Assembly: GCF_038592905.1 (NCBI RefSeq)
Contig: NZ_CP151943.1
Span: forward strand, 2,926,501-2,990,500
Direction: 5' to 3'
Length of the DNA stretch: 64,000 bases
Origin: Neobacillus sp. FSL H8-0543
GTDB taxonomy: Bacteria > Bacillota > Bacilli > Bacillales > Cytobacillaceae
The translations under genes were made by a program, and so were the position numbers. Of the stretch, positions 1 through 64,000 are shown one piece after another. Numbering within the stretch: position 1 is the first letter of the stretch; each line of letters starts with the position of its first letter. The notes below the pieces were generated by a model. The model was given only the letters and a program-made list of their open reading frames with translations, was not told the DNA's origin and searched no databases.

Positions 1-1
1 T

Positions 2-1153
2 ATTAAAGGCTTTGAAGCCGCAGGAAAGCTTGTAGGCGCAAGTAAAGCACTGATAGGTATTAAAAGAAAGCATAAAGAAGTAGTTTCTATTTTGAAAGCG
101 AAGATTAATGCGTTACAGCTTGGGGACTTCGTTGAGGTAAAAGAGCTTGAGGATTTTTATCCTGCAGGTGACGAACAGATTTTGGTGTACGAACTAACGG
201 GGAGAATTGTCCCCGAAGCAGGTATTCCCATTCAGGTTGGATGTGTAGTAATCAATTCAGAAACAGCTTTAAATATTTACAATGCAATGATGAAAGAGCC
301 TGTTACGGAAAAATATATCACGGTTGCAGGAGATATACCTAAGCGCTTGACCGTAAAGGTTCCAGTGGGAACACCGATAATAGATGTGTTGAAGCTAAGC
401 GGTATCGATAATTTTGAAGGGTATGCCGTTATTGATGGAGGTCCTATGATGGGGCCAGTCTTGAGCAGTTTAAATGGATTTGTGACAAAGAAAACAAAGG
501 GATTAGTCATTTTAAAAAAGCAGCATAATCTGATTCGAAGAAAATCAATTAGTATGGAACAGGCAATGAGAGTGAATAAATCTTGTGAACAATGTCGTAT
601 GTGTACGGACATGTGTCCTCGTTATTTGCTTGGGCACAACATGCAGCCACATAAGATGATGAGGGTAACAAACTATGCATTGGAGGATGTGGAAGATCAG
701 AAGAGTGCCTATCTTTGCTCCCAGTGTAATTTATGTGAATTGTTCTCATGTCCAATTGGAATATATCCGAGGAATGCCAATCAGTCTATTAAACAGAAAT
801 TAGTTGAAAAAAATATTCGATATACTATGGTGCAGACAACATTCACTGCCCGCAAAAACCGTAAATTCCGCTTTGTTCCAAGTAAGCGTCTTACGGCTAG
901 ATTGGGCTTGTATGGTTATGACAAACCGGCTCCATTGACAGACATTACACTAAAACCAGAGCTTGTATATATTGCAAAAAGCCAGCATGTCGGGGCTCCG
1001 GCAATTCCAGTTGTTTCCGTTGGTGATCACGTAGCCGTTGGACAGCTGATTGGAAGAATTCCTGAAAACAGTTTAGGAGCCGCAATTCATGCAAGCATTT
1101 CTGGAACAGTTGTGGAAATCGAAAATGCTTTTATTGCAATAAGGAGGGACTAA
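2..1153 (+). CDS. pduS: PduS-like RnfC-family electron-transfer protein (5' end outside window)
   Basis: Only the C-terminal 383 residues are in the window; the frame is open from base 2, so the TTG at 92 is not the start. PduS proteins are flavin and iron-sulfur proteins of the RnfC family that pass electrons inside microcompartments (cobalamin reductase in the pdu system). Visible here are two ferredoxin-like cysteine clusters: CEQCRMCTDMCP (bases about 587-622) and CSQCNLCELFSCP (about 718-756), each fit for a [4Fe-4S] cluster, followed by a C-terminal hammerhead/lipoyl-like domain (VGDHVAVGQLIGRIPE). The gene sits 2 bp before the pduT-like shell gene, the same pairing as in pdu operons, where PduS is thought to pass electrons through the PduT cluster. 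Whether cobalamin is the substrate here is unknown because the signature enzyme is upstream. Confidence 0.9.
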   Translation: MKGFEAAGKLVGASKALIGIKRKHKEVVSILKAKINALQLGDFVEVKELEDFYPAGDEQILVYELTGRIVPEAGIPIQVGCVVINSETALNIYNAMMKEPVTEKYITVAGDIPKRLTVKVPVGTPIIDVLKLSGIDNFEGYAVIDGGPMMGPVLSSLNGFVTKKTKGLVILKKQHNLIRRKSISMEQAMRVNKSCEQCRMCTDMCPRYLLGHNMQPHKMMRVTNYALEDVEDQKSAYLCSQCNLCELFSCPIGIYPRNANQSIKQKLVEKNIRYTMVQTTFTARKNRKFRFVPSKRLTARLGLYGYDKPAPLTDITLKPELVYIAKSQHVGAPAIPVVSVGDHVAVGQLIGRIPENSLGAAIHASISGTVVEIENAFIAIRRD

Positions 1154-1155
1154 AA

Positions 1156-1704
1156 ATGTCGAATGCAATAGGGATGGTTGAATTTACAAGCATTGCTCGT
1201 GGTATTTATGTGGCAGATCAGATGGTAAAGATATCTAATGTGGAAATCATTACAGCTGCTTCTACTTGCCCAGGTAAGTATATTGCCATTGTTCATGGTG
1301 ACGTTGCATCCGTTCAGGATTCAGTAGCAATAGGTGAGCGGATGGCAGAAGACTATTTAGTTGATTCTCTTATCATCCCTAATGTTAGTCCTGCGGTATT
1401 TCCCGCAATAACGGGCACAACCATGCCTGATAGAATTCAGGCTCTGGGAATAATAGAGTCCTTCTCCTTGGCAACGATGATTTTAGCTGCGGATGCTATT
1501 CTAAAGACTGCTGATGTTCAAGCACTTGAACTTCGTTTGGGAAATGGAATAGGAGGCAAGGCATATTTTACTTTTACCGGTGATGTGGCTGCGGTTGAAA
1601 CGAGTATTGAAGCAGGAAAGGCAGTAGCAGAAGAAAAAGGTTTGTTGGTAAATGCAGAGGTTATAGCATCGGTATCCGACAGACTAATCCCATGTTTATT
1701 TTAA
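1156..1704 (+). CDS. pduT: PduT-like tandem-BMC trimeric shell protein with Fe-S site
   Basis: 182 residues made of two BMC domains (about 3-90 and 95-180), the length of PduT. Such proteins form pseudohexameric trimers in the facet of the microcompartment shell. The first domain carries Cys38 in a TCPGKY motif; in PduT the equivalent Cys38 from three subunits binds one [4Fe-4S] cluster at the central pore, thought to carry electrons across the shell. The second domain starts with the usual BMC opening (IQALGIIES). RBS AGGAGG lies at the end of pduS. Direct adjacency to the PduS-like gene supports an electron conduit between cytosol and lumen. The call is firm for a BMC-T shell protein and strong for the PduT type because of the cysteine position. 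Confidence 0.92.
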   Translation: MSNAIGMVEFTSIARGIYVADQMVKISNVEIITAASTCPGKYIAIVHGDVASVQDSVAIGERMAEDYLVDSLIIPNVSPAVFPAITGTTMPDRIQALGIIESFSLATMILAADAILKTADVQALELRLGNGIGGKAYFTFTGDVAAVETSIEAGKAVAEEKGLLVNAEVIASVSDRLIPCLF

Positions 1705-1749
1705 GATCTTCTATATTATTAGAATTTAATGCTGAAGGGAGGTGAGGGT

Positions 1750-2409
1750 ATGAGGAAGTTAATCTGTATAAAAGATGTTGAAGCATTTGAAAAGCAGGGG
1801 CAAAAGATAGTTTATATTGAAAGCAATACGATTATCACTCCGGCAGCCAGAGATGCTGCAAAAGTATCCGGAATCGAATTTTCTTACGAGAAAAAAGCCT
1901 GTGAAAGCATTTCACCTGTCCATGAGAAAACCGGCACTGGTGAAATTGACAGTAATATGATTTATGCTGTGCTCAAGTCCATGATGGATAAAGGACTTCT
2001 AAAAGGATTATTAGACAACATACCTGTGCTGCCATATCAAGCTGAGCGTGATTCGGGAGGATTAAAGGTAGTTAGGGGTAATTCAGTTAAGTTTGATGTG
2101 TTTGATACTGGAAATCCTAACGATAAAGTATTTTATCAGGAAGTAATTAGTAAAGAGGATTCCTCCATGAGTGCAGGATTTTTAACGATAGAAAAATCCA
2201 GCTTTGAATGGGAACTCTGTTATGAAGAAATTGATTATGTAATAGAAGGTACGTTGACGATATCGATTAATGGAAAAACCTTCACAGCGTATCCTGGAGA
2301 TGTGGTCTATGTACCGTCAGGCTCTAAGGTAATATGGGGTTCACCGGATAAGGTTAAACTTTTTTATACTACATATCCAGCTAACTGGTCTGACACGATG
2401 CAGAAGTAA
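1750..2409 (+). CDS. eutQ: EutQ-like cupin protein of the microcompartment operon
   Basis: 219 residues from the ATG at 1750, chosen because GGGAGGTGAG lies just before it; an in-frame ATG at 1729 is upstream of that RBS. The N-terminal part has the ITPAARDAAKVSGI segment typical of EutQ-type proteins, and the C-terminal half (about 110-219) is a single-stranded beta-helix (cupin) with GDVVYVPSGS. EutQ of ethanolamine operons has been reported to have acetate kinase activity and to act in microcompartment assembly; homologues occur in many glycyl-radical microcompartment loci. The gene lies between two shell genes in a tight operon. Its exact role in this operon is not visible from sequence. 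Confidence 0.85.
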   Translation: MRKLICIKDVEAFEKQGQKIVYIESNTIITPAARDAAKVSGIEFSYEKKACESISPVHEKTGTGEIDSNMIYAVLKSMMDKGLLKGLLDNIPVLPYQAERDSGGLKVVRGNSVKFDVFDTGNPNDKVFYQEVISKEDSSMSAGFLTIEKSSFEWELCYEEIDYVIEGTLTISINGKTFTAYPGDVVYVPSGSKVIWGSPDKVKLFYTTYPANWSDTMQK

Positions 2410-2421
2410 GGAGGTGGATAA

Positions 2422-3024
2422 ATGCAGGCACTTGGATTAATCGAGACAAGAGGGCTCCTTGCTGCAGTTGAAAGTGCTGATGCAATGCTAAAGGCAGCAG
2501 CCGTTACCCTTATAGACAAGACCCATGTTGGAGGAGGTCTTGTATCCATTGCTGTCACCGGTGAAGTAGCTTCCGTACAAGCTGCAGTAGAAGCCGGTAC
2601 AGCAGCAGTAAGACAAATCAATAACGAATTGCTGATATCTTTCCATGTCATTCCACGTCCTCATGATGAAGTGGCTGGTCTGTTGAGTGATGTAAAATCG
2701 CCTGAGAATGAGAGAGGTCAGTTATTTGAACCGCTGAAAGCTGAAACAAAAGAGGAAGCAGAAGTGGAGAAAACAGAAGTCGAAGAAAAAGTGACAGTAG
2801 CAGATAGGGAAAAAATAAATAAGAGTAAGATCGATTCTATCGTTCTTAAATATGGGTTTGTAGAAGCCTTTGAGTTTCTGAACAGCCTTAAAGTAACAAA
2901 ACTTCGAACTATTGCTCGCGAATATAAGGACTTAAGCATCGCGGGAAGATTGATTTCAAAGGCAGATAAGAAAAAGCTGCTGGCAGTGTTTGATGAATAC
3001 TATTCTACTAAACAACTAGATTAA
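2422..3024 (+). CDS. BMC-H shell protein with C-terminal helical extension
   Basis: 200 residues. Residues 1-90 are a canonical hexamer-forming BMC domain of PduA/EutM type (MQALGLIETRGLLAAVESADAML, ending in HVIPRPHDEV). After it come a glutamate/lysine-rich linker (about 100-130) and a helical domain of about 65 residues containing LNSLKVTKLRTIAREY and GRLISKADKKKLL. That pattern resembles SAP/Rho-N-like small helical domains, which is a motif impression and not a search result. EutK also carries an extra C-terminal helical domain on a BMC domain, so an extension that faces the lumen or cytosol and binds a partner or nucleic acid is plausible. RBS GGAGGTGG precedes the ATG. The operon context supports a shell role. 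Confidence 0.85.
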   Translation: MQALGLIETRGLLAAVESADAMLKAAAVTLIDKTHVGGGLVSIAVTGEVASVQAAVEAGTAAVRQINNELLISFHVIPRPHDEVAGLLSDVKSPENERGQLFEPLKAETKEEAEVEKTEVEEKVTVADREKINKSKIDSIVLKYGFVEAFEFLNSLKVTKLRTIAREYKDLSIAGRLISKADKKKLLAVFDEYYSTKQLD

Positions 3025-3048
3025 TAGAAAAGGGAGGGGAATCCTCTA

Positions 3049-4572
3049 ATGGAAAATTTTGATTACGATTTAAGATCCATACAATCAGTAAGAAATCTTG
3101 CACAAATGGGAAAAACCGCAGCCGATCAAATCGCAGAATATACAGAAGAGCAGATTGATAGAATCTTGCGCAATATGGTAAAGGTCGCCGCAGAAAATGC
3201 CGTTCAACTAGCGAGAATGGCGGTTGAAGAAACTGGTTTTGGTAAAGTTGCAGATAAGACTTATAAAAACCACTTGGCCTCTACTATTTTGTATAAATCG
3301 ATTAAGGATATGAAAACGGTCGGTGTGGTTCGAGAAAATCTAGAAGAAAAAATAATGGATGTGGCAGAACCGGTTGGTTTAATTATGGGGATCATTCCTT
3401 CAACGAATCCAACCTCAACAGCTATTTATAAAGCGATGATTGCCATTAAGTCACGGAATGCCATTGTATTTTCACCGCATCCATCTGCAGCAAAATGTAC
3501 GATGGAGGCAGCAGTTCTGATGAACAAGGCAGCTGAAGAGGCAGGTGCTCCTGCGAACATTGTTGGCTGTATTTCCTTACCAACCATGGATGCAACAAAT
3601 GAGTTGATGAAAAGCAAAGAAGTGAAGATGATTATTGCCACTGGCGGACCTGGGCTGGTAAAGGCTGCGTATAGTGCAGGAAAACCTGCTTTGGGTGTTG
3701 GTGCAGGTAACTGCCCGGCCTACATTGAGAGAAGTGCGAATGTTAAACAGGCTGTTACAAATATTTTAGCCAGTAAGACCTTTGATTATGGCACCATTTG
3801 TGCTTCTGAGCAATCTATCATTGTGGAGGAGTACAATCGCGAGCAGGTAATCGTAGAATTAAAAAATCAGGGCGCCTATTTTATGAGTCCGGAAGAAACT
3901 TCTAAAGTCTGTGGATTGTTGTTTAAAAATGGACATGCCATGAATGCAAAGTTTGTAGGAAGATCACCTCTGGTGATTGCAGAGGCAGCAGGATTCTCCA
4001 TTCCGGAAAATACAACCGTTTTAATAGGCGAACAGCACGGGGTCGGGTCTAGTGATCCACTATCCTATGAAAAGCTGACATCCGTACTGGCTTTTTATAC
4101 AGTAAAGGATTGGCAGGAAGCTTGTGAACTTTGTATTAAGTTGTTGCAGAATGGCATTGGCCATAGTATGAGTCTTCATACGGAAAATAGAGATATTGTC
4201 ATGAAATTTGCAAAGAAACCAGCAGCACGTATTTTAGTTAATACGGGAAGTACACAAGGAGCTACCGGAGCAAGTACTGGACTTATGCCTTCTTTTACAC
4301 TGGGATGTGGTACCTGGGGTGGAAGTTCTATCTCTGAAAATGTCAGCCCAATACATTTGATCAATATCAAACGAGTGGCATACGGATTAAGAGATTGCAG
4401 CACTTTAGCTTCAGCGGATCCAACATTCAACTATCCTGAGCTTGAATGTGAAAAGAGTGTTGAAAGTGGCTCTGAAACTACCTCTTCCTATACATCACAG
4501 ATTAATATCGCTGATAATGAACAGCTTTTAAAGCTGATCAATGAGTTAGTGGTTGCGATGAAGAGGGGGTAA
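3049..4572 (+). CDS. CoA-acylating aldehyde dehydrogenase of the microcompartment (EutE/PduP type)
   Basis: 507 residues. Converts an aldehyde, CoA and NAD+ to acyl-CoA and NADH inside the microcompartment; PduL encoded next then makes the acyl phosphate. The catalytic cysteine is Cys251 in GTICASEQS, and the nucleotide-binding segment IATGGPGLVKAAYSAGKPALGVGAGN is split over residues about 197-222. There is no obvious N-terminal encapsulation helix. Instead the protein ends, after a Ser/Thr/Glu-rich linker (about 470-483), in a short amphipathic helix (NEQLLKLINELVVAMKRG), which fits a C-terminal encapsulation peptide. RBS AAGGGAGGGG precedes the ATG. Whether the substrate is acetaldehyde or propionaldehyde cannot be told without the upstream signature enzyme. 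Confidence 0.93.
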   Translation: MENFDYDLRSIQSVRNLAQMGKTAADQIAEYTEEQIDRILRNMVKVAAENAVQLARMAVEETGFGKVADKTYKNHLASTILYKSIKDMKTVGVVRENLEEKIMDVAEPVGLIMGIIPSTNPTSTAIYKAMIAIKSRNAIVFSPHPSAAKCTMEAAVLMNKAAEEAGAPANIVGCISLPTMDATNELMKSKEVKMIIATGGPGLVKAAYSAGKPALGVGAGNCPAYIERSANVKQAVTNILASKTFDYGTICASEQSIIVEEYNREQVIVELKNQGAYFMSPEETSKVCGLLFKNGHAMNAKFVGRSPLVIAEAAGFSIPENTTVLIGEQHGVGSSDPLSYEKLTSVLAFYTVKDWQEACELCIKLLQNGIGHSMSLHTENRDIVMKFAKKPAARILVNTGSTQGATGASTGLMPSFTLGCGTWGGSSISENVSPIHLINIKRVAYGLRDCSTLASADPTFNYPELECEKSVESGSETTSSYTSQINIADNEQLLKLINELVVAMKRG

Positions 4573-4578
4573 GCTAAA

Positions 4579-5229
4579 ATGGAAAAACATGAGGATGTCC
4601 TGAAACTTTTGATGGAGGCACTGCAAGAACATATCACCCCAACAGAAGTGAAAGAGGATACTTATGATATTCCGGTAGGAGTTTCTAATCGGCATATTCA
4701 TCTATCCAAAGAGGATTTAAACCATTTGTTCGGAGAAGGATATCAGATGTCAAAACTAAAAGACCTGTCACAGCCTGGTCAATATGCGTGTAAGGAAACA
4801 GTAACCATTTGCGGACCTAAAGGCGCGATTGAAAAGGTTAGAATTCTTGGACCTGTACGCAGTAAGACACAGGTGGAAATTCTTGAAGGAGATTTCTATA
4901 AGCTTGGGAAAGTGACAGAACCTAGATTGTCTGGCGATTTACAAGGAACCCCTGGAATCACCTTAGTGGGTCCAAAAGGTTCCGTCCAGACTAAAGAAGG
5001 TTTGATTGTTGCTCAAAGGCATATACACATGACCCCTGAAGATGCAAAGCGTTTTGATGTTCATGATGGTCAGGTTGTGTCTATTGAAATAAAGGGTCCA
5101 CGAGGCGGCATTTACAAAAATGTTGCTGTTCGAGCAAATGATTCATCTCTTCTCGAATGTCATATCGATATTGAAGAGGCAAATGCGATGAATGTTAATT
5201 CGTTAACGAAAATTAAACTAATAAAATAA
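4579..5229 (+). CDS. pduL: PduL-type phosphotransacylase
   Basis: 216 residues. PduL converts acyl-CoA and phosphate to acyl phosphate and CoA, recycling CoA within the microcompartment lumen. The two pseudo-repeated halves each carry the zinc-binding histidine motif: SNRHIHLS near residue 36-43 and QRHIHMTP near 146-153. The first about 20 residues (KHEDVLKLLMEALQEH) form an amphipathic helix that fits an N-terminal encapsulation peptide. The length matches lumenal PduL. It starts 6 bp after the aldehyde dehydrogenase, so the two consecutive steps are translated together. Confidence 0.95.
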   Translation: MEKHEDVLKLLMEALQEHITPTEVKEDTYDIPVGVSNRHIHLSKEDLNHLFGEGYQMSKLKDLSQPGQYACKETVTICGPKGAIEKVRILGPVRSKTQVEILEGDFYKLGKVTEPRLSGDLQGTPGITLVGPKGSVQTKEGLIVAQRHIHMTPEDAKRFDVHDGQVVSIEIKGPRGGIYKNVAVRANDSSLLECHIDIEEANAMNVNSLTKIKLIK

Positions 5230-5249
5230 AATTAATGGAGGTATGAAAA

Positions 5250-5564
5250 GTGAGATTCGATGCATTAGGAATGATAGAAACAAAAGGTTTAGTAGGAGCT
5301 ATTGAGGCTGCAGATGCAATGGTTAAAGCAGCAAATGTTAATCTAATTGGTAAAGAACTAGTTGGCGGTGGTTTGGTAACGGTAATGGTAAGAGGTGACG
5401 TAGGTGCAGTAAAGGCAGCAACTGATGCTGGAGCTGCTGCAGCTCAACGTGTTGGTGAACTGATTTCTGTCCATGTTATCCCACGTCCACATGCAGAAGT
5501 TGAAGTTATTCTTCCAGTTGAAAAGGTAGAAAAGGTAGAAAATGAACCTGTTTTAGCGAAATAA
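5250..5564 (+). CDS. BMC-H shell protein (PduA/EutM type), copy 1
   Basis: 104 residues, GTG start at 5250 placed 7 nt after GGAGGT; the nearer ATG at 5243 is in another frame. A single BMC domain (residues 1-90) with the core [27 protein letters not shown] split by the pore loop, ending in [11 protein letters not shown]. Hexamers tile the shell facet and the pore passes small substrates. A short tail [10 protein letters not shown] distinguishes it from the next gene, with which it shares nearly all residues and most codons, so the pair arose by a recent tandem duplication or is kept alike by gene conversion. Confidence 0.95.
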
Positions 5565-5589
5565 AATAAAAATATTGGAGGTAAGAATT

Positions 5590-5883
5590 ATGAAATATGA
5601 TGCATTAGGAATGGTTGAAACAAAGGGTTTAGTAGGAGCTATTGAGGCTGCAGATGCAATGGTTAAAGCAGCGAATGTTTACTTGATCGGTAAAGAACAT
5701 GTTGGCGGTGGTTTGGTAACGGTAATGGTGAGAGGTGATGTAGGTGCAGTAAAGGCAGCAACTGATGCTGGAGCCGCTGCAGCTCAGCGTGTTGGTGAAC
5801 TAATCTCTGTTCATGTCATCCCGCGTCCACACGCTGAAGTTGAAGTTGTACTTCCTTCAGGTGGAATATCAAAGAGTCTGTAA
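5590..5883 (+). CDS. BMC-H shell protein (PduA/EutM type), copy 2
   Basis: 97 residues from the ATG at 5590 after TTGGAGGTAAG; the TTG at 5575 is part of that RBS and is not used. It is almost identical to the preceding shell protein over residues 1-90; the differences I can read are small (for example N to Y in the AANV segment, L to H in KEHVGGG, I to V near the end) plus a different tail (PSGGISKSL). Last gene of the microcompartment operon, followed by an intrinsic terminator. Role as a facet hexamer is known for the family. Confidence 0.95.
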
Positions 5884-5984
5884 ATTAAGTTGAATCAATA
5901 GGAATTACACTGATCTTGAGAAGTACAGACTATAGTTATGTCATTTAGTTTATCTGGAGTGTATTTCTCAATTCATTAATAAAG

Positions 5985-6015
5985 AAAGGCAACTTCCGTA
6001 AAGTTGCCTTTTTCC
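5985..6015 (+). terminator. Intrinsic terminator of the microcompartment operon
   Basis: Ten-base perfect arms AAGGCAACTT (5986-5995) and AAGTTGCCTT (6001-6010), 5-nt loop, followed by TTTCCTTTT. The rest of the 363-bp gap (5884-6246) holds no ORF or clear motif that I can see apart from the RBS of the next gene. Confidence 0.9.
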
Positions 6016-6246
6016 TTTTGAGTAATATAAACATGAACTTTTAAACTAAATCCCTTTATGAGATAATAAGATTGATATGTTTTTTCATTGAATAGGAAAA
6101 CTATATATTTTTTAATGGAGAGCCTGTCACCAAGGGATAATTAAGTCCTTAATAGAAGACCTTTCTTATCTAACCAATAAAATTACAGCCATCTGTTTGA
6201 TAGCAATTAGCCGGAGATAAAGAGAAATCAAAGGAGGCAGTCAAAC

Positions 6247-6549
6247 ATGAACATCCTATATGCAGTAGTAGCTTTAACTTATATAATGATCCTAGTTTTG
6301 GCTTATGGCATTACAATTTTAACAAAAATGGATGAAGAAAAAAGCGAGAAAATAATAAACAAAGCTTTTAATAATGCATTTTCTATCCTTGCTTTTGGTT
6401 TGCTCATCGTCTATAGCCTTTTTGTACTTCCACATATCACCCTAGATAATCAAACCACTTCCTATCTAATTCTAGCAAGCAAATTTATTTCAGTATTTAC
6501 ACTTGGCGGCAGTCTCTTTGTCTTAAAAAGAAAAAGATGTAACCAATGA
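6247..6549 (+). CDS. Small three-helix membrane protein, unknown function
   Basis: 100 residues, start ATG 10 nt after AAAGGAGGC. Three hydrophobic segments can be seen: about 3-25, 48-65 and 75-93, with a charged stretch (KMDEEKSEKIINK) between the first and second. The C-terminus is basic (KRKRCNQ). I do not recognise a family. It is monocistronic: it has its own RBS and is followed by a strong terminator. Function unknown. Confidence 0.7.
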   Translation: MNILYAVVALTYIMILVLAYGITILTKMDEEKSEKIINKAFNNAFSILAFGLLIVYSLFVLPHITLDNQTTSYLILASKFISVFTLGGSLFVLKRKRCNQ

Positions 6550-6563
6550 GTTCCCTTCAAATA

Positions 6564-6606
6564 AAAAGGCAGCCCTTAAAATAGTAAAGGGGCTGCCTTT
6601 TTTTAT
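6564..6606 (+). terminator. Intrinsic terminator
   Basis: Arms AAAGGCAGCCC (6565-6575) and GGGCTGCCTTT (6590-6600) followed by a T-run. Ends the small membrane protein transcript. Confidence 0.9.
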
Positions 6607-6721
6607 TATGCATTACCTTTGTCAAAGTGGTACACCCTGTAATTAAGCATAAAACATAATTGTAATGTTACTTAGTGCATGATAAAATATGTTTATGTAA
6701 CCTTATCTAGGAGGAAATCCT

Positions 6722-7285
6722 GTGGAGTTTGTCGACCCTATAAAGGATATTGAAAGTATCAATGCAATAAAAATGATATTAAGGAAACAATCACAACGAG
6801 ATTTATTGCTATTTGTTTTTGGGATTAATACGGGAATAAGAGTAAGTGATTTACTTTCACTAAAGGTTGACGATATTTGGGATGGAGCGAAGATCAGGGA
6901 ATTTTTATATTTAAAGGATACGAATGACGAAGAAGCAAGTGTATACTACATAAATTCTGCCATCCAATCTGAGTTAAAGAATTACCTATATAGTTATGAG
7001 TTTAATGAAAGTGATTTTCTATTTAAGTCAAAGAAGAATAATCAACCGATTACTCGACAGCAAGCCTATCGAATCATTAATAAAGCGGCCAAAGAGGTTG
7101 GGATTCCAGGGAAAATAGGGACACACACACTAAGAAAAACCTTTGGGTATCATGCCTATCGAAAAGGTATTGCTATTTCAATCCTAATGGAAATTTATAA
7201 TCATCACGCTCCTTCTGAAACATTAAGATACATAGGGATAAATAAAGATGAGAAGCGTCTCATTAAAGTGGATGTAAATTTATAG
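6722..7285 (+). CDS. Short tyrosine recombinase (catalytic domain only)
   Basis: 187 residues, GTG start 6 nt after TAGGAGGAAATCC. It covers just the catalytic domain of phage-integrase-family recombinases, without the N-terminal core-binding domain. The active-site set is visible: Arg in NTGIRVSDLL (about residue 40), HTLRK (His and Arg, about 138-141), a later His in YNHHAPS and the nucleophile Tyr in LRYIGI (about 176). Such short stand-alone integrases are frequent in Bacillus chromosomes and are not necessarily tied to a phage. No att-like repeat or other mobile genes were seen nearby. Confidence 0.85.
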   Translation: MEFVDPIKDIESINAIKMILRKQSQRDLLLFVFGINTGIRVSDLLSLKVDDIWDGAKIREFLYLKDTNDEEASVYYINSAIQSELKNYLYSYEFNESDFLFKSKKNNQPITRQQAYRIINKAAKEVGIPGKIGTHTLRKTFGYHAYRKGIAISILMEIYNHHAPSETLRYIGINKDEKRLIKVDVNL

Positions 7286-7311
7286 TTAGATTTTAGAAGT
7301 GAAACACAAAA

Positions 7312-7338
7312 CAAAAAACCTCCACCATAGGGGGAGGT
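7312..7338 (-). terminator. Intrinsic terminator for the Usp-like gene
   Basis: Read on the minus strand: arms around ACCTCC / GGAGGT (7318-7323 and 7333-7338) followed by a run of T (the A-run 7312-7317 on plus). It is just downstream of the minus-strand gene ending at 7345. Confidence 0.75.
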
Positions 7339-7344
7339 AATATT

Positions 7345-8037
7345 TTATAAATAATCATCTTCAGGGGTTAAGTTTGTATCCATTTCAACATTTTTAAATT
7401 CATTGACGATATCCTCGTTCACCTGGACTTGTAATGTTTCTTGGTCCTTCATAAATTTGAAAATACCATTATTAAAGTCAGTTCCAAATTCCTTGAAAAA
7501 TATCCCTTCAAATTCCACATTCTTCGTATACTTGAAGATGAGGCGGTAGTCCTCGTGCTCCTTAACAAGGTATGCACGTACTCCCTTTTCGAAATTCCTA
7601 TCAGGGTTTTTAAGATAACGGGCAACGGAAATAATATGAAGGTCCACAAAAGGTATTTCACGCAGTAAAGAGTTTATAATAGACCCTTTTGCAATTTGCT
7701 CCCAACGACTCTGTGCTGTTTGACCGAGAATAATCTGTGTAATATTTTTTTCTCTGGCAACCTCGGCAATCACTTTTGATATCGGTCTTTTTTCATTATC
7801 TTTAATAATAAATGCATCCGCACTATGTTGATCAGCTAATTGTTTCCATCTTGTAATATAATTCGTCTTTTCAGCATCCAATTCATCAAATGGCGTAGGG
7901 TCAACGGTGAGTATGAATAGAGGGCAATCTAGCATATTTGCAATTTTACAGCCTCGTTGAATGAGACGTTCCCCATTTGGACCATAATATACGCAGACGA
8001 GGATGCTTTCGTCCATACGTACCTTTGTTTTCTTCAT
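7345..8037 (-). CDS. Universal stress protein / KdpD-type Usp domain protein
   Basis: 230 residues, ATG after GAGGTGAAAAATCA. Residues about 8-145 form a Usp fold: the opening SILVCVYYGPNGERLIQRG, then ISKVIAEVAREKNITQIILGQTAQSRWE, which is like the ATP-binding Usp domain in the cytoplasmic part of KdpD potassium sensors. The C-terminal about 80 residues (acidic, ends EDDYL) have no recognised motif. Divergent from the mrp operon, so a role in ion stress is possible but inferred only from position. Confidence 0.75.
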   Translation of the reverse strand: MKKTKVRMDESILVCVYYGPNGERLIQRGCKIANMLDCPLFILTVDPTPFDELDAEKTNYITRWKQLADQHSADAFIIKDNEKRPISKVIAEVAREKNITQIILGQTAQSRWEQIAKGSIINSLLREIPFVDLHIISVARYLKNPDRNFEKGVRAYLVKEHEDYRLIFKYTKNVEFEGIFFKEFGTDFNNGIFKFMKDQETLQVQVNEDIVNEFKNVEMDTNLTPEDDYL

Positions 8038-8238
8038 TGATTTTTCACCTCGGGTTAAATGTGAATTAACACAAGCAAGTACTTTACTTTAAACTATGTA
8101 TGACTATAACTCATGCCACACTTTCAGTCAATCTATTTATAAATATCTCGATTTGAGATAAAGCTAGTGATAATGGGGATTCAATTACTTTGAAGACCGT
8201 TTATTTTTTAAAAACACTTCATGAAGGAGGGGGCACAT

Positions 8239-10656
8239 TTGTCTTGGTTACACACAATGATTTTAATGCCATTTATTTTTGCAATACTCGTACCGTTTTT
8301 CTATAAGAAATTCACGCCGCGCATTCATACGGGCTGGTTTGTTCTATTTGTACCGTTGTTGATCTTTATATACTTGTTATCATTTATTCCCCAAATTTCC
8401 AAAGGGAATACTGCCTACACTACTATTCGATGGATTCCTTCCTATAATATTAATTTCACTACTTATATTGATGGATTAAGTCTTGTATTCGGGCTATTAA
8501 TTGCAGGAATCGGTACGCTTGTTATCCTATATTCTATTTTCTATTTGTCGAAGCATCGTGAAGCGCTTCATAATTTCTATGTGTATATTCTAATATTTAT
8601 GGGAGCTATGCTTGGATTAGTGTTTTCTGACAATATTTTTGTCTTATATGTATTTTGGGAAATGACCAGTGTATCTTCCTTTCTCTTAATAGCGTATTGG
8701 TATGAACGTGAAAAATCACGGTATGGTGCACAAAAGTCGATGTTAATTACGATCTTTGGCGGGCTGGCGATGCTTGCTGGTCTCATCATGCTTTCGATGA
8801 TGTCGGATACCTATAGTATTCGTGAAATGGTGAGTAATGTTGATGCGATTGGCTCACAATCATTGTTTATCCCAGCAATGGTTTTGGTTTTAATCGGTGC
8901 CTTTACAAAGTCTGCGCAATTTCCATTTAGTATCTGGTTACCGGATGCAATGGAGGCGCCAACCCCAATAAGCGCTTATTTACACTCAGCTACAATGGTA
9001 AAGGCGGGCATCTATCTAGTTGCCCGGCTAACTCCAATTTTTGGCGGATCTGCTGAATGGTTTTGGATTGTATCGGGAATAGGGATTGTTACTTTATTAT
9101 ATGGCTCTGTGAATGCAGTGAGGCAAACAGACCTTAAGGCTTTACTAGCTTATTCAACAATTAGTCAATTAGGATTGATTATGAGCCTGCTTGGTTTAGG
9201 GTCGGCTTCATTATATTACGGGGGTGGGGATGAATCCTCATTATATGCAGTCGCTATATTTGCTGCAATATTTCATATGGTGAATCATTCCACGTTTAAA
9301 GGTTGTCTATTTATGGTCGTAGGAATCATTGACCATGAGACGGGTACTCGTGATATTCGGCGACTAGGCGGACTGATGCATCTAATGCCAATAACTTTTA
9401 CACTTACCGTAATCGGCAGCTTTGCAATGGCGGGACTTCCTCCCTTCAATGGTTTTTTGAGTAAGGAGATGTTTTTTACGGCTGTATTAAATGCTTCAGA
9501 CATGACTGTATTTAATATGGAGAATGTAGGATTAGTCATTCCAATCATCGCATGGATTGCGAGTATATTTACATTTATTTACAGTATGATTCTTGTATTT
9601 AAGACCTTTAGGGGGAAGAATAAGACAGAAAAACTTGGCAGAAAGGTGCATGAAGCCCCGATTGGCATGTTAATTTCTCCCTTAATTCTAGGTGCCGCAG
9701 TCATTATTATTTTCTTCTTTCCAAATATCATTTCACATTATCTATTAAAACCAGCATTGTTTTCTGTTCTGCCAATGCTTGCTCAAACAAGTGAGTTTGA
9801 TGTGAAAATAACCGCTTGGCATGGGTTTCAACCCGAGTTATTTATGACTTTAGGAGTAATCGCTGTTGGCACGCTTATGTATATTTCTTTAAGGAAATGG
9901 TATCGATTATATCATTTTTATCCAGAAGCCCTAACGTTAAATAATATATATAATCTCGGATTAGAAAAAATGGAAAGTATATCTCAATCAATAACAAATA
10001 AATATATGACAGGATTCATTCGCGATTATCTTGTGTATATTTTTTCATTTATCATCCTAATCCTTGGTGGGGCTTTGTGGTTATTTGATGGATTTTCCTA
10101 TGATCCTTCGATGGATGCACCTGTAAATTTCTTTGAAGCGGTATTAGTCCTTGCGATGGTTACCTCAGCCTTAGCCGTTCTATTTTCAAAAAATAGAATC
10201 ACTTCCATTGTGGCTGTTGGCGCATTAGGCTTTCTCGTCTCATTTTTCTTCGTTTTATTTCGAGCACCAGATTTAGCACTAACTCAATTGGTGGTTGAGA
10301 CGGTAACAACGGCACTATTCTTATTATGCTTCTACCATTTGCCTCAATTGAAGAAGGAGGTAAGTAGTATAGGGTTCAAGGCGGTAAATGCTCTTATCTC
10401 TATTGGTGTTGGTGTGATTGTTACACTCGTTGCCCTTTCTGCAAATGGAAATCGTCTTTTTGAATCCATTTCGGGATATTATGAGAACTCTTATGAATTG
10501 GCTGGCGCAAAAAATATCGTTAATGCCATCCTCGTTGATTTTCGTGGCTTTGATACGATGCTGGAGATTCTCGTATTAACGATTGCTGGTCTAGGGGTGT
10601 ATACATTGATCAAACTAAGACTACCAAGGGGGAATAAAAATGAAGGAACCAAATGA
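8239..10656 (+). CDS. mrpA: Mrp antiporter subunit A
   Basis: 805 residues from TTG 8239, chosen because the AAGGAGGGGG core lies at 8223-8232 and the product then starts like B. subtilis MrpA; the ATG at 8221 overlaps the RBS. MrpA is the largest subunit of the multisubunit Na+(K+)/H+ antiporter. Residues 1 to about 500 are NuoL/ND5-like with about 14 or more membrane segments, including FWEMTSVSSFLLIAYWYE with a key glutamate, and SAQFPFSIWLPDAMEAPTP split over the proton-antiporter core. The C-terminal region carries the MrpA-only domain (FRAPDLALTQLVVETVT). First gene of a seven-gene operon with overlapping genes. Confidence 0.96.
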   Translation: MSWLHTMILMPFIFAILVPFFYKKFTPRIHTGWFVLFVPLLIFIYLLSFIPQISKGNTAYTTIRWIPSYNINFTTYIDGLSLVFGLLIAGIGTLVILYSIFYLSKHREALHNFYVYILIFMGAMLGLVFSDNIFVLYVFWEMTSVSSFLLIAYWYEREKSRYGAQKSMLITIFGGLAMLAGLIMLSMMSDTYSIREMVSNVDAIGSQSLFIPAMVLVLIGAFTKSAQFPFSIWLPDAMEAPTPISAYLHSATMVKAGIYLVARLTPIFGGSAEWFWIVSGIGIVTLLYGSVNAVRQTDLKALLAYSTISQLGLIMSLLGLGSASLYYGGGDESSLYAVAIFAAIFHMVNHSTFKGCLFMVVGIIDHETGTRDIRRLGGLMHLMPITFTLTVIGSFAMAGLPPFNGFLSKEMFFTAVLNASDMTVFNMENVGLVIPIIAWIASIFTFIYSMILVFKTFRGKNKTEKLGRKVHEAPIGMLISPLILGAAVIIIFFFPNIISHYLLKPALFSVLPMLAQTSEFDVKITAWHGFQPELFMTLGVIAVGTLMYISLRKWYRLYHFYPEALTLNNIYNLGLEKMESISQSITNKYMTGFIRDYLVYIFSFIILILGGALWLFDGFSYDPSMDAPVNFFEAVLVLAMVTSALAVLFSKNRITSIVAVGALGFLVSFFFVLFRAPDLALTQLVVETVTTALFLLCFYHLPQLKKEVSSIGFKAVNALISIGVGVIVTLVALSANGNRLFESISGYYENSYELAGAKNIVNAILVDFRGFDTMLEILVLTIAGLGVYTLIKLRLPRGNKNEGTK

Positions 10657-11065
10657 TGTGATCATACGAAGTGTCACAAAAGTTGCAGTAGTTATCATCT
10701 TTACTTTTGCCATTAATCTTTTTGTTTCTGGCCATCATTACCCAGGCGGCGGATTTATTGGTGGTCTGACATTTGCTTCAGCTTTAATACTATTATTTCT
10801 GACATTTGATATTGAATCCGTCCGCAAAAATCTTCCATTTGATTTTAAAGTTGTGGCAGCAATCGGAGTATTGATTGCTGTTCTAACAGGAGTTGGCGGA
10901 ATGATTCTGGATGAGCCATTTTTATCGCAGGCCTTTGGTTATTTTGATATTCCTATATTTGGTAAAACAGAACTTGCAACCGCCGTCCTTTTTGATGTCG
11001 GGGTAGCCTTAGCGGTTATTGGCACAGCCGTCACAATTATTATGAGTATTGGTGATGATCGATAA
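10640..11065 (+). CDS. mrpB: Mrp antiporter subunit B
   Basis: 141 residues with about four membrane helices and the family motif SGHHYPGGGFIGGL near residue 31. Its start overlaps the end of mrpA by 17 bp, as in other Bacillus mrp operons, with the RBS AAGGGGG inside mrpA. MrpB is an essential small membrane subunit of the antiporter. The next gene overlaps it by one base (TAATG), so translation is probably coupled. Confidence 0.95.
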   Translation: MKEPNDVIIRSVTKVAVVIIFTFAINLFVSGHHYPGGGFIGGLTFASALILLFLTFDIESVRKNLPFDFKVVAAIGVLIAVLTGVGGMILDEPFLSQAFGYFDIPIFGKTELATAVLFDVGVALAVIGTAVTIIMSIGDDR

Positions 11066-11403
11066 TGGAAACGTTGATGTCTATCCTTGTTGGAATATTA
11101 TTCGCAATTGGTATTTATTTAATTTTGGCTAAAAGCCTATTAAGAATCATTTTAGGAACATCAATCCTCGGACATGGTGTTAATCTACTGATTATCACCA
11201 TGGGCGGCTTAAAAAAGGGTGGTCCACCGCTGCTGGGAATAAAGGATTTAACCTATGCTGATTCATTGCCGCAAGCCCTTTTATTAACCGCAATCGTAAT
11301 CAACTTTGCTACAACGGCCCTTTTTTTAGTACTGAGTTACCGTGCATATAAAGAAATGGGCACGGATGATACGGAGCAACTGAGAGGTAATAATGATGAA
11401 TAA
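11065..11403 (+). CDS. mrpC: Mrp antiporter subunit C (NuoK-like)
   Basis: 112 residues with three membrane helices, homologous to NuoK/NDH-1 small subunit. Seen: LRIILGTSILGHGVNLLI (about residues 27-44) and LPQALLLTAIVINFATTALFL split in helix three. It overlaps mrpB by one base and mrpD by 11 bases. Length matches B. subtilis MrpC (about 113). Confidence 0.95.
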   Translation: METLMSILVGILFAIGIYLILAKSLLRIILGTSILGHGVNLLIITMGGLKKGGPPLLGIKDLTYADSLPQALLLTAIVINFATTALFLVLSYRAYKEMGTDDTEQLRGNNDE

Positions 11404-12886
11404 TCTGGTTATATTGCCGATAATTATTCCAGTATTAACGGGAATGGTTATGGTGATCTTTAGAAAAAGTATTAACTTACAGAGGTTTTTGGGAGTCTTT
11501 TCAACAATTGCAATCTTTATTGTTGCCCTTTTCTTAATTAACCAAAATAAATTAAAGGGCATTCAAACCCTTCAATTAGGCGGCTGGGAAGCGCCGTTTG
11601 GAATAAGTATGGTGGCGGATATGTTTTCCTCTCTACTTATTTTGGTAACGAGTATTGTTGCATTTTGTTGTTTATTATATGCGTTTCCCTCTATAGGTCA
11701 TGAGCGAGAGGTCTACTATTTTAACCCCCTCTTTTTGTTTCTTATTGCAGGGGTTAATGGTTCGTTCCTAACTGGAGATGTGTTTAACCTTTTTGTCTGT
11801 TTCGAAGTCATGTTAGTTTCTTCCTATGTGTTAATCTCCTTAGGGGGAACAAAGATACAGCTTAGAGAGTCGATAAAATATATATTGATTAACATACTAT
11901 CTTCCTTCCTTTTTCTTGTTGCGATCGCTTTTTTATATGCAATGACAGGCACCCTGAATTTTGCTCATCTCTCTATTCGTGTAGCAGAGGTAGGACAAGA
12001 GGGCCTTATGACTGCGATTGCCATTCTATTTTTAGTTGTTTTTAGTTTAAAGGCAGGTCTTTTTCTATTCTTTTGGCTTCCTGGTTCGTACAGTGCTCCT
12101 CCAACAGTTATATCGGCTATTTTTGCAGCATTGTTAACCAAGGTTGGAATCTATGCAATTATGCGGACTTTTACACTTGTCTTTTATCATGATCCAGATG
12201 TTATTCATTTGTTAATTGGTATTTTGGCAGCAGTAACGATGCTTTTGGGGGCAATTGGTGCAGTTGCGTATGGAGATATTAAAAGAATTTTAACTTATAA
12301 CGTAATTGTAGGTGTGGGATTTATTTTAGCAGGTGTTGCTTCATTCACTACAGCAGGCATGACGGGATCTATTTACTATTTGATTCACGATATGATTGTA
12401 AAAGCACTTATTTTCCTTTTAGGAGGAACAATTATCCATCTAACTGGTACTAGTAAGTTAAAAGAAATTAGTGGCCTTATTCGACTACACCCGCAATTAG
12501 GATGGATGTTTTTTATTGCGGCATTATCACTTTCGGGTATTCCGCCATTGAGTGGTTTTCTCGGGAAAATATTTATTACAAAAGGGACCTTTGAAACGGG
12601 ATACTTTTGGTTAGGCGGGATTGGACTTATTACTAGCCTTATGGTTTTGTATTCAATTATGAAAATTTTTATGAATTGCTTTTGGGGTTACACAGACTTA
12701 ACGGAAGAAAAAGAGAAGGGGACAACGAAGGGATTGTTGTTACCGATAGGTATCCTTACCATGTTAACCATTGCACTGGGATTAGGTGCAGAAGGAATTC
12801 ATGAATACGTTGACCTTGCAGTTAAAGGATTAATGAATCCGAGCACATATATTGAAGCTGTTTTAGGAATTAATCCAAGACAATAG
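11393..12886 (+). CDS. mrpD: Mrp antiporter subunit D (NuoN/NuoM-like)
   Basis: 497 residues with about 14 membrane helices, of the proton-translocating antiporter-like family shared with complex I. Conserved pieces include FNLFVCFEVMLVSSYVLI (with the functional glutamate about residue 137), LKAGLFLFFWLPGSYSAPPT split around residue 219, and the central HDMIVKALIFLLGG. The start may be ATG 11393 or 11396; both follow AGAGGTAAT. MrpD works with MrpA in ion exchange. Confidence 0.96.
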   Translation: MMNNLVILPIIIPVLTGMVMVIFRKSINLQRFLGVFSTIAIFIVALFLINQNKLKGIQTLQLGGWEAPFGISMVADMFSSLLILVTSIVAFCCLLYAFPSIGHEREVYYFNPLFLFLIAGVNGSFLTGDVFNLFVCFEVMLVSSYVLISLGGTKIQLRESIKYILINILSSFLFLVAIAFLYAMTGTLNFAHLSIRVAEVGQEGLMTAIAILFLVVFSLKAGLFLFFWLPGSYSAPPTVISAIFAALLTKVGIYAIMRTFTLVFYHDPDVIHLLIGILAAVTMLLGAIGAVAYGDIKRILTYNVIVGVGFILAGVASFTTAGMTGSIYYLIHDMIVKALIFLLGGTIIHLTGTSKLKEISGLIRLHPQLGWMFFIAALSLSGIPPLSGFLGKIFITKGTFETGYFWLGGIGLITSLMVLYSIMKIFMNCFWGYTDLTEEKEKGTTKGLLLPIGILTMLTIALGLGAEGIHEYVDLAVKGLMNPSTYIEAVLGINPRQ

Positions 12887-12909
12887 TTCAATGGAAAGGG
12901 GTGGTATCA

Positions 12910-13389
12910 ATGCCCATGCAAGTATTAATCAATTTATTAATTGGCGTAATATGGATGTTCCTTCAGGATCATTGGAGTGTATTAACCTTTTTTAGTGGTT
13001 ACTTATTTGGATTATTGGTGCTTTTTATTTTACGCAGATATTTTCCTACTAAGTTCTATATAGTCACATTGCTTGCCATAGTTAACCTTTTTATTGTGTT
13101 TATTTATGAGTTGGTTACCTCAAGTGTTGCAGTGATTCGAGAAATCATTCGTCCCAGGATAATTATTACTCCAGGAATTTTTACGCTTGAGACAGATTTA
13201 GAGGGAGACTTAGAGGTTACCTTACTCGCTTTGTTATTAACACTGACCCCAGGTTCTGTTGTCGTAGAAGTATCATCGAATAATAAACTATTTTATATTC
13301 ATGCGATGGATATCCCAGAGTCAAGTGAGGCTGTTCTTCGTTCACAAAGTAAATTTGAAAAGGCTATAAAGAAGGTGACTCGATCATGA
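12910..13389 (+). CDS. mrpE: Mrp antiporter subunit E
   Basis: 159 residues from ATG 12910, which lies 5-6 nt after AAAGGGGTGG; the GTG at 12901 is part of the RBS. Two N-terminal membrane helices and a cytoplasmic domain with the family motif LLTLTPGSVVVEVS and LFYIHAMDIPE. Ends ATGA-overlapping with mrpF. The protein resembles B. subtilis MrpE closely in pattern and length (158). Confidence 0.94.
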   Translation: MPMQVLINLLIGVIWMFLQDHWSVLTFFSGYLFGLLVLFILRRYFPTKFYIVTLLAIVNLFIVFIYELVTSSVAVIREIIRPRIIITPGIFTLETDLEGDLEVTLLALLLTLTPGSVVVEVSSNNKLFYIHAMDIPESSEAVLRSQSKFEKAIKKVTRS

Positions 13390-13670
13390 TCCACGGAATT
13401 TTAATTTTTTCTTTATTATTTCTTAGCTTCGCTGTTTTTGCTACTATTTTTCGGTTGGTAAAGGGACCTTCGGCTCCAGATAGGATACAGGCACTTGATG
13501 CATTAGGAATAAATTTGATTTCAGGTGTGGCTGTTTTTTCCGTAATACTAAGAAACACAAATTTTTTTGAAGTCATCCTGCTAATTGGGATACTTTCCTT
13601 CATCGGAACGATTGCCTTTGCCAGATTTATTGAAAGAGGTGTTGTCATTGAGCGCAAACAATCCGAGTGA
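13386..13670 (+). CDS. mrpF: Mrp antiporter subunit F
   Basis: 94 residues with three membrane helices and the conserved RLVKGPSAPDRIQALDALG segment (about 18-36). Its start overlaps mrpE by 4 bp and its end overlaps the likely start of mrpG. In B. subtilis MrpF is also linked to bile-salt and Na+ efflux; here only antiporter membership can be claimed. Confidence 0.95.
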   Translation: MIHGILIFSLLFLSFAVFATIFRLVKGPSAPDRIQALDALGINLISGVAVFSVILRNTNFFEVILLIGILSFIGTIAFARFIERGVVIERKQSE

Positions 13671-14001
13671 ACTAATTGCCGTTATTTTAATATTGATTGG
13701 AACGATTTTCAGTTTTTTAAGTGCGATTGGATTGATTCGGTTTCCTGATATATATACTCGAGCTCATGCTCTTTCTAAAGGTTCTACTATGGGTGTTCTT
13801 TTTACTCTTGTCGGTACGTTTATTTTTTTCTTGTTAGAAGGATATTTTAGCATCAAATTATTTCTAGGTATATTCTTTGTGTTTCTAACCGCACCTGTTG
13901 CAGCGCATGTTATTGTCCGTGCGGCATACCGTTCAAATGTAGAACTTGCAAAAGAAACGGTTCAAGATGACTTGAAAGAAGCAATAAGGGAAAAAGGATA
14001 A
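13648..14001 (+). CDS. mrpG: Mrp antiporter subunit G
   Basis: 117 residues from TTG 13648, preferred because AAAGAGGTG (13633-13641) lies just before it and it gives the usual MrpG length; GTG 13639 is the alternative, and the frame stays open further upstream inside mrpF. Three membrane helices with the family signature LSAIGLIRFPDIYTRAHALSK split near residue 25. Last gene of the operon. No clear terminator follows; 14002-14104 is AT-rich spacer. Confidence 0.9.
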   Translation: MSANNPSELIAVILILIGTIFSFLSAIGLIRFPDIYTRAHALSKGSTMGVLFTLVGTFIFFLLEGYFSIKLFLGIFFVFLTAPVAAHVIVRAAYRSNVELAKETVQDDLKEAIREKG

Positions 14002-14104
14002 ATTAATTCTTTAATTAAATTTTGGTTAATTAATGTAACGAGTGATTATCATATAAATTAATGAATTAGAACATACAATTGACAAAAGGTGTAAAGGAGA
14101 TTCG

Positions 14105-15571
14105 ATGACAAAGAATATGAAAATAGGATGGAACTTTGAAAACAGTTATGTTCGTCTGCCGAAATCATTTTTTACCAGCCAAAACCCAACCCCTGTAAGC
14201 ACACCTAGGTTAATCATTTTCAATGATACGGCTGCAGCATCCCTGGGTCTGAATGCTAAGGAGCTAAAAGGCGAGAAAGGGGTAGCTTTCCTGGCTGGAA
14301 ACAAGATACCAGAAGGCGCTTCTCCTCTTGCTCAGGCTTATGCGGGACATCAATTCGGCCATCTAAACATGTTAGGGGATGGGCGGGCGATACTACTAGG
14401 CGAGCAGATTACCCCTTCAGGTGAACGGTTTGATATTCAGTTGAAAGGTCCAGGAAGAACACCTTATTCCCGTGGAGGCGATGGCCGTGCAGCACTTGGA
14501 CCGATGCTCCGCGAATATATCATTAGTGAGGCCATGCATGCGCTTGGCATTCCTACAACACGCAGTCTTGCAGTAGTAGCAACGGGAGAGCCCGTTTTTC
14601 GTGAAACCGAACTGCCTGGTGCGATTCTGACGCGTGTGGCCGCTAGCCATCTTCGGGTTGGCACCTTTCAATATGCTGCAGGGGCGCGACCGGTTGAGGA
14701 ACTGCAGGCGCTGGCTGACTATACAATAAAGCGTCATTTTCCAGAGATTGAAGCCGATAAAAGCCGGTATCTTTCACTCCTTCAAGAAGTAATCAAGCGT
14801 CAGTCCTTACTGATTGCTAAGTGGCAATTAGCTGGTTTTATCCATGGTGTGATGAATACCGATAACATGACCATTAGCGGAGAAACGATTGATTATGGTC
14901 CTTGTGCCTTTATGGATATTTATGACCCCGCAACGGTTTTCAGTTCCATTGATAGGGAAGGACGCTATGCCTATGGCAATCAGCCGAATATTGGCGTGTG
15001 GAATCTTGCGCGATTTGCCGAATCGCTCTTGCCGCTGCTGGCTGAAGATCAAGAGCAGGCAGTTACACTTGCTCAAGATAAACTCGCGGATTTTTCGAAA
15101 TTATTTAAATCCTATTGGCTTGAGGGAATGAGGGCAAAGCTGGGAATCCTTAATGAGGAACCACAGGATGAATCACTGATTGAAGGACTTCTCGATTTGA
15201 TGCAGAAGAATCGTGCAGATTATACCAATACCTTCCGTGCTTTAACTTTTAATAAACTAGAGGATTTGGATCTGTTTGGGATACCAGAATTTGTTCAGTG
15301 GCATAAGCAATGGCAGGAGAGACTCGGGAGACAGCAGGAATCGAAGGACTCGTCACTTCAGTTGATGAGGAATAGCAATCCTGCGGTAATCCCTCGGAAC
15401 CACCGGGTAGAAGAGGCGCTGGATGCGGCAGTGAAGAACGAAGATTATAGCGTAATGGAAAAACTTCTTGAAATTCTTAAAAATCCTTATGCTCACTCAC
15501 CTGAACAGGAGGATTACACTGCACTGCCTGAAGAATCAGCACTTCCATACAGAACATTCTGTGGTACATGA
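14105..15571 (+). CDS. selO: SelO/YdiU protein adenylyltransferase
   Basis: 488 residues. SelO is a pseudokinase-fold enzyme that transfers AMP to Ser/Thr/Tyr of target proteins and is linked to redox control. Family motifs visible: [20 protein letters not shown] split over residues about 78-97, [17 protein letters not shown] (about 113-129), HGVMNTDNM (about 245-253) and DYGPCAFMD (about 261-269, the DFG-like metal site). It ends in FCGT, so it keeps the third-from-last cysteine that is selenocysteine in vertebrate SELENOO. Slightly higher GC content than its neighbours. RBS AAGGAGATTCG precedes ATG. Monocistronic. Confidence 0.96.
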
Positions 15572-15604
15572 AATACCTTTTTAGTTGAAAAATAATAAGA
15601 CAAA

Positions 15605-15640
15605 AATAATGCTGCCATTAATAGGGTAGTATTATTTTTT
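15605..15640 (+). terminator. Probable intrinsic terminator after selO
   Basis: AATAATGCTGCC pairs (with G-U pairs) with GGGTAGTATTATT, then a 7-T run. Confidence 0.8.
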
Positions 15641-15745
15641 TATGCATATTTTTTACATCTGCAACTATTACTAGAATAGTTTTCAATAATTAATGAATAT
15701 TTTTACTGTTTGTAATATAATAAAATTTTGCGAGGAGGTTAAAAA

Positions 15746-17485
15746 ATGAACTTATTGAAAACGACAGTGATGCATTTTAAACCATATTGGAAAAGATTGT
15801 TGCTTGCCTTGATTTTTTCACTAGTGGGCGGTGCATTCACAGTTTTACCACCTATACTGGCAGGGAAACTAGTCGACGTGGTAATAACGGGGAAAGAGAT
15901 CAGTTTATTGCTATGGATTGTCGGAGGTGTACTCGTCGCTTTCTTAGGAAAGGCGCTTTTTGAGGCGATGCAGGAATATGTACAGGTTAAAATCGGACTC
16001 GATGTAATTACTGATATGCAAATTCGGGCATTTAAAAAATTGCATCGCACACCGATGTCGTTTTTTACAACCACACCAAGAGGGGATATGTTATATCGGT
16101 TAACCCATGATGTGGAATCGATTCAAAATTTGAACAATACGGTCGTTCCCCGTATTTTACAGCAGGTCATTGGTGCGGTTGCAGCATTTTCTGCCGTCTT
16201 TGTTATGTATTGGCCGGCAGCCATTGTGATGTTTGTCGTGTTTGCCATCTATATTTTACCGTCCTTTAAACTTGGAAAAACGATGAGAAAAATGAGCGCC
16301 GTCCAAAGGGAAATGAGCGCGGATATGTATCATCATTTACAAGAAAGTATTGAAAGCACTAGATTAGTAAGGACCTTCCAAACTCAAAAGGAAGAAGTAG
16401 AAACACAACGTAGAAAATTGACTGATTGGAAAACCTATTCGATTCGTGCAGCATTGATTGGAAAGGTCAACTGGCGTCTGGGAAATTTATTCAACATAGC
16501 CACTCCAGGGGTGGTTATGTTAATTGGAGGTTACTCCATTTGGGCTGGGGAAATTACCATTGGAACGTTGGTAGCTTGCCTTAGTTTTATTCCTATTATG
16601 TTTATGCCCGTTCGCTCACTGGCTGAAAATGCTTTGACCATACAACAGGCAATTCCGGCTTTGCAGAGACTTTATGAGTATTTCGATTTACCTGAAGAGC
16701 ATGAAGAAACTCTTCCTTCTTTTGGTGTGGTAGAAGGAAGGATAGACGTGGAAAATATCTGGTTTACTTATCCTTCTAACGATAAAAAGATTTTAAAGGG
16801 GGTTTCGCTTTCACTTGAGCCGGGGAACCATATTGGTATTGTTGGTACAAGTGGGGGCGGGAAAAGTACACTTATCCAGATCTTATTAGGACTGTATGAA
16901 CCTGAAAAAGGTACGGTCCAAATTGATGGAAAAGACCTTTTCTCCTATAATCGCAACAGCCTTAGGCAACAGGTGGGAGTAGTTTCACAGGAAACCTTTC
17001 TATTAAATAGTACACTACGGAATAATCTTCTATATGGAAAAATGAATGCCACCCAAGAAGAGCTAGAGCGAGCAGTTGAAGCAGCTGGGTTAAAGGAATT
17101 GATTGAATCCTTAGAAGATGGGTATGAAACAGTGGTCGGTGAACGTGGCTTGAAACTATCTGGTGGCCAGAGACAAAGGGTAGCGCTAGCTAGAGCTATT
17201 CTACGCCAGCCGCCGGTTTTGATTTTTGATGAAGCAACATCATCTTTGGATGGAGAAACAGAGGAAAAGGTTCAAGAATCTCTTGAACAATTAATTCCCG
17301 GAAGAACAACGATTACGATTGCTCACCGGTTAGTGACGGTCAGAAATGCTGATAACATTCTCCTTCTAGATCAGGGGATGATTGCTGAACAAGGAACACA
17401 TGAAGAACTGCTCGCGCTTAGGGGACAGTATTTTGAACTATACAAAGCCCAGTATAGCGAGTTGGAAAAGGAGATGATTGGATGA
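15746..17485 (+). CDS. ABC exporter half-transporter A (permease-ATPase)
   Basis: 579 residues; RBS GCGAGGAGGTT. Six membrane helices in residues 1 to about 310 (type IV ABC exporter fold), then the ATPase domain. Walker A is GTSGGGKST (about 371-379), signature LSGGQRQR (about 478), Walker B with catalytic Glu LIFDEATSSLD, and H-loop IAHR. The next gene overlaps by 4 bp (ATGA) and encodes the partner, so they are expected to form a heterodimer, like YfiB/YfiC in B. subtilis in size and order. Both ATP sites seem to have catalytic glutamates. Substrate unknown; drugs or lipids are typical. Confidence 0.92.
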   Translation: MNLLKTTVMHFKPYWKRLLLALIFSLVGGAFTVLPPILAGKLVDVVITGKEISLLLWIVGGVLVAFLGKALFEAMQEYVQVKIGLDVITDMQIRAFKKLHRTPMSFFTTTPRGDMLYRLTHDVESIQNLNNTVVPRILQQVIGAVAAFSAVFVMYWPAAIVMFVVFAIYILPSFKLGKTMRKMSAVQREMSADMYHHLQESIESTRLVRTFQTQKEEVETQRRKLTDWKTYSIRAALIGKVNWRLGNLFNIATPGVVMLIGGYSIWAGEITIGTLVACLSFIPIMFMPVRSLAENALTIQQAIPALQRLYEYFDLPEEHEETLPSFGVVEGRIDVENIWFTYPSNDKKILKGVSLSLEPGNHIGIVGTSGGGKSTLIQILLGLYEPEKGTVQIDGKDLFSYNRNSLRQQVGVVSQETFLLNSTLRNNLLYGKMNATQEELERAVEAAGLKELIESLEDGYETVVGERGLKLSGGQRQRVALARAILRQPPVLIFDEATSSLDGETEEKVQESLEQLIPGRTTITIAHRLVTVRNADNILLLDQGMIAEQGTHEELLALRGQYFELYKAQYSELEKEMIG

Positions 17486-19284
17486 GTGCAAAAACTATCT
17501 CCCAAAAAAAGAAGAATCGTGATGGCAGAAGGGTACTAGATTTTTTAAAACCCTATAAGAAATGGGTAATTGCTGATTCCATTGTCATTGCCATCAGCCA
17601 AGTCTTTTCTGCATTAATCCCAACCCTAGCTCTTAGCTGGCTTATTGATACAATTATTCCAGGTGAAACCTCGAGCTGGTTATGGGGATTAATGTGGCTG
17701 TTAGTCTTTGCGGCAGTCATGGATTTAGTCATGATGGTCATCGATGAATATTTTTGTCACCAAACAGCCAAAACCGTGACCAATTGGCAAAAGCTTCGTC
17801 TTTTTAGCCATTTACAAGTGTTGCCCTATTCCTTTTATCACAACAATTCATCAGGGGAACTGCTGGCACGAGTCTCGGATGATCCGGATACCCTTCACAA
17901 TTTTCTTGCGTGGGAAGGGTCAACCTTCATGGCAAGTGTCCAGGGTGTTTTTATTTACAGCCTTGTCCTTCTATGGATCCACCCTTATTTAATGATTACC
18001 AGTGTGATTCTAGGAGTGGTTTTCTATTTAGCCTCCAATTATGTCGGTGCAAGGACGAGGGCAGCTTCTGCTAATGCAAGGCAAGAGGCTTCCCGCTATC
18101 TTGAAAGACTAAGAGAATCTGTTACTGGAATTCATTTATCACGGGTTATGGGTGTTTCTGATAACGAGGTCGAAAGTGTAATTTCGATTAGGGACTCTTT
18201 CGTAAAACATTCGGTAAGTGAACTAAAGGCAAGAATGCAATCGGTAGTCGTTATTGCAAGCTATAACGGTTTTGCTTTAGGTTTAGTCTATTTAATAAGT
18301 ACTCTATTAATTTGGAACAATGGGTTAACAAGCGGACAAATGATGACTGCGGGCGGATTAGTTACGATTGCCGCCAACGAAATGCAAAGGCTGCTCCGCA
18401 ACTGGCTTTCTGTCCGGAGAACAGGACCAGCTCTTGATCGTTCAGATATTCTTCTTTCGCAGCCATCGTCGGATGCAGAAACACAAAAGGGTGTAATCGG
18501 CGGAAGGGCAAGTGGCACGTTAAGCCTAAAAGAAGTAACCTTTGCGTATCCAGGAAAAGAAGAAAATGTACTGTCAGGTGTTTCTTTTCATATTCAAGCA
18601 GGTGACAAAGTGGCCTTGGTTGGCCCAAGTGGTTCGGGAAAATCCACCATCGTCGACTTGCTATTTCGATTATATGATACTAAAAATGGCCAGATTGATG
18701 TGGATGGCAGAAGCATTACCGAATGGGATACAGCTTGGCTGCGGTCACAAATAGCAATGGTCACTCAGGATGTTCAACTGCGGAACGGTACTTTAGCGGA
18801 CAATTTGAGAATTGGAAAGCCAGATGCTACGGATGAAGAATTACTGAAAGCATTAGAGGATAGTGGTTTGGGTGAGTTGATTGAAAGTCTCCCAGAAGGA
18901 TTGAATACAAAGGTTGGCGAACGAGGTAGCCTCCTTTCCGGAGGACAGAAGCAGCGACTTTCGCTGGCAAGGGCCATCCTAAAAGACGCTCCAATCCTTA
19001 TTCTTGATGAAGCAAGTTCAGCTCTTGATCCAATCACAGAAACAAAAATTAATGAAGCTGTATTGAAAACAGGAAAGAAACAAACGATCTTAATTGTTTC
19101 ACATCGTCTTTCCACGGTTCTTTCAGCAGATAAAATAATTGTTCTCGAAAATGGAACAATTGTTGAAGAAGGCGCACATACGGAGTTACTAAGTAACCGG
19201 AATGGTGTCTATTCAAGGCTGTTTGGTAGAGAAGCTGAAATCGGAGAAGAAACAATGAATGAGACAAATATCCAAGTAATTTAA
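17482..19284 (+). CDS. ABC exporter half-transporter B (permease-ATPase)
   Basis: 600 residues; partner of the preceding gene, translationally coupled by a 4-bp overlap. Six membrane helices (residues about 30-320), then the nucleotide-binding domain with Walker A GPSGSGKST (about 378-386), signature LSGGQKQR (about 484), Walker B LILDEASSALD and H-loop VSHR. Extra C-terminal residues (EIGEETMNETNIQVI) follow. The motifs are canonical, so no degenerate ATP site is evident, unlike in some heterodimeric exporters. Substrate unknown. Confidence 0.92.
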   Translation: MSAKTISQKKKNRDGRRVLDFLKPYKKWVIADSIVIAISQVFSALIPTLALSWLIDTIIPGETSSWLWGLMWLLVFAAVMDLVMMVIDEYFCHQTAKTVTNWQKLRLFSHLQVLPYSFYHNNSSGELLARVSDDPDTLHNFLAWEGSTFMASVQGVFIYSLVLLWIHPYLMITSVILGVVFYLASNYVGARTRAASANARQEASRYLERLRESVTGIHLSRVMGVSDNEVESVISIRDSFVKHSVSELKARMQSVVVIASYNGFALGLVYLISTLLIWNNGLTSGQMMTAGGLVTIAANEMQRLLRNWLSVRRTGPALDRSDILLSQPSSDAETQKGVIGGRASGTLSLKEVTFAYPGKEENVLSGVSFHIQAGDKVALVGPSGSGKSTIVDLLFRLYDTKNGQIDVDGRSITEWDTAWLRSQIAMVTQDVQLRNGTLADNLRIGKPDATDEELLKALEDSGLGELIESLPEGLNTKVGERGSLLSGGQKQRLSLARAILKDAPILILDEASSALDPITETKINEAVLKTGKKQTILIVSHRLSTVLSADKIIVLENGTIVEEGAHTELLSNRNGVYSRLFGREAEIGEETMNETNIQVI

Positions 19285-19296
19285 TGAAATGGAAAA

Positions 19297-19332
19297 AAGC
19301 TCAATCTTAAATTGGATTGAGCTTCTTTTCTT
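19297..19332 (+). terminator. Intrinsic terminator of the ABC exporter operon
   Basis: Arms AAGCTCAAT (19297-19305) and ATTGAGCTT (19316-19324), then CTTTTCTTTTG. Confidence 0.9.
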
Positions 19333-19408
19333 TTGTTCAAGCGAAACATATAATTCTTTCAAAAGAGAATAATAAATGTTATATTAATGCAACTTGAGAC
19401 GTTTTTAT

Positions 19409-19624
19409 TAAAAGGCTGTTTTAAAAGATTGTTTCTTCGAGAAAAATTCATATAAATAGCTAAACTAGCAGTTGATATACACGAAGACTCTTGCGGGAAG
19501 AGCAAGTCACGGGAGACCCCGCAGGAGCATTGCTCAGAGGAGGCTCCCGGACTGCCCGCGGAAAGCGAAGTGTATATCAACTGCGGTGGTTTTAGCAACA
19601 AACTATACGAAAACAGCCTATTAA
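19409..19624 (+). repeat. MITE-like element with nested inverted repeats and GC-rich core
   Basis: About 216 bp with three nested levels of symmetry: outer ends TTAAAAGGCTGTTTT (19409-19423) and AAAACAGCCTATTAA (about 19610-19624); a middle pair GCTAAA / TTTAGC; and a perfect inner pair GCAGTTGATATACAC (19468-19482) and GTGTATATCAACTGC (19570-19584). The core 19483-19569 is GC-rich, unlike its AT-rich flanks, with GAGACCCCGCAGGAG and GAGGCTCCCGGACTGCCC. No coding capacity. From memory, this core pattern is common as a dispersed repeat in Bacillaceae genomes. It sits 13 bp before the RBS of the next gene. A shorter relative is at 42796-42876. Strand is arbitrary. Confidence 0.85.
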
Positions 19625-19654
19625 ACATAACAAAGTAGAAGGAGTTTGAAACGT

Positions 19655-20098
19655 TTGAAAAATACTGAAGAAAAAAGCAATTTACCTGAGAATTATGAGG
19701 AATTAAAGAAGCAAGCCGGCAGAACTTCTAATTGGAGAGAACGTTTAGATGCTGTTGAAGAGCTGGGTAAATGGAAGAGCAAACAAACAATTGATATACT
19801 GAAGCGAATAATGAACAATGACACTGTCTATAAAGTACAAGAGGCAGCATATCGAAAACTGAAAAAACTTGGTGAAGATGTCGAAACACCGCCTAGAAAA
19901 AAGGGCGATTTGGTTAAGGATGTTAATAAAATTTTATTAAGAATAAAGAAAAGCTTGCCAGAGGGTCATGGCTATGAAGAATTCAAAGAGAAGCTAAAGA
20001 AAATGCGACTGGATGTCTTTGATACATATGAGGGTGACAAAGGGCCAGACTTTGATCAGTGGCTTGAGAACATATGGGCAACATTACAAAAAAAGTAG
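19655..20098 (+). CDS. HEAT-repeat-containing protein
   Basis: 147 residues from TTG 19655, which has correct spacing to AGAAGGAG; the TTG at 19646 is only 1-2 nt from that RBS. Residues about 30-75 contain one or two HEAT-type helical repeats (WRERLDAVEELGKWKSKQTI split, then IMNNDTVYKVQEAAYRKL). The C-terminal half is a charged helical domain (KGDLVKDVNKILLRIKK). HEAT proteins act as protein-protein scaffolds; the partner is not known. A MITE-like element ends directly upstream, so its promoter may lie in or before that element. Confidence 0.8.
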   Translation: MKNTEEKSNLPENYEELKKQAGRTSNWRERLDAVEELGKWKSKQTIDILKRIMNNDTVYKVQEAAYRKLKKLGEDVETPPRKKGDLVKDVNKILLRIKKSLPEGHGYEEFKEKLKKMRLDVFDTYEGDKGPDFDQWLENIWATLQKK

Positions 20099-20113
20099 GA
20101 TAACTTCCAGAGG

Positions 20114-20149
20114 ACAGTGCAATTCTAAATAGAATTAGCACTGTTTTTG
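20114..20149 (+). terminator. Intrinsic terminator
   Basis: ACAGTGC-AATTCT (20114-20126) pairs with AGAATT-AGCACTGT, then TTTTT. Ends the HEAT-repeat gene. Confidence 0.9.
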
Positions 20150-20368
20150 GTTCAGGACAAGCATCCTAGCTCATTGGGTGTAAAAATAATTTAGAATATT
20201 TTGTACATATTGCATGAATAAAGAACAAAATTTTATTCGTGTCAAACAATGACTTCCGGGTAGGAATTACTTAATATAGAAATATTACTTTAAAGTTTAT
20301 TCCCTCCTGTAGGAGTTTGAGTGCTGATAGAATGTTATACCAACTATCTTATGAAAAGGAGACAATAA

Positions 20369-21598
20369 ATGAAATATAGAGACCTCAATACCTCAAACAG
20401 AACGATTATGACACCAGGACCAGTTGAGGTGGAACCGCGTGTACTACGCGCAATGGCCACGCCTATCCTTGGACAGTTTGATCCTGAATTTACACATATT
20501 ATGAATGAAACGATGGAAATGATTCGTGAGCTATTTCAGACAGAAAACCAGTGGGCATTTCCGATAGACGGGACCTCACGTGCTGGGTTAGAGGCGGTTC
20601 TAGGGAGTATGATTGAACCGGGAGACAGAGTTCTAATTCCTATATATGGACGTTTTGGGCATCTGCTTACCGAAATTTCGGAACGGTACGGAGCGGAAAT
20701 CTATACTATTGAAACAGAGTGGGGAACTGTTTTTAACCCACAGGAAGTTATTAGTGAAATGGACCGTGTGCAGCCAAAGATTGTCGCAATGGTTCATGGA
20801 GAAACCTCAACAGGCTGTATGCAGCCGTTAAAGGAAGTTGGCGAAGCATGTCGAGATCGTGATATTTTCTTTGTTGTTGATGCAGTTGCAACGATAGGCG
20901 GGGTAGATGTAAAAGTGGATGAATGGAAGATTGATGCAGCCATTGGAGGAACACAAAAATGTCTATCCGTGCCATCAGGACTTGCGCCAATCACTTTTAA
21001 TTCTCGTGTGGAGGCACTTCTTTTACAGCGGAAAAAGATTGAGAAAGGGTTAATTGAGCCTGGTTCAAATTCGATCGTACAGACTAGGACCATCCGCAGT
21101 AATTACTTTGATTTAAGTCAATTGATGGATTATTGGGGTCCAGCCCGTTTGAATCACCATACAGAAGCAACTTCGATGCTATATGCACTGCGGGAAGGTT
21201 TACGGATTGTCTTGGAAGAAGGGTTAGAGAACCGGTTTGAGCGGCATAAAATGAATGAAACAGCCCTAGTGAATGGGATTCAAGCAATGGGCTTGACCTT
21301 CTACGGTGATCCAAGTTGTAAAATGCCGGTGGTTACTTGCATTGAAATTCCGGATGGAATCGATGGTGAATCCGTCCGTTCTATGCTGTTAAATGATTTT
21401 GAAATTGAAATTGCTAGTTCCTTTGGAGCATTAAAGGGGAAAATTTGGAGAATCGGTACGATGGGCTACAGCTCCCGAAAGAAAAATGTACTCCATGTTC
21501 TAGGGGCTCTTGAAGCAGTACTTGTGTATCATGGCGCTGAAATTCAAATAGGTCAGGCTGTTAGAGCGGCATTGGAAACGTACTTGGATGAAAGATAA
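20369..21598 (+). CDS. pucG: PucG-like class V aminotransferase
   Basis: 409 residues, ATG after AAAAGGAGACAATAA. PLP enzyme of the class V family (alanine/serine-glyoxylate aminotransferases). Seen: MTPGPVEVEPRVLRAM at the start, the PLP-phosphate region DGTSRAG, the cofactor Asp in FVVDAVATIGG and the Schiff-base Lys in GGTQKCLSVPSG (about residue 198). Gln36 in LGQFDPEF and Asn in TIRSNYFDL match the residues described as specific for PucG (S-ureidoglycine-glyoxylate aminotransferase of purine breakdown). No other purine catabolism gene is in the window, so a general glyoxylate aminotransferase remains possible. Confidence 0.85.
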   Translation: MKYRDLNTSNRTIMTPGPVEVEPRVLRAMATPILGQFDPEFTHIMNETMEMIRELFQTENQWAFPIDGTSRAGLEAVLGSMIEPGDRVLIPIYGRFGHLLTEISERYGAEIYTIETEWGTVFNPQEVISEMDRVQPKIVAMVHGETSTGCMQPLKEVGEACRDRDIFFVVDAVATIGGVDVKVDEWKIDAAIGGTQKCLSVPSGLAPITFNSRVEALLLQRKKIEKGLIEPGSNSIVQTRTIRSNYFDLSQLMDYWGPARLNHHTEATSMLYALREGLRIVLEEGLENRFERHKMNETALVNGIQAMGLTFYGDPSCKMPVVTCIEIPDGIDGESVRSMLLNDFEIEIASSFGALKGKIWRIGTMGYSSRKKNVLHVLGALEAVLVYHGAEIQIGQAVRAALETYLDER

Positions 21599-21599
21599 A

Positions 21600-21646
21600 A
21601 AAGCAAGCAGACAAAGTCTTTTGACAAGTCTGCTTGCTTTTTTTCT
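21600..21646 (+). terminator. Bidirectional intrinsic terminator
   Basis: Perfect arms AAGCAAGCAGAC (21601-21612) and GTCTGCTTGCTT (21628-21639), flanked by A-run and T-run. It serves the aminotransferase gene and the convergent regulator gene. Confidence 0.92.
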
Positions 21647-21649
21647 TAG

Positions 21650-22870
21650 TTAGCTAATCTTTGCCCTAATTTTATTGTATGCATCAAAGGTAAAGTCTTT
21701 AAAAAGTGTATGTGGAAGAGATTCGAAATGATCTACTGCTCTTTTTATCGATTGGAGAGCTTCCTCCACTGCTCCGAGCTCAAAATGGCATAAAGCTTTG
21801 TATGAATCCCTAACATAATATAGCGACAAGTCAAACGGATGATGAGTAGTAGATGGTGTTTCTACCTTATCCAGGCAAAGAATGGCCTCGTCAAATTGTC
21901 GGAGCCCATACAGGGATTTTCCCTTTTCAATTAAGTACAAGCCTCCAAAGATGTCCGCAAACTTTGGATTTGATAAATATTGGTCAATTATTTCTAGTGC
22001 TCTGGAATACTCTTTCTTCTCTGAGTTGAGTGATATGGCAATCATAAGGTCATGGACAATAATGGAGGCTAAATCGTCAGCAAATTCGCCGTATTGCTTT
22101 AGCTTGGTTAAATAAAGTTCTTTCTTTTTTTCATCTCGGGAAAGTAATGCTTGTCCTGCAGCAAGGCGATATAAATCATCAATACGATAAAAGATTCGAT
22201 GCTTTTTGGAAAAATTAATGGCACTTTCCATCATAGTTGTTGCTGCATCATAATCACCGATGGCAAAATGCAACATAGCCTCATGATAATCAAGGTCGAC
22301 ACGTGTCATCGGGTCAATATAGGCATGGTTCGCTTCGATTTCAGTCCGTTCCTTTGATATAACGGCTAAGGCCTGAGTGTAGGCATGATCGATAAATTTA
22401 ACCGTTGCACGGAAAATGGTGATTCCAGCACGATTCGCTGTTAGGTTCATCTGATCATACATGGTTGCGGCCTGGCTAGTAAACTCCTGCCATCCATCCA
22501 TTTTTTCGTTATAAAGACATCGGCTATATATCTCCAACAATCGAGCCGACTCATAGCCTTGTGTTAGGTTACCTATATAAGGCTTAATAAGTTTGATAAG
22601 CTGTTGATATTTATTAGCTGAGTTTTCTTGATTATATAACTTCTCTGCTTGTTCAAGAATTTCCCTCAATTCCTGAGAGCTGACTTCCTCTAATAGTTCG
22701 CTTACCTCAACGGATAGTCCCTCAGCTATAAAGGCTAGGCTTTCCATTGAAGGATTCGCCTTATTATTTTCGATGAGGCTGAGCATCCCTTTTGTAATCC
22801 CTTCCCCTGCAAGCGCTTCAAGTGTCAACTTTTTCTGTTTTCTTAATTTCCGTATACGATCTCCTAACAT
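21650..22870 (-). CDS. XRE-type regulator with TPR-like sensor domain
   Basis: 406 residues. Residues 1-60 are a Cro/CI-type helix-turn-helix (IRKLRKQKKLTLEALAGEGI, then TKGMLSLIENNKANPS). The rest (about 70-406) is all-helical with TPR-like repeats, the layout of RNPP-type or related peptide/ligand-sensing regulators. Divergent from an MFS transporter gene, with three copies of a 17-bp palindrome between them, so it most likely controls itself and that transporter. The RBS is weak-looking (AGGAGTGATCTAAAAGC). The inducer is not evident. Confidence 0.88.
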   Translation of the reverse strand: MLGDRIRKLRKQKKLTLEALAGEGITKGMLSLIENNKANPSMESLAFIAEGLSVEVSELLEEVSSQELREILEQAEKLYNQENSANKYQQLIKLIKPYIGNLTQGYESARLLEIYSRCLYNEKMDGWQEFTSQAATMYDQMNLTANRAGITIFRATVKFIDHAYTQALAVISKERTEIEANHAYIDPMTRVDLDYHEAMLHFAIGDYDAATTMMESAINFSKKHRIFYRIDDLYRLAAGQALLSRDEKKKELYLTKLKQYGEFADDLASIIVHDLMIAISLNSEKKEYSRALEIIDQYLSNPKFADIFGGLYLIEKGKSLYGLRQFDEAILCLDKVETPSTTHHPFDLSLYYVRDSYKALCHFELGAVEEALQSIKRAVDHFESLPHTLFKDFTFDAYNKIRAKIS

Positions 22871-22898
22871 GCTTTTAGATCACTCCTATTACCTATTA

Positions 22899-22915
22899 GT
22901 TTAATTATATTAAAC
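22899..22915. promoter_or_regulatory. Operator copy 1 (imperfect 17-bp palindrome)
   Basis: GTTTAATTATATTAAAC, one mismatch from the perfect palindrome of copies 2 and 3. It lies 28 bp upstream of the regulator's start codon and contains ATTATA, which on the minus strand could be its -10 region (TATAAT), fitting autorepression. Confidence 0.8.
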
Positions 22916-22952
22916 ATCTCCTTAAATTAAAAGGGGAGTAAAGGATATATTT

Positions 22953-22969
22953 GTTTAATTAAATTAAAC
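22953..22969. promoter_or_regulatory. Operator copy 2 (perfect 17-bp palindrome)
   Basis: GTTTAATTAAATTAAAC. Its centre is 54 bp from copy 1 and 55 bp from copy 3. It ends 7 bp before the -35 box of the MFS promoter. Confidence 0.85.
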
Positions 22970-22976
22970 TTTTTAC

Positions 22977-23005
22977 TTGCAATACAAAATATTCCGTGTT
23001 ATGCT
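22977..23005 (+). promoter_or_regulatory. Sigma-A promoter of the MFS gene
   Basis: TTGCAA (22977-22982), 17-bp spacer, TATGCT (23000-23005). The expected transcription start falls inside operator copy 3, so bound regulator would block initiation. Confidence 0.75.
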
Positions 23006-23007
23006 TT

Positions 23008-23024
23008 GTTTAATTAAATTAAAC
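23008..23024. promoter_or_regulatory. Operator copy 3 (perfect 17-bp palindrome)
   Basis: GTTTAATTAAATTAAAC overlapping the predicted +1 of the MFS promoter. Identical to copy 2. Confidence 0.85.
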
Positions 23025-23045
23025 TTTTTTGGATGGGGTGTTTTT

Positions 23046-24344
23046 ATGGATAGTAGTTTAAAGTTAAAAAAAGCGACGTATCACCTCTGGACATTCGCAA
23101 TAAGTAAACTGATTTCTTCCTTTGGTTCTCAAGTATATTCCTTTGCCCTAAGTTTTTATATTTTACAAATGACAGGTTCAGCGAAGAGCTTTGCTTTGAA
23201 TCTTATCTGTAATATTTTGCCGCGTACCCTTGCCGCACCATTTGCTGGGTATTTCGTGGATAGATATTCACGGAAAATGATTGTCATCACATCACAAATT
23301 GCGACAACCCTAGCGGTTGGAGGGCTTTTAGTCGTAAGTTACACCTCAGGACTATCCTTAGTGGCTATTTACATTACCTCATGTATTCTATCACTAACAT
23401 CAATGTTTTCCGGCGTGGCGTTTTCTTCATCGATTACAGGGCTTATCGATGAAAATAGGATTCAAAAGGCGATGTCCTTAAACCAAATGTCCATCTCGTT
23501 TGCTGCAATCGGCAGTCCTGCTGTAGGGGGATTATTGTATGGAGCAATCTCGATGCCAATTTTCCTCATCATCTATATGATTGCTTCTAGTATAGCTGTT
23601 CTCCTTGAATCAACAATGAATTTCAAACTTTTTACTAAACCAAAAGAAGAAGCAGATGGAGAAGCAAAAGAATCGATGTGGCAAAGCATGAAGGCTGGGG
23701 TTACCTACTTGAAAACCCAGCCGCTGATTATGGCGATAATCTGGATTGCATTGTTGGTTAATTTCTTTTTTGGAGCATTTGAGGTAGGCTATTCATTTAT
23801 TCTTATTGAAAAGTTAAAAATGGATTCCCAGCATTTTGGTTTTACCCAAGGGGCAATTGCATTTGGAATGCTAACGATGTCAATCTATCTTTCTGTAAGA
23901 AAAGAAGTGAAATATCCATTTTTAGTATCTAAATGGGGAATAATCGTGATGGGAGTCATCATGGGAGCGGTATCCTTACCTTTATTTATTACGATGTCAT
24001 ACAGTATTCTGTTTGTATATTACGTAATGCTTATGCTAGGTTTAGGTGTCATGCTGGTTATTGTAAATACACCGATGCAGGTGATGCTACAAAAACAAAT
24101 CGCAGACGAATTTAAAGGTCGTGTTTTTTCAATCATAGAAACAATGGCGATGGCACTTATGCCATTAGGGATGGTACTATATGGTTTTCTGTACGATCTA
24201 TTTCCACCACAGTGGATCCTGCTATTGTCGTCTGCATTCCTTGTTGGTGTTGTTCTTATCCTTGCAAGGCCCTCCATTGTTCGAAAAGCGCACCCACAAC
24301 TGTATGAAGACAAGGCAGTTAAGGAACGTGCAGAAGCGTTTTAA
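23046..24344 (+). CDS. MFS transporter under control of the divergent XRE-TPR regulator
   Basis: 432 residues from ATG 23046 with GGATGGGG 6-15 nt upstream; the upstream in-frame TTG at 22977 is the -35 box and cannot be the start. Twelve predicted membrane helices. The loop 2-3 motif of major facilitators is present as GYFVDRYSRKMIV. Overall pattern resembles the MFS_3 (EntS-like) exporters. A Lys/Glu-rich central loop (KPKEEADGEAKES) separates the halves. Substrate unknown; the regulated divergent arrangement suggests efflux of the compound sensed by the regulator. Confidence 0.88.
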   Translation: MDSSLKLKKATYHLWTFAISKLISSFGSQVYSFALSFYILQMTGSAKSFALNLICNILPRTLAAPFAGYFVDRYSRKMIVITSQIATTLAVGGLLVVSYTSGLSLVAIYITSCILSLTSMFSGVAFSSSITGLIDENRIQKAMSLNQMSISFAAIGSPAVGGLLYGAISMPIFLIIYMIASSIAVLLESTMNFKLFTKPKEEADGEAKESMWQSMKAGVTYLKTQPLIMAIIWIALLVNFFFGAFEVGYSFILIEKLKMDSQHFGFTQGAIAFGMLTMSIYLSVRKEVKYPFLVSKWGIIVMGVIMGAVSLPLFITMSYSILFVYYVMLMLGLGVMLVIVNTPMQVMLQKQIADEFKGRVFSIIETMAMALMPLGMVLYGFLYDLFPPQWILLLSSAFLVGVVLILARPSIVRKAHPQLYEDKAVKERAEAF

Positions 24345-24351
24345 AATAGAA

Positions 24352-24402
24352 AAAACTGACTCAAAAGTCGTTAAATGAAAGCACTTCTGAGTCAGTTTTT
24401 GG
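24352..24402 (+). terminator. Intrinsic terminator of the MFS gene
   Basis: AAAACTGACTCAAAAG (24352-24367) pairs with CTTCTGAGTCAGTTTT (24384-24399), followed by TTGG. Confidence 0.88.
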
Positions 24403-24455
24403 TATTTGTATGATTTTTAATGAGGAAAATGAATATCAATCGTAATATCATTATC

Positions 24456-24498
24456 TCATCGACCGAAAGCACTGGCATACGACGAGTTCGGTCGATGA
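24456..24498. repeat. Unexplained 12-bp inverted repeat (hairpin)
   Basis: TCATCGACCGAA (24456-24467) and TTCGGTCGATGA (24487-24498), perfect arms with a 19-nt loop and no T-run on either side, between two convergent transcription units that already have their own terminators. Confidence 0.7.
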
Positions 24499-24521
24499 AA
24501 CCTTATTTCATAGAACTACAC

Positions 24522-24567
24522 AAAAAAGGGGTGCCTAAAAGTACTTTTGGGACACTCTCTTTTTACT
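24522..24567. terminator. Bidirectional intrinsic terminator
   Basis: GTGCCTAAAAG (24531-24541) pairs with CTTTTGGGACAC (24544-24555), flanked by an A-run on the left and T-run on the right. It serves the minus-strand DMT transporter gene. Confidence 0.8.
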
Positions 24568-24609
24568 TGCAGTTAAGAAACATTTAGCGTGGACTAGAAT
24601 CACATCTTC

Positions 24610-25521
24610 TTATGTTGCGGATTCACTTTCTACTGGCACAGACTTCATTTTAGGTTTGGCCATTTTAACATTACCGACCATAATTCCTCCTAAAATAAAT
24701 ACAACTCCTAGCCATTGTGACATGCTTACGATTTCGCCTAAGACAAGTGCTGATAATATAACAGCGATCGGTAGTTCGGAGGCTGTTAGGATGGTTCCAA
24801 GTCCAGGTCCGATATGCGGCATTCCAATTGTAAATAAGAGCGGCGGCAAAGCTACCCCTAATAAACCAAGATACAAACCATACGGTGCGACTCCCATAAA
24901 AACATCCAATTGGAATAACTCGGTTGGTTGTAGCAGTATCAAAACAGTGATTAACCCGCCGGTGGTTAGAAAAGCACTTTTCTGTACAGATGGTATATCT
25001 TTGCCCACGGAGCCGCTAAGAAAGATGAAAGCTGTATAGGTTAATGCGGAAAGTAACCCCCAAACTGTCCCTTGCAATGATACTTCAAAGGCACCTTCTG
25101 TGATAATGCCAGCGGCAAGAATGGAGCCTATAATTAAAATGCCAATTGAAACAACCTTTCCCTTGGTCGGTATTTTTTTATAAAAAATCCACTCTGCTAG
25201 CGTGCCAATCCAAACAAATTGAAATAAGAAAATAATCGCAAGAGAAGCGTGTAGTGTCTGTAGCGACTGATAATAAAATACACCCGTTAAACCAACTGGG
25301 ATGCCTGATAAAAGCAGTGTACCTATGTTAGGCAGCGTAAGCTTTTTCTTTTTTGAAAATAGCGCCAACACCCAGATTAGCAAAGCCCCAAATAAGTATT
25401 GGCTCCCTGTCACCTCTGCTACGTTAAAACCAGCAGAATAGGCAAGCTTTACAAATGTTGATAATGCTCCGTAACAGCATCCTCCTATAAAAACAATTAA
25501 TGCATATTGCCAAGTTTTCAT
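24610..25521 (-). CDS. EamA/DMT-family transporter
   Basis: 303 residues, RBS AAAGGAGTAG. Ten hydrophobic helices in two EamA repeats (about 1-140 and 150-290), the layout of drug/metabolite transporters of the RhaT/YdcZ/YedA type. Residue patterns such as GTLAEWIFYKKIPTKGKVVSIGIL (split) and LTASELPIAVILSALVLGE are the typical ends of each EamA repeat. The C-terminus is a hydrophilic tail with ESESAT. Monocistronic. Substrate unknown (metabolite export is usual). Confidence 0.88.
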   Translation of the reverse strand: MKTWQYALIVFIGGCCYGALSTFVKLAYSAGFNVAEVTGSQYLFGALLIWVLALFSKKKKLTLPNIGTLLLSGIPVGLTGVFYYQSLQTLHASLAIIFLFQFVWIGTLAEWIFYKKIPTKGKVVSIGILIIGSILAAGIITEGAFEVSLQGTVWGLLSALTYTAFIFLSGSVGKDIPSVQKSAFLTTGGLITVLILLQPTELFQLDVFMGVAPYGLYLGLLGVALPPLLFTIGMPHIGPGLGTILTASELPIAVILSALVLGEIVSMSQWLGVVFILGGIMVGNVKMAKPKMKSVPVESESAT

Positions 25522-25597
25522 TTTTCTACTCCTTTCATTCTATAAAACAATCATTAGGTTCAATCGACAAATTCGATTTTGCGAAGCTTTTATCACA

Positions 25598-25635
25598 CAA
25601 AAAAACCACACAGCTATCGTATGAAGGCTGTGTGG
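25598..25635 (-). terminator. Intrinsic terminator for degV-family gene
   Basis: CCACACAGC (25606-25614) and GCTGTGTGG (25627-25635); read on the minus strand the hairpin is followed by a T-run (plus 25598-25605 is A-rich). Confidence 0.85.
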
Positions 25636-25786
25636 CGAAAATAGAGATACCTCTAGAAAAGTCCACAAACAAATGGTTTTTTATTATTATATTAACTAAA
25701 TAAGTTTATAATAATTGGCTGTGAATGTCAATGAAATTTTTGGTTTCTTTGATTATGTTTTACCGGTTATTCTTCCAATGGAATGG

Positions 25787-26614
25787 TTAGAACGAGATAA
25801 TCATACCATCCTTACCTGCATATGTTCCCATTGTGGCTCCCATATAATTCACAATAATGTCCTTTGGATGAAACTTTTCATTAATTTCCTGTTTTATCGC
25901 TTCAACATCATCTTTATTCCCAGTGTGAGTAATTCCAAATGTCGTGTTAGAAAAGTCAGTACCTCTTTCTTGTATGACCTCAAGCACTCTCTTTTGGAAC
26001 TTCTTTTTTCCTCTAATTTTTTCGAGAATTTCTACCTTACCGCCATCCACTCTTTCCAAAATAACCTTGATGTTCAAGATTTTCGCCAGAGAGCCTTGAA
26101 ATTTACTCAGGCGTCCGCCTTTAACTATGTTCTCTAGGGTATTTAAGAGGACAAGGATGTTCATATTTTCTCGATATTCCGTTAAATTTGCTACGATTTC
26201 TTCGATAGTATGACCTTGCTCCACTAATTCAGCCGCACGGGTAATTTGAAGTCCATGTCCCAATGATCCAGCCAAGGTATCAAATACGGTAACTTTTGCA
26301 CTGGATAGATCCTTGCCAATACATGCTGATTGATATGTACCACTTAGCCCCGAAGATATAGTAAGACATAGTATTTCTGTGTCCGTACCGAATTTGGAAT
26401 AGGCTTCAGCAAAGGAAGCAGGCGAGGGTTGGGATGTCTTAGGAAGGGCTTCCGTAGAAAACATTTTTGTGAAAAATTCCTGTGGTGTAAGGTCCACTTT
26501 TTCTAAATAATCTTGTCCTTCAATGGTTACAGTTAAAGGCACTAACGTTATGTCGTATTGCTCGATTATTTGTTTAGGTAAATCTGCTGAACTATCTGTA
26601 ATGATCTTAATCAA
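25787..26614 (-). CDS. DegV-family fatty-acid-binding protein
   Basis: 275 residues, ATG after AAAGGAGAAAAAAA. DegV (FakB-like) proteins bind a fatty acid and present it to the kinase FakA. Seen: ITDSSADLPKQII at the N-terminus with the lipid-headgroup Ser-Ser-Ala, SQPSPASFAEAY (about 61-72), and SSGLSGTYQSA (about 91-101), all family signatures, then a C-terminal GATMGTYAGKDGM. Single gene with its own terminator. Firm family call; ligand not predictable. Confidence 0.92.
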   Translation of the reverse strand: MIKIITDSSADLPKQIIEQYDITLVPLTVTIEGQDYLEKVDLTPQEFFTKMFSTEALPKTSQPSPASFAEAYSKFGTDTEILCLTISSGLSGTYQSACIGKDLSSAKVTVFDTLAGSLGHGLQITRAAELVEQGHTIEEIVANLTEYRENMNILVLLNTLENIVKGGRLSKFQGSLAKILNIKVILERVDGGKVEILEKIRGKKKFQKRVLEVIQERGTDFSNTTFGITHTGNKDDVEAIKQEINEKFHPKDIIVNYMGATMGTYAGKDGMIISF

Positions 26615-26855
26615 TTTTTTTTTCTCCTTTAATCTTAAATGATACCTATCCTAATTATAACAGTCTGGATTATTTTCATAAGCATTTTAAGCTTTCTGGG
26701 TAAGTTGAATAGTTCCTTATTAAAAATTCTTCTAAAGAAAATTGAAACTTGATGGGAGTCAATTCTTTAATTTTAGAAAAGCCTTACTATTAATTCATAG
26801 GAAAGATATTGATTTACGGATTAAAAAGTTGAGTCGATATAGAGGAGGAGAAAAA

Positions 26856-28760
26856 ATGATTAAACACATTAACCAACATAAAAATCATATTACTGCCTTA
26901 TCTGCCATTTTAATCGCCATTGGGTTATTATTCGGTCTGCAGGGAAATGCAGAAATAAAAAGCGCTGCACTAATTATCGCCACAATTATTGCAAGTATTC
27001 CAATATTTATTAAAGCTTTTCAGGCACTTCGAATGAAGGCTTTCAGTATTGAATTATTGGTAACGATTGCCGTAATCGGTGCACTCTTTATTGGTGAATA
27101 CACTGAATCCGCGATCGTCACCTTCTTATTCTTGTTTGGTGATTATCTAGAAGTACGTACGTTACAAAAAACAAGGTCAGCACTGAAAGAGTTAGTCGAT
27201 ATGGCTCCACAAGAAGCACTTGTCATTCGTGGTGATGGAAACATGGTAACCATTCCAGTTGAAGAGGTAGAAAAGGGAGATCGTGTAATTATTCGCTCAG
27301 GCGGGAAGGTGCCGGTTGATGGAAGTATCATTTCTGGCCAGGCATCATTGAACGAAGCGGCAATTACAGGTGAGTCCGTTCCTGCAGCAAAGAAAGTAGA
27401 CGATAAAGTTTTTAGCGGGACAATTGTGGATAATGGATATATTGAAATCATTGCGGAAAAGGTTGGTGATGACACAACTTTTGCTAAAATTATTGAGCTT
27501 GTTGAAGAGGCACAGGAGACAAAATCAAAAACAGAGAAGTTTCTTGATAAATTTTCCAATTATTACACACCGGCAGTTGCCTTATTATCGATTCTAGTCT
27601 ACATCGTGACAAGAGATCTTCACATTGCGATTACATTCCTTGTTGTGGCTTGTCCAGGTGCCTTGGTTATAGGCGCACCTGTTTCAAACGTGGCAGGTAT
27701 TGGAAATGGTGCAAGAAATGGTGTCCTTGTTAAAGGCGGAGAGGTTATGGATAAGTTTGCTAAAGTGGATACCCTAGTATTCGATAAAACAGGGACGCTA
27801 ACAAAAGGGAAACCAGAAGTGACAGATATTAAGATATTTAATGGCCAGGAAGAGGATGAACTCCTAGGATGGGTTGCTCAGGCAGAGACAATTTCTGAAC
27901 ATCATTTAGGACAAACGATTGTAAAAGAAGCAAAGAAACGAAAACTCGTGCTTGCTGTTGATCAGGTAAATGGAGAAGTTATTAAAGGAAATGGAATCCG
28001 TGCGTATGTTGATGGCCATAAATTAGCCATTGGTAATCGAAAATTAATGGATACAGAAAACATTAACCTTCCAATCGAGGCTGCCGATTATGCATTACAT
28101 CGTGAAAAAGAAGGAAACACCGCTATTTTTTCAGCAGTTGACGGTACGATTGCAGGTATTTTCTCTATTGCAGATCAAATTCGTGAAGATGCACCACGAG
28201 CTATTGCTGAGTTAAGAAAAAATGGTATCAAAAAAATTGTGATGTTAACAGGAGATAATGTCCACACGGCAGAATTAGTTGCGAATGAACTTGGCCTAGA
28301 TGAATTCCATGCAGAATTATTACCTGAAAACAAAGTAGAATATGTGAAAAAATTAAGGTCAGAAGGACATGTAGTTGCGATGGCTGGGGACGGGATTAAT
28401 GATGCGCCTGCTATTGCAACAGCTGACATTGGTCTTGCAATGGGTGAGGGTGGTACGGATGTATCAATGGAAACGGCTGATGTGGTCCTGATGGCCGATA
28501 AGCTCATGCAACTGTCGCATGCTTACTCACTATCGAAAGCAACTATCCGCAATATGAAGCAAAATACGTACTTTGCAGTTGCAATCGTCTTTGTTCTGTT
28601 AGCTGGTGTACTGATGGGTTCCGTCCACTTGGCATCAGGTATGTTTATCCATGAGGCTAGCGTGTTAATTGTTATTCTTAATGCAATGAGATTAATCAGA
28701 TTCAATCGTAAGAGTGAAAAGGAGGAAATAGAGTTAGAACCTGTACATGCACGAATGTAA
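26856..28760 (+). CDS. P1B-type heavy-metal ATPase with CPG motif
   Basis: 634 residues from ATG 26856 after AGAGGAGGAG; the upstream in-frame TTG at 26742 lacks an RBS. P-type ATPase features in order: helices about 12-105, actuator TGES (about 170), then the metal helix with ACPGALVIGAPV (Cys266-Pro-Gly), phosphorylation DKTGTLTKG (Asp310), nucleotide HP region (SEHHLGQ), and GDGINDAPA hinge. There is no N-terminal CXXC or HMA metal-binding domain. The helix-6 motif is CPG, not CPC, CPH or SPC, so the metal cannot be assigned by the usual rule. The HEASVLIVILNAMRL end resembles Zn/Cd ATPases. Confidence 0.9.
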   Translation: MIKHINQHKNHITALSAILIAIGLLFGLQGNAEIKSAALIIATIIASIPIFIKAFQALRMKAFSIELLVTIAVIGALFIGEYTESAIVTFLFLFGDYLEVRTLQKTRSALKELVDMAPQEALVIRGDGNMVTIPVEEVEKGDRVIIRSGGKVPVDGSIISGQASLNEAAITGESVPAAKKVDDKVFSGTIVDNGYIEIIAEKVGDDTTFAKIIELVEEAQETKSKTEKFLDKFSNYYTPAVALLSILVYIVTRDLHIAITFLVVACPGALVIGAPVSNVAGIGNGARNGVLVKGGEVMDKFAKVDTLVFDKTGTLTKGKPEVTDIKIFNGQEEDELLGWVAQAETISEHHLGQTIVKEAKKRKLVLAVDQVNGEVIKGNGIRAYVDGHKLAIGNRKLMDTENINLPIEAADYALHREKEGNTAIFSAVDGTIAGIFSIADQIREDAPRAIAELRKNGIKKIVMLTGDNVHTAELVANELGLDEFHAELLPENKVEYVKKLRSEGHVVAMAGDGINDAPAIATADIGLAMGEGGTDVSMETADVVLMADKLMQLSHAYSLSKATIRNMKQNTYFAVAIVFVLLAGVLMGSVHLASGMFIHEASVLIVILNAMRLIRFNRKSEKEEIELEPVHARM

Positions 28761-28767
28761 AAATAGA

Positions 28768-28802
28768 AGAGCCCACTTCTTTAACAAGTAGTGGGCTCTT
28801 TG
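28768..28802. terminator. Bidirectional intrinsic terminator
   Basis: AGAGCCCACT (28768-28777) and AGTGGGCTCT (28790-28799), between the ATPase gene and the convergent glutathione peroxidase gene. Confidence 0.88.
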
Positions 28803-28817
28803 GATAATAATCTAGGA

Positions 28818-29297
28818 TTAGAAAAAGAACTTTTTTAAATCTTCCTCAATTTTGGCTGGCTCTGTAGTGGGTGAATAGCGTTCTACAACCTGGCCATTGG
28901 CGTCGACCAAAAATTTGGTGAAGTTCCATTTAATATTACGTGAAAGCAGACCCTTTTTCTGCTCTTTTAAGAAGGTGAACAACGGATCAGTATTGTAGCC
29001 ATTGACATCAACTTTTGCAAAAATGGGAAAGGTTACACCATAGTTTACCTGGCAGAACTTTGTGGTCTCTTCAATGTTAGCAAATTCCTGATTGTTGAAT
29101 TGGTCACAGGGGAAACCTAATATAACTAAACCTTTTTCTTTGTATTTATCATATAATTCCTGAAGGCCTTGGAATTGAGGAGTTAGACCACATTTACTAG
29201 CCGTATTCACAATAAGTAATGGCTTTCCTTCATACTCAGTTAACGATTTCTCTTCACCATTGGTCATCTTTACATTAAATTCATATACAGTTTTCAA
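28818..29297 (-). CDS. bsaA: Glutathione-peroxidase-family thiol peroxidase (BsaA-like)
   Basis: 159 residues from TTG 29297, which follows AGGGGGAAAAACA; starting further upstream would add a hydrophobic leader before the RBS. Bacterial GPx-like enzymes reduce peroxides, generally with thioredoxin. Family motifs: VNTASKCGLTPQ with the peroxidatic Cys (about 36), LGFPCDQF with the second Cys, and WNFTKFLVD with the active-site Trp/Asn. Cysteine is used at the catalytic site here, in contrast to the peroxiredoxin at 55321-55794. Length agrees with B. subtilis BsaA (160). Confidence 0.93.
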   Translation of the reverse strand: MKTVYEFNVKMTNGEEKSLTEYEGKPLLIVNTASKCGLTPQFQGLQELYDKYKEKGLVILGFPCDQFNNQEFANIEETTKFCQVNYGVTFPIFAKVDVNGYNTDPLFTFLKEQKKGLLSRNIKWNFTKFLVDANGQVVERYSPTTEPAKIEEDLKKFFF

Positions 29298-29465
29298 TGT
29301 TTTTCCCCCTAGTATGTAGAATAAAAAAATAAGAATAAAGAGCACAATTCAATCTTAAGTGAATGAATTGGGATAAACAAGGAAAATATGAAATAAATGG
29401 TGGGTGTAGATACTGGATACCTACAGCTAGAAAGGCTAATGATAGTAGTGAAAAGGGGGATTACT

Positions 29466-29690
29466 ATGGATCTAAATATGTTTAACAGTAAGAACAGGGG
29501 AGAAAAGGATAAAGTTGAAGAAGTGTTGAAGCATTCAATCGAAGTGGAAGAGGATTTAATGCGTAGCTATCTCATTACCGCTGAGCGGATTCACAATGAT
29601 GATGAACTAAAGGACCGTCTTGAAAACTTTGCCGAAGGAAATGCGAAACGGACGAAGCAACTCCTTGATGAGTTGAACGAAGAGAAATAA
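29466..29690 (+). CDS. Small helical protein, half-ferritin-like
   Basis: 74 residues from ATG 29466 after AAAAGGGGGATTACT; a longer in-frame reading from 29397 lacks an RBS. Two charged helices: VEEVLKHSIEVEEDLMRSYL (about 19-38) and DELKDRLENFAEGNAKRTKQ (about 46-65). The spacing of Glu and His residues resembles half of a ferritin/rubrerythrin-like four-helix bundle, but I see no full metal site, so this is only an impression. Monocistronic, ends with its own terminator. Confidence 0.65.
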   Translation: MDLNMFNSKNRGEKDKVEEVLKHSIEVEEDLMRSYLITAERIHNDDELKDRLENFAEGNAKRTKQLLDELNEEK

Positions 29691-29710
29691 AAATGGAATT
29701 TCAATGTAAA

Positions 29711-29739
29711 ATAGGTACTCATTAGAGTGCCTTTTTTTA
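29711..29739 (+). terminator. Intrinsic terminator
   Basis: AGGTACTC and GAGTGCCT arms with a 4-nt loop, then a 7-T run. Confidence 0.85.
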
Positions 29740-29827
29740 TTTATTGGGTTGTATATGCTATACAAAAATGGTGAAAACGGTTAGAATACTTATAAACATA
29801 CAAATCCAATGAGAAAGGTCGGAATTT

Positions 29828-30253
29828 ATGTCTAAACAAATTCGATCCATCCCTCGTCCGCTTGTCAAAACAAACCAATGGGTCATTGTCATAAGTGTTG
29901 TCTTAACATGGGTTTTCAGTGTGGAGTGGTTCTTACTATTACCTTTACTAGCTGGACTCTCAGGAATTGTTTTCAAATATAATCCAGTAATGAAGGTAGC
30001 AAAGCTCTTTCTTTCGAAAAAACCAGAGGAATATGTTCCCGAAGATTGGGAGCAACAACAATTTAACCAAAAAATGGCTGTTTTTTGTTTGGGAGCTGGA
30101 TTTTTAGGGTTTTTGTTTGAATGGAATACAGTAGGCTATGTGTTCACGATTCTTGTAGCAACAGCAGCATCTGTTGCTATATTAGGTTTTTGCATAGGTT
30201 GTTTTATACATTATCAGTGGAAGATGTACACTTATAAACGAGCAAATCAATAA
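29828..30253 (+). CDS. DUF4395-family membrane protein
   Basis: 141 residues, ATG after GAAAGGTCGGAATTT. Starts with IRSIPRPLVKTNQWVIV, typical of DUF4395. Three to four membrane helices (about 19-50, 85-104, 106-128), the last containing GFCIGCF with two cysteines three residues apart, a conserved family feature. DUF4395 proteins are often found by thioredoxin-like or sulfurtransferase genes; here the neighbours do not explain it. Function unknown. Confidence 0.8.
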   Translation: MSKQIRSIPRPLVKTNQWVIVISVVLTWVFSVEWFLLLPLLAGLSGIVFKYNPVMKVAKLFLSKKPEEYVPEDWEQQQFNQKMAVFCLGAGFLGFLFEWNTVGYVFTILVATAASVAILGFCIGCFIHYQWKMYTYKRANQ

Positions 30254-30254
30254 A

Positions 30255-30302
30255 GGTATCAAAAAAAGACTGATGGGTGTCCATCAGTCTTTTTTTGATA
30301 CC
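30255..30302. terminator. Very strong bidirectional terminator
   Basis: Perfect inverted repeat running from GGTATC (30255-30260) through AAAAAAAGACTGATGG to its complement ending GATACC (30302): 22 bp arms with a 4-nt loop. Confidence 0.93.
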
Positions 30303-30309
30303 TAATATT

Positions 30310-31500
30310 TTACAAAGCTGCCTTTGCTTTCAAAGATCGCTTTTGCCAACTAACGGTTATAAACAAGGTTACAGCCAATAAAGCAAAGCCCAAAACAAAT
30401 GGATAAGTGATTTTAACATCATAAAGCAATCCAGCAAGAGTCGGCCCCAAAACGTTACCAATACTCATATATGCATTGTTCATCCCCATCGCAAACCCTT
30501 GCTCATTCCCCGCTAACTTAGAAATAAGCGTGTTTAGTACAGGCCTTAGAATTGAGGTCGAAAGGAAGATAATGAGTGAAATCCCGAAGAATAGGGCGTA
30601 GCTAGTAGCAAATAGTGAAAAAAGAAATCCAACTGCGGCCACAGCGATAAAGATATTTAATACAGCAACTTCACCCCAGCGATTGACAATCCGGTCAACA
30701 ACAAAAAGTTGAACAATTACACTGACAACTCCAGTAGCAGTCACCATGATGGCAATATCTTTCGCACTAGAATTAAACTGGTTATCGAGATAGAGTCCGA
30801 TTACTGACTCATATGCAATTAAACCAAAGCTCATAACGAGTGTAATAATTAATGGGATGAAATAAGGCTTTTTCACGGATTGGGCAATTTTAGCCACCAT
30901 TGTTTCAGCTTCTTGCATTTCAGACGTCTGTGCAGTTTGAATTACCTTACTTTCCTTTAATACGATAATGGAAAACAGCACAGCAACAAGGGAGACAAGT
31001 GCTGAGATTAATAGAGGAAACTTTAAGCCAAAGTCTGCTAGAAATCCGCCGATTCCTGGCCCAACAACGATACCAAGTGACATTGCAGCAGATACTAAGC
31101 TGTTCCCTTTCGCACGCTGCTCAAAGGACGTAATATCGGCAACATAGGCAAAAATAGCTGGTACAAGTAATGCTGCACCGATTCCACCAACAAATCGAGA
31201 ACCGTAAAGCATCCAGATGGAATTGGAGAAATAAAAGATAAACATGGAGATGGTTAATCCTGTTAGACCATAGATGATCATCCTGCGGCGACCGTATTGA
31301 TCTGTCCATTTACCAGCGATAGGAGAAAAGACAAACTGAGCTCCGGCAAAGATGGCAATAAACAGGCCAGCAGCGGTTCCTCCTTGGTTAATCGATTCTA
31401 AATAGGCTGGTAAGATAGGAATGATGATTCCAAAGCTACCAATTGCAATAAACATATTTATCATTAAGATAATTATTTTCTTTCGTTGATCAACTGACAT
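30310..31500 (-). CDS. MFS multidrug-efflux-type transporter
   Basis: 396 residues from ATG 31500 (MSVDQRKK), which has GGGACGGAG 5 nt upstream; upstream in-frame ATGs at 31566 and 31524 lack an RBS. Twelve helices, of the drug:H+ antiporter-1 group (NorA/Bmr/TetA type). Motif A is GKWTDQYGRRRMII (about 60-73) and motif C is GPGIGGFLADFG (about 147-158), the latter typical of exporters. A perfect 8-bp inverted repeat lies in its leader, implying a local repressor. Substrate unknown. Confidence 0.9.
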   Translation of the reverse strand: MSVDQRKKIIILMINMFIAIGSFGIIIPILPAYLESINQGGTAAGLFIAIFAGAQFVFSPIAGKWTDQYGRRRMIIYGLTGLTISMFIFYFSNSIWMLYGSRFVGGIGAALLVPAIFAYVADITSFEQRAKGNSLVSAAMSLGIVVGPGIGGFLADFGLKFPLLISALVSLVAVLFSIIVLKESKVIQTAQTSEMQEAETMVAKIAQSVKKPYFIPLIITLVMSFGLIAYESVIGLYLDNQFNSSAKDIAIMVTATGVVSVIVQLFVVDRIVNRWGEVAVLNIFIAVAAVGFLFSLFATSYALFFGISLIIFLSTSILRPVLNTLISKLAGNEQGFAMGMNNAYMSIGNVLGPTLAGLLYDVKITYPFVLGFALLAVTLFITVSWQKRSLKAKAAL

Positions 31501-31531
31501 TAAAACTCCGTCCCTTCGTTCCATGCAGGTG

Positions 31532-31557
31532 GTTAACCTTATTGTGGTTAGGTTAAC
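31532..31557 (-). promoter_or_regulatory. Putative operator in the leader of the MFS efflux gene
   Basis: GTTAACCT (31532-31539) and AGGTTAAC (31550-31557), perfect 8-bp arms with a 10-bp spacer, about 12-37 bp downstream of the predicted start site of transcription. The regulator is not encoded next to it. Confidence 0.65.
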
Positions 31558-31575
31558 TTTTTCCATGCTACCTAT

Positions 31576-31603
31576 CTTATAAAGGGACCTATGTATTTGT
31601 CAA
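31576..31603 (-). promoter_or_regulatory. Sigma-A promoter of the MFS efflux gene
   Basis: Minus strand TTGACA (31603-31598), 16-bp spacer, TATAAG (31581-31576). Confidence 0.75.
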
Positions 31604-31766
31604 TGATAACGGAATGGTAAATATATTCTTTTAGAAATGGTCAGAGAATGTAAGCTGTTGGAAAGTTGTTAGAAATATGCCACGAGAGGGTTCAATCCTT
31701 GTGATAACTTTATATTATCGACGTATTTTGTAGTAGGCCTATCAAAAGGAAAGGTGGTTTACAACG

Positions 31767-32090
31767 ATGACTAGACAATTATCTGACCTAAATAATGGTC
31801 CAAAGGTCCAAAAGGAAAAAGAAATGGTTACGCAAATGATTGAACTGTATTGTCGAAAGAAACACCATCATGAAAAATTATGCAAGGAATGTCAAACTGT
31901 AAAAATCTACGCTCATAGAAGGCTCTCACTCTGCCGTTTTGGAGAAGAAAAGAGTGCCTGCTCCAATTGTTCCATCCATTGCTATAAACCAAAATATCGA
32001 GATAGAATGAAAACAATAATGCGATTTTCAGGTCCATGGATGCTGTTATATCATCCGATTTATTCAATAAAGCATCTTTTAAATAGGTAA
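31767..32090 (+). CDS. YgbA-type nitrous-oxide-stimulated promoter family protein
   Basis: 107 residues, ATG after AAAGGAAAGGTGG. Cysteine-rich: CRKKHHHEKLCKECQ (about 28-42), then LCRFGEEKSACSNCSIHCYKPKYRDRMK (split, about 55-80), and the closing MRFSGPWMLLYHPIYSI. This is the pattern of the YgbA_NO family; E. coli YgbA is under NsrR control and linked to recovery from nitric oxide stress. Metal or Fe-S binding by the clustered cysteines is likely but inferred. Monocistronic. Confidence 0.85.
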   Translation: MTRQLSDLNNGPKVQKEKEMVTQMIELYCRKKHHHEKLCKECQTVKIYAHRRLSLCRFGEEKSACSNCSIHCYKPKYRDRMKTIMRFSGPWMLLYHPIYSIKHLLNR

Positions 32091-32102
32091 AGATACTAGT
32101 AA

Positions 32103-32141
32103 GAGCGTATTGGAGTTCTAACTATCCATACGCTTTTTTAA
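32103..32141 (+). terminator. Intrinsic terminator
   Basis: AGCGTATTGGA pairs with TCCATACGCT (one bulge), then a T-run. Confidence 0.75.
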
Positions 32142-32217
32142 TTCAGATAATTCTGTATTAACGGACTGTGATATTTGGTATTATTTAACTAGAGGGTGAA
32201 AAGTAGGAGGGATAAGA

Positions 32218-32442
32218 ATGACGGAAACGATCACAGTAATTATGATTTTCTCGATTCCAATCATCGCAATTTTAACGAGCCATTTTCAAAAGCAATCAAA
32301 GTACAAGCACAAAATGATCCAGGATGAATTAGAATTGGAGAAACTGAAAAATCAAAACTATTTAATAGAAACTGAAAAAATGAGGCTTGAGCTTGAGCGG
32401 ATGAAACTTGACGAGCCTAAGGATAAAATTAAATTATTATAA
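32218..32442 (+). CDS. Small single-span membrane protein with coiled coil
   Basis: 74 residues, ATG after AGGAGGGATAAG. One N-terminal membrane helix (about 4-21, ITVIMIFSIPIIAILTS), then a charged helix with heptad leucines (about 30-65, DELELEKLKNQ and MRLELERMKL) typical of a short coiled coil. No enzyme motif. Common type of unknown small membrane-anchored protein in Bacillus. Confidence 0.75.
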   Translation: MTETITVIMIFSIPIIAILTSHFQKQSKYKHKMIQDELELEKLKNQNYLIETEKMRLELERMKLDEPKDKIKLL

Positions 32443-32443
32443 T

Positions 32444-32484
32444 AAAAGAGTGTGATATCATCTAGGTGATTTCACACTCTTTTA
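32444..32484. terminator. Bidirectional intrinsic terminator
   Basis: AAAAGAGTGTGA (32444-32455) pairs with TCACACTCTTTT (32472-32483). It serves the small coiled-coil gene and the convergent Fo-like operon. Confidence 0.88.
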
Positions 32485-32513
32485 ACAGCTTTTGGGATAT
32501 GATCGAATCATTG

Positions 32514-33482
32514 TTAACCTCCTAGTTTTTTTCTGTTAGGCTTAAGACTGGTAATGAGGCCGTCATAATCGGTAAAATATAAGTCTGTCTCTGGCTTTTC
32601 ATCGAGATAATGCCCCTGGATAAGCTGATAGTAATTCACTCGGTGCAGCGAATCGTATGGCTTAATTGGATAGCGATTATTCACTTTATAATACAAATTT
32701 ACTGCTTTTTGGACCTTATCGATTATTGGCGGAAGCTCCATCTCCTTTTCCTCAAAGATTTCATAGGTTTCTTTAGACATATAAAATGGTCTTGTAGGTA
32801 TCCCGCCGATATATGGTGCAAGTTGTTCAAAGTCAATGCTATAATCTTCCTTAATGAGTATGGTTCTATTAATGCCAGCAGGCAAATCTTTTGAGAAGCA
32901 GCGAATGGCTTCATGGACATCCGGGAGAGTAGCCTCAATGGATGGCCAGTCAAGCCCATCTTTTTTTTTCATTCTTCCAGCAGACCCTTTTGTTTTTGTA
33001 AGCCCGTTCATCGAATGGCTTCCAAAATAATTATAAATCATTACATAACCAATTAAGGCGCCAACTGCAAAACCGAATAGAACACCAATAATCGTAAAAG
33101 CAGAACCACTATTTGTTATGGTGTCCAATTTCACACCGAGCTTGTAGCCTCCAAAGATGGACAATCCAAGGGCGACGCCAATCATAATGTGTAAGGATAA
33201 AGTTGTGATTAGAAAGTTAACAAACTCTTGCAGGTGGGAATCGGTCGACTTCTTCTCATTACTAAAATATGACCTAACCTCTGTTTGAATTTCCTCTGAA
33301 ACATTATATTCATTGAAAAATCTTTCGATATATTCATTGGTGTATTCAGGTTCCTTTTTTAAGAAGTAGGATGTTTTTTCGAAGTTCCCCCTTATATATT
33401 GTATATAAACCCAATTTGCTTCATTGTCTAAAACGAATTTCTCCAGCATTTTTCCATGTTCTTTTACGAACTCTTTTTTCAT
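32514..33482 (-). CDS. Fusion protein with AtpI/AtpZ-like two-helix membrane core (orphan Fo cassette)
   Basis: 322 residues, start overlapping the b-like gene by 4 bp (ATGA). Three parts: an N-terminal hydrophilic helical domain (1 to about 85, MLEKFVLDNEANWVYIQYIRG); a middle of two membrane helices with a glycine-rich pattern (about 93-155, SIFGGYKLGVKLD and VLFGFAVGALIGYVMIYNY) that resembles AtpI/AtpZ, the small accessory proteins of Fo; and a C-terminal soluble domain of about 150 residues with VNLYYKVNNRYPI and LYFTDYDGLITSLKP. I do not recognise the outer domains. Being in an operon with Fo a and b homologues supports the AtpI-like reading of the middle. Confidence 0.6.
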   Translation of the reverse strand: MKKEFVKEHGKMLEKFVLDNEANWVYIQYIRGNFEKTSYFLKKEPEYTNEYIERFFNEYNVSEEIQTEVRSYFSNEKKSTDSHLQEFVNFLITTLSLHIMIGVALGLSIFGGYKLGVKLDTITNSGSAFTIIGVLFGFAVGALIGYVMIYNYFGSHSMNGLTKTKGSAGRMKKKDGLDWPSIEATLPDVHEAIRCFSKDLPAGINRTILIKEDYSIDFEQLAPYIGGIPTRPFYMSKETYEIFEEKEMELPPIIDKVQKAVNLYYKVNNRYPIKPYDSLHRVNYYQLIQGHYLDEKPETDLYFTDYDGLITSLKPNRKKLGG

Positions 33483-33850
33483 GATGCCCCACGCTCCTTC
33501 ATCCTTTTCATGTCTTGATAGGCCTGAGAACGAATCACTAGAGCATCCTTTCTAGCCTCTTTTACAATAAGTGAGGCTTCCAGACGGCTTTGGGCAATAA
33601 TTTCTCTTGCTTCACGTGTTGCTTTATCCGTCATTTCTCGTTGTTTGAACAGGAGTGACTCAGCTTCTTTCTTATAGGTATCGGCAAGTTTGAGTTTGTT
33701 ATCAATTGATTCCCTCCTGTTTTCCATCGCCTCCAGAAGCTTACCTAGAAGTTTTCTTTTGAGGATAAAAATTAGAGCAGTAAATAAAATCGCTTGATAA
33801 ACCATTGTTCCTAATGAAATTGGTATACCAAAGATCTCAATATCCCCCAT
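33479..33850 (-). CDS. Short Fo ATP synthase b-subunit-like protein
   Basis: 123 residues, about 45 shorter than normal AtpF (about 170). One N-terminal membrane helix (about 14-31, TMVYQAILFTALIFILKR) followed by a long charged helix (ENRRESIDNKLKLADTYKKEA, then AREIIAQSRLEASLIVKEARKDA, both split), as in the dimeric b stalk. It ends at residue 123, so the C-terminal part that normally reaches the delta subunit and F1 is absent. It follows an a-subunit gene by 50 bp with RBS AAGGAGATG. Role without a matching F1 is unknown. Confidence 0.8.
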   Translation of the reverse strand: MGDIEIFGIPISLGTMVYQAILFTALIFILKRKLLGKLLEAMENRRESIDNKLKLADTYKKEAESLLFKQREMTDKATREAREIIAQSRLEASLIVKEARKDALVIRSQAYQDMKRMKERGAS

Positions 33851-33900
33851 TTTTTACATCTCCTTATATTCCGCACCGTTCCTGCTAATGGACGTTTAAT

Positions 33901-34644
33901 TTATGCGACTTCCTTCACTCTTATACCAATATAAACCATGAAAAGTGTCACAAAAATGTATGCCTGGATACCGCCGATGAATACGCAAAATGCCTGCCAA
34001 ATGACTAATGGGGCGGCTGCAAGTAGCCCTGCTCCAATACCAGTGAACAGACCCGACTCAAAACCTTTAGCGACTGCTCCGACAAGAATGGCAAGCATCA
34101 CTTCACCTGCATAGATATTCCCGAATAATCGGAGACCAAGTGTAAGCGTGGTGGTGATTTGTTCGAGAATATTAATAACAACTAACGGCTTGAAGGGCTT
34201 CAAGAAACTCTTAAAATACTTTTTTAGTCCATAAGTGCGTAAAGCAATAAAATGGGTGTAGACAATTAACATAATCGCCATTGTCATGGTGACATGAGCA
34301 TCGGCAGTCGGGGATTTCCACCATGTAGCATGGTCTGCTCCGGCAATGACGGCAAATGGAACACCTTGGATGTTGGCGATGAAAAGATAGAGAATGAGCC
34401 CAACCCCTGCTGAGAGGATAAAGAAATTATTCTTGCTGCCCATAGAATTTACCATGATGTTCTGAACAAATTCGACAAGCCATTCTATAAAATTTTGCAT
34501 TTTTCCGGGTTTTTCTTCTGTTAGCTTTCTTGTGCAAAGATAGACGATGAGAAGGACAGCGACGGCTGCGAATGTGCTGGTAAGGATTATGGATAGGTCA
34601 AATGTTAATCCGAAAAATTGTACGAGGGGACGTGTAGAGTGCAT
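33901..34644 (-). CDS. Orphan Fo ATP synthase a-subunit paralogue
   Basis: 247 residues from ATG 34644, right after AAGGAGGTAAACCAT; an upstream ATG at 34668 lacks an RBS. Full-length a subunit with five to six helices. The proton-path residues are kept: Arg172 in LTLGLRLFGNIYAGE (equivalent to E. coli Arg210), Asn176, Glu181, and Gln227 in GGIQAYIF (Gln252 in E. coli). So the half-channel chemistry looks intact. However the downstream genes are a short b subunit and a fusion protein; no c, delta, alpha, gamma, beta or epsilon genes are near. This is therefore not the housekeeping atp operon. Confidence 0.9.
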   Translation of the reverse strand: MHSTRPLVQFFGLTFDLSIILTSTFAAVAVLLIVYLCTRKLTEEKPGKMQNFIEWLVEFVQNIMVNSMGSKNNFFILSAGVGLILYLFIANIQGVPFAVIAGADHATWWKSPTADAHVTMTMAIMLIVYTHFIALRTYGLKKYFKSFLKPFKPLVVINILEQITTTLTLGLRLFGNIYAGEVMLAILVGAVAKGFESGLFTGIGAGLLAAAPLVIWQAFCVFIGGIQAYIFVTLFMVYIGIRVKEVA

Positions 34645-34841
34645 ATGGTTTACCTCCTTCCTGATCAAAATATGTACAGAAAGTGGTGGGGGGAGAGTAG
34701 AAGAATATGTATTCTTATATCTTTATTATACTAAATTTTATAGGAAAATAGTACCTTTTTATCCTTTGAATTTTGACAATTCAGACAAATAATTAGTACT
34801 ATAGTAACGGAAAATATGATGATTTTGATGTTAAAGTACAG

Positions 34842-34865
34842 GTCTTACCAAGATATTGATAAGAC
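34842..34865 (-). terminator. Possible terminator hairpin of the K+ channel gene
   Basis: AGGTCTTA and TAAGACCT arms (perfect 8 bp) right after the stop codon; the following T-stretch on the minus strand is weak. Confidence 0.5.
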
Positions 34866-35936
34866 CTATTTTTCCGGGAGTTTTTGAGGTTGGACGGAAT
34901 TAATTTTAGAAAGGGTTTCTTTATCGCAAATAACAAAGAGCTGGGCATCTTCAGGAATGGAGTTATCTAATTGACGGTTAATATGCAGGTTGCCTCGGTC
35001 CGCAACAAGTGTAGCCCCTTGGTTAAGGAGGTCTGCAAAAGCGTCCCGATATGTTTTCCATTCTTCATGTTTCGGTATCTCATACATCGCTTCTTCATAT
35101 TGAGAGCTCATTAGCTCTGAATACATATTTGTAACCCCATGTGAAAATAATGACCGAACCGCGGCATGGGAAATCATTTCCTGTGTTGGAATAAATTCAT
35201 CCACCTTAACACGCTGGAATAAACGGATATGCTTTTGATAGATAACCTCTGCCGTTACATGAATCGGAATATTTATTTTTTCTTCGATTGATGTAATCGC
35301 CGTTGCAATCAGCAAAGTCTTCCCATCGACCAACAGTGGATCTTTTGAAGCAAAATTATCTTGGGTGATTTGGTCCGCAAAGATGATGACTCCCTTTGCT
35401 TCAGGTAAATTCGCCTGGTACAGTGTCTCTTCATCTGTGGCATCACCACGGATATAGTATAGTTGTTTCTCGACCATTGGAGCTGTTTCCCAATCATCAA
35501 TGATGACAACATCAATCGTTTTATCAGATTTTAGTATTTCTTTAATGGCTAGCTCTGATTTATCGCTCCAGCCAATTAGAATGATATGGTTTTTCCCCGT
35601 ATATTTCATTTTTCCACCAACTTTAAGTTTATCAAGGAGATAGACAGATTTTATACTTTTTCCAATAAAAACACTAATTAGGCCAATTCCGCTGATATAG
35701 AGAAAAATCGTAAATACCTTTCCTTGAATGGTAACGGGTGCATAGTCCCCAAAACCAACAGTGGCTAGAGTGGTTAGTACCCAATAAATAGCAGTAAGAT
35801 AGGTTTCAAAGGTTTCTGGCTCTAAATATAAAGCGATGTAAGCAGCAAATAAAATATATAAAATAACAAAAGGGTAAAGTAATCGATCCCGTAGTTTGAC
35901 GAGATAATATAGTGATCTTTTTAGGTACATTAACAT
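34866..35936 (-). CDS. yugO: Two-helix K+ channel with RCK/TrkA-N domain (YugO-like)
   Basis: 356 residues. N-terminal pore module with two membrane helices (about 20-40 and 72-95) and the selectivity filter TTLATVGFGD (55-64). Then a Rossmann-type RCK domain (about 112-240): NHIILIGWSDKSELAIKEIL split, IIDDWETAP and YYIRGDATDEETL. The layout matches the MthK/YugO family; B. subtilis YugO conducts K+ in biofilm signalling. It is the gene before the Fo-like cassette on the same strand, with a gap of about 220 bp, so co-expression is uncertain. Confidence 0.9.
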   Translation of the reverse strand: MLMYLKRSLYYLVKLRDRLLYPFVILYILFAAYIALYLEPETFETYLTAIYWVLTTLATVGFGDYAPVTIQGKVFTIFLYISGIGLISVFIGKSIKSVYLLDKLKVGGKMKYTGKNHIILIGWSDKSELAIKEILKSDKTIDVVIIDDWETAPMVEKQLYYIRGDATDEETLYQANLPEAKGVIIFADQITQDNFASKDPLLVDGKTLLIATAITSIEEKINIPIHVTAEVIYQKHIRLFQRVKVDEFIPTQEMISHAAVRSLFSHGVTNMYSELMSSQYEEAMYEIPKHEEWKTYRDAFADLLNQGATLVADRGNLHINRQLDNSIPEDAQLFVICDKETLSKINSVQPQKLPEK

Positions 35937-36091
35937 TCGTATCCCCTAGCTTTCAAAACACTGAATATGCTTATATTTCCAAAGTGGCGGGGAAATTAAC
36001 CATCAATGAAATAATTGGTTTTCTGCTTCAGTAGGGCTTATAATAGTAACAAAATTATGTTGCCTGTTTTCCATCGTTAGGGGGATTAAAT

Positions 36092-36643
36092 TTGAATAAT
36101 CAAGACGTTTCATTAAAAGAGAAAAGTATTGTTTTTATTGGCTTTATGGGTGCAGGAAAAACCACAATCGGTAGGTTAGTAGCTAAAAAACTTTATCGAG
36201 ATTTTATTGATATAGATGAAGAAATTGAAAACGAGTTTAAGATGCCCGTATCGCAAATATTTGCGGAAATAGGTGAGAAGGCTTTTAGAGAGCGAGAAAA
36301 GACCATAACTACTTGCAGATGCCAGCAAAAACTGCAGGTCATCTCTATCGGCGGCGGTGCGTATCTCCAAGAGGAAATTAAAAAGGTATGTTTATCCTCC
36401 TGCATAGTTATTTATTTGGATATATCGTGGGAATCTTTGAAAAAACGGTTGGGTATTATTATTAAAAGCCGTCCGGTTTTACAAGGAAAGTCGATAGAAG
36501 AAATCGAGGAGCTATTTTATAAGAGAAAAGAAGGCTATTTTCCTTACCATTCCAAGGTTGAAATTGACAATCAGAGTATGGACGAACTTGCAGACGAGAT
36601 TGTCAAGTCCCTAAAGTTATCGTGGGAATTACATGAAGCGTAA
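36092..36643 (+). CDS. aroK: Shikimate kinase
   Basis: 183 residues, TTG start after TAGGGGGATTAAAT. Phosphorylates shikimate at position 3 in aromatic amino acid synthesis. Walker A GFMGAGKTTIGR (about 17-28), shikimate-binding DIDEEIE with the key Asp (about 41) and REREK with Arg (about 65), ISIGGGAY glycine motif (about 86-93), and SRPVLQGKS lid region. Followed 38 bp later by aroD, so the two probably form an operon. Confidence 0.93.
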   Translation: MNNQDVSLKEKSIVFIGFMGAGKTTIGRLVAKKLYRDFIDIDEEIENEFKMPVSQIFAEIGEKAFREREKTITTCRCQQKLQVISIGGGAYLQEEIKKVCLSSCIVIYLDISWESLKKRLGIIIKSRPVLQGKSIEEIEELFYKRKEGYFPYHSKVEIDNQSMDELADEIVKSLKLSWELHEA

Positions 36644-36681
36644 AAATTAAATTAGCTCGGGCGGAGTGGGAGATGTAATGC

Positions 36682-37446
36682 ATGAAAAAAATAGTAACGG
36701 TTCGAGGAATCAATATTGGAGAAGGGCTCCCAAAAATCTGTGTTCCATTGGTTGGAGAGACACTAATGCAGCTAAGGGAAGAAGCAGCCTATCTGGAAAC
36801 GGTTGACTTGGATGTTGTCGAATGGCGTGTCGACTTCTTCGAGCATGTGGAAGATTGTGAGAAAGTAATCGAGGTACTGAGTGAAATTCGTGAGCTTTTA
36901 CCAGACATTCCACTTATTTTTACCTTTCGCAGTACGAAAGAAGGCGGACAAAAGGAAATCAGCAACACCTATTATTTTGAATTAAATCGAACCATTGCTG
37001 AAACGGGTTTGGTTGATATCATTGATATTGAGTTATTTAATGATGAAAAAAAAGTTAGATCATTGGTTGAATCTGTCCATTTATCTAATGTATTCGTCAT
37101 CCTCTCTAACCATGATTTTGACAAAACGCCTGCGAAGGAAGAAATCATCTCCCGTTTACGAAAGGCACAGGAGTTGGATGGCGATTTGCCGAAAATCGCT
37201 GTTATGCCAAGTAGTACCACAGATGTACTTACCCTATTAGATGCGACGAATACAATGCATGAACAATATGCGGACAGGCCAATCATAACGATGTCGATGG
37301 CTGGAAAAGGTGTAATTAGCAGGTTGGCAGGTGAGATTTTTGGATCCGCGATAACCTTTGGAGCTGCCCAGAAAGCATCTGCACCAGGACAAGTACCCGT
37401 TTCAGAATTAAGAAATGCTCTGACTTTAATTCACTCAAACTTATAG
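36682..37446 (+). CDS. aroD: Type I 3-dehydroquinate dehydratase
   Basis: 254 residues. Makes 3-dehydroshikimate through a Schiff base. Conserved pieces: EWRVDFFEH (about 46-54), TFRSTKEGG (about 81-89), SNHDF with the catalytic His (about 143), and PKIAVMP with the Schiff-base Lys (about 170). RBS region GGGAGATGTAATGC before ATG. Ends near a terminator shared with the convergent regulator gene. Pathway step is one or two before the neighbour aroK. Confidence 0.95.
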   Translation: MKKIVTVRGINIGEGLPKICVPLVGETLMQLREEAAYLETVDLDVVEWRVDFFEHVEDCEKVIEVLSEIRELLPDIPLIFTFRSTKEGGQKEISNTYYFELNRTIAETGLVDIIDIELFNDEKKVRSLVESVHLSNVFVILSNHDFDKTPAKEEIISRLRKAQELDGDLPKIAVMPSSTTDVLTLLDATNTMHEQYADRPIITMSMAGKGVISRLAGEIFGSAITFGAAQKASAPGQVPVSELRNALTLIHSNL

Positions 37447-37448
37447 AA

Positions 37449-37482
37449 GAGTCCTGACCATGGTGTCAGGGCTCTCTTTAAT
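37449..37482. terminator. Terminator between aroD and the Crp/Fnr gene
   Basis: AGAGTCCTGACC pairs with GGTGTCAGGGCTCT with a small loop and a T-rich tail; it overlaps the last codons of the convergent gene. Confidence 0.75.
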
Positions 37483-38200
37483 GGGCTATATTTGCTAGCT
37501 CTTCTTTATTTAGAATTATAATATTTCGTTGTCCGGATTGTTTAATCCAGCCACGTTCCTGGAAGGTTGTTAGCCTTCTGCTAAGCGTTTCTTGGGTCGT
37601 TCCAATATAGGAAGAGAGATCCTTTTTGCTCATTGGAAGAACAATCGTAATGGGAGCAATCCCATCTTCTGAGTTTGTTGCGGAGCTAATCTGCTCAATA
37701 AGATAGGAAGCTACCCGTTTTTCTGCATCCTGCAGGCTGAGTCTCTCGATCGTCATCTCCGCTTCCTTTAACCTTTTTCCGATTTCTTCGAGTACTTTCA
37801 ACGAAATCTCAGGGTGTGTAACAAGCATCCCTTGCAAGTCTTTTCTGTGAATCACACATATTTCGGTATTGGACATTGCCTCGGCATAATTTGCTGATGT
37901 GTCTGATGTAAATAGGGAAAGTTCACCGATAAAGTCTCCTGGTTCAAGAATTCTCAGCAGCTGCTCCTTACCTAGCTCAGAGACCCGGTATATCTTCACT
38001 CGTCCAGTATGAATAATAAGCAATTGTTCGGTGAGGTCTCCAGGTTGAAAGATCATTTCTCCTTTTAAATAGTTTTTTGAATGCGCGGATTGGACAACCT
38101 TTTGCATCTCATCAAATGATAAATGATTAAAGATTGGAACACCTGATACACATAGTTTGTATTCATCGGGTTTATTATCGGAAGAATGGTTACATTTCAA
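37478..38200 (-). CDS. Crp/Fnr-family transcription regulator
   Basis: 240 residues, RBS AAGGAGGCTGACC. Cyclic-nucleotide-binding-type beta-roll (about 22-140, GDFIGELSLFTSD), dimer helix, and C-terminal winged HTH (MSKKDLSSYIGTTQETLSRRL). The recognition helix has E..SR, as in E. coli FNR (ETISR), which predicts a TTGAT-N4-ATCAA site. The N-terminus holds Cys3 and Cys17, a spacing that might bind a cofactor, but the four-cysteine FNR cluster is not complete. An FNR-like box is in the divergent spacer. Likely oxygen or redox response, inferred. Confidence 0.88.
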   Translation of the reverse strand: MKCNHSSDNKPDEYKLCVSGVPIFNHLSFDEMQKVVQSAHSKNYLKGEMIFQPGDLTEQLLIIHTGRVKIYRVSELGKEQLLRILEPGDFIGELSLFTSDTSANYAEAMSNTEICVIHRKDLQGMLVTHPEISLKVLEEIGKRLKEAEMTIERLSLQDAEKRVASYLIEQISSATNSEDGIAPITIVLPMSKKDLSSYIGTTQETLSRRLTTFQERGWIKQSGQRNIIILNKEELANIAH

Positions 38201-38270
38201 GATTTGGTCAGCCTCCTTGTAATAATTACTTCTAATAGTACTATTATAAAGTATATCTTGTTTTATAACG

Positions 38271-38284
38271 TTGACTTAAATCAA
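38271..38284. promoter_or_regulatory. FNR-type box TTGAC-N4-ATCAA
   Basis: TTGACTTAAATCAA, one base from the consensus TTGAT-N4-ATCAA. It lies 56 bp before the membrane protein gene and 70 bp before the divergent Crp/Fnr gene, whose recognition helix is of the type that reads this sequence. Confidence 0.7.
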
Positions 38285-38339
38285 CTTCATAGAATAACCT
38301 TAATAGAAGAAGAATGGAAGCTTAGAGCGGGGGGATAGT

Positions 38340-38840
38340 TTGTACCATAGAATATGGACGGCTGGAAACATTGTACTAATCGTGGTATCGATCGTATATA
38401 TTTGGTTCCTGCGCCCGCATGACAGTTCTTTAGTAATCACCAGTCAATTGTTTGCACAACTAGGTGTGCTGCTGTTTTTTATTAATATTAATATGTATTT
38501 TATTTTCCTTGTAATCAGGAAAACATCGATAAGAAAAATCAAGATTCGTCTCGCGAAATTCTCAAGAGTGTTGATGAAATGGCATATTAAGATTGCTGTA
38601 CTAGGGACAACAGTGATGATCGGACATGCCGCAATCAACCTTTATGAAATCGGTCCCTTGATAGGATATAGTCATTTAAAGCTGTTAAGTGGATACCTGT
38701 CAATCATCTTACTTGCAGTCACATTAGGAGCAGGCTACCGTCGACATAAAAAAGCCTCAGGCTTCAGAAAAAAATTCCACAGATACACAGCATTGACCTT
38801 CCTAATCAGCTTTCTCATCCATATGTTCACACCAATTTAA
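38340..38840 (+). CDS. Four-helix His-rich membrane protein behind an FNR box
   Basis: 166 residues, TTG start after GCGGGGGGATAG. About five membrane helices (about 7-25, 33-58, 82-105, 112-133, 145-163). Several histidines lie at or near helix ends: KWHIK (about 81), IGHAAINL (about 93), SHLKLLSG, FHRYTAL and LIHMF (near the end). The pattern resembles cytochrome b561/ferric-reductase-like transmembrane proteins, so heme binding is possible but inferred. The FNR box suggests induction at low oxygen. Confidence 0.7.
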   Translation: MYHRIWTAGNIVLIVVSIVYIWFLRPHDSSLVITSQLFAQLGVLLFFININMYFIFLVIRKTSIRKIKIRLAKFSRVLMKWHIKIAVLGTTVMIGHAAINLYEIGPLIGYSHLKLLSGYLSIILLAVTLGAGYRRHKKASGFRKKFHRYTALTFLISFLIHMFTPI

Positions 38841-38842
38841 AT

Positions 38843-38900
38843 ACTGTCCACCCCACGTGGACAAAATGGAGGAAATGTCTTTTCGTGGTGCCTGTCACCC
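38843..38900. repeat. Interspersed GGGTGACAGGCACC repeat, copy 1 (minus orientation)
   Basis: Reads on the minus strand GGGTGACAGGCACC at one end and GTGGGGTGGACAGT at the other, 58 bp. The same layout occurs in plus orientation at 62017-62073. It overlaps the last codons of the response regulator gene, whose TGA stop lies in GGGTGACAGG. Confidence 0.8.
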
Positions 38901-39827
38901 TATTAGTCTTTTTGCCTCCATATATAAGGCTTGGATGAATTTTTTGATGTTGATACGGGTGTGACTTGTACTGTCGGGTATTTTGCCTTCTAATTCAAGC
39001 ATTTTCATTCGGATTTGGCTGTAGTCGAAGAAACTGGATGAATAGTTTTCAAATTTAGGATTTGTGTAGTCTGTTAGTCCAAGTGACGCTATATGCTCCA
39101 GTGCTTGATGGATCGCTCGGCGAATGCGCTGCTCACTGGCTTTTATCTCCTTTCGGACCTCTAGAGGTGAAGCGGAATGTCCTAGCCGTTTTTCGATTGA
39201 TTTTTCATACAACTCCTTAAGAGAGGGGGTTTCACGAATACCTTTTTTCTCTAAATAAGATAGAATTGCTAAGATATCCAGCAAGTCCTTGTTACCGCTA
39301 TCGCCAATGATTCCGAGTTCCATTAAAATCTTCTTTCCTGCCTGGATAATTGGATTTTGAGTATTTCCTTTAACTCTATTAGTTTCATGTTTGGGTGAAT
39401 GGTCCGTTAAAAAGCTTAACGACTTTTGAATGTCAGATAGCGAGTTCTCCAGCAGCAGATGTTCGGAAACCTTCTTTAATATATTTGTCACCTCAAGGCG
39501 ATTTATCGGCTTAGTGATATAATGTTCGATACCTAGTGAATATGCTTCTCCTATCATGTCCTTCGATTCGACTTGAGAAATCATAATGATTTTTCCATCA
39601 AAGGAAGGTGCAACTTCCCTAACTGTTTCAATTCCATCGCGATTTGGCATGAGCAAATCTATGAGCAAAATATCGATATTCAGCTCAGCAAGAATATCGG
39701 CATAGACTTCTGATCCGTCTTCTGCTTCCCCAACGACTGTCCCAAGTCCTTCTTCCTCAATGATATTAGAAAGCATCACCCTGATTGCAGCGGAGTCATC
39801 AACAATAAAAAACTTCATAACGCTCAT
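38895..39827 (-). CDS. glnL: GlnL/YcbB-like response regulator
   Basis: 310 residues. N-terminal receiver domain (1-120) with acidic pocket VDDS, phospho-Asp in LLIDLLMPNRDG (about 57) and the lysine in HYITKPINR (about 108). The C-terminal part (about 155-310) is the YcbB domain, known from B. subtilis GlnL, which activates glutamine use genes. It overlaps the kinase gene by 4 bp. The final stop lies in an interspersed repeat. Being divergent from dcuA-aspA suggests that here it responds to amino acid or C4-dicarboxylate supply, which is inference. Confidence 0.88.
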   Translation of the reverse strand: MSVMKFFIVDDSAAIRVMLSNIIEEEGLGTVVGEAEDGSEVYADILAELNIDILLIDLLMPNRDGIETVREVAPSFDGKIIMISQVESKDMIGEAYSLGIEHYITKPINRLEVTNILKKVSEHLLLENSLSDIQKSLSFLTDHSPKHETNRVKGNTQNPIIQAGKKILMELGIIGDSGNKDLLDILAILSYLEKKGIRETPSLKELYEKSIEKRLGHSASPLEVRKEIKASEQRIRRAIHQALEHIASLGLTDYTNPKFENYSSSFFDYSQIRMKMLELEGKIPDSTSHTRINIKKFIQALYMEAKRLIG

Positions 39828-41095
39828 CCTTCCTGAGTTAAGCCTCTTACCGGCAGTTGAATTTCAAAGGTAGTTCTCTTTGTATTTGCAGGATCATCTA
39901 GCAGAGTAATTATTCCTCCATTCTCTTCAATGACGTTTTTGATATGTGATAACCCAATACCGTTGGAGGCAATTCCTGTATTGTCAAATTTCGTCGTGAA
40001 ACCTGGCTCAAATATAAAGGGCTTATTTCTTGCGGATATGCCCGAACCGTTATCACTCACCTTTATAATTACCATGTCATTTGATCGGTTAACCGTAAGA
40101 TTAATCTCCCCATGGTCAATAATGGCTTCAACTGCATTAGAAACAAGATTATTAATTAGTGAAAACAGAATAAAGGTGTGATAATGCGGCTGTTCTTCAG
40201 AAATTTGCACTTGGTAATTAATTTTCTTTCCAAGCATTTCCCCATAGTACTTATTTGCACTAATGATAGTCGCGGTAATTTCTCCAATATCCATAAAATC
40301 ATTTAAATTATCTTGTGCCATTAGTTTTGATAAACCAGCATAAATTCTTTGACTGTCCTTTTTGATTTCATGCATTTCGCCGGCAATTCTCAAGGCACTT
40401 TCTGCTTGTTGATTACTACTTGACCCTTTTAAGTCACGGTATAGTTTGTAACAGGCACTAGTTAATTCCTCTGCATTCTTCGCGGATTTTTTCAGTTGAA
40501 TCGATTCTACATATAAGTTAGAGATTAATAATAGAATCTCTTCATTCATCCTCCGCTGCTGTTCTTCTGCAAGCTTTGCTTCTCTCAAAATTAAGATATT
40601 AAAAAACCCGAGGACGAAGAAGCTACGAAAAATGGCAATCCCGCCAATAATCATAAAAGTTGAAAAGGTGATCGCCGTGTGAGATGAGATGCTACGGACA
40701 GAAATTTCCGCCATACTAGCGATTACTTCTATAACTACCCCAAGCAGACCAATGTAGAAGGGACTTTCATAAAGTGACTTGATTTTGCAAAAATAAAAAA
40801 GTAACGAGTAGACCAAATAATAGAAGAAAACAGGAAAATGTAATGAAAGGGCATCTGATAGCTCAATGGAATCAGCTTGAATTTCCGATAAGAATATCCT
40901 GAATAAAACGACTGCAGTTCCGGCTAATAACCCTGAAATAATTGGATTTATTTTTCGTAACCATAATAATATAAAGAAGAAAATAGGAGTTCCTAGACTA
41001 ACCCGAAGGTCTCCATCAATTGGATAGAACTTCATCTCTCCTGCAATCGGAACAGCAATAATAATAAATATATAGGCTACTAGTTTTTCACTCAT
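39824..41095 (-). CDS. glnK: GlnK/YcbA-like sensor histidine kinase
   Basis: 423 residues. Eight or so hydrophobic segments in residues 1-175 make an integral membrane sensor without a large outer loop. A helical region follows with GEMHEIKKD holding the probable phospho-acceptor His (about 243), then the ATPase domain: LINNLVSNAVEAI (N box), VSDNGSGIS (G1) and SNGIGLSHI (G2). The SpoOB-like histidine box resembles DcuS/CitA and GlnK kinases. Co-translated with the response regulator. Signal uncertain; glutamine in B. subtilis GlnK. Confidence 0.88.
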   Translation of the reverse strand: MSEKLVAYIFIIIAVPIAGEMKFYPIDGDLRVSLGTPIFFFILLWLRKINPIISGLLAGTAVVLFRIFLSEIQADSIELSDALSLHFPVFFYYLVYSLLFYFCKIKSLYESPFYIGLLGVVIEVIASMAEISVRSISSHTAITFSTFMIIGGIAIFRSFFVLGFFNILILREAKLAEEQQRRMNEEILLLISNLYVESIQLKKSAKNAEELTSACYKLYRDLKGSSSNQQAESALRIAGEMHEIKKDSQRIYAGLSKLMAQDNLNDFMDIGEITATIISANKYYGEMLGKKINYQVQISEEQPHYHTFILFSLINNLVSNAVEAIIDHGEINLTVNRSNDMVIIKVSDNGSGISARNKPFIFEPGFTTKFDNTGIASNGIGLSHIKNVIEENGGIITLLDDPANTKRTTFEIQLPVRGLTQEG

Positions 41096-41362
41096 GTGAT
41101 CACTTCCAAGTAAGAACTTCTTGTCTAAGATAAGATTACCTCTGTTTTAAGATGAAAAGCAGATGCGAAAATTGACAAATTTATTAAGTTTCTCATCCTT
41201 TTTGTTATTTCTTGTAGTTTTCCGTAGTCCTCAATATATGATTTAGAGGAACAAAGGAACACTAGTAAACGATGAAAGTTCCATTTTGTTCGCTTTCTTA
41301 GCCATTATCTTACTATGTAGCTTCACAGATTGAAAGCTAGTTCAACAAAGCGACATATTTTT

Positions 41363-41378
41363 TGTGAAGAATTTCACA
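41363..41378. promoter_or_regulatory. Crp/Fnr-type box TGTGA-N6-TCACA upstream of dcuA
   Basis: TGTGAAGAATTTCACA, a perfect palindromic half-site pair. B. subtilis Fnr recognises TGTGA-N6-TCAC(A/T). A TATATT at 41419-41424 would put the box centre near -60, a classical activator position, with no good -35 box. The rest of the 368-bp spacer between the kinase gene and dcuA shows no other feature I can support. Confidence 0.72.
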
Positions 41379-41463
41379 TATGTCACTTGAAAGCGGGTGA
41401 AATGTCTAGGATTCTTTTTATATTTTTTTTCAAAAAATAATTTACCTTATGGAGGTAACCAAG

Positions 41464-42777
41464 ATGTTTTGGATTCAATTTTTAATCGTACTGGCATGTA
41501 TTTTTATTGGAGCACGGTTAGGCGGAGTTGGCCTTGGAGTAATGGGTGGTGTGGGATTAGCTATTCTGGTATTCGTTTTCGGACTACAGCCTACATCAGC
41601 GCCAATTGATGTCATGCTAATGATTTTAGCGGTTATCACCGCTGCAGGAGCCTTGCAGGCCTCTGGCGGGATGGAATATCTTGTCCATCTAGCAGAAAAG
41701 GCATTACGAAAAAACCCAACGTATATCACCTACATTGCACCAATTGTAACGTATGTATTTACATTTTGTGCAGGAACTGGCCATGTGGCTTATTCCGTAT
41801 TACCAGTTATTGCTGAAGTATCCCGTGAATCAGGAATTAGACCTGAACGACCAATGTCAATTGCAGTAATTGCTTCACAACAGGCAATCACAGCAAGTCC
41901 AATCTCAGCAGCTACTGTAGCTTTACTTGCTTTGTTAACAGATTTTGACGTTACTTTACTAGATATTCTGATGATTAGTATTCCTTCTACCTTTATCGCT
42001 TGTATGATCGCAGCTTTTGTATCAAGCAAAATGGGTAAAGAGTTAAATGCTGACCCAGAATACCTTAAACGCTTGGAGGAAGGACTTGCACCAATTAGAA
42101 AGGATAAGAAAGAATACAAGGCCAATAGAGGCTCAAAGCTTTCTGTTATGCTTTTCCTTCTTGCAGCAGTGCTCGTTGTTGTACTTGGATCATTTGAAAA
42201 ATTACGTCCAAGCTGGATAATCGATGGCGTGGAAACAAGGATGTCAATGCCAATTTCAATTGAGATTGTCATGCTTACAATTGCAGCGTTAATTATCATC
42301 TTCTGTAAACCAAAGGTTGAAGATATTGTTTCCGGCAGTGTATTTAAAGCAGGTGCGGCAGCAGTAGTCGCCATCTTCGGGATTGCCTGGATGGGAGATA
42401 CTTTCTTCCAAGGAAACATGGAGTTAGTTTCCGGATCCATTTCAGACCTAGTTACTGCAGCACCTTGGCTATTCGCGATTGCCTTATTCGGACTTTCCAT
42501 CCTGCTTTATAGCCAGGCAGCAACAATTAGAACACTAATGCCATTAGGAATAGCATTAGGAATCAATCCGGCGTTACTCATTGCTATGTTCCCAGCTGTA
42601 AATGGTTATTTCTTTATTCCAAACTATCCAACAGTGGTTGCAGCCATTAACTTTGACCGTACTGGTACGACAAGAATTGGTAAATATATTCTAAACCACA
42701 GTTTCATGGTGCCTGGTTTAATTGCAACAATCGGAGCAGTTGGGATTGGTATATTACTAAGCACAATTCTACTATAA
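41464..42777 (+). CDS. dcuA: Anaerobic C4-dicarboxylate transporter of the DcuA/DcuB family
   Basis: 437 residues from ATG 41464, 7 nt after TGGAGGTAACC; the ATG at 41449 is part of that RBS. About ten to twelve membrane helices. Dcu family pieces: TFCAGTGHVAYSVLPVIAEV split (about 97-116), SQQAITASPISAATVAL (about 139-155), and NGYFFIPNYPTVVAAI near the C-terminus. Dcu carriers exchange aspartate or fumarate for succinate during fumarate respiration. First gene of dcuA-aspA-sdhCAB, which fits import of aspartate and export of succinate. Preceded by an Fnr-type box. Confidence 0.93.
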   Translation: MFWIQFLIVLACIFIGARLGGVGLGVMGGVGLAILVFVFGLQPTSAPIDVMLMILAVITAAGALQASGGMEYLVHLAEKALRKNPTYITYIAPIVTYVFTFCAGTGHVAYSVLPVIAEVSRESGIRPERPMSIAVIASQQAITASPISAATVALLALLTDFDVTLLDILMISIPSTFIACMIAAFVSSKMGKELNADPEYLKRLEEGLAPIRKDKKEYKANRGSKLSVMLFLLAAVLVVVLGSFEKLRPSWIIDGVETRMSMPISIEIVMLTIAALIIIFCKPKVEDIVSGSVFKAGAAAVVAIFGIAWMGDTFFQGNMELVSGSISDLVTAAPWLFAIALFGLSILLYSQAATIRTLMPLGIALGINPALLIAMFPAVNGYFFIPNYPTVVAAINFDRTGTTRIGKYILNHSFMVPGLIATIGAVGIGILLSTILL

Positions 42778-42795
42778 TTAATTTTTTCAAAAAAC

Positions 42796-42876
42796 AAGGC
42801 TGTGTTAATGCTCATTGCTGATTTATTTCACTATGTTGATTGCAGGTCAATCAACACGGCAAGGTTAGCACAGCCT
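42796..42876 (+). repeat. Short MITE-like element between dcuA and aspA
   Basis: Outer arms AAGGCTGTGTTAA (42796-42808) and TTAGCACAGCCT (42865-42876); inner perfect arms GTTGATTG (42835-42842) and CAATCAAC (42848-42855) with a 5-nt loop. It shares the AAGGCTGT ends and the GTTGAT inner arm with the larger element at 19409-19624, but has no GC-rich core. In mRNA it would fold into a long hairpin between the two cistrons. Strand is arbitrary. Confidence 0.75.
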
Positions 42877-42906
42877 AAAACAAAAATGAATTTGGAGATG
42901 ACAAGA

Positions 42907-44376
42907 ATGAGTAGTTCAGAAAATTTCCGTATTGAAAAAGACTTCCTTGGTGAAAAAGCGGTTCCGGCAGAAGCGTATTATGGTGTTCAAACCCTGCGTG
43001 CTGTTGAGAATTTTCCGATCACAGGATATCGAATTGATGAGGCTCTAATCAAAGCAATCGCAATGGTGAAAAAAGCATCGGCGTTTGCCAATGCTGAGAT
43101 CGGTCAGTTAGATAGACAAGTGGCGAATGCGATCATGGATGCTGCTGATGAGGTATTGGAAGGGAAACTGCATGATCAGTTTATTGTTGATCCAATTCAA
43201 GGTGGAGCGGGTACTTCCATTAACATGAATACAAATGAAGTACTGGCAAACCGCGCACTTGAAATAATCGGGGAACAAAAAGGGAATTACAAAAAAATTA
43301 GCCCTAATACCCATGTTAATATGGCTCAATCAACTAATGATGCCTTTCCAACGGCCATCCATTTGTCTGCTCTTATGACATTGGAAGAGTTAATTAAGGT
43401 AATGGAAGAACTTCATTTAACATTCATGAAAAAGGCAAATGAGTTTGATGGCATGATTAAAATGGGCCGGACCCATTTACAGGATGCTGTTCCAATTCTG
43501 CTCAGCCAGGAATTCGAAGCCTATGCAAGGGTATTAAGAAGAGATATTAAGCGGATAAGCGCAACTCGTGAAAATTTATACGAAGTGAATATGGGTGCCA
43601 CTGCAGTTGGAACGGGCTTAAACGCTGAACCAGAGTATATTGAAAAAACAGTAAAGTTTTTAGGAGAAATCACTGGGTTTCCAATTAAAGGCTCGGAAGA
43701 CCTTGTAGACGGAACGCAAAATACAGACGTATATATTGAAGTATCCGCTGCATTAAAAATCTGTATGCTGAATATGTCAAAAATCGCAAATGACCTGCGG
43801 ATGATGGCATCTGGTCCTCGTTGCGGCTTAGGTGAAATCAACCTGCCAGCTCGTCAGCCGGGATCTTCCATTATGCCAGGAAAAGTAAATCCAGTAATGG
43901 CAGAAGTATTAAACCAAAGTGCTTTTCAGGTTGTTGGAAACGATTTGACCATCAGTATGGCATCAGAAGCAGGACAATTTGAACTGAATGTAATGGAGCC
44001 AGTGATCGTCTTTAACCTATTGCAGTCTATTAAGGTGATGACCAATGTTCTAACTGTGTTCCGCGAACATTGTCTAACCGGAATCACAGCTAACAAAGAA
44101 AGAATGGAAGCTTACGTGAATAATAGTGTGGGTATCATTACAGCCATTAATCCCCATGTTGGTTATGAAACAGCAGCAAGTATTGCACGTGAAGCCATCG
44201 AATCGGGTAGACCTGTCAGAGAGATTGTCCTTGAGCAAGAAGTGTTAACAGCTGAAGAGCTTGATACAATCTTACATCCATTTGAAATGACCAATCCTGG
44301 TATTGCAGGAAAAGAACTATTGGAGAAAAAACGTCGACAAAAAGAAGCAGAAGAAAAAGAATTGGCACACGTTTAA
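42907..44376 (+). CDS. aspA: Aspartate ammonia-lyase
   Basis: 489 residues from ATG 42907 (MSSSENFRIEKD), 9 nt after TTTGGAG; an upstream open reading part runs through the MITE-like element and is not counted. Converts L-aspartate to fumarate and ammonia. Seen: QGGAGTSINMNTNEV (about 98-112), MAQSTNDAFPT, and the mobile loop GSSIMPGKVNPVMAEV (about 318-333) with the catalytic Ser. N-terminus aligns with E. coli AspA by eye. Context between dcuA and sdhCAB strongly favours aspartase over fumarase. Confidence 0.92.
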   Translation: MSSSENFRIEKDFLGEKAVPAEAYYGVQTLRAVENFPITGYRIDEALIKAIAMVKKASAFANAEIGQLDRQVANAIMDAADEVLEGKLHDQFIVDPIQGGAGTSINMNTNEVLANRALEIIGEQKGNYKKISPNTHVNMAQSTNDAFPTAIHLSALMTLEELIKVMEELHLTFMKKANEFDGMIKMGRTHLQDAVPILLSQEFEAYARVLRRDIKRISATRENLYEVNMGATAVGTGLNAEPEYIEKTVKFLGEITGFPIKGSEDLVDGTQNTDVYIEVSAALKICMLNMSKIANDLRMMASGPRCGLGEINLPARQPGSSIMPGKVNPVMAEVLNQSAFQVVGNDLTISMASEAGQFELNVMEPVIVFNLLQSIKVMTNVLTVFREHCLTGITANKERMEAYVNNSVGIITAINPHVGYETAASIAREAIESGRPVREIVLEQEVLTAEELDTILHPFEMTNPGIAGKELLEKKRRQKEAEEKELAHV

Positions 44377-44393
44377 AAATATATTGATGGCTT

Positions 44394-44442
44394 TGCGCCT
44401 GAGCTTCTTAAAAAGAAGAAGCTCGGACGCTAGAGCTGCTTT
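44394..44442 (+). promoter_or_regulatory. Intercistronic hairpin between aspA and sdhC
   Basis: GCGCCTGAGCTTCTT and AAGAAGCTCGGACGC form a stem (perfect over GAGCTTCTT, 44401-44409 with 44416-44424), followed 13 nt later by CTTTTAAC. It could be a partial terminator or an mRNA stability element that sets aspA above sdh expression. Confidence 0.5.
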
Positions 44443-44496
44443 TAACAATAGAGATTATTAACTAATGAGTAGCATCATAAGGAGGTACAACGAAAT

Positions 44497-45111
44497 ATGG
44501 AGCATGGAAAAAACCAGCACTTCATCCGAAAACTGCATTCTTTATCGGGAATTATTCCTGTTGGTGTATTTATGACTGTTCATTTATTTATCAACTATAC
44601 CGCAACATGGGGAATCGATTCCTACAATAAAGCAGCAGGTTTTATGGTGAATCTTCCGTTTAAATACTTTCTCGAACTATTTGTCATCTTTTTACCATTG
44701 TTATTTCATGCCTTATACGGTGTCTATATTGCCCGTCAAGCAAAAAACAATGTTAGCAGCTATGGATATTTTCGTAACTGGAAGTTTTACTTGCAGCGCA
44801 TTACCGGATTACTCGCCTTTGTTTTTATCATTTGGCATGTTTGGGAAACCAAGGTACAGGTAGAGTTTTCTGGGGTAGAAGCGGATTATACTTTGATGGC
44901 CAATATTGTTGATAATTGGATCTCATTAACGCTTTATATCATCGGAATTGTTTCTTGTATTTATCACTTTGTCAATGGAATCTGGACCTTCTTAATTACA
45001 TGGGGAATTACTGTATCCCCAAAATCGCAGAAAGTAACACAATATATTTCGTTCGGATTGTTTATCGTTTTAACCTTCATTGGAATCCGTGCAATCTTAG
45101 CATTTGCTTAA
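44497..45111 (+). CDS. sdhC: Succinate dehydrogenase/fumarate reductase cytochrome b558 subunit
   Basis: 204 residues, ATG after AAGGAGGTACAACGAAAT. Five membrane helices and the heme-ligand histidines of the B. subtilis type: His29, His71 (LFHALYGVY), His114 (IIWHVWE) and His157 (IYHFVNG). This single-anchor, diheme class (type B) works with menaquinone and can run in either direction. Clustering with aspA and dcuA suggests use as fumarate reductase. Whether the genome has a second sdh operon cannot be seen here. Confidence 0.95.
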   Translation: MEHGKNQHFIRKLHSLSGIIPVGVFMTVHLFINYTATWGIDSYNKAAGFMVNLPFKYFLELFVIFLPLLFHALYGVYIARQAKNNVSSYGYFRNWKFYLQRITGLLAFVFIIWHVWETKVQVEFSGVEADYTLMANIVDNWISLTLYIIGIVSCIYHFVNGIWTFLITWGITVSPKSQKVTQYISFGLFIVLTFIGIRAILAFA

Positions 45112-45135
45112 GAGCAAGATAGGGAGGACATATAA

Positions 45136-46899
45136 ATGAGCAAAGGTAATATTGTCATAGTAGGTGGCGGCTTAGCTGGACTGATGGCCGCTATTAAAAT
45201 AGCAGAAGAGGGAACAAAAGTAGAACTATTCTCGGTGGTGCCGGTGAAACGCTCCCACTCAGTTTGCGCACAAGGTGGCATTAATGGCGCTGTAAATACA
45301 AAAGGTGAGAATGACTCTCCTTTAGAACACTTTGATGACTCTGTTTATGGAGGAGACTTCCTCGCAAATCAGCCGCAGGTAAAAGGAATGTGTGAAGCAG
45401 CTCCAAAAATTATTCATATGTTTGACCGGATGGGGGTTATGTTTAACCGTACACCAGAAGGTTTGTTAGATTTCCGCCGCTTCGGCGGAACGCAATACCA
45501 TCGTACCGCTTTTGCCGGGGCAACCACGGGACAGCAGCTCCTTTATGCACTAGATGAGCAGGTTCGCAGCTTTGAAGTAAAGGGATTAGTAACGAAGTAT
45601 GAGGGCTGGGAATTTGTTTCTGCCATCATGGATGATGAGGGTGTCTGCCGCGGCATTACTGCGCAGAATTTACGGACGATGGAAACGAAGGCCTTTCCTG
45701 CAGATGCAGTGATCATGGCAACCGGCGGATTAGGAATGATTTTTGGAAAATCCACCAATTCGACGATAAATACGGGATATGCGGCAGCAAGACTGTATCA
45801 ACAGGGAGCAATATTTGCCAATGGTGAATTTATTCAAATCCACCCAACAGCCATCCCTGGTGATGATAAAAACCGCTTAATGAGTGAATCGGCACGTGGC
45901 GAAGGCGGTAGGGTTTGGACATACAAGGATGGAAAACCTTGGTACTTTTTGGAAGAAAAATATCCGGCTTACGGCAATCTAGTACCTCGTGATATAGCAA
46001 CTCGTGAAATTTTCGATGTTTGTGTAAATCAAAAGCTTGGGATTAATGGAGAAAACAAAGTATTTCTAGATTTGTCTCATATTGACTCGAAGCAATTGGA
46101 TATCAGACTTGGTGGGATCATGGAAATCTATGAGAAATTCATGGGTGATGACCCGCGTAAGGTTCCAATGAAGATATTCCCAGGTGTCCATTATTCTATG
46201 GGCGGATTATGGGTCGATATTGATCAAAAAACCAATATTCCTGGATTATTTGCGGCTGGAGAATGTGACTATTCACAGCATGGAGCCAATCGCCTTGGTG
46301 CTAACTCCTTACTATCTGCAGTATATGGAGGATTAGTTGCAGGTCCGAAAGCCCTTGAGTATGTTAAGGGTCTTGAAAAAGCAACGGATACTGTTTCAAG
46401 CACTGTTTTTGAAAAACAAGTGAGTGAAGATGTCAGAAAGTACGAATCTATCCTAACGATGAATGGTACTGAGAATGCATATCTTCTTCATAAAGAACTT
46501 GGCGATCTAATGACAGCGAACGTAACGGTTGTCCGTGAAAATAAGAAATTAAAAATGACGTATGAAAAGCTTCAGGAGTTTTCTGAACGCTTTAGAAATA
46601 TTAACATGGATGATACGGCAAAATGGAGCAATTCAAGTTCCTCCTTTGTTCGCCAATTGGAGGGCATGATTAATCTTGCCCATGTGATTACCCTTGGTGC
46701 GTACAAGCGAAATGAAAGCCGCGGAGCGCATTATAAACCAGAATTCGCTGACAGAAATGATGAAGAGTGGTTAAAAACAACGATTGCAAAATACAATCCG
46801 GCAATGAATTTACCAGAGCTATCTTATGAGGAAGTGGATATCTCACTAATCAAACCGCGTAAGCGTGATTATACAAAATCCAAGAAAGGAGCCAAATGA
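45136..46899 (+). CDS. sdhA: Succinate dehydrogenase/fumarate reductase flavoprotein subunit
   Basis: 587 residues, ATG after ATAGGGAGGACATATAA. FAD-binding GGGLAGLMAAIKIAEEG at the N-terminus, then RSHSVCAQGGINGAV with His41, the residue that binds FAD covalently. Substrate residues are in HPTAIPGDD and the active-site Arg in ESARGEGGRVW; HGANRLGANSLL is the C-terminal FAD motif. Highly like B. subtilis SdhA by eye. Catalyses succinate/fumarate interconversion. Overlaps sdhB by 4 bp. Confidence 0.96.
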   Translation: MSKGNIVIVGGGLAGLMAAIKIAEEGTKVELFSVVPVKRSHSVCAQGGINGAVNTKGENDSPLEHFDDSVYGGDFLANQPQVKGMCEAAPKIIHMFDRMGVMFNRTPEGLLDFRRFGGTQYHRTAFAGATTGQQLLYALDEQVRSFEVKGLVTKYEGWEFVSAIMDDEGVCRGITAQNLRTMETKAFPADAVIMATGGLGMIFGKSTNSTINTGYAAARLYQQGAIFANGEFIQIHPTAIPGDDKNRLMSESARGEGGRVWTYKDGKPWYFLEEKYPAYGNLVPRDIATREIFDVCVNQKLGINGENKVFLDLSHIDSKQLDIRLGGIMEIYEKFMGDDPRKVPMKIFPGVHYSMGGLWVDIDQKTNIPGLFAAGECDYSQHGANRLGANSLLSAVYGGLVAGPKALEYVKGLEKATDTVSSTVFEKQVSEDVRKYESILTMNGTENAYLLHKELGDLMTANVTVVRENKKLKMTYEKLQEFSERFRNINMDDTAKWSNSSSSFVRQLEGMINLAHVITLGAYKRNESRGAHYKPEFADRNDEEWLKTTIAKYNPAMNLPELSYEEVDISLIKPRKRDYTKSKKGAK

Positions 46900-47660
46900 T
46901 GATGGTGGAAGCGGAAAAGAAAATACATTTAATTATTACAAGACAGAAGGATGCTAAGTCTGATTCATATACAGAAGAATTTATGGTTCCTTATCGTCCG
47001 AATATGAATATTATCTCTGCGTTAATGGAAATTCAGAAAAACCCAGTTAATACAAAGGGAGAAAAAACCGCTCCGGTTATTTGGGAATCAGTTTGCTTAG
47101 AAGAAGTATGCGGAGCTTGTTCGATGGTCATTAACGGGAAGCCTCACCAAGCTTGTTCTTCCTTAATTGATCAATTAGAACAACCGATACGGGTTGCGCC
47201 GTTAGCAACGTTTCCGGTCATGCGCGATTTACTTGTGGACCGCACGCGGATGTTCGACGCTTTGAAAAAGGTAAAGGCATGGGTTCCGATTGATGGGACC
47301 TATGATTTAGGACCGGGACCAAGAATGCCGGAAAAAACAAGACAATGGGCCTATGAGCTATCTAAATGTATGACCTGCGGCTGTTGTCTTGAGGCATGTC
47401 CAAATGTGAATGAGAAGTCAGATTTTATTGGTCCAGCACCATTATCACAGGTTCGCTTATTCAATGCTCACCCAACAGGAGCCATGCATAAGGACGATCG
47501 ACTTGCGGCTATTATGGGAGAAGGGGGAATTACCTCCTGTGGTAATTCACAAAACTGTGTGGAGGTTTGTCCGAAAGGAATACCACTAACCACATCCATC
47601 GCCCATCTTAATCGACAAACAACCATCCAATCATTCAAGGACTTCTTTGGAAGCTATTAG
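46896..47660 (+). CDS. sdhB: Succinate dehydrogenase/fumarate reductase iron-sulfur subunit
   Basis: 254 residues; three ATG codons in a row begin the gene, with AAAGGAG just upstream; the first overlaps the sdhA stop. Ferredoxin-like domain with SVCLEEVCGACSMVING (2Fe-2S, with a later Cys in HQACSSL), then CMTCGCCLEACP (4Fe-4S) and CGNSQNCVEVCPKG (3Fe-4S). All cluster ligands are present. It passes electrons between the flavin and menaquinone. Last gene of the dcuA-aspA-sdhCAB cluster, closed by a strong terminator. Confidence 0.96.
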   Translation: MMMVEAEKKIHLIITRQKDAKSDSYTEEFMVPYRPNMNIISALMEIQKNPVNTKGEKTAPVIWESVCLEEVCGACSMVINGKPHQACSSLIDQLEQPIRVAPLATFPVMRDLLVDRTRMFDALKKVKAWVPIDGTYDLGPGPRMPEKTRQWAYELSKCMTCGCCLEACPNVNEKSDFIGPAPLSQVRLFNAHPTGAMHKDDRLAAIMGEGGITSCGNSQNCVEVCPKGIPLTTSIAHLNRQTTIQSFKDFFGSY

Positions 47661-47704
47661 TCAAAAAAGGTCTAAATAGCAACAAAGTTTGAGAAAAGAG
47701 CCTT

Positions 47705-47746
47705 AAAAAAGACTGTCGAGAGGAATCATCACGACAGTCTTTTTTG
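47705..47746 (+). terminator. Intrinsic terminator after sdhB
   Basis: AAAAAAGACTGTCG (47705-47718) and CGACAGTCTTTTTT (47732-47745), perfect 14-bp arms. Confidence 0.93.
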
Positions 47747-47771
47747 GTATGATTAGATTGAGGTGAGGATG

Positions 47772-48803
47772 ATGAATCCGGTTGCGGTTAATAAACGAAT
47801 AGATGTACTTGATTATTTGCGTGGTTTTGCATTATTAGGGATTATTTTAGTGAATATCCTGCCATTACTTTCGGTAAACTTACCTTTTCAGGGGTCGGCG
47901 GATGCTAGCTATCAACGGTTTTTATTTCTATTTGTTGAGGGGCGTTTCTATACCCTTTTCTCCTTTTTGTTTGGTGTTGGTTTTTATTTGTTTATCTCAA
48001 GGGCAAATGCGAAGGGGAAAAATGGGTTTCTATTGTTTTTACGGCGTATCTTTATTTTGTTCATCTTTGGATTCATCCATGTGAAGTTCCACCCGGGTGA
48101 GGCGTTAACCGTTTATGCAGTAACAGGGCTTTTATTGTTACCATTCTATAAGGTAAGAAAACAAGTAAATCTTTGGATTGGGATTTTTTTATTACTTTTA
48201 TGTAGTATTTTAGCCTATAAACTCGTTATGGTCGTACCTGTTATGCTGCTTGGTATTGCTGCGGGACAATACAGGATTTTTGAAGGATTAGCTGGGAAAA
48301 CAAAACAGGTTGCTCTGTTTACACTAATTATGCTGGCAATGAGTGTGATGGGCCTCCTGTATCAATATCAATATCTCCCGGTACTCCCGTTTGGGGCTTT
48401 TGCTGGAGGAGTAGGTGAAGACACCTATATGTTTTTAAGTATTGGCATTATGATAGGTCCGATTATTTCAGCCCTATACGCGGGGTTACTGATCCTCCTT
48501 TTGCGCTTTCCAATTGTCCAAAAACTGCTGTCACCATTAAAAAGCTATGGGAGAATGGCATTAACAAACTATGTTTTTCAAACGGCTTTTATCTATCTAG
48601 CAGGTTATGTCTTTCATTTGTTTGAGAACATCACCTATTTGCAATCACTGATTGTCTGCCTAACCATTTATGTTATTCAGCTTATCTTCACAAGCCTTTG
48701 GTTCCGATTTTTCCTATTTGGACCGTTGGAATGGGTGTGGCGGATGCTGACTTATTTTGAGGTACCGCCAATGAAAAAACGCGTTAAAGTTCTAGGGGAC
48801 TGA
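47772..48803 (+). CDS. DUF418-family membrane protein
   Basis: 343 residues from ATG 47772, set 5 nt after GAGGTGA; ATG 47769 is possible. Eight or more membrane helices. The N-terminus RIDVLDYLRGFALLGIILVN and the C-terminal GPLEWVWRMLTYFE are hallmarks of DUF418/YeiB-type proteins (acyltransferase-3-like fold). Functions of the family are poorly known. The downstream MerR fragment starts 34 bp later on the same strand. Confidence 0.85.
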   Translation: MNPVAVNKRIDVLDYLRGFALLGIILVNILPLLSVNLPFQGSADASYQRFLFLFVEGRFYTLFSFLFGVGFYLFISRANAKGKNGFLLFLRRIFILFIFGFIHVKFHPGEALTVYAVTGLLLLPFYKVRKQVNLWIGIFLLLLCSILAYKLVMVVPVMLLGIAAGQYRIFEGLAGKTKQVALFTLIMLAMSVMGLLYQYQYLPVLPFGAFAGGVGEDTYMFLSIGIMIGPIISALYAGLLILLLRFPIVQKLLSPLKSYGRMALTNYVFQTAFIYLAGYVFHLFENITYLQSLIVCLTIYVIQLIFTSLWFRFFLFGPLEWVWRMLTYFEVPPMKKRVKVLGD

Positions 48804-48837
48804 CTCCCTGAAAAAGGTCTAAAAGGAGGTCATTACC

Positions 48838-49086
48838 ATCGATACGAAAAGGTTCTGGACAGTAGAAGAATTAGTCCAAGTAACTGGTCTTACAGTAAGA
48901 GCATTTCATGATTATCATGAAATGGGACTATTATCACCTTCCCAGTTTTCAGAAATGGGTCATAGCATTTATACAGAAGAAGATCTTGCAAGGCTACAAC
49001 AAATTCTTTCCCTTAAACAATTTGGAATGTCATTAGATGAGATTAGAGAAGTTTTGAGCGGCCAAGAAGTAAAAGCAGCTAAATAA
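48838..49086 (+). CDS. Stand-alone MerR-type DNA-binding domain with probable AUC start
   Basis: 82 codons if read from ATC 48838. MerR winged-helix motif is clear: FWTVEELVQVTGLTVRAFHDYHEMGLLSP (split; residues about 6-34), then YTEEDLARLQQILSLKQFGMSLDEIREVL. No ATG, GTG or TTG lies between the in-frame stop at 48820 and the HTH. A perfect AAGGAGGT (48823-48830) sits 7 nt before the ATC, so initiation at AUC, or loss of an ATG by one base, are the two readings. The protein ends after the DNA-binding domain, with no dimer coil or effector domain, unlike complete MerR or TipA-type regulators. Confidence 0.6.
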   Translation: MDTKRFWTVEELVQVTGLTVRAFHDYHEMGLLSPSQFSEMGHSIYTEEDLARLQQILSLKQFGMSLDEIREVLSGQEVKAAK

Positions 49087-49203
49087 GGGATTATTCTATT
49101 CGAAAATTAAATGGTTAATATTCCACATATATTCCGTTTATTTAGTATCTTGTTGGATAAAATGGTAGAATATATTGAAAACTAAATGCTAGGAGTGTTG
49201 GTA

Positions 49204-49629
49204 ATGTCTGTTGATGTTTATCTGAATTTTAATGGTGACTGTCGTGAGGCAGTAGAATTTTACGCAGAGACTTTTGGAACAGAAAAACCAAAAATTATGA
49301 CCTTTGGAGAAACACCACCAAACCCGGAATATCCTTTACCAGAGGAAGCAAAAAACTTAGTCATGCATTCACGGCTTAATATTGGTGGAAGTCGGGTTAT
49401 GTTTTCTGATACTTTTCCTGGTATGCCTTTTGTTAAAGGAAATAACATCAGCCTTGCATTCGTCAGTGACAACAAAGAGGAGATTATTTCTTCCTTTAAT
49501 AAACTGAAGGAAGGCGGCACCGTCGCCATGGAACTACAAGAAACATTTTGGAGCAAATACTATGGCTCACTAACAGATAAGTTTGGAATTGAGTGGCTAT
49601 TTAACTTGGATAGTGGAGAAATATATTAG
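49204..49629 (+). CDS. VOC-superfamily PhnB-like protein
   Basis: 141 residues from ATG 49204, after TAGGAGTGTTGGTA; an in-frame ATG at 49186 lies before that RBS. Begins SVDVYLNFNGDCREAVEFYAETFG, the signature of the PhnB/YjdN glyoxalase-like group (split over about 1-24), and ends DKFGIEWLFNL. These proteins fold as beta-alpha-beta-beta-beta units; most PhnB-like members have no known reaction. It lies 117 bp after the MerR fragment on the same strand, which may regulate it. Confidence 0.85.
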   Translation: MSVDVYLNFNGDCREAVEFYAETFGTEKPKIMTFGETPPNPEYPLPEEAKNLVMHSRLNIGGSRVMFSDTFPGMPFVKGNNISLAFVSDNKEEIISSFNKLKEGGTVAMELQETFWSKYYGSLTDKFGIEWLFNLDSGEIY

Positions 49630-49634
49630 AAACT

Positions 49635-49686
49635 AAAAAGGATATGGAATCTTTCCTTCTATGGAAGATTCTATATCCTTTTTCAA
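49635..49686. terminator. Strong bidirectional terminator
   Basis: AAAAAGGATATGGAATCTT pairs with AAGATTCTATATCCTTTTT with one mismatch; it closes the VOC gene and the convergent AI-2E family gene. Confidence 0.93.
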
Positions 49687-50769
49687 TTATGCTGCTTTAA
49701 ATATTTTAACAATATTAACGACAAGTACCTTTGTAATGGAATAGGCCGGTATGACGAAGATAATGCCAACCACGCCCATCAGGCTTCCGGCTGTTAAAAT
49801 TAACACAATAATAGTTAATGGGTGGATATTTAGCGTTTTGCCCATGATATTTGGAGAAATGATATTACCCTCAATTTGTTGTGCAACTAACATGATAATA
49901 GCAACGAACAAAACCTTTGATGGATCTTGAAATAATGCGACTAAAAAGGCAGGAATAACAGCAATATAGGGACCTAAGAACGGAATGACGTTGGTAAACA
50001 TACCGAACATCGCTAAAACTAATGAATAGTTCAGCCCAATAATTAAATAACCTACCAATAAGAGTAAACCGACAATCACACTGACGAGAATTTGCCCTTG
50101 TATATAGGTAGCGATGGTCTTGTCCACATCTTTTAATATGTTTTTCACGTGTTCTTTTTTAGACTGTGGAGCAAAGATAGCAACACTCGGTGCAAACCGG
50201 TCACTATCTTTTAACATATAAAATAAAATAAACGGAACAAGTACTAAGTTGAAAATGGTAGTTATAAAACCGCCAATTAACCCAAAGACCCCAAGAATTC
50301 CATTGGCTATATTTCCTACATTCGATTCAATTCGGGACTCTAATTCTGTACTCGCATTTAGAAATGCTTCTTGAACGAAGTCTGGGAAAGTGCTTTTATT
50401 TTCCTGTACATACTGAATCCAATCGGTAACGGTGGCAACCATTGCTGGCAAATTATCAATAAAATTTTCTAATTGATCATTTAGGATAGGAGCAACTAAT
50501 TTAATAACACCATATATAAATAGAATAATGGCAATATAAGCTCCGATAATCGCTAACCACCTGGGAGTATTCTTTGATTCTAGCCAGGTGACTAATGGTC
50601 GGCATAAATAAAATAAAATACCAGCTAAGACAAATGGCAAAAAGATTGTTTTCAGCAGAACAACGATGGGCGTTAATATAAATTGGTTCACCCTTACTAA
50701 ATAGACAATTAGTAAAAATAAGATGATGGCGATCATGATTTTAAACCATCTTTTTTCTAACAACGACAT
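49687..50769 (-). CDS. AI-2E-family transporter (PerM-like)
   Basis: 360 residues. Family layout: helices at about 9-30, 33-50 and 65-90, a cytoplasmic/extracellular helical region (about 95-150), and five C-terminal helices including FGMFTNVIPFLGPYIAVIPA (about 245-264) and QQIEGNIISPNIMGK (about 284-298), both strongly conserved. The family includes autoinducer-2 exporter candidates and Na+/H+ antiporters, so the substrate is open. Monocistronic. Confidence 0.9.
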   Translation of the reverse strand: MSLLEKRWFKIMIAIILFLLIVYLVRVNQFILTPIVVLLKTIFLPFVLAGILFYLCRPLVTWLESKNTPRWLAIIGAYIAIILFIYGVIKLVAPILNDQLENFIDNLPAMVATVTDWIQYVQENKSTFPDFVQEAFLNASTELESRIESNVGNIANGILGVFGLIGGFITTIFNLVLVPFILFYMLKDSDRFAPSVAIFAPQSKKEHVKNILKDVDKTIATYIQGQILVSVIVGLLLLVGYLIIGLNYSLVLAMFGMFTNVIPFLGPYIAVIPAFLVALFQDPSKVLFVAIIMLVAQQIEGNIISPNIMGKTLNIHPLTIIVLILTAGSLMGVVGIIFVIPAYSITKVLVVNIVKIFKAA

Positions 50770-50929
50770 GAACTTTCCACTCTCCCAAAAGCTTGCTAAA
50801 ATTTTCCTCTCTTGAATATAACAATTAATTCAAAAAAAACCAATAGGATGATTATACGTTGTTCCCAGTATAACAAAGCTTAGTTGTTTAATTAACAATT
50901 ATTTTACCAAAAGTTTACAACTAATTACT

Positions 50930-50973
50930 TTGACAGATAGAGTAATTTCTAGTAATATTGCTCTATCAGATAG
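50930..50973 (+). promoter_or_regulatory. padR promoter with symmetric GATAG/CTATC operator
   Basis: TTGACA (50930-50935), 17-bp spacer, TATAAT-like TAATAT (50953-50958). GATAGAG (50936-50942) and CTCTATC (50961-50967) flank the -10 symmetrically, and CTATCAGATAG (50963-50973) adds a second palindrome sharing a half-site. Consistent with autorepression by the PadR protein. Confidence 0.7.
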
Positions 50974-51001
50974 AACAGTGAATAATTAAGGAAGTGATAC
51001 T

Positions 51002-51328
51002 ATGATCAGAAGCGATATAATTCGCGGACACTTAGATTCTATTATCTTGCGCCTGATTTTTGAACGAGACAGGTATGGCTATGAAATATCTAAGGAAATC
51101 AGCTTACGTACGGACAACCGCTTTCAAGTAAAAGAAGCAACACTCTATGCTGTTTTTCAACGATTAGAGAAAAAGGAATTAATCCAATCCTATTTGGGGA
51201 ATGTTTCTCAAGGTGCGAAACGGAAGTATTACAAAATCACGAAACTTGGAAAAGTTTATTTAAAAGAAATGATTGACGAATGGATAGAAACCAAACGAAT
51301 TATCGATATCTTTAGTGATGCAAGATGA
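51002..51328 (+). CDS. PadR-family transcription regulator
   Basis: 108 residues, ATG after AAGGAAGTGATACT. Winged-helix with the PadR signature: ILRLIFERDRYGYEISKEIS (about 16-35), then QVKEATLYAVFQRLEKKELI and KRKYYKITKLGKVYL (wing). Length fits PadR subfamily 2. Overlapping palindromes cover its own promoter. The next gene follows 83 bp later without a visible terminator, so it may be co-transcribed and controlled. Confidence 0.92.
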   Translation: MIRSDIIRGHLDSIILRLIFERDRYGYEISKEISLRTDNRFQVKEATLYAVFQRLEKKELIQSYLGNVSQGAKRKYYKITKLGKVYLKEMIDEWIETKRIIDIFSDAR

Positions 51329-51411
51329 TGGTCGATTCTCGCGACGCGGTTGGAGTATCTTCTTCTTCAGGCTTGTCAAATTCACCGAGTCAAAAAGGAG
51401 GTATTCAATAG

Positions 51412-52032
51412 ATGGGTGAAAAAAAGATATATATTCTTTTTACGGCGACAGGCTCATGGTTAACAAAGCTGATTCAGTTATATACTAGAAAAACGTATAA
51501 TCACGTATCCCTATCATTTGATGAACAATTAAATGAAACCTACAGTTTTGGCCGTAAAAAAGCGCACAATCCATTTATTGGCGGATTTGTACGTGAAAAA
51601 ATAGCTGAGGGGTTATTTAAAAAGGCAACCTGTGAAGTTTACAGTTACACAATCTCTGAAACAGAATATAACCAAATGAAACAAAAGGTCCAATATTTTG
51701 AAGCAATGAAAGATTTATACCGATACAATTTTATAGGATTATTTGCCATTATATTTAATTATGATTTAAAAAGAAAAAATGCTTTTTTTTGTTCGCAATT
51801 TGTTGCAACCATACTCAATGAAAAAAAACATGTGATTGATAAATCACCCAACCTGTGTACACCTCAAGATTTAATGGATGTGGAGCAACTACAATTAGTA
51901 TACCAAGGTCCATTAAATGCATACCCATATCAGGATATAAATGAAGAAACCCTGGAAACCCTTTTAGAATTAAGACCTTGGAACCCCATTTTATATAATT
52001 CCCATGATTTTATAAATAGCCCCTATGTTTAA
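51412..52032 (+). CDS. YiiX/NlpC-P60-like permuted papain-fold protein
   Basis: 206 residues, ATG after AAAAAGGAGGTATTCAATAG. The N-terminal part has YNHVSLSFDE (His about 31), and the later FFCSQFVATIL holds a Cys (about 127), the His-before-Cys order of circularly permuted NlpC/P60 (YiiX-like) papain-fold enzymes. Members hydrolyse or bind lipids, peptides or acyl esters. No signal peptide, so cytosolic. Likely in one unit with padR. Substrate unknown. Confidence 0.75.
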   Translation: MGEKKIYILFTATGSWLTKLIQLYTRKTYNHVSLSFDEQLNETYSFGRKKAHNPFIGGFVREKIAEGLFKKATCEVYSYTISETEYNQMKQKVQYFEAMKDLYRYNFIGLFAIIFNYDLKRKNAFFCSQFVATILNEKKHVIDKSPNLCTPQDLMDVEQLQLVYQGPLNAYPYQDINEETLETLLELRPWNPILYNSHDFINSPYV

Positions 52033-52058
52033 TAGCAAGAATATGGCATAAAGACATG

Positions 52059-52097
52059 TAAAAGCGGACTTTCTAAAAATAGAAAGTCCGCTTTTAC
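52059..52097. terminator. Bidirectional intrinsic terminator
   Basis: TAAAAGCGGACTTTCT (52059-52074) and AGAAAGTCCGCTTTTA (52081-52096), perfect 16-bp arms with a 6-nt loop. Confidence 0.93.
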
Positions 52098-52130
52098 AAT
52101 ATAATGGATTTAGAAGGCAATCCAAATGGG

Positions 52131-53864
52131 CTATGCCAATTGTTGTTCAGCAAATTCATGATATAATGCATGTGTTTGTGTTAATTCGTGATGGGTGCCG
52201 ATGCCTGTGATTTGTCCTTTTTCGATAAATATTATTTTATCCGCATCGACGATCGTAGATAATCGGTGGGCGATGACAAAGGTGGTGCGCCCTTCCATTA
52301 ATCTGGTTAACGCTTGTTGAACCACACCTTCGGATTGACTGTCTAAACTAGCCGTTGCCTCATCCATCATCAGTATTTTAGGATCACGTAAAAACGCACG
52401 GGCAATGGCGATTCGTTGCCGCTGACCGCCGGAAAGTTTCACACCGCGCTCACCAACCTCCGTATCCAATCCTTTCGGAAACGACTGAATAAATTCATCG
52501 GCATAAGCCATTTTTGCAACTTCCCATAGACGTTCGTCTGAAATATGGTCATCATCATCTAAGCCGTAACATAAATTTTCACGAATGGTCCCAGCCATCA
52601 TTGCACTTTCTTGAGAAACATAACCAATTTGACTTCGCCAAGAGGCAATTGATAGCTTATTTATAGGTGTATCCCCAATTCGGATTGTACCTGAAGTAGG
52701 TTCGTAAAACCGTTCGAGTAGTCCAAACACGGTTGTTTTACCGCCACCGCTTGGTCCAGCAAAGGCAATCATTTCACCAGGCTGGGCTTCAAACGACACC
52801 TTCTGAAGGACAGGCTCGTCCTCACTATAAGCAAATGACACGTCTTGGACTTGAATCGGCTTGTTGGAAATATCTACGTCTAACCCCGCTTGTCCTTCTT
52901 CGGCAGGCAAGTCCAAAATATCGATAATCCGCTCGGTTGCACCCTTTGCCTTTTGCAATTGTGTAAAGAACATTGCAAACGACGTAATCGGAAAAATGAT
53001 TTGGAATAGGTAGAGTAAAAAGGCAACGAGGGACCCCGTCGACATCGTTCCATTCGCCACACGCATTCCGCCATACCCAATAATTGTTACAATCACAATC
53101 ATGACAACTAGGTACATGATTGGAGCGATTAATGCTGTAATACGAGCTTCCTTTAGTCCGAATCCAAGTAACCTATCGATACCAGATAAGCCTTTTGTTT
53201 CTTCGAATTTTTCAGCGGTTGAGGATTTCATTAAACGGATTTCACTAAGGGTTTGCTGAATATTCCCTGTGAATTTAGCTGTTTCATCCTGAAGCCCCCT
53301 CGATATTTTGGCCATTTGGCGGCCGAGCGGGAACATGATGACCATTGTTAAAGGTACAGAGATTAACATCAATAGTGTCATTTTCCAATCCATGATAAGT
53401 AAGATGGTGATCGCACCAATAATGGAGATGATGCCGGTAATAAATTGAGGAAAGTGATTAGAAATTAACTCACGAACAATGCTTGTGTCGTTAATGACAC
53501 GACTTACCGTTTCACCGCTTGATTGTTTATCAAAATAGCTTACTGGTAACCGAATTAATTTTAACCACATCCGCTCACGCAGCCGGGCGACAATTTTTTG
53601 ACCGACCAGGCTTAATAAGTAAATAGAGGCGCCGTTAATAATCGCTTGGAAGATAAATGCCACCCCAATCCCGATTATGAGTGGGACGCTTAACGAAGAA
53701 ACGGAAAATCCGTCTACTAAATTTTTGGTGAGGACTGGTACAACAAGACCGGCAAGCGTAGTAATCAGACTGGCAGTTAGACCGATAATAAGTGCTAATT
53801 TAGGAATTTTAGTTGATAAAATTAAGGAAAAAAACGGCTGTAAGCCACGATCTTGTTTGTTCAT
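52131..53864 (-). CDS. bmrA: BmrA-like homodimeric multidrug ABC exporter
   Basis: 577 residues. Very like B. subtilis BmrA (589) by eye: KLIRLPVSYFDKQSSGETVSR (split, about 102-122), then GNIQQTLSEIRLMKSSTAE. Six membrane helices to about 310. ATPase domain with Walker A GPSGGGKTT (about 370), signature LSGGQRQR (about 475), Walker B LMMDEATASLD and H-loop IAHR, ending FAEQQLA. Homodimer expected. BmrA exports varied drugs. Monocistronic, facing the YiiX-like gene. Confidence 0.93.
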   Translation of the reverse strand: MNKQDRGLQPFFSLILSTKIPKLALIIGLTASLITTLAGLVVPVLTKNLVDGFSVSSLSVPLIIGIGVAFIFQAIINGASIYLLSLVGQKIVARLRERMWLKLIRLPVSYFDKQSSGETVSRVINDTSIVRELISNHFPQFITGIISIIGAITILLIMDWKMTLLMLISVPLTMVIMFPLGRQMAKISRGLQDETAKFTGNIQQTLSEIRLMKSSTAEKFEETKGLSGIDRLLGFGLKEARITALIAPIMYLVVMIVIVTIIGYGGMRVANGTMSTGSLVAFLLYLFQIIFPITSFAMFFTQLQKAKGATERIIDILDLPAEEGQAGLDVDISNKPIQVQDVSFAYSEDEPVLQKVSFEAQPGEMIAFAGPSGGGKTTVFGLLERFYEPTSGTIRIGDTPINKLSIASWRSQIGYVSQESAMMAGTIRENLCYGLDDDDHISDERLWEVAKMAYADEFIQSFPKGLDTEVGERGVKLSGGQRQRIAIARAFLRDPKILMMDEATASLDSQSEGVVQQALTRLMEGRTTFVIAHRLSTIVDADKIIFIEKGQITGIGTHHELTQTHALYHEFAEQQLA

Positions 53865-54064
53865 TTCGATTTGCTCCTATCATATGTAGCCAGGGTAGAT
53901 TACAAACTTACTATGTATCATTTTACCTATAAATGAGAGAAATATCTAATTTAGAGAGCCGTTTGCGCTGACCTTGGAAAAAGATGAGTTTTTAGCAATT
54001 TCAAATACTACTTTGTAACATTAAAGCATAGTAGAAAGTCTAAATGGGTAGGAGGTGTAGCGAA

Positions 54065-54976
54065 TTGGTTAGGGCAAAAAAACTTTCTTTGATTTTGCTT
54101 CTATTATTAATAACTGCTTGTGATGATTCAAAAAAACTAGAAGTACAACCGATAGATGATGTATATGGAAATCAAACCGAATTAGAGCCAAAAGAAGTTG
54201 AACCTACAACGTACTTACTTAATGAGATAATGGAAAAAGCCAAAAGAGGCTTCGTAATAGGCAGCGAGTTTGGTGCAATGGATAACACGATAAATGAAGT
54301 AAAGGAAAAGTGGGGAGAGCCTGATAGCGTGGATCGAGCTGGTTCTGGTTATTATGCAACCTATGGAAAGGTAGGAATAACCTTTGGCTATAACGAGCAA
54401 GGTGAAATCTTTGATGTACGTTCCTATTCAAAAGAGCTTCAAGAGCTCACATTTACTAACATAGAAGAGGTAGTAGGAAGACCAGAAGAAAAGAAAGAGT
54501 ACAATAATGACTATATTTACACTTATAAAGTAACCTCGGATCTTCAACTAAAGTTTGTAGGCCCAAAGGATAATGAAGTAATAGATCATATTTCAGTATT
54601 TAATCAAAAAAGAACGATGAAAGAAGAGGAACCATATCCCCTTGAAATTAAAGGAACTTCGAATCAACTTTCCCATACTGCATGGGGAAAAATGCTGGAG
54701 TGGCGAAAAAACATCATAGCTTTTTCTAAGGGGGAGGAAAATGTCTTCATAAATGGTCCAAATAAGAAGATGGTGGCACTAACCTTTGATGATGGACCGG
54801 ATACTGTTACTACATCAGCAATTATAGATATTTTAGAAGAATACAACGTTATCGGGAATTTCTTTTTCGTTGGTAGCAATGTGAAAAAATATCCTGAGGT
54901 TGTAAACCGTGCCTATAAAAAAGGAAATTTAGTTTTAAGTCATAGCTATGATCTGTTGGACTGGACGAATTACTAA
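54065..54976 (+). CDS. Lipoprotein with C-terminally truncated polysaccharide deacetylase (NodB) domain
   Basis: 303 residues from TTG 54065, 6 nt after TAGGAGGTG; an ATG at 54044 precedes that RBS. Signal peptide with lipobox LITAC (Cys about 18). The middle (about 50-190) has DNTINEVKEKWGEPDSVDRAG, a domain seen in Bacillus secreted proteins (split). The NodB domain begins at MVALTFDDGPD (about 236) but stops at residue 303 with HSYDLLDWTNY; normal NodB domains need about 120 more residues, and the metal motif His-x3-His is incomplete. Probably a truncated, inactive deacetylase. A repeat array follows directly. Confidence 0.75.
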   Translation: MVRAKKLSLILLLLLITACDDSKKLEVQPIDDVYGNQTELEPKEVEPTTYLLNEIMEKAKRGFVIGSEFGAMDNTINEVKEKWGEPDSVDRAGSGYYATYGKVGITFGYNEQGEIFDVRSYSKELQELTFTNIEEVVGRPEEKKEYNNDYIYTYKVTSDLQLKFVGPKDNEVIDHISVFNQKRTMKEEEPYPLEIKGTSNQLSHTAWGKMLEWRKNIIAFSKGEENVFINGPNKKMVALTFDDGPDTVTTSAIIDILEEYNVIGNFFFVGSNVKKYPEVVNRAYKKGNLVLSHSYDLLDWTNY

Positions 54977-55006
54977 AATTGAAGGCTTATAAATAACTTC
55001 TCGTAT

Positions 55007-55214
55007 GGGTTTTGATACGAAGATGTCCTTCATCAACCTTATGAAGGACACCTCACTCGGGTTTTGATACGGAGATGTCCTTCATCAACCTTATGAAGGA
55101 CACCTCACTCGGGTTTTGATATGGAGATGTCCTTCATCAACCTTATGAAGGACACCTCACTCGGGTTTTGATATGGAGATGTCCTTCACTTCAATCTTAT
55201 GAAGGACATCAAGT
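55007..55214 (+). repeat. Four tandem 52-bp units, each with a 10-bp hairpin
   Basis: Units begin GGGTTTTGATA at 55007, 55059, 55111 and 55163. Each holds TGTCCTTCAT, a 7-nt loop CAACCTT, and ATGAAGGACA. Units 1-3 differ by only a few bases; unit 4 has a changed loop (CTTCAATCTTA) yet its stem is kept and even longer (GATGTCCTTCA / TGAAGGACATC). Units abut without unique spacers, so this is no CRISPR. No ORF crosses it. The remaining gap between the truncated deacetylase and the peroxiredoxin gene holds just the terminator. Confidence 0.92.
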
Positions 55215-55275
55215 CTGAATCAGCGCCGTTTTGTAAAAATCTAAAATGAAATTTAATCAAAAAACAGCAATCCAT

Positions 55276-55315
55276 AAAAAAACATCTCTCAAAAGCTTGA
55301 GGGATGTTTTTTTCG
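55276..55315. terminator. Bidirectional intrinsic terminator
   Basis: AAAAAAACATCTCTCAA (55276-55292) and TTGAGGGATGTTTTTTT (55297-55313), one G-U pair. It ends the peroxiredoxin gene on the minus strand. Confidence 0.92.
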
Positions 55316-55320
55316 GACAG

Positions 55321-55794
55321 CTATTGTTTTGTTAACTTCTCAAGTTCTGTAAAAACCGCCTCATAATCCTCTTTCTTATCCGCCTTGAATGAAGTATTTA
55401 TGTAACTTATCACACCCTCTTTATTGACAACAAAGACAGAACGGATGGCAACTTCGCCTTTTTCGTTAAACACCTTATAGTCTTTAACGGTTTGTCTATG
55501 CCAATCTGAAACTAAAGGATAAGGCAATTTCCCCATACTTGCAGCAAAGACGTTGTGCGAATGGATATGATCGACACTAACTCCCAGCACTTCGGCATCT
55601 AATGCTTGAAATCTTTTGTAATCCTCTTTCCAAGAGGATATTTCTTTGATTCAGCCAGGTGTAAAGTCCATACCATAAAAAGCGAGGACTACATTCTTTT
55701 GCCCTTTATAATCGGACAATGATAGCTTTTCCTTTGTTGTTGCAGGTAATGAAAAATCAGGTGCAACATCCCCGATACTCAAAGACGCTTCCAA
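55321..55794 (-). CDS. Selenocysteine-containing peroxiredoxin (in-frame TGA at catalytic position)
   Basis: 157 residues if TGA 55653-55651 is read as selenocysteine (residue 48). TTG start at 55794, 7 nt after AAAGGAGG. N-terminus ASLSIGDVAPDFSLPA and NVVLAFYGMDFTPG-U-IKEISSW place the TGA exactly where AhpC/Bcp-type peroxiredoxins have the peroxidatic Cys (FTPGC, with the conserved Thr three before it). The frame continues intact to IRSVFVVNKEGVISYI with the active-site Arg and a normal C-terminus. The protein has no cysteine at all, so the TGA residue would be the sole redox centre. A SECIS-like hairpin follows the TGA. A decayed Cys codon (TGC to TGA) is the alternative. Confidence 0.85.
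55621..55653 (-). promoter_or_regulatory. Candidate bacterial SECIS element with its UGA
   Basis: On the minus strand: TGA, 11 nt, then ATCCTCTT - GGA - AAGAGGAT (55639-55621), a perfect 8-bp stem with a 3-nt loop. UGA to apical loop is 19 nt. The known bacterial SECIS rule asks for 16-37 nt, a loop of 3-14 nt and a G among the first two loop bases; all are met. No bulged U like that of E. coli fdhF is evident. Confidence 0.75.
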
Positions 55795-55960
55795 GTTCAA
55801 ACCTCCTTTAGAAGATTGCTTACCTCGATATTTTCTCCATTATTAGATGAAATTAGACTTTTATGGATTAAATTGACATGGATCAATGCAAATACAGGTT
55901 AATACTATGCGCATGTCACAAATTGTTCGGAATCTAGTGAAAATAGTTCTCATTTACATA

Positions 55961-55988
55961 TTGACGGAAAACCTCTCGATGTTATAAT
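55961..55988 (+). promoter_or_regulatory. Sigma-A promoter of yclNOPQ
   Basis: TTGACG (55961-55966), 16-bp spacer, TATAAT (55983-55988). Confidence 0.75.
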
Positions 55989-56003
55989 CATAATGTAAGT
56001 AAC

Positions 56004-56018
56004 TGATAATGATTTTCA
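56004..56018 (+). promoter_or_regulatory. Fur box
   Basis: TGATAATGATTTTCA, 14 of 15 to the 7-1-7 Fur consensus TGATAATNATTATCA, placed just after the predicted transcription start, so Fur-Fe would block the siderophore uptake operon. Confidence 0.85.
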
Positions 56019-56062
56019 ATATCACTAAATATGCTAGAAAAATAGAAATGTTGGGGTAAGCG

Positions 56063-57013
56063 ATGAAAAAACGATACTTACTACTTGGGTTGCTTGTCTT
56101 GTCTGCTACTTCATTGTTTGTAGGCGTCAGCAGCATATCACCTTTAGACTTATTTGATTTCCAATCAGAAGAAACGCAAATTTTCCTAATCAGCAGGCTT
56201 CCAAGGCTAGTCGCTATTTTACTGGCAGGAGCAGGGATGAGTATCGCTGGTTTGATTATGCAGCAGCTTAGCAGAAACAAATTTGTCTCACCGACGACGG
56301 CTGGAACATTAGATGCTACACGTTTAGGGATCCTCGTTTCAATGCTATTGTTTGCAAATGCTTCGATGCTAGAGAAAATGGCGGTTGCCTTTGTGTTTGC
56401 GCTTGCTGGAACATTTTTGTTTATGAAAATTCTTGACCGAATCAAATTTAAAGATGCAATCTTCATTCCGCTTGTAGGTCTTATGTTTGGTAATATTTTG
56501 TCCTCGGTTACAACTTTTTTTGCTTATCGTGCCGATGTCATTCAAAATATGTCCGCCTGGCTGCAAGGTGATTTTTCAATGATAATGAAGGGAAGGTATG
56601 AACTCCTTTATATAAGTGTTCCGATATTAATCATCTCTTATTTCTATGCTAACCGTTTTACAGTGGCTGGAATGGGAGAGGACTTTTCAAGAAATCTTGG
56701 GCTGGCCTACCGACGTGTCGTGAATATTGGTCTAATCTTAGTAGCGCTTGTTACGACAACGGTTGTATTAACAGTAGGGATTATCCCATTTCTTGGCTTA
56801 ATCATTCCAAACATTATTTCGATTTTTAAAGGGGACCATTTACAAAAGACATTACCGCATACTGCGCTTTTAGGTGCTATATTCCTTCTGATTTGCGATA
56901 TTTTAGGCCGGGTGCTTATTTTTCCATATGAGATTTCGATCAGTCTCATGGTGGGTGTAATCGGAAGCGGAATTTTCTTATACTTACTTTTCAGGAGGAA
57001 GGCATATGCGTAA
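56063..57013 (+). CDS. yclN: Siderophore ABC permease subunit (YclN/FpbN-like)
   Basis: 316 residues, ATG after TTGGGGTAAGCG. FecCD-family permease with eight to ten helices; RLPRLVAILLAGAGMSIAGL (about 49-68, split) is the family start motif and GIIPFLGLIIPNI (about 241-253) contains the coupling region. Size equals B. subtilis YclN (316), part of the petrobactin uptake system. The next permease gene overlaps by 8 bp. Behind a Fur box, so iron-regulated. Confidence 0.93.
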   Translation: MKKRYLLLGLLVLSATSLFVGVSSISPLDLFDFQSEETQIFLISRLPRLVAILLAGAGMSIAGLIMQQLSRNKFVSPTTAGTLDATRLGILVSMLLFANASMLEKMAVAFVFALAGTFLFMKILDRIKFKDAIFIPLVGLMFGNILSSVTTFFAYRADVIQNMSAWLQGDFSMIMKGRYELLYISVPILIISYFYANRFTVAGMGEDFSRNLGLAYRRVVNIGLILVALVTTTVVLTVGIIPFLGLIIPNIISIFKGDHLQKTLPHTALLGAIFLLICDILGRVLIFPYEISISLMVGVIGSGIFLYLLFRRKAYA

Positions 57014-57956
57014 CACGATAAAAATAGCCGTCCTCACCTTGATCGCTGTGGGAGCTTGCGCCCTCTACTTATTTCATGATTTAAACGGAAGCTTTGATTA
57101 TGCTCTGCCAAAACGAGCAATTAAAGTTCTTGCCATGGTATTGACGGGTGTTACAATCGCCTATGCCACCGTCGTATTCCAAACGATAACGCATAATCGA
57201 ATTCTAACACCAAGTATTATGGGATTGGATTCCCTTTACCTGCTATTACAAACGGTTATTATTTTCTTTTTAGGCTCTGGTCACATGCTTATTGTGAATA
57301 AACAGGTGAACTTTTTACTATCTGTTGTAGTCATGATTGTATTTGCCCTTATCTTATACAAATTCTTATTTAAAAAAGGCAATCAACCGATTTACTTTTT
57401 ATTGTTAGTCGGGATTATTGTTGGAACGTTTTTCTCAAGCATTTCAACCTTTTTCCAAGTCCTGATTGACCCGAATGAGTTTCAGGTTGTCCAAGACCGT
57501 ATGTTTGCCAGTTTTAATAATATCAACTCTGATTTAGTCTGGCTGGCAATTGCCATTGTCCTTCTTGTAATGATTTATGCCATGCGCTTTTTAAAGTACT
57601 TGGATGTTTTATCACTAGGTCGAGAGATGGCTATTAACCTAGGTGTTCCTTATGACACGATTGTGAAACAAGTCCTTATTATTGTCGCAATCTTCATTTC
57701 AATCTCAACAGCACTTGTCGGACCGATAACCTTTTTTGGTTTAATTGTAGCCAATCTGTCGTATCAATTTTTCAACACATACAAACATAAGACGCTGATA
57801 ACTGGGGCAATTCTGATGAGTATCATCGCCCTTGTTGGGGGACAATGGGTGGTCGAACGAATTTTCACGTTCTCGACAACGCTTAGTGTCATAATCAATT
57901 TTATCGGTGGTGTCTATTTCATCTACTTACTGTTAAAGGAGAGGAAGTCAGCATGA
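57006..57956 (+). CDS. yclO: Siderophore ABC permease subunit (YclO/FpbO-like)
   Basis: 316 residues; RBS AGGAGGAAGGC in the end of yclN. Second FecCD permease that pairs with YclN. Family marks: KRAIKVLAMVLTGVTIAYATVVFQTITHNRILTPSIMG (split, about 36-74) and LVGPITFFGLIVANLSY (about 238-254). Nine to ten helices. Overlaps the ATPase gene by 4 bp (ATGA). Confidence 0.93.
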   Translation: MRNTIKIAVLTLIAVGACALYLFHDLNGSFDYALPKRAIKVLAMVLTGVTIAYATVVFQTITHNRILTPSIMGLDSLYLLLQTVIIFFLGSGHMLIVNKQVNFLLSVVVMIVFALILYKFLFKKGNQPIYFLLLVGIIVGTFFSSISTFFQVLIDPNEFQVVQDRMFASFNNINSDLVWLAIAIVLLVMIYAMRFLKYLDVLSLGREMAINLGVPYDTIVKQVLIIVAIFISISTALVGPITFFGLIVANLSYQFFNTYKHKTLITGAILMSIIALVGGQWVVERIFTFSTTLSVIINFIGGVYFIYLLLKERKSA

Positions 57957-58714
57957 TTTCAGTCCAAGCGCTATCAAAATTTTATGGAAAAAAAACCGTT
58001 GTTAAGGATGTAACGATTGATATCCAGCCTCGGAAGATCACGAGTTTTATCGGACCAAACGGTGCTGGTAAATCGACGTTGCTTTCGATGGTAAGTCGTC
58101 TGCTTGATGCAGACACAGGGGAGGTACTCATTGACAAAACCGATGTGAAAAAGATGAAATCAAATGAGTTTGCGAAACGAATCTCAATTTTGAAGCAGTC
58201 CAATTACATGGATGTCCGTCTGTCCATCCGCGAGCTTGTTTCTTTCGGACGGTTTCCTTACTCGAAGGGGCGGTTAACCGAGGAGGACGAACGGATTGTC
58301 AATCAATCGCTGGAGTACATGCACTTAACCGAAATGCAGGATAGTTTTTTAGATGAGTTGTCAGGCGGACAGCGCCAGCGTGCATTTATTGCGATGGTTA
58401 TTGCTCAGGACACTGAGTATATATTGCTCGATGAACCATTGAATAATTTGGATATGAAGCACTCTGTCCAAATTATGAAAATACTACGCCGTCTTGTTGA
58501 TGAGCTAGGTAAAACAGTTGTCATTGTGCTTCACGATATAAATTTTGCATCTGTTTACTCTGATCGTATTGTTGCGATGAAGGATGGAATGGTTGTCAAA
58601 GATGGACCTACCGAAGAAATTATTCAATCAGATTCGCTAAAAGAAATTTATGATATGGATATTCCGATCCAGCAAATGGATGGCTGCCGTATCTGTGTAT
58701 ATTTTAGTTCATAA
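57953..58714 (+). CDS. yclP: Siderophore ABC ATPase (YclP/FpbP-like)
   Basis: 253 residues. Walker A GPNGAGKST (about 35-43), Q-loop in ISILKQ, signature LSGGQRQR (about 137-144), Walker B YILLDEPLNNLD and H-loop VLHDINFA. The type is the FepC/FhuC importer ATPase. Powers the YclN-YclO pore. RBS AAAGGAGAGGAAG lies in the end of yclO. Confidence 0.95.
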   Translation: MISVQALSKFYGKKTVVKDVTIDIQPRKITSFIGPNGAGKSTLLSMVSRLLDADTGEVLIDKTDVKKMKSNEFAKRISILKQSNYMDVRLSIRELVSFGRFPYSKGRLTEEDERIVNQSLEYMHLTEMQDSFLDELSGGQRQRAFIAMVIAQDTEYILLDEPLNNLDMKHSVQIMKILRRLVDELGKTVVIVLHDINFASVYSDRIVAMKDGMVVKDGPTEEIIQSDSLKEIYDMDIPIQQMDGCRICVYFSS

Positions 58715-58732
58715 TAAAGGAGAGATAATCAT

Positions 58733-59680
58733 ATGAAAAAGTGGAGCTTTCTAGCAGTTATTTTATCGGTATTTCTTGTATTAGCCGCTTGTGGAGCAAA
58801 GGAAGAAGAAAAGGCTTCTGGCACTAAAAGTGATGGGGAAGCAAAGGAAATGACAGTTAAGCATAAACATGGTGAGGCAGTTATAAAAGCAAATCCGGAA
58901 AAAATAGTTGTGTTTGACTTCGGAATCCTGGATACATTAGATGAACTTGGGATTGAGGTAACAGGTGTACCGCAAGCATCCATTCCAGCTTATTTGGAAA
59001 AATATGCAGACAAAAAATACACAAATGTTGGTAGTTTGAAAGAGCCTGATTTTGAAGCGATTCATGCAATGCAGCCGGATGTTATCTTTATTTCAACACG
59101 TCAAGCAGAATTATACGATCAATTTGAGGAGATTGCACCTACTGTATACATTGAACTGGACTATACAAAGTACATGACTTCTTTTGAAGAAAATATGAAC
59201 TTAATCGGTGATATCTTTGGTAAAAAGGCTGAAGTCACTACAGCTTTAGAGGATATCGAAGCGAATGTCGAGGAGTTAAATAAGAAGGCGTCTGCACTTA
59301 ACAAAAAAGGCTTAATCGTTTTGGCGAATGAAGGAAAAGTAAGTGCCTATGGACCAAGCTCCCGCTTCGGTATCATTCATGATGTATTTGGCTTTGGTGC
59401 TGCGGATGAGAAGATTGAAGTATCTACACATGGTCAAAGTATTTCATTCGAATATATTATGGAAACCAATCCAGACGTATTATTTGTTATTGACCGTAAC
59501 CAGGCGGTTGGCGGGGAAAGCGGCGCTGAGGAAACGATTGAAAATGAGTTAGTTCAAAAAACGACCGCATATAAGGAAGACAAGATAATCTACTTAAATC
59601 CTGACTCTTGGTATCTAAGTGGTGGCGGTTTAAAATCTGTGAAAATTATGGCTGAAGAAATTGAAGCATCAATAGAATAG
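58733..59680 (+). CDS. yclQ: Siderophore-binding lipoprotein (YclQ/FpbQ-like)
   Basis: 315 residues, ATG after AAAGGAGAGATAATCAT. Lipobox VLAACG (Cys about 21). Periplasmic-binding fold of helical-backbone class III: KIVVFDFGILDTLDELGIEVTG (split, about 60-82), MQPDVIFISTRQAELYDQF and the C-terminal DSWYLSGGGLKSVKIMAEEI. The DFGILDTLDELG part resembles catecholate binders such as YclQ for petrobactin. Fourth gene of the Fur-controlled operon. Confidence 0.94.
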   Translation: MKKWSFLAVILSVFLVLAACGAKEEEKASGTKSDGEAKEMTVKHKHGEAVIKANPEKIVVFDFGILDTLDELGIEVTGVPQASIPAYLEKYADKKYTNVGSLKEPDFEAIHAMQPDVIFISTRQAELYDQFEEIAPTVYIELDYTKYMTSFEENMNLIGDIFGKKAEVTTALEDIEANVEELNKKASALNKKGLIVLANEGKVSAYGPSSRFGIIHDVFGFGAADEKIEVSTHGQSISFEYIMETNPDVLFVIDRNQAVGGESGAEETIENELVQKTTAYKEDKIIYLNPDSWYLSGGGLKSVKIMAEEIEASIE

Positions 59681-59685
59681 TATGG

Positions 59686-59709
59686 GCCGGGCAAATTGCC
59701 TGGCTTTTT
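59686..59709 (+). terminator. Intrinsic terminator of yclNOPQ
   Basis: GCCGGGCAA (59686-59694) and TTGCCTGGC (59696-59704), then TTTTT. Confidence 0.85.
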
Positions 59710-59760
59710 AATTAATTGAAACAAGTCAGGATGTTTAAGAGGCAATAAGATAATATTTAA

Positions 59761-59796
59761 AAAGGCTGACACGAATTTTAATGTGTCAGCCTTTTA
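59761..59796. terminator. Terminator of the lipoprotein gene
   Basis: AAAGGCTGACAC (59761-59772) and GTGTCAGCCTTT (59783-59794), directly after the minus-strand stop codon; T-runs on both sides. Confidence 0.85.
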
Positions 59797-60282
59797 TTAT
59801 TTTTTTTCTATCTCTACGTCATGTTCCTTCGCTAACGCATTAAGTTTATCCAAGTACTCGTTAATATTCTCTCTTCCTTCGTCTAACATTAAATTGGCTT
59901 CATCTATCATACTTGCATCTTGATTATCAATGGCTTCTACGATTTTAACGAAGCCATTAAACTGTTGTTCGGCTCCTGAAAGGTAAATTTCATGTACCTC
60001 CCTAAGTTCTTCGGTTTCAATGTCTACCGATTCCAATTCATCGATAAACTTTGTGTAATCTGGAATGATTTCGTTCACTAATGCATCGTAGAGGGTTTGG
60101 TCGTCTTGGTAATTCCCCCCTGAAACACTTCCATATGTTGCTATCGCTTGGCTTTCAAGTTGAGCTGCTGTCGTTGTCTTTTCGTTAATATAATCTAGGA
60201 TGTCATCTTGAACGGGGTCATTAAAACAACCCGCTAAAAACAAAACACCAATACACAACAGTGCCAATATCGATTTTTTCAT
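59797..60282 (-). CDS. Small helical lipoprotein, unknown function
   Basis: 161 residues, ATG after TAGGGAGGGATTAG. Signal peptide with lipobox FLAGC (Cys 19). The mature part is acidic and helical, with a motif-free four-helix look (LESQAIATYGSVSGGN, then TKFIDELESVDIETEEL and GRENINEYLDKLNAL). Similar lipoproteins are common in Bacillus, usually of unknown role. Single gene, convergent with the ycl operon and divergent from the yerD-like gene. Confidence 0.8.
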   Translation of the reverse strand: MKKSILALLCIGVLFLAGCFNDPVQDDILDYINEKTTTAAQLESQAIATYGSVSGGNYQDDQTLYDALVNEIIPDYTKFIDELESVDIETEELREVHEIYLSGAEQQFNGFVKIVEAIDNQDASMIDEANLMLDEGRENINEYLDKLNALAKEHDVEIEKK

Positions 60283-60437
60283 CTAATCCCTCCCTAATGT
60301 AAAGTTTATGAACCATTGGAAGTCCACTATGTTTATCGAAAAATAAAAGCCCTGGTAGTTGGGTGACAGGGATTGTAATAACCCTTTTCTAACACACATA
60401 GGTATTAAAGATGACCAGATTGGTAGGGGGGATTTAG

Positions 60438-61994
60438 TTGGAAGTAACAATATTGATCATTCTTTTGGTCGTGTTTATTGTTGGACCACTTTGTTTTTTA
60501 CTATGGCTTTATTTTTTATCAAAAAAACCACAGCACTCGATTATTCGCGCCTATCCATTTATGGGGTGGATCCGTTATTTATTAGAACATATTGGGCCAG
60601 AGTTACGACAATATTGGTTTGATAATGATAATGCATCACAGCCTTTTTCACGTTCGGATTTCTTAGGTATTGTATTTGCGGCGAAATACAGGAGTGATCT
60701 AGTAAGCTTTGGCTCAAAGCGTGATTTTGATAAAGAAGGCTACTATATCGCAAATAGTATGTTTCCTCTCTTACTAGATGAATTACGTGTTGATAATAAG
60801 GAAAGGGTCGATGCAATGAAGTACAAAATTGACCACGAGGGGTTATTTACTAGACGTGAACGACTTGAAGGGGATCAGGTAACACGATGGTTATATCAAG
60901 AGGATGATGCCATCATTGTTGGTCCGGATAGGTCCGAGCCATGGAGACTACATGGACCTTTTGGAGCATCAGCCATTTCCTTTGGAGCAGTCGGTGAAAA
61001 TTATATTCTTTCTACAGGAAAAGGATGCAATATGGCAGGAGGGTCATGGATAAATACCGGTGAAGGGGGAATTGCACCAGAGCATTTAGAAAGCGGTGTG
61101 GAAGTGGTTGCCCAGATTGGCCCTGGATTATTTGGTTATCGGGATGAAGAAGGAAACTTTTCACTCGCTGAATACAAGTTAAAGGCAAAAGAACCGAATA
61201 TAAAAGCTTTTGAACTTAAATTCGGTCAGGGAGCCAAGATTCGCGGCGGGCACCTTGAAGGCTCTAAGGTCACGGAGAAGGTAGCGAGGATTCGGAAGGT
61301 GGAGGAGGGTAAAACCATCAATTCTCCTAATCGTTTTACCTTCCTGCGGAATGCAACGGAAACATTAGAGTTTGTAAAAATGCTGCAAGAAGAGGGTGGG
61401 AAGCCTGTAGGGATCAAGCTTGTTGTCGGCTACCATTCAAATCTGGATGTGTTTTTTAAGGAAATGAATAAACTTGAGATTTTTCCTGATTTTATTACCG
61501 TGGATGGTGGAGAAGGAGGGACAGGGGCTACCTATAAATCAATGGCCGATTCGATGGGGCTTCCACTTTACCCTGCGTTAATTATGCTCATTGATAAGGC
61601 TCGTGAGTTTGGCGTTCGAGACAAAATGAAGATTTTTGCCTCAGGTAAATTAATTTCAGCCGATAAAATTGCGATCGCACTTGCGATAGGGGCAGATGCA
61701 GTAAATTCTGCGCGAGGGTTTATGATTGCGAACGGCTGTATTATGGCAATGGAATGCCATACCGGCAAATGCCCTGCGGGAGTGACGACAACAGACCCGA
61801 AATATCAGGATGCCCTTGTACCAGACGAAAAGCAATGGCGGGTAATGAACTACATCATCAACGTAAGGCAAGGCTTATTTGCCCTCTCGGCAGCCTGCGG
61901 AATCGACACACCAAGCAAATTCAACAGAGAACACATCGTCTTTAAAGACAAAGAAGGAAAAGTCAAAAGGTTATCTGATATTTTCCCAGGTTGA
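60438..61994 (+). CDS. yerD: YerD-like FMN-binding glutamate synthase family protein
   Basis: 518 residues, TTG start after GTAGGGGGGATTTAG. N-terminal membrane helix (about 4-27), then a glutamate-synthase-type TIM barrel: GPFGASAISFGAVGENYI (split, about 173-190), GEGGIAPEHLESG (about 207-219), FGQGAKIRGGHLEGSKV, and TVDGGEGGTGATYKSMADS. The cluster cysteines CHTGKCPAGVTT match the 3Fe-4S site of GltB. It lacks the glutaminase domain and the amidotransferase, so it is not a full GltB. Its reaction is not established. Confidence 0.9.
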   Translation: MEVTILIILLVVFIVGPLCFLLWLYFLSKKPQHSIIRAYPFMGWIRYLLEHIGPELRQYWFDNDNASQPFSRSDFLGIVFAAKYRSDLVSFGSKRDFDKEGYYIANSMFPLLLDELRVDNKERVDAMKYKIDHEGLFTRRERLEGDQVTRWLYQEDDAIIVGPDRSEPWRLHGPFGASAISFGAVGENYILSTGKGCNMAGGSWINTGEGGIAPEHLESGVEVVAQIGPGLFGYRDEEGNFSLAEYKLKAKEPNIKAFELKFGQGAKIRGGHLEGSKVTEKVARIRKVEEGKTINSPNRFTFLRNATETLEFVKMLQEEGGKPVGIKLVVGYHSNLDVFFKEMNKLEIFPDFITVDGGEGGTGATYKSMADSMGLPLYPALIMLIDKAREFGVRDKMKIFASGKLISADKIAIALAIGADAVNSARGFMIANGCIMAMECHTGKCPAGVTTTDPKYQDALVPDEKQWRVMNYIINVRQGLFALSAACGIDTPSKFNREHIVFKDKEGKVKRLSDIFPG

Positions 61995-62016
61995 AAACCC
62001 TGGGTGACACACCCCT

Positions 62017-62073
62017 GGGTGACAGGCACCGCTCGTGGACAAAACGCCCTTTTGTCCGCCTGGGGTGGACAGT
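62017..62073. repeat. Interspersed GGGTGACAGGCACC repeat, copy 2 (plus orientation)
   Basis: 57 bp from GGGTGACAGGCACC to TGGGGTGGACAGT, with TTTTGTCC in the middle; same layout as the reverse complement of 38843-38900. A partial GGGTGACAC copy lies just before it at 62002. Both full copies are right after the stop codon region of a gene. The rest of the 297-bp gap before the next gene shows no further feature that I can support. Confidence 0.8.
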
Positions 62074-62291
62074 TTGTTTTGGCTGCCCTTATTTTTAGGA
62101 ATATTTAAGTTTCTTTTTCATAGATTAATCGTGTGTGATTTTTTATTAATTCTTTTGTCCTAGTACTGGGGAAAAGAAATTTCTAGTTTAGGTGAAAGGT
62201 AGGATGGTGTTTTAATTCTTTCGATAATAAAATAGTTTTACATAATAAAAATACATAGTTGTTTATAAAAATACATATTGGAGGTTAATGA

Positions 62292-64000
62292 ATGAAGAAG
62301 AAAAAAATTGCAGGTTTATTAGCTGTAAGTCTATTAACAACAGTTCCATGGACAGCAGGATTTGCGGAGTCGCCAAAATGGACAAACGTAAATGTATACG
62401 AGGAGCAGGATGGAAGCAAATTTAATAGTGAAAACTATGAATTTGTGAAATTCTCGCAAATCGGTACAAAGTTGAAAGCCATTGAGAAACAATCGAACCG
62501 TGTTAAAGTCGAAGTCCGTGGAACATCAGCGGATGGACATCCGCTTTATGTCGTAACGATTGCAGATCCAACGACTAAAGGAAAGTATGGGAAAATCCAA
62601 TCACTTAGAAAACAAATGTTTAAGAATCCAGGAAAGGCTCAGGATTGGATTGCTAACAATCCAGACTTCAAAGTCCCAATCATGATCAATGGTTCGATTC
62701 ATGGTACTGAATTTGTCGGAAGTGACGCTCTTCTTCAGCTTATAGAACGCTTTGCAACTGAAAATGACCAAGAGACGAAAAGTATATTAGAAAATAATAT
62801 CCTAATTTTCAACGTCGTGCAAAACCCTGATGGACGTGTTGATGCAACTCGATTTAACAGTGAAGGAATTGACTTGAATCGGGACTTTATCACTCAATCC
62901 CAACCAGAAACCCAAGAAACGGTTGAGCTTATTAAGGAATGGAATCCGATGGTGTTTCTTGATACCCATGGCTACGTGAAAAATTACGCACCAAACTTAC
63001 AAGGATTAATTGAACCATGTACGCCGCCACATAACCCTAACTATGAATACGATTTATATAATAAGTGGGCATATGGGCAAGCAGAAGCGATGGAAGCGGA
63101 GATTTTGGAGGATAAATCTAGCTACTCTGGTAATCTATATAAAAACATGAACGGTACTTATATTCCACAGCGAGATGATGCAGCAGGCTGGGATGATTAC
63201 CCACCAATTTTCACACCAATGTACGCGATGTACCATGGTGCGTACGGTCACACCTTAGAAGCGCCAACGAATGATTGGGATGGCGTCCGTTGGATGTATA
63301 ATGCGATAATGGGTGCCCTGAACTTTGCAACAGAAAACAAGCAAGACATGATTACTGACCAGATTGAAATGTTTAAACGCGGCATCAACTTTGACCATCC
63401 TTTCCATGATGAGGGCTTTTTTCCGAAAGCATATATTCTTCCAGTTGATGTGCAGGATCCAACCGTAACGAATAAGGCAGTCAATCACTTACTCAACAAT
63501 GATATTGAAGTGGTTGAGGCTACGCAAGCATTTAATGCGGATGGAAAAACCTACCCTAAAGGGACGTATCTTGTTCAAATCGACCAAGCAAAAGCTGGAT
63601 TAGCCAATACGATGCTTTGGGAGGGAGAGGACATCTCGAATGACACACCAGCTATGTACGATATTTCAGCTTGGAGCTTACCAGAGCTATGGGGCTTTGA
63701 AGCAGTAGCGACACAAACTTCCGTCGATGTTACTGCAAAAAAAGTAAACCAACTGAATGGTCAAGGCTCAGTTACAGGTAAAGGTCCATTCCTGATTCCA
63801 AACAGCTCCGTTAAAGCTATCAATCTAGTAAATACACTGCTACAGCAAGGAGTACCTGTAAAACGTGATTCAGAAGGAAATTACTACACCGAAGCAGCGG
63901 CTAATAAAATTTCTGCAGCTGTAAAAGTATCCGGTCTCCAAGTGGACACTATCGCAAAAGTACCAGCTGATGCAACAGTTTTACAAAATTTAAAAGTGGC
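62292..64000 (+). CDS. Secreted M14-family zinc carboxypeptidase (3' end outside window)
   Basis: 569 codons are visible and the frame is open to the window end. ATG after TTGGAGGTTAATGA. Signal peptide KKKIAGLLAVSLLTTVPWTAGFA. M14 zinc ligands: HGTEF (His and Glu, about 137-140) and a His in FLDTHGYV (about 225); substrate Arg/Asn region NSEGIDLNRDF (about 195-205) and the catalytic Glu probably in HTLEAPTN (about 320). After about 350 a second region with a glutamine-amidotransferase-like beta-strand pattern follows (VEVVEATQAF, KGPFLIPNSS), typical of Bacillus secreted M14 proteins. Extracellular peptide breakdown. Confidence 0.9.
   Translation, partial: MKKKKIAGLLAVSLLTTVPWTAGFAESPKWTNVNVYEEQDGSKFNSENYEFVKFSQIGTKLKAIEKQSNRVKVEVRGTSADGHPLYVVTIADPTTKGKYGKIQSLRKQMFKNPGKAQDWIANNPDFKVPIMINGSIHGTEFVGSDALLQLIERFATENDQETKSILENNILIFNVVQNPDGRVDATRFNSEGIDLNRDFITQSQPETQETVELIKEWNPMVFLDTHGYVKNYAPNLQGLIEPCTPPHNPNYEYDLYNKWAYGQAEAMEAEILEDKSSYSGNLYKNMNGTYIPQRDDAAGWDDYPPIFTPMYAMYHGAYGHTLEAPTNDWDGVRWMYNAIMGALNFATENKQDMITDQIEMFKRGINFDHPFHDEGFFPKAYILPVDVQDPTVTNKAVNHLLNNDIEVVEATQAFNADGKTYPKGTYLVQIDQAKAGLANTMLWEGEDISNDTPAMYDISAWSLPELWGFEAVATQTSVDVTAKKVNQLNGQGSVTGKGPFLIPNSSVKAINLVNTLLQQGVPVKRDSEGNYYTEAAANKISAAVKVSGLQVDTIAKVPADATVLQNLKV

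Follow-up and report, generated by a model that had tools for sequence, protein, structure and literature searches.

Peroxiredoxins of the mycobacterial AhpE type (1-Cys; PDB 4x0x/1xxu) function without an internal resolving cysteine, and the donor of actinobacterial AhpE is the mycothiol/mycoredoxin pair, while Bacillaceae use bacillithiol. For insertion of selenocysteine (Sec, U) in bacteria, the SECIS hairpin is located 16-37 nt after UGA and contains G among the first two bases of its loop. Peroxiredoxins with Sec in the active site have been catalogued. In such surveys, a Sec-containing peroxiredoxin (Prx) with the site TxxU is listed (PMC9312934), the peroxiredoxin site is given as T/SxxU/C and three selenoproteins of three families are counted in Bacillales (PMC1794560), and 91 Sec-Prx are recorded in 78 organisms (PMC5029168). 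A literature search covering the accessible portions of the candidate papers yielded no description of a TGA-containing peroxiredoxin branch in Bacillaceae, and some members of such a branch may have been counted before, in the surveys PMC1794560 and PMC5029168.

The gene described here lies on the minus strand (55794-55321) of a 64,000-nt stretch (the window) of the Neobacillus sp. FSL H8-0543 genome (contig NZ_CP151943.1). It consists of one frame of 157 codons and a stop, running from a TTG start (55794-55792) to TAG (55323-55321), with TGA at 55653-55651 as the sole internal stop codon. The Shine-Dalgarno sequence AAAGGAGG (55802..55809, minus strand) precedes the start at a spacing of 7 nt, and SD-like stretches are also found upstream of the starts in relatives. 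If the TGA is read as Sec, the product has 157 residues and no Cys, the predicted Sec being residue 48 in the peroxidatic position of the motif F-T-P-G-U-I-K-E. The coordinates, the frame interrupted by this TGA alone, its location in place of the peroxidatic Cys and the lack of Cys, of a second stop and of a frameshift had all been put forward in a preliminary description of this DNA, and all hold. The product mass of about 17.5 kDa given there has to be corrected to about 17.8 kDa (calculated). As also anticipated, automatic annotation puts a truncated 89-aa ORF in place of the full gene; the ORF list of a table-11 gene caller gives only 55321..55590 (minus strand). We conclude that the locus encodes a peroxiredoxin in a single frame in which UGA very likely specifies Sec, with Sec-48 as the predicted peroxidatic residue.

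The product matches the AhpC-TSA domain (PF00578) over residues 7-131 with 126.3 bits against a cut-off of 26 (E 8.5e-37). The site motif is T45-P-G-U48, and both Thr45 and Arg118 are present in all 66 TGA rows of our alignment. Among the 50 structure matches listed for an AF2 model of the protein (pLDDT 91.4), the best in both directions were AhpE (4x0x, TM 0.88/0.89), which is of near-equal length, and Bcp4 (3hjp, 0.89/0.88); ranked by E-value, 2-Cys peroxiredoxins came first among the matches listed. The best sequence match in PDB was the peroxiredoxin 2ywn (E 1.8e-23), with 4x0x at E 2.8e-19. Unlike AhpE, which uses Cys, the protein here is predicted to use Sec. None of the NCBIfam models reaches its own cut-off with this peroxiredoxin. 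The best matching one, PrxU (NF040737, named thioredoxin-dependent peroxiredoxin), belongs to the same superfamily, but its 80.3 bits are far below the curated cut-off of 270, and the model has 233 positions compared with 157 aa here. Similarly, Prx-SUH (NF045827, a thiol peroxidase model) was matched at E 1.4e-10, but with 40.9 bits against a cut-off of 298.

The known Sec peroxiredoxins (COG1225, TxxU) share the AhpC/TSA domain and the T-x-x-U site with our protein. In contrast to them, it belongs to a clade of Bacillaceae and close families that is mostly Cys-free and whose NCBI-named matches are truncated: the close homologues (P0024-P0031 and similar) are 'redoxin' fragments of 87-114 aa which start past the TGA. 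Given these starts and the low NCBIfam scores, the TGA proteins apparently represent a new, unannotated branch of the known Sec peroxiredoxins (TxxU). The host genome additionally encodes TGA-free relatives (e.g. C1:3522903).

Both selenium insertion and peroxidase activity are what we infer from sequence, and the following mechanism can be proposed. SelB together with Sec-tRNA(Sec) would bind a hairpin with the loop GGA, and Sec would be inserted at the UGA. The selenolate of Sec-48 would attack the peroxide and be converted to selenenic acid, and the oxidised enzyme would be regenerated by an external thiol, because the protein contains no resolving Cys. As for the donor, bacillithiol with bacilliredoxin would be preferred since the host genome has bshC and genes for two YphP/YqiW bacilliredoxins, and the mycothiol/mycoredoxin system of AhpE offers a parallel; thioredoxin would be an alternative. 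Cys-free proteins make up 47 of the 66 TGA rows (our protein included), the other 19 containing one to three Cys. In 14 of the 66 rows, and also in P0039, a metagenomic relative with Cys at the TGA column, there is a Cys in the C-terminal helix (the column of our residue 151), from which we infer that Cys may have been lost secondarily in the Cys-free proteins. The clade of bacilli as a whole could be viewed as harbouring a Cys-free, one-selenium counterpart of AhpE, recharged by bacillithiol/bacilliredoxin, in which SECIS keeps a tryptophan (Trp55) that is lost on replacement of Sec by Cys; we advance this wider picture tentatively and give it somewhat less than an even chance.

The protein might also be a real selenoprotein that is linked to thioredoxin, or that serves as a sensor or chaperone, and not a bacillithiol-dependent peroxidase. 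We take this to be quite possible, if short of probable: several of the related NCBIfam models are named thioredoxin-dependent and the C-terminal-helix Cys of the 14 TGA rows fits such a role, whereas our protein and 46 of the 65 other TGA rows are Cys-free and so lack an internal resolving thiol, and the genes for bacillithiol and bacilliredoxin are encoded. A Cys-free Sec enzyme would provide a clean case for asking what reductant a lone selenol needs in a bacillithiol organism.

Judging from gene content, the host genome appears to decode UGA as Sec. The genes selA, selB, selC and selD, a search for which the preliminary description had proposed, were all found in it: selA scored 561 bits (cut-off 268), selB 339 (cut-off 242) and selD 405 (cut-off 125), and two tRNA-Sec genes, both with the anticodon TCA (ARAGORN), scored 63.5 and 59.7 bits against the Rfam cut-off of 47. 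The SelD gene itself contains one in-frame TGA (SSKAG-U-GCK), a SelW-like Rdx protein has another (C-M-Q-U), and in two formate-dehydrogenase-like ORFs, one above and one below the Fdh-alpha cut-off, TGA is located immediately 5' of HAPSVAGLA and HSSTVAGLA, respectively. Together with the peroxiredoxin, the predicted selenoproteins of the genome would thus number at least five.

Several further observations were made at these loci. In the formate-dehydrogenase-like ORFs (L189 and L192; C1:392160 and C1:2370663), the TGA stands at the usual Sec site, and GGTCT is found past it in both. Loci L079 and L017 (C1 near 5249233-5252543) represent a Sec cluster, in which selD with its own TGA is about 1 kb away from selA. 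The SelW-like Rdx gene sits between the two, divergent from selD, and carries a hairpin of 6 bp with a 3-nt loop which resembles that of the peroxiredoxin. The second tRNA-Sec copy (L019:8642-13777; C1 about 4786641-4791776) adjoins genes for a tyrosine integrase (PF00589), a DUF3987/helicase protein and a terminase small subunit; this arrangement is suggestive of the integration of a phage or phage satellite at selC.

If the TGA were a true stop, the locus would specify a 47-residue peptide and/or, by use of an internal start, a distinct protein of about 90-110 residues from the part past the TGA. Gene callers do give such a downstream piece, and the NCBI-named homologues (87-114 aa) are of that size. 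However, the internal start is not conserved (GTG here, other codons or positions in relatives), the Pfam domain covers both halves (residues 7-131), and the genome has Sec machinery and the gene a SECIS-type hairpin. This explanation therefore fails, and we regard it as very improbable.

The hairpin, ATCCTCTT-GGA-AAGAGGAT (55621..55639, minus strand; loop 55631-55629), starts 11 nt past the TGA, with 19 nt from the TGA to the loop GGA. This spacing and its agreement with the bacterial SECIS rule had been noted before and are confirmed. Folding of the TGA region (55660-55600), as had been suggested, gave an MFE of -13.6 kcal/mol but z of only -2.0 on this one sequence, and 6 of 200 shuffles were equally good; judged on its own sequence alone, the hairpin surpasses chance only modestly. 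Moreover, a 6-bp stem is expected from codon choice alone in about 5.6-7.6% of such genes, so that a single gene is weak proof and a set of 91 genes was needed. This set required TGA, an FTPG-like motif and a downstream Trp; TGA, Trp and the loop GG are thus invariant by construction, whereas the stem pairs are not. The filter was matched by 116 of 117 loci (L159 was missed), and 91 distinct genes were left after removal of duplicates.

Pairs 1-5 of the stem, G-U included, are formed in all 91 genes, and pair 6 in 90 of them. The remaining gene, that of the closest relative found (L021, same gene as L084), has a C-A mismatch at pair 6, and its MFE fold does not contain the hairpin. As for the perfect 8-bp hairpin of the preliminary description, it is present in the sequence itself, but the outer pairs 7 and 8 show no conservation among relatives, so the conserved stem has 6 bp (55637-55623) and not 8. 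The Ser codon in the stem is TCT in 88 of 91 genes, compared with 144 of the 801 Ser codons in the rest of these genes, and the Glu codon is GAG in 88 of 91, compared with 176 of 611 elsewhere. Loci L038 and L135 have TCC, AAG and GAA instead, and pairs 2 and 5 are preserved there via double (compensatory) changes; since the two probably represent one lineage, this covariation amounts to one event or a few. Taken comparatively, the data make a convincing case for a putative SECIS-type hairpin.

The loop GGA is encoded by TGG-A, i.e. by the codon of Trp55. In rows selected without a Trp requirement, all 66 TGA rows have Trp in this column and none of the 20 Cys rows does. Trp55 might be kept for the sake of the hairpin; alternatively, the reason may lie in the protein. 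The idea that the hairpin is a transcription terminator of the plus strand and not a SECIS element draws on a terminator scan, which labels it as terminator-like on that strand; yet it is situated within a conserved CDS, about 645 bp beyond the nearest plus-strand gene end, and keeps a fixed spacing after the TGA in 91 distinct genes, and we hold this to be highly unlikely.

Alternation of U and C at the Sec column, another check proposed at the outset, was indeed observed. P0039, 49-50% identical, has Cys at the TGA column, and in the 88-row tree it is placed within the TGA clade, on a fork shared with Alkalicoccus and FJAT-44742 (100/99), its placement within the fork being weak (83/2), its branch long and its record a single metagenomic protein. 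In a 29-row tree, monophyly of the TGA rows without P0039 was rejected (p-AU 0.011), the group having been picked after the first tree. In total, 20 Cys rows align at the Sec column; the 88-row tree used 16 Cys rows chosen from the 120 matches listed and excluded the frameshifted L143, the partial L114 and L153, in which no motif was recognised. The Cys form was found neither among 67 Bacillota loci nor among 32 order-panel genomes (see below). Read plainly, these data suggest that one lineage, that of P0039, swapped Sec for Cys and dropped the loop Trp. This nested Cys form would then provide a natural before/after pair for studies of Sec-to-Cys replacement.

Two other kinds of relatives were noticed. 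In metagenome proteins P0001-P0022, available as proteins only, Trp occupies the Sec position, which we attribute to translation with a table that reads TGA as Trp. A second TGA peroxiredoxin subfamily (L040-L043, DWTPV-U-GAQMPSYED) groups among Cys proteins (two members in the tree), and its TGA is probably an independent Sec site.

The distribution of the gene was followed in three collections. A first panel comprised 36 genomes of the genus, our own among them, and 24 of other families in the same order; the TGA gene was present in 20 of these 60 genomes, one copy (in G019) being frameshifted. All 20 were among the 50 genomes with selA and tRNA-Sec above cut-off, compared with none of the 10 without (Fisher p 0.023), where anticodons were verified in our own genome only and the cut-offs were also passed by 5 (tRNA-Sec) and 1 (selA) of 14 control genomes. 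The gene occurs in 19 of 36 genomes of the genus (one copy frameshifted), and this patchy distribution indicates that it is dispensable. Selenoproteins had been supposed to be rare in Bacillaceae; this fails for the genus, where selA and tRNA-Sec were found in 36 of 36 panel genomes. A search of named records gave 72 loci: 67 from Bacillota (Neobacillus, Mesobacillus, Cytobacillus, Evansella, Halalkalibacter, Pseudalkalibacillus, Rossellomorea, Alkalicoccus and others), two euryarchaeal with TGC at the site, two from Flavobacteriaceae with TGT, and L153 with no recognised motif. TGA was present in 67 of 67 Bacillota loci, and 66 had no further stop within the match; among them, frame damage alongside the TGA, which had been named as a sign of a pseudogene, was seen only in L143 (same gene as L039), which is frameshifted. 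Finally, an order panel of 397 genomes was searched with the Cys form P0039 as a query. The family was detected in 32 of them (E 1e-28 or better), with exactly one TGA each; 30 of these genes were retrieved as loci and TGA at the FTPG site was confirmed in 29.

Among 18 genus members (153 pairs), median dN/dS was 0.11 on the 5' side of the TGA and 0.057 on the 3' side, dS saturation leaving defined values in just 110 and 88 pairs, respectively; purifying selection is thereby indicated on both sides. Random decay had been judged unlikely at first sight, and this view is strengthened, since TGA and frame are conserved from genus to genus and dN/dS is low either side. That the gene is a pseudogene, its TGA being a nonsense mutation in a former Cys peroxiredoxin, would take a single base change from TGC or TGT and has one frameshifted relative (L143) in its favour, but is refuted by the same-codon TGA in 67 of 67 Bacillota loci (66 free of other stops in the match), by dN/dS far below 1 and by synonymous constraint within the hairpin, and can be set aside as most improbable. 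The original suggestion of a probable selenoprotein is thus supported by the Sec machinery, by the TGA conserved in the Bacillota loci and by the U/C alternation.

Since dozens of related bacilli retain this UGA, protein databases probably lack a widespread selenium enzyme. Many genera in Bacillaceae and close families carry the family but its NCBI-named entries among the matches are headless, so that selenium need and peroxide defence would be under-described in these bacteria. A single model or annotation rule could mend dozens of genomes.

Genomic context was compared by clustering ORFs of at least 90 aa in flanks of up to 6 kb (shorter at some loci) around 67 loci and the window. Leaving aside the gene's own downstream piece, which appeared in 16 loci, the commonest neighbours were divergent siderophore-type ABC genes, present in 14-15 of 68 loci. 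As even the top neighbour occurs in at most 15 of 68 loci, the context says little, and a conserved operon was rejected, no neighbour being widely conserved in these 68 loci. No consistent PerR or Fur box was found in the 68 upstream regions (up to 3 mismatches in 10 for PerR and in 8 for Fur), the best matches in our own upstream region having 3 mismatches, and a promoter scan was uninformative (three sigma-70-like matches, 3.1 expected). Just past the stop codon (55282-55307, minus strand), an inverted repeat with a T run behind it can be seen by eye; it is a possible terminator with one mismatch, and the terminator scan gave no call there. Upstream of the peroxiredoxin, the window contains divergent genes for FecCD-type permeases, an ABC ATPase and an SstD-like binding protein (56063-59680), i.e. 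for siderophore uptake.
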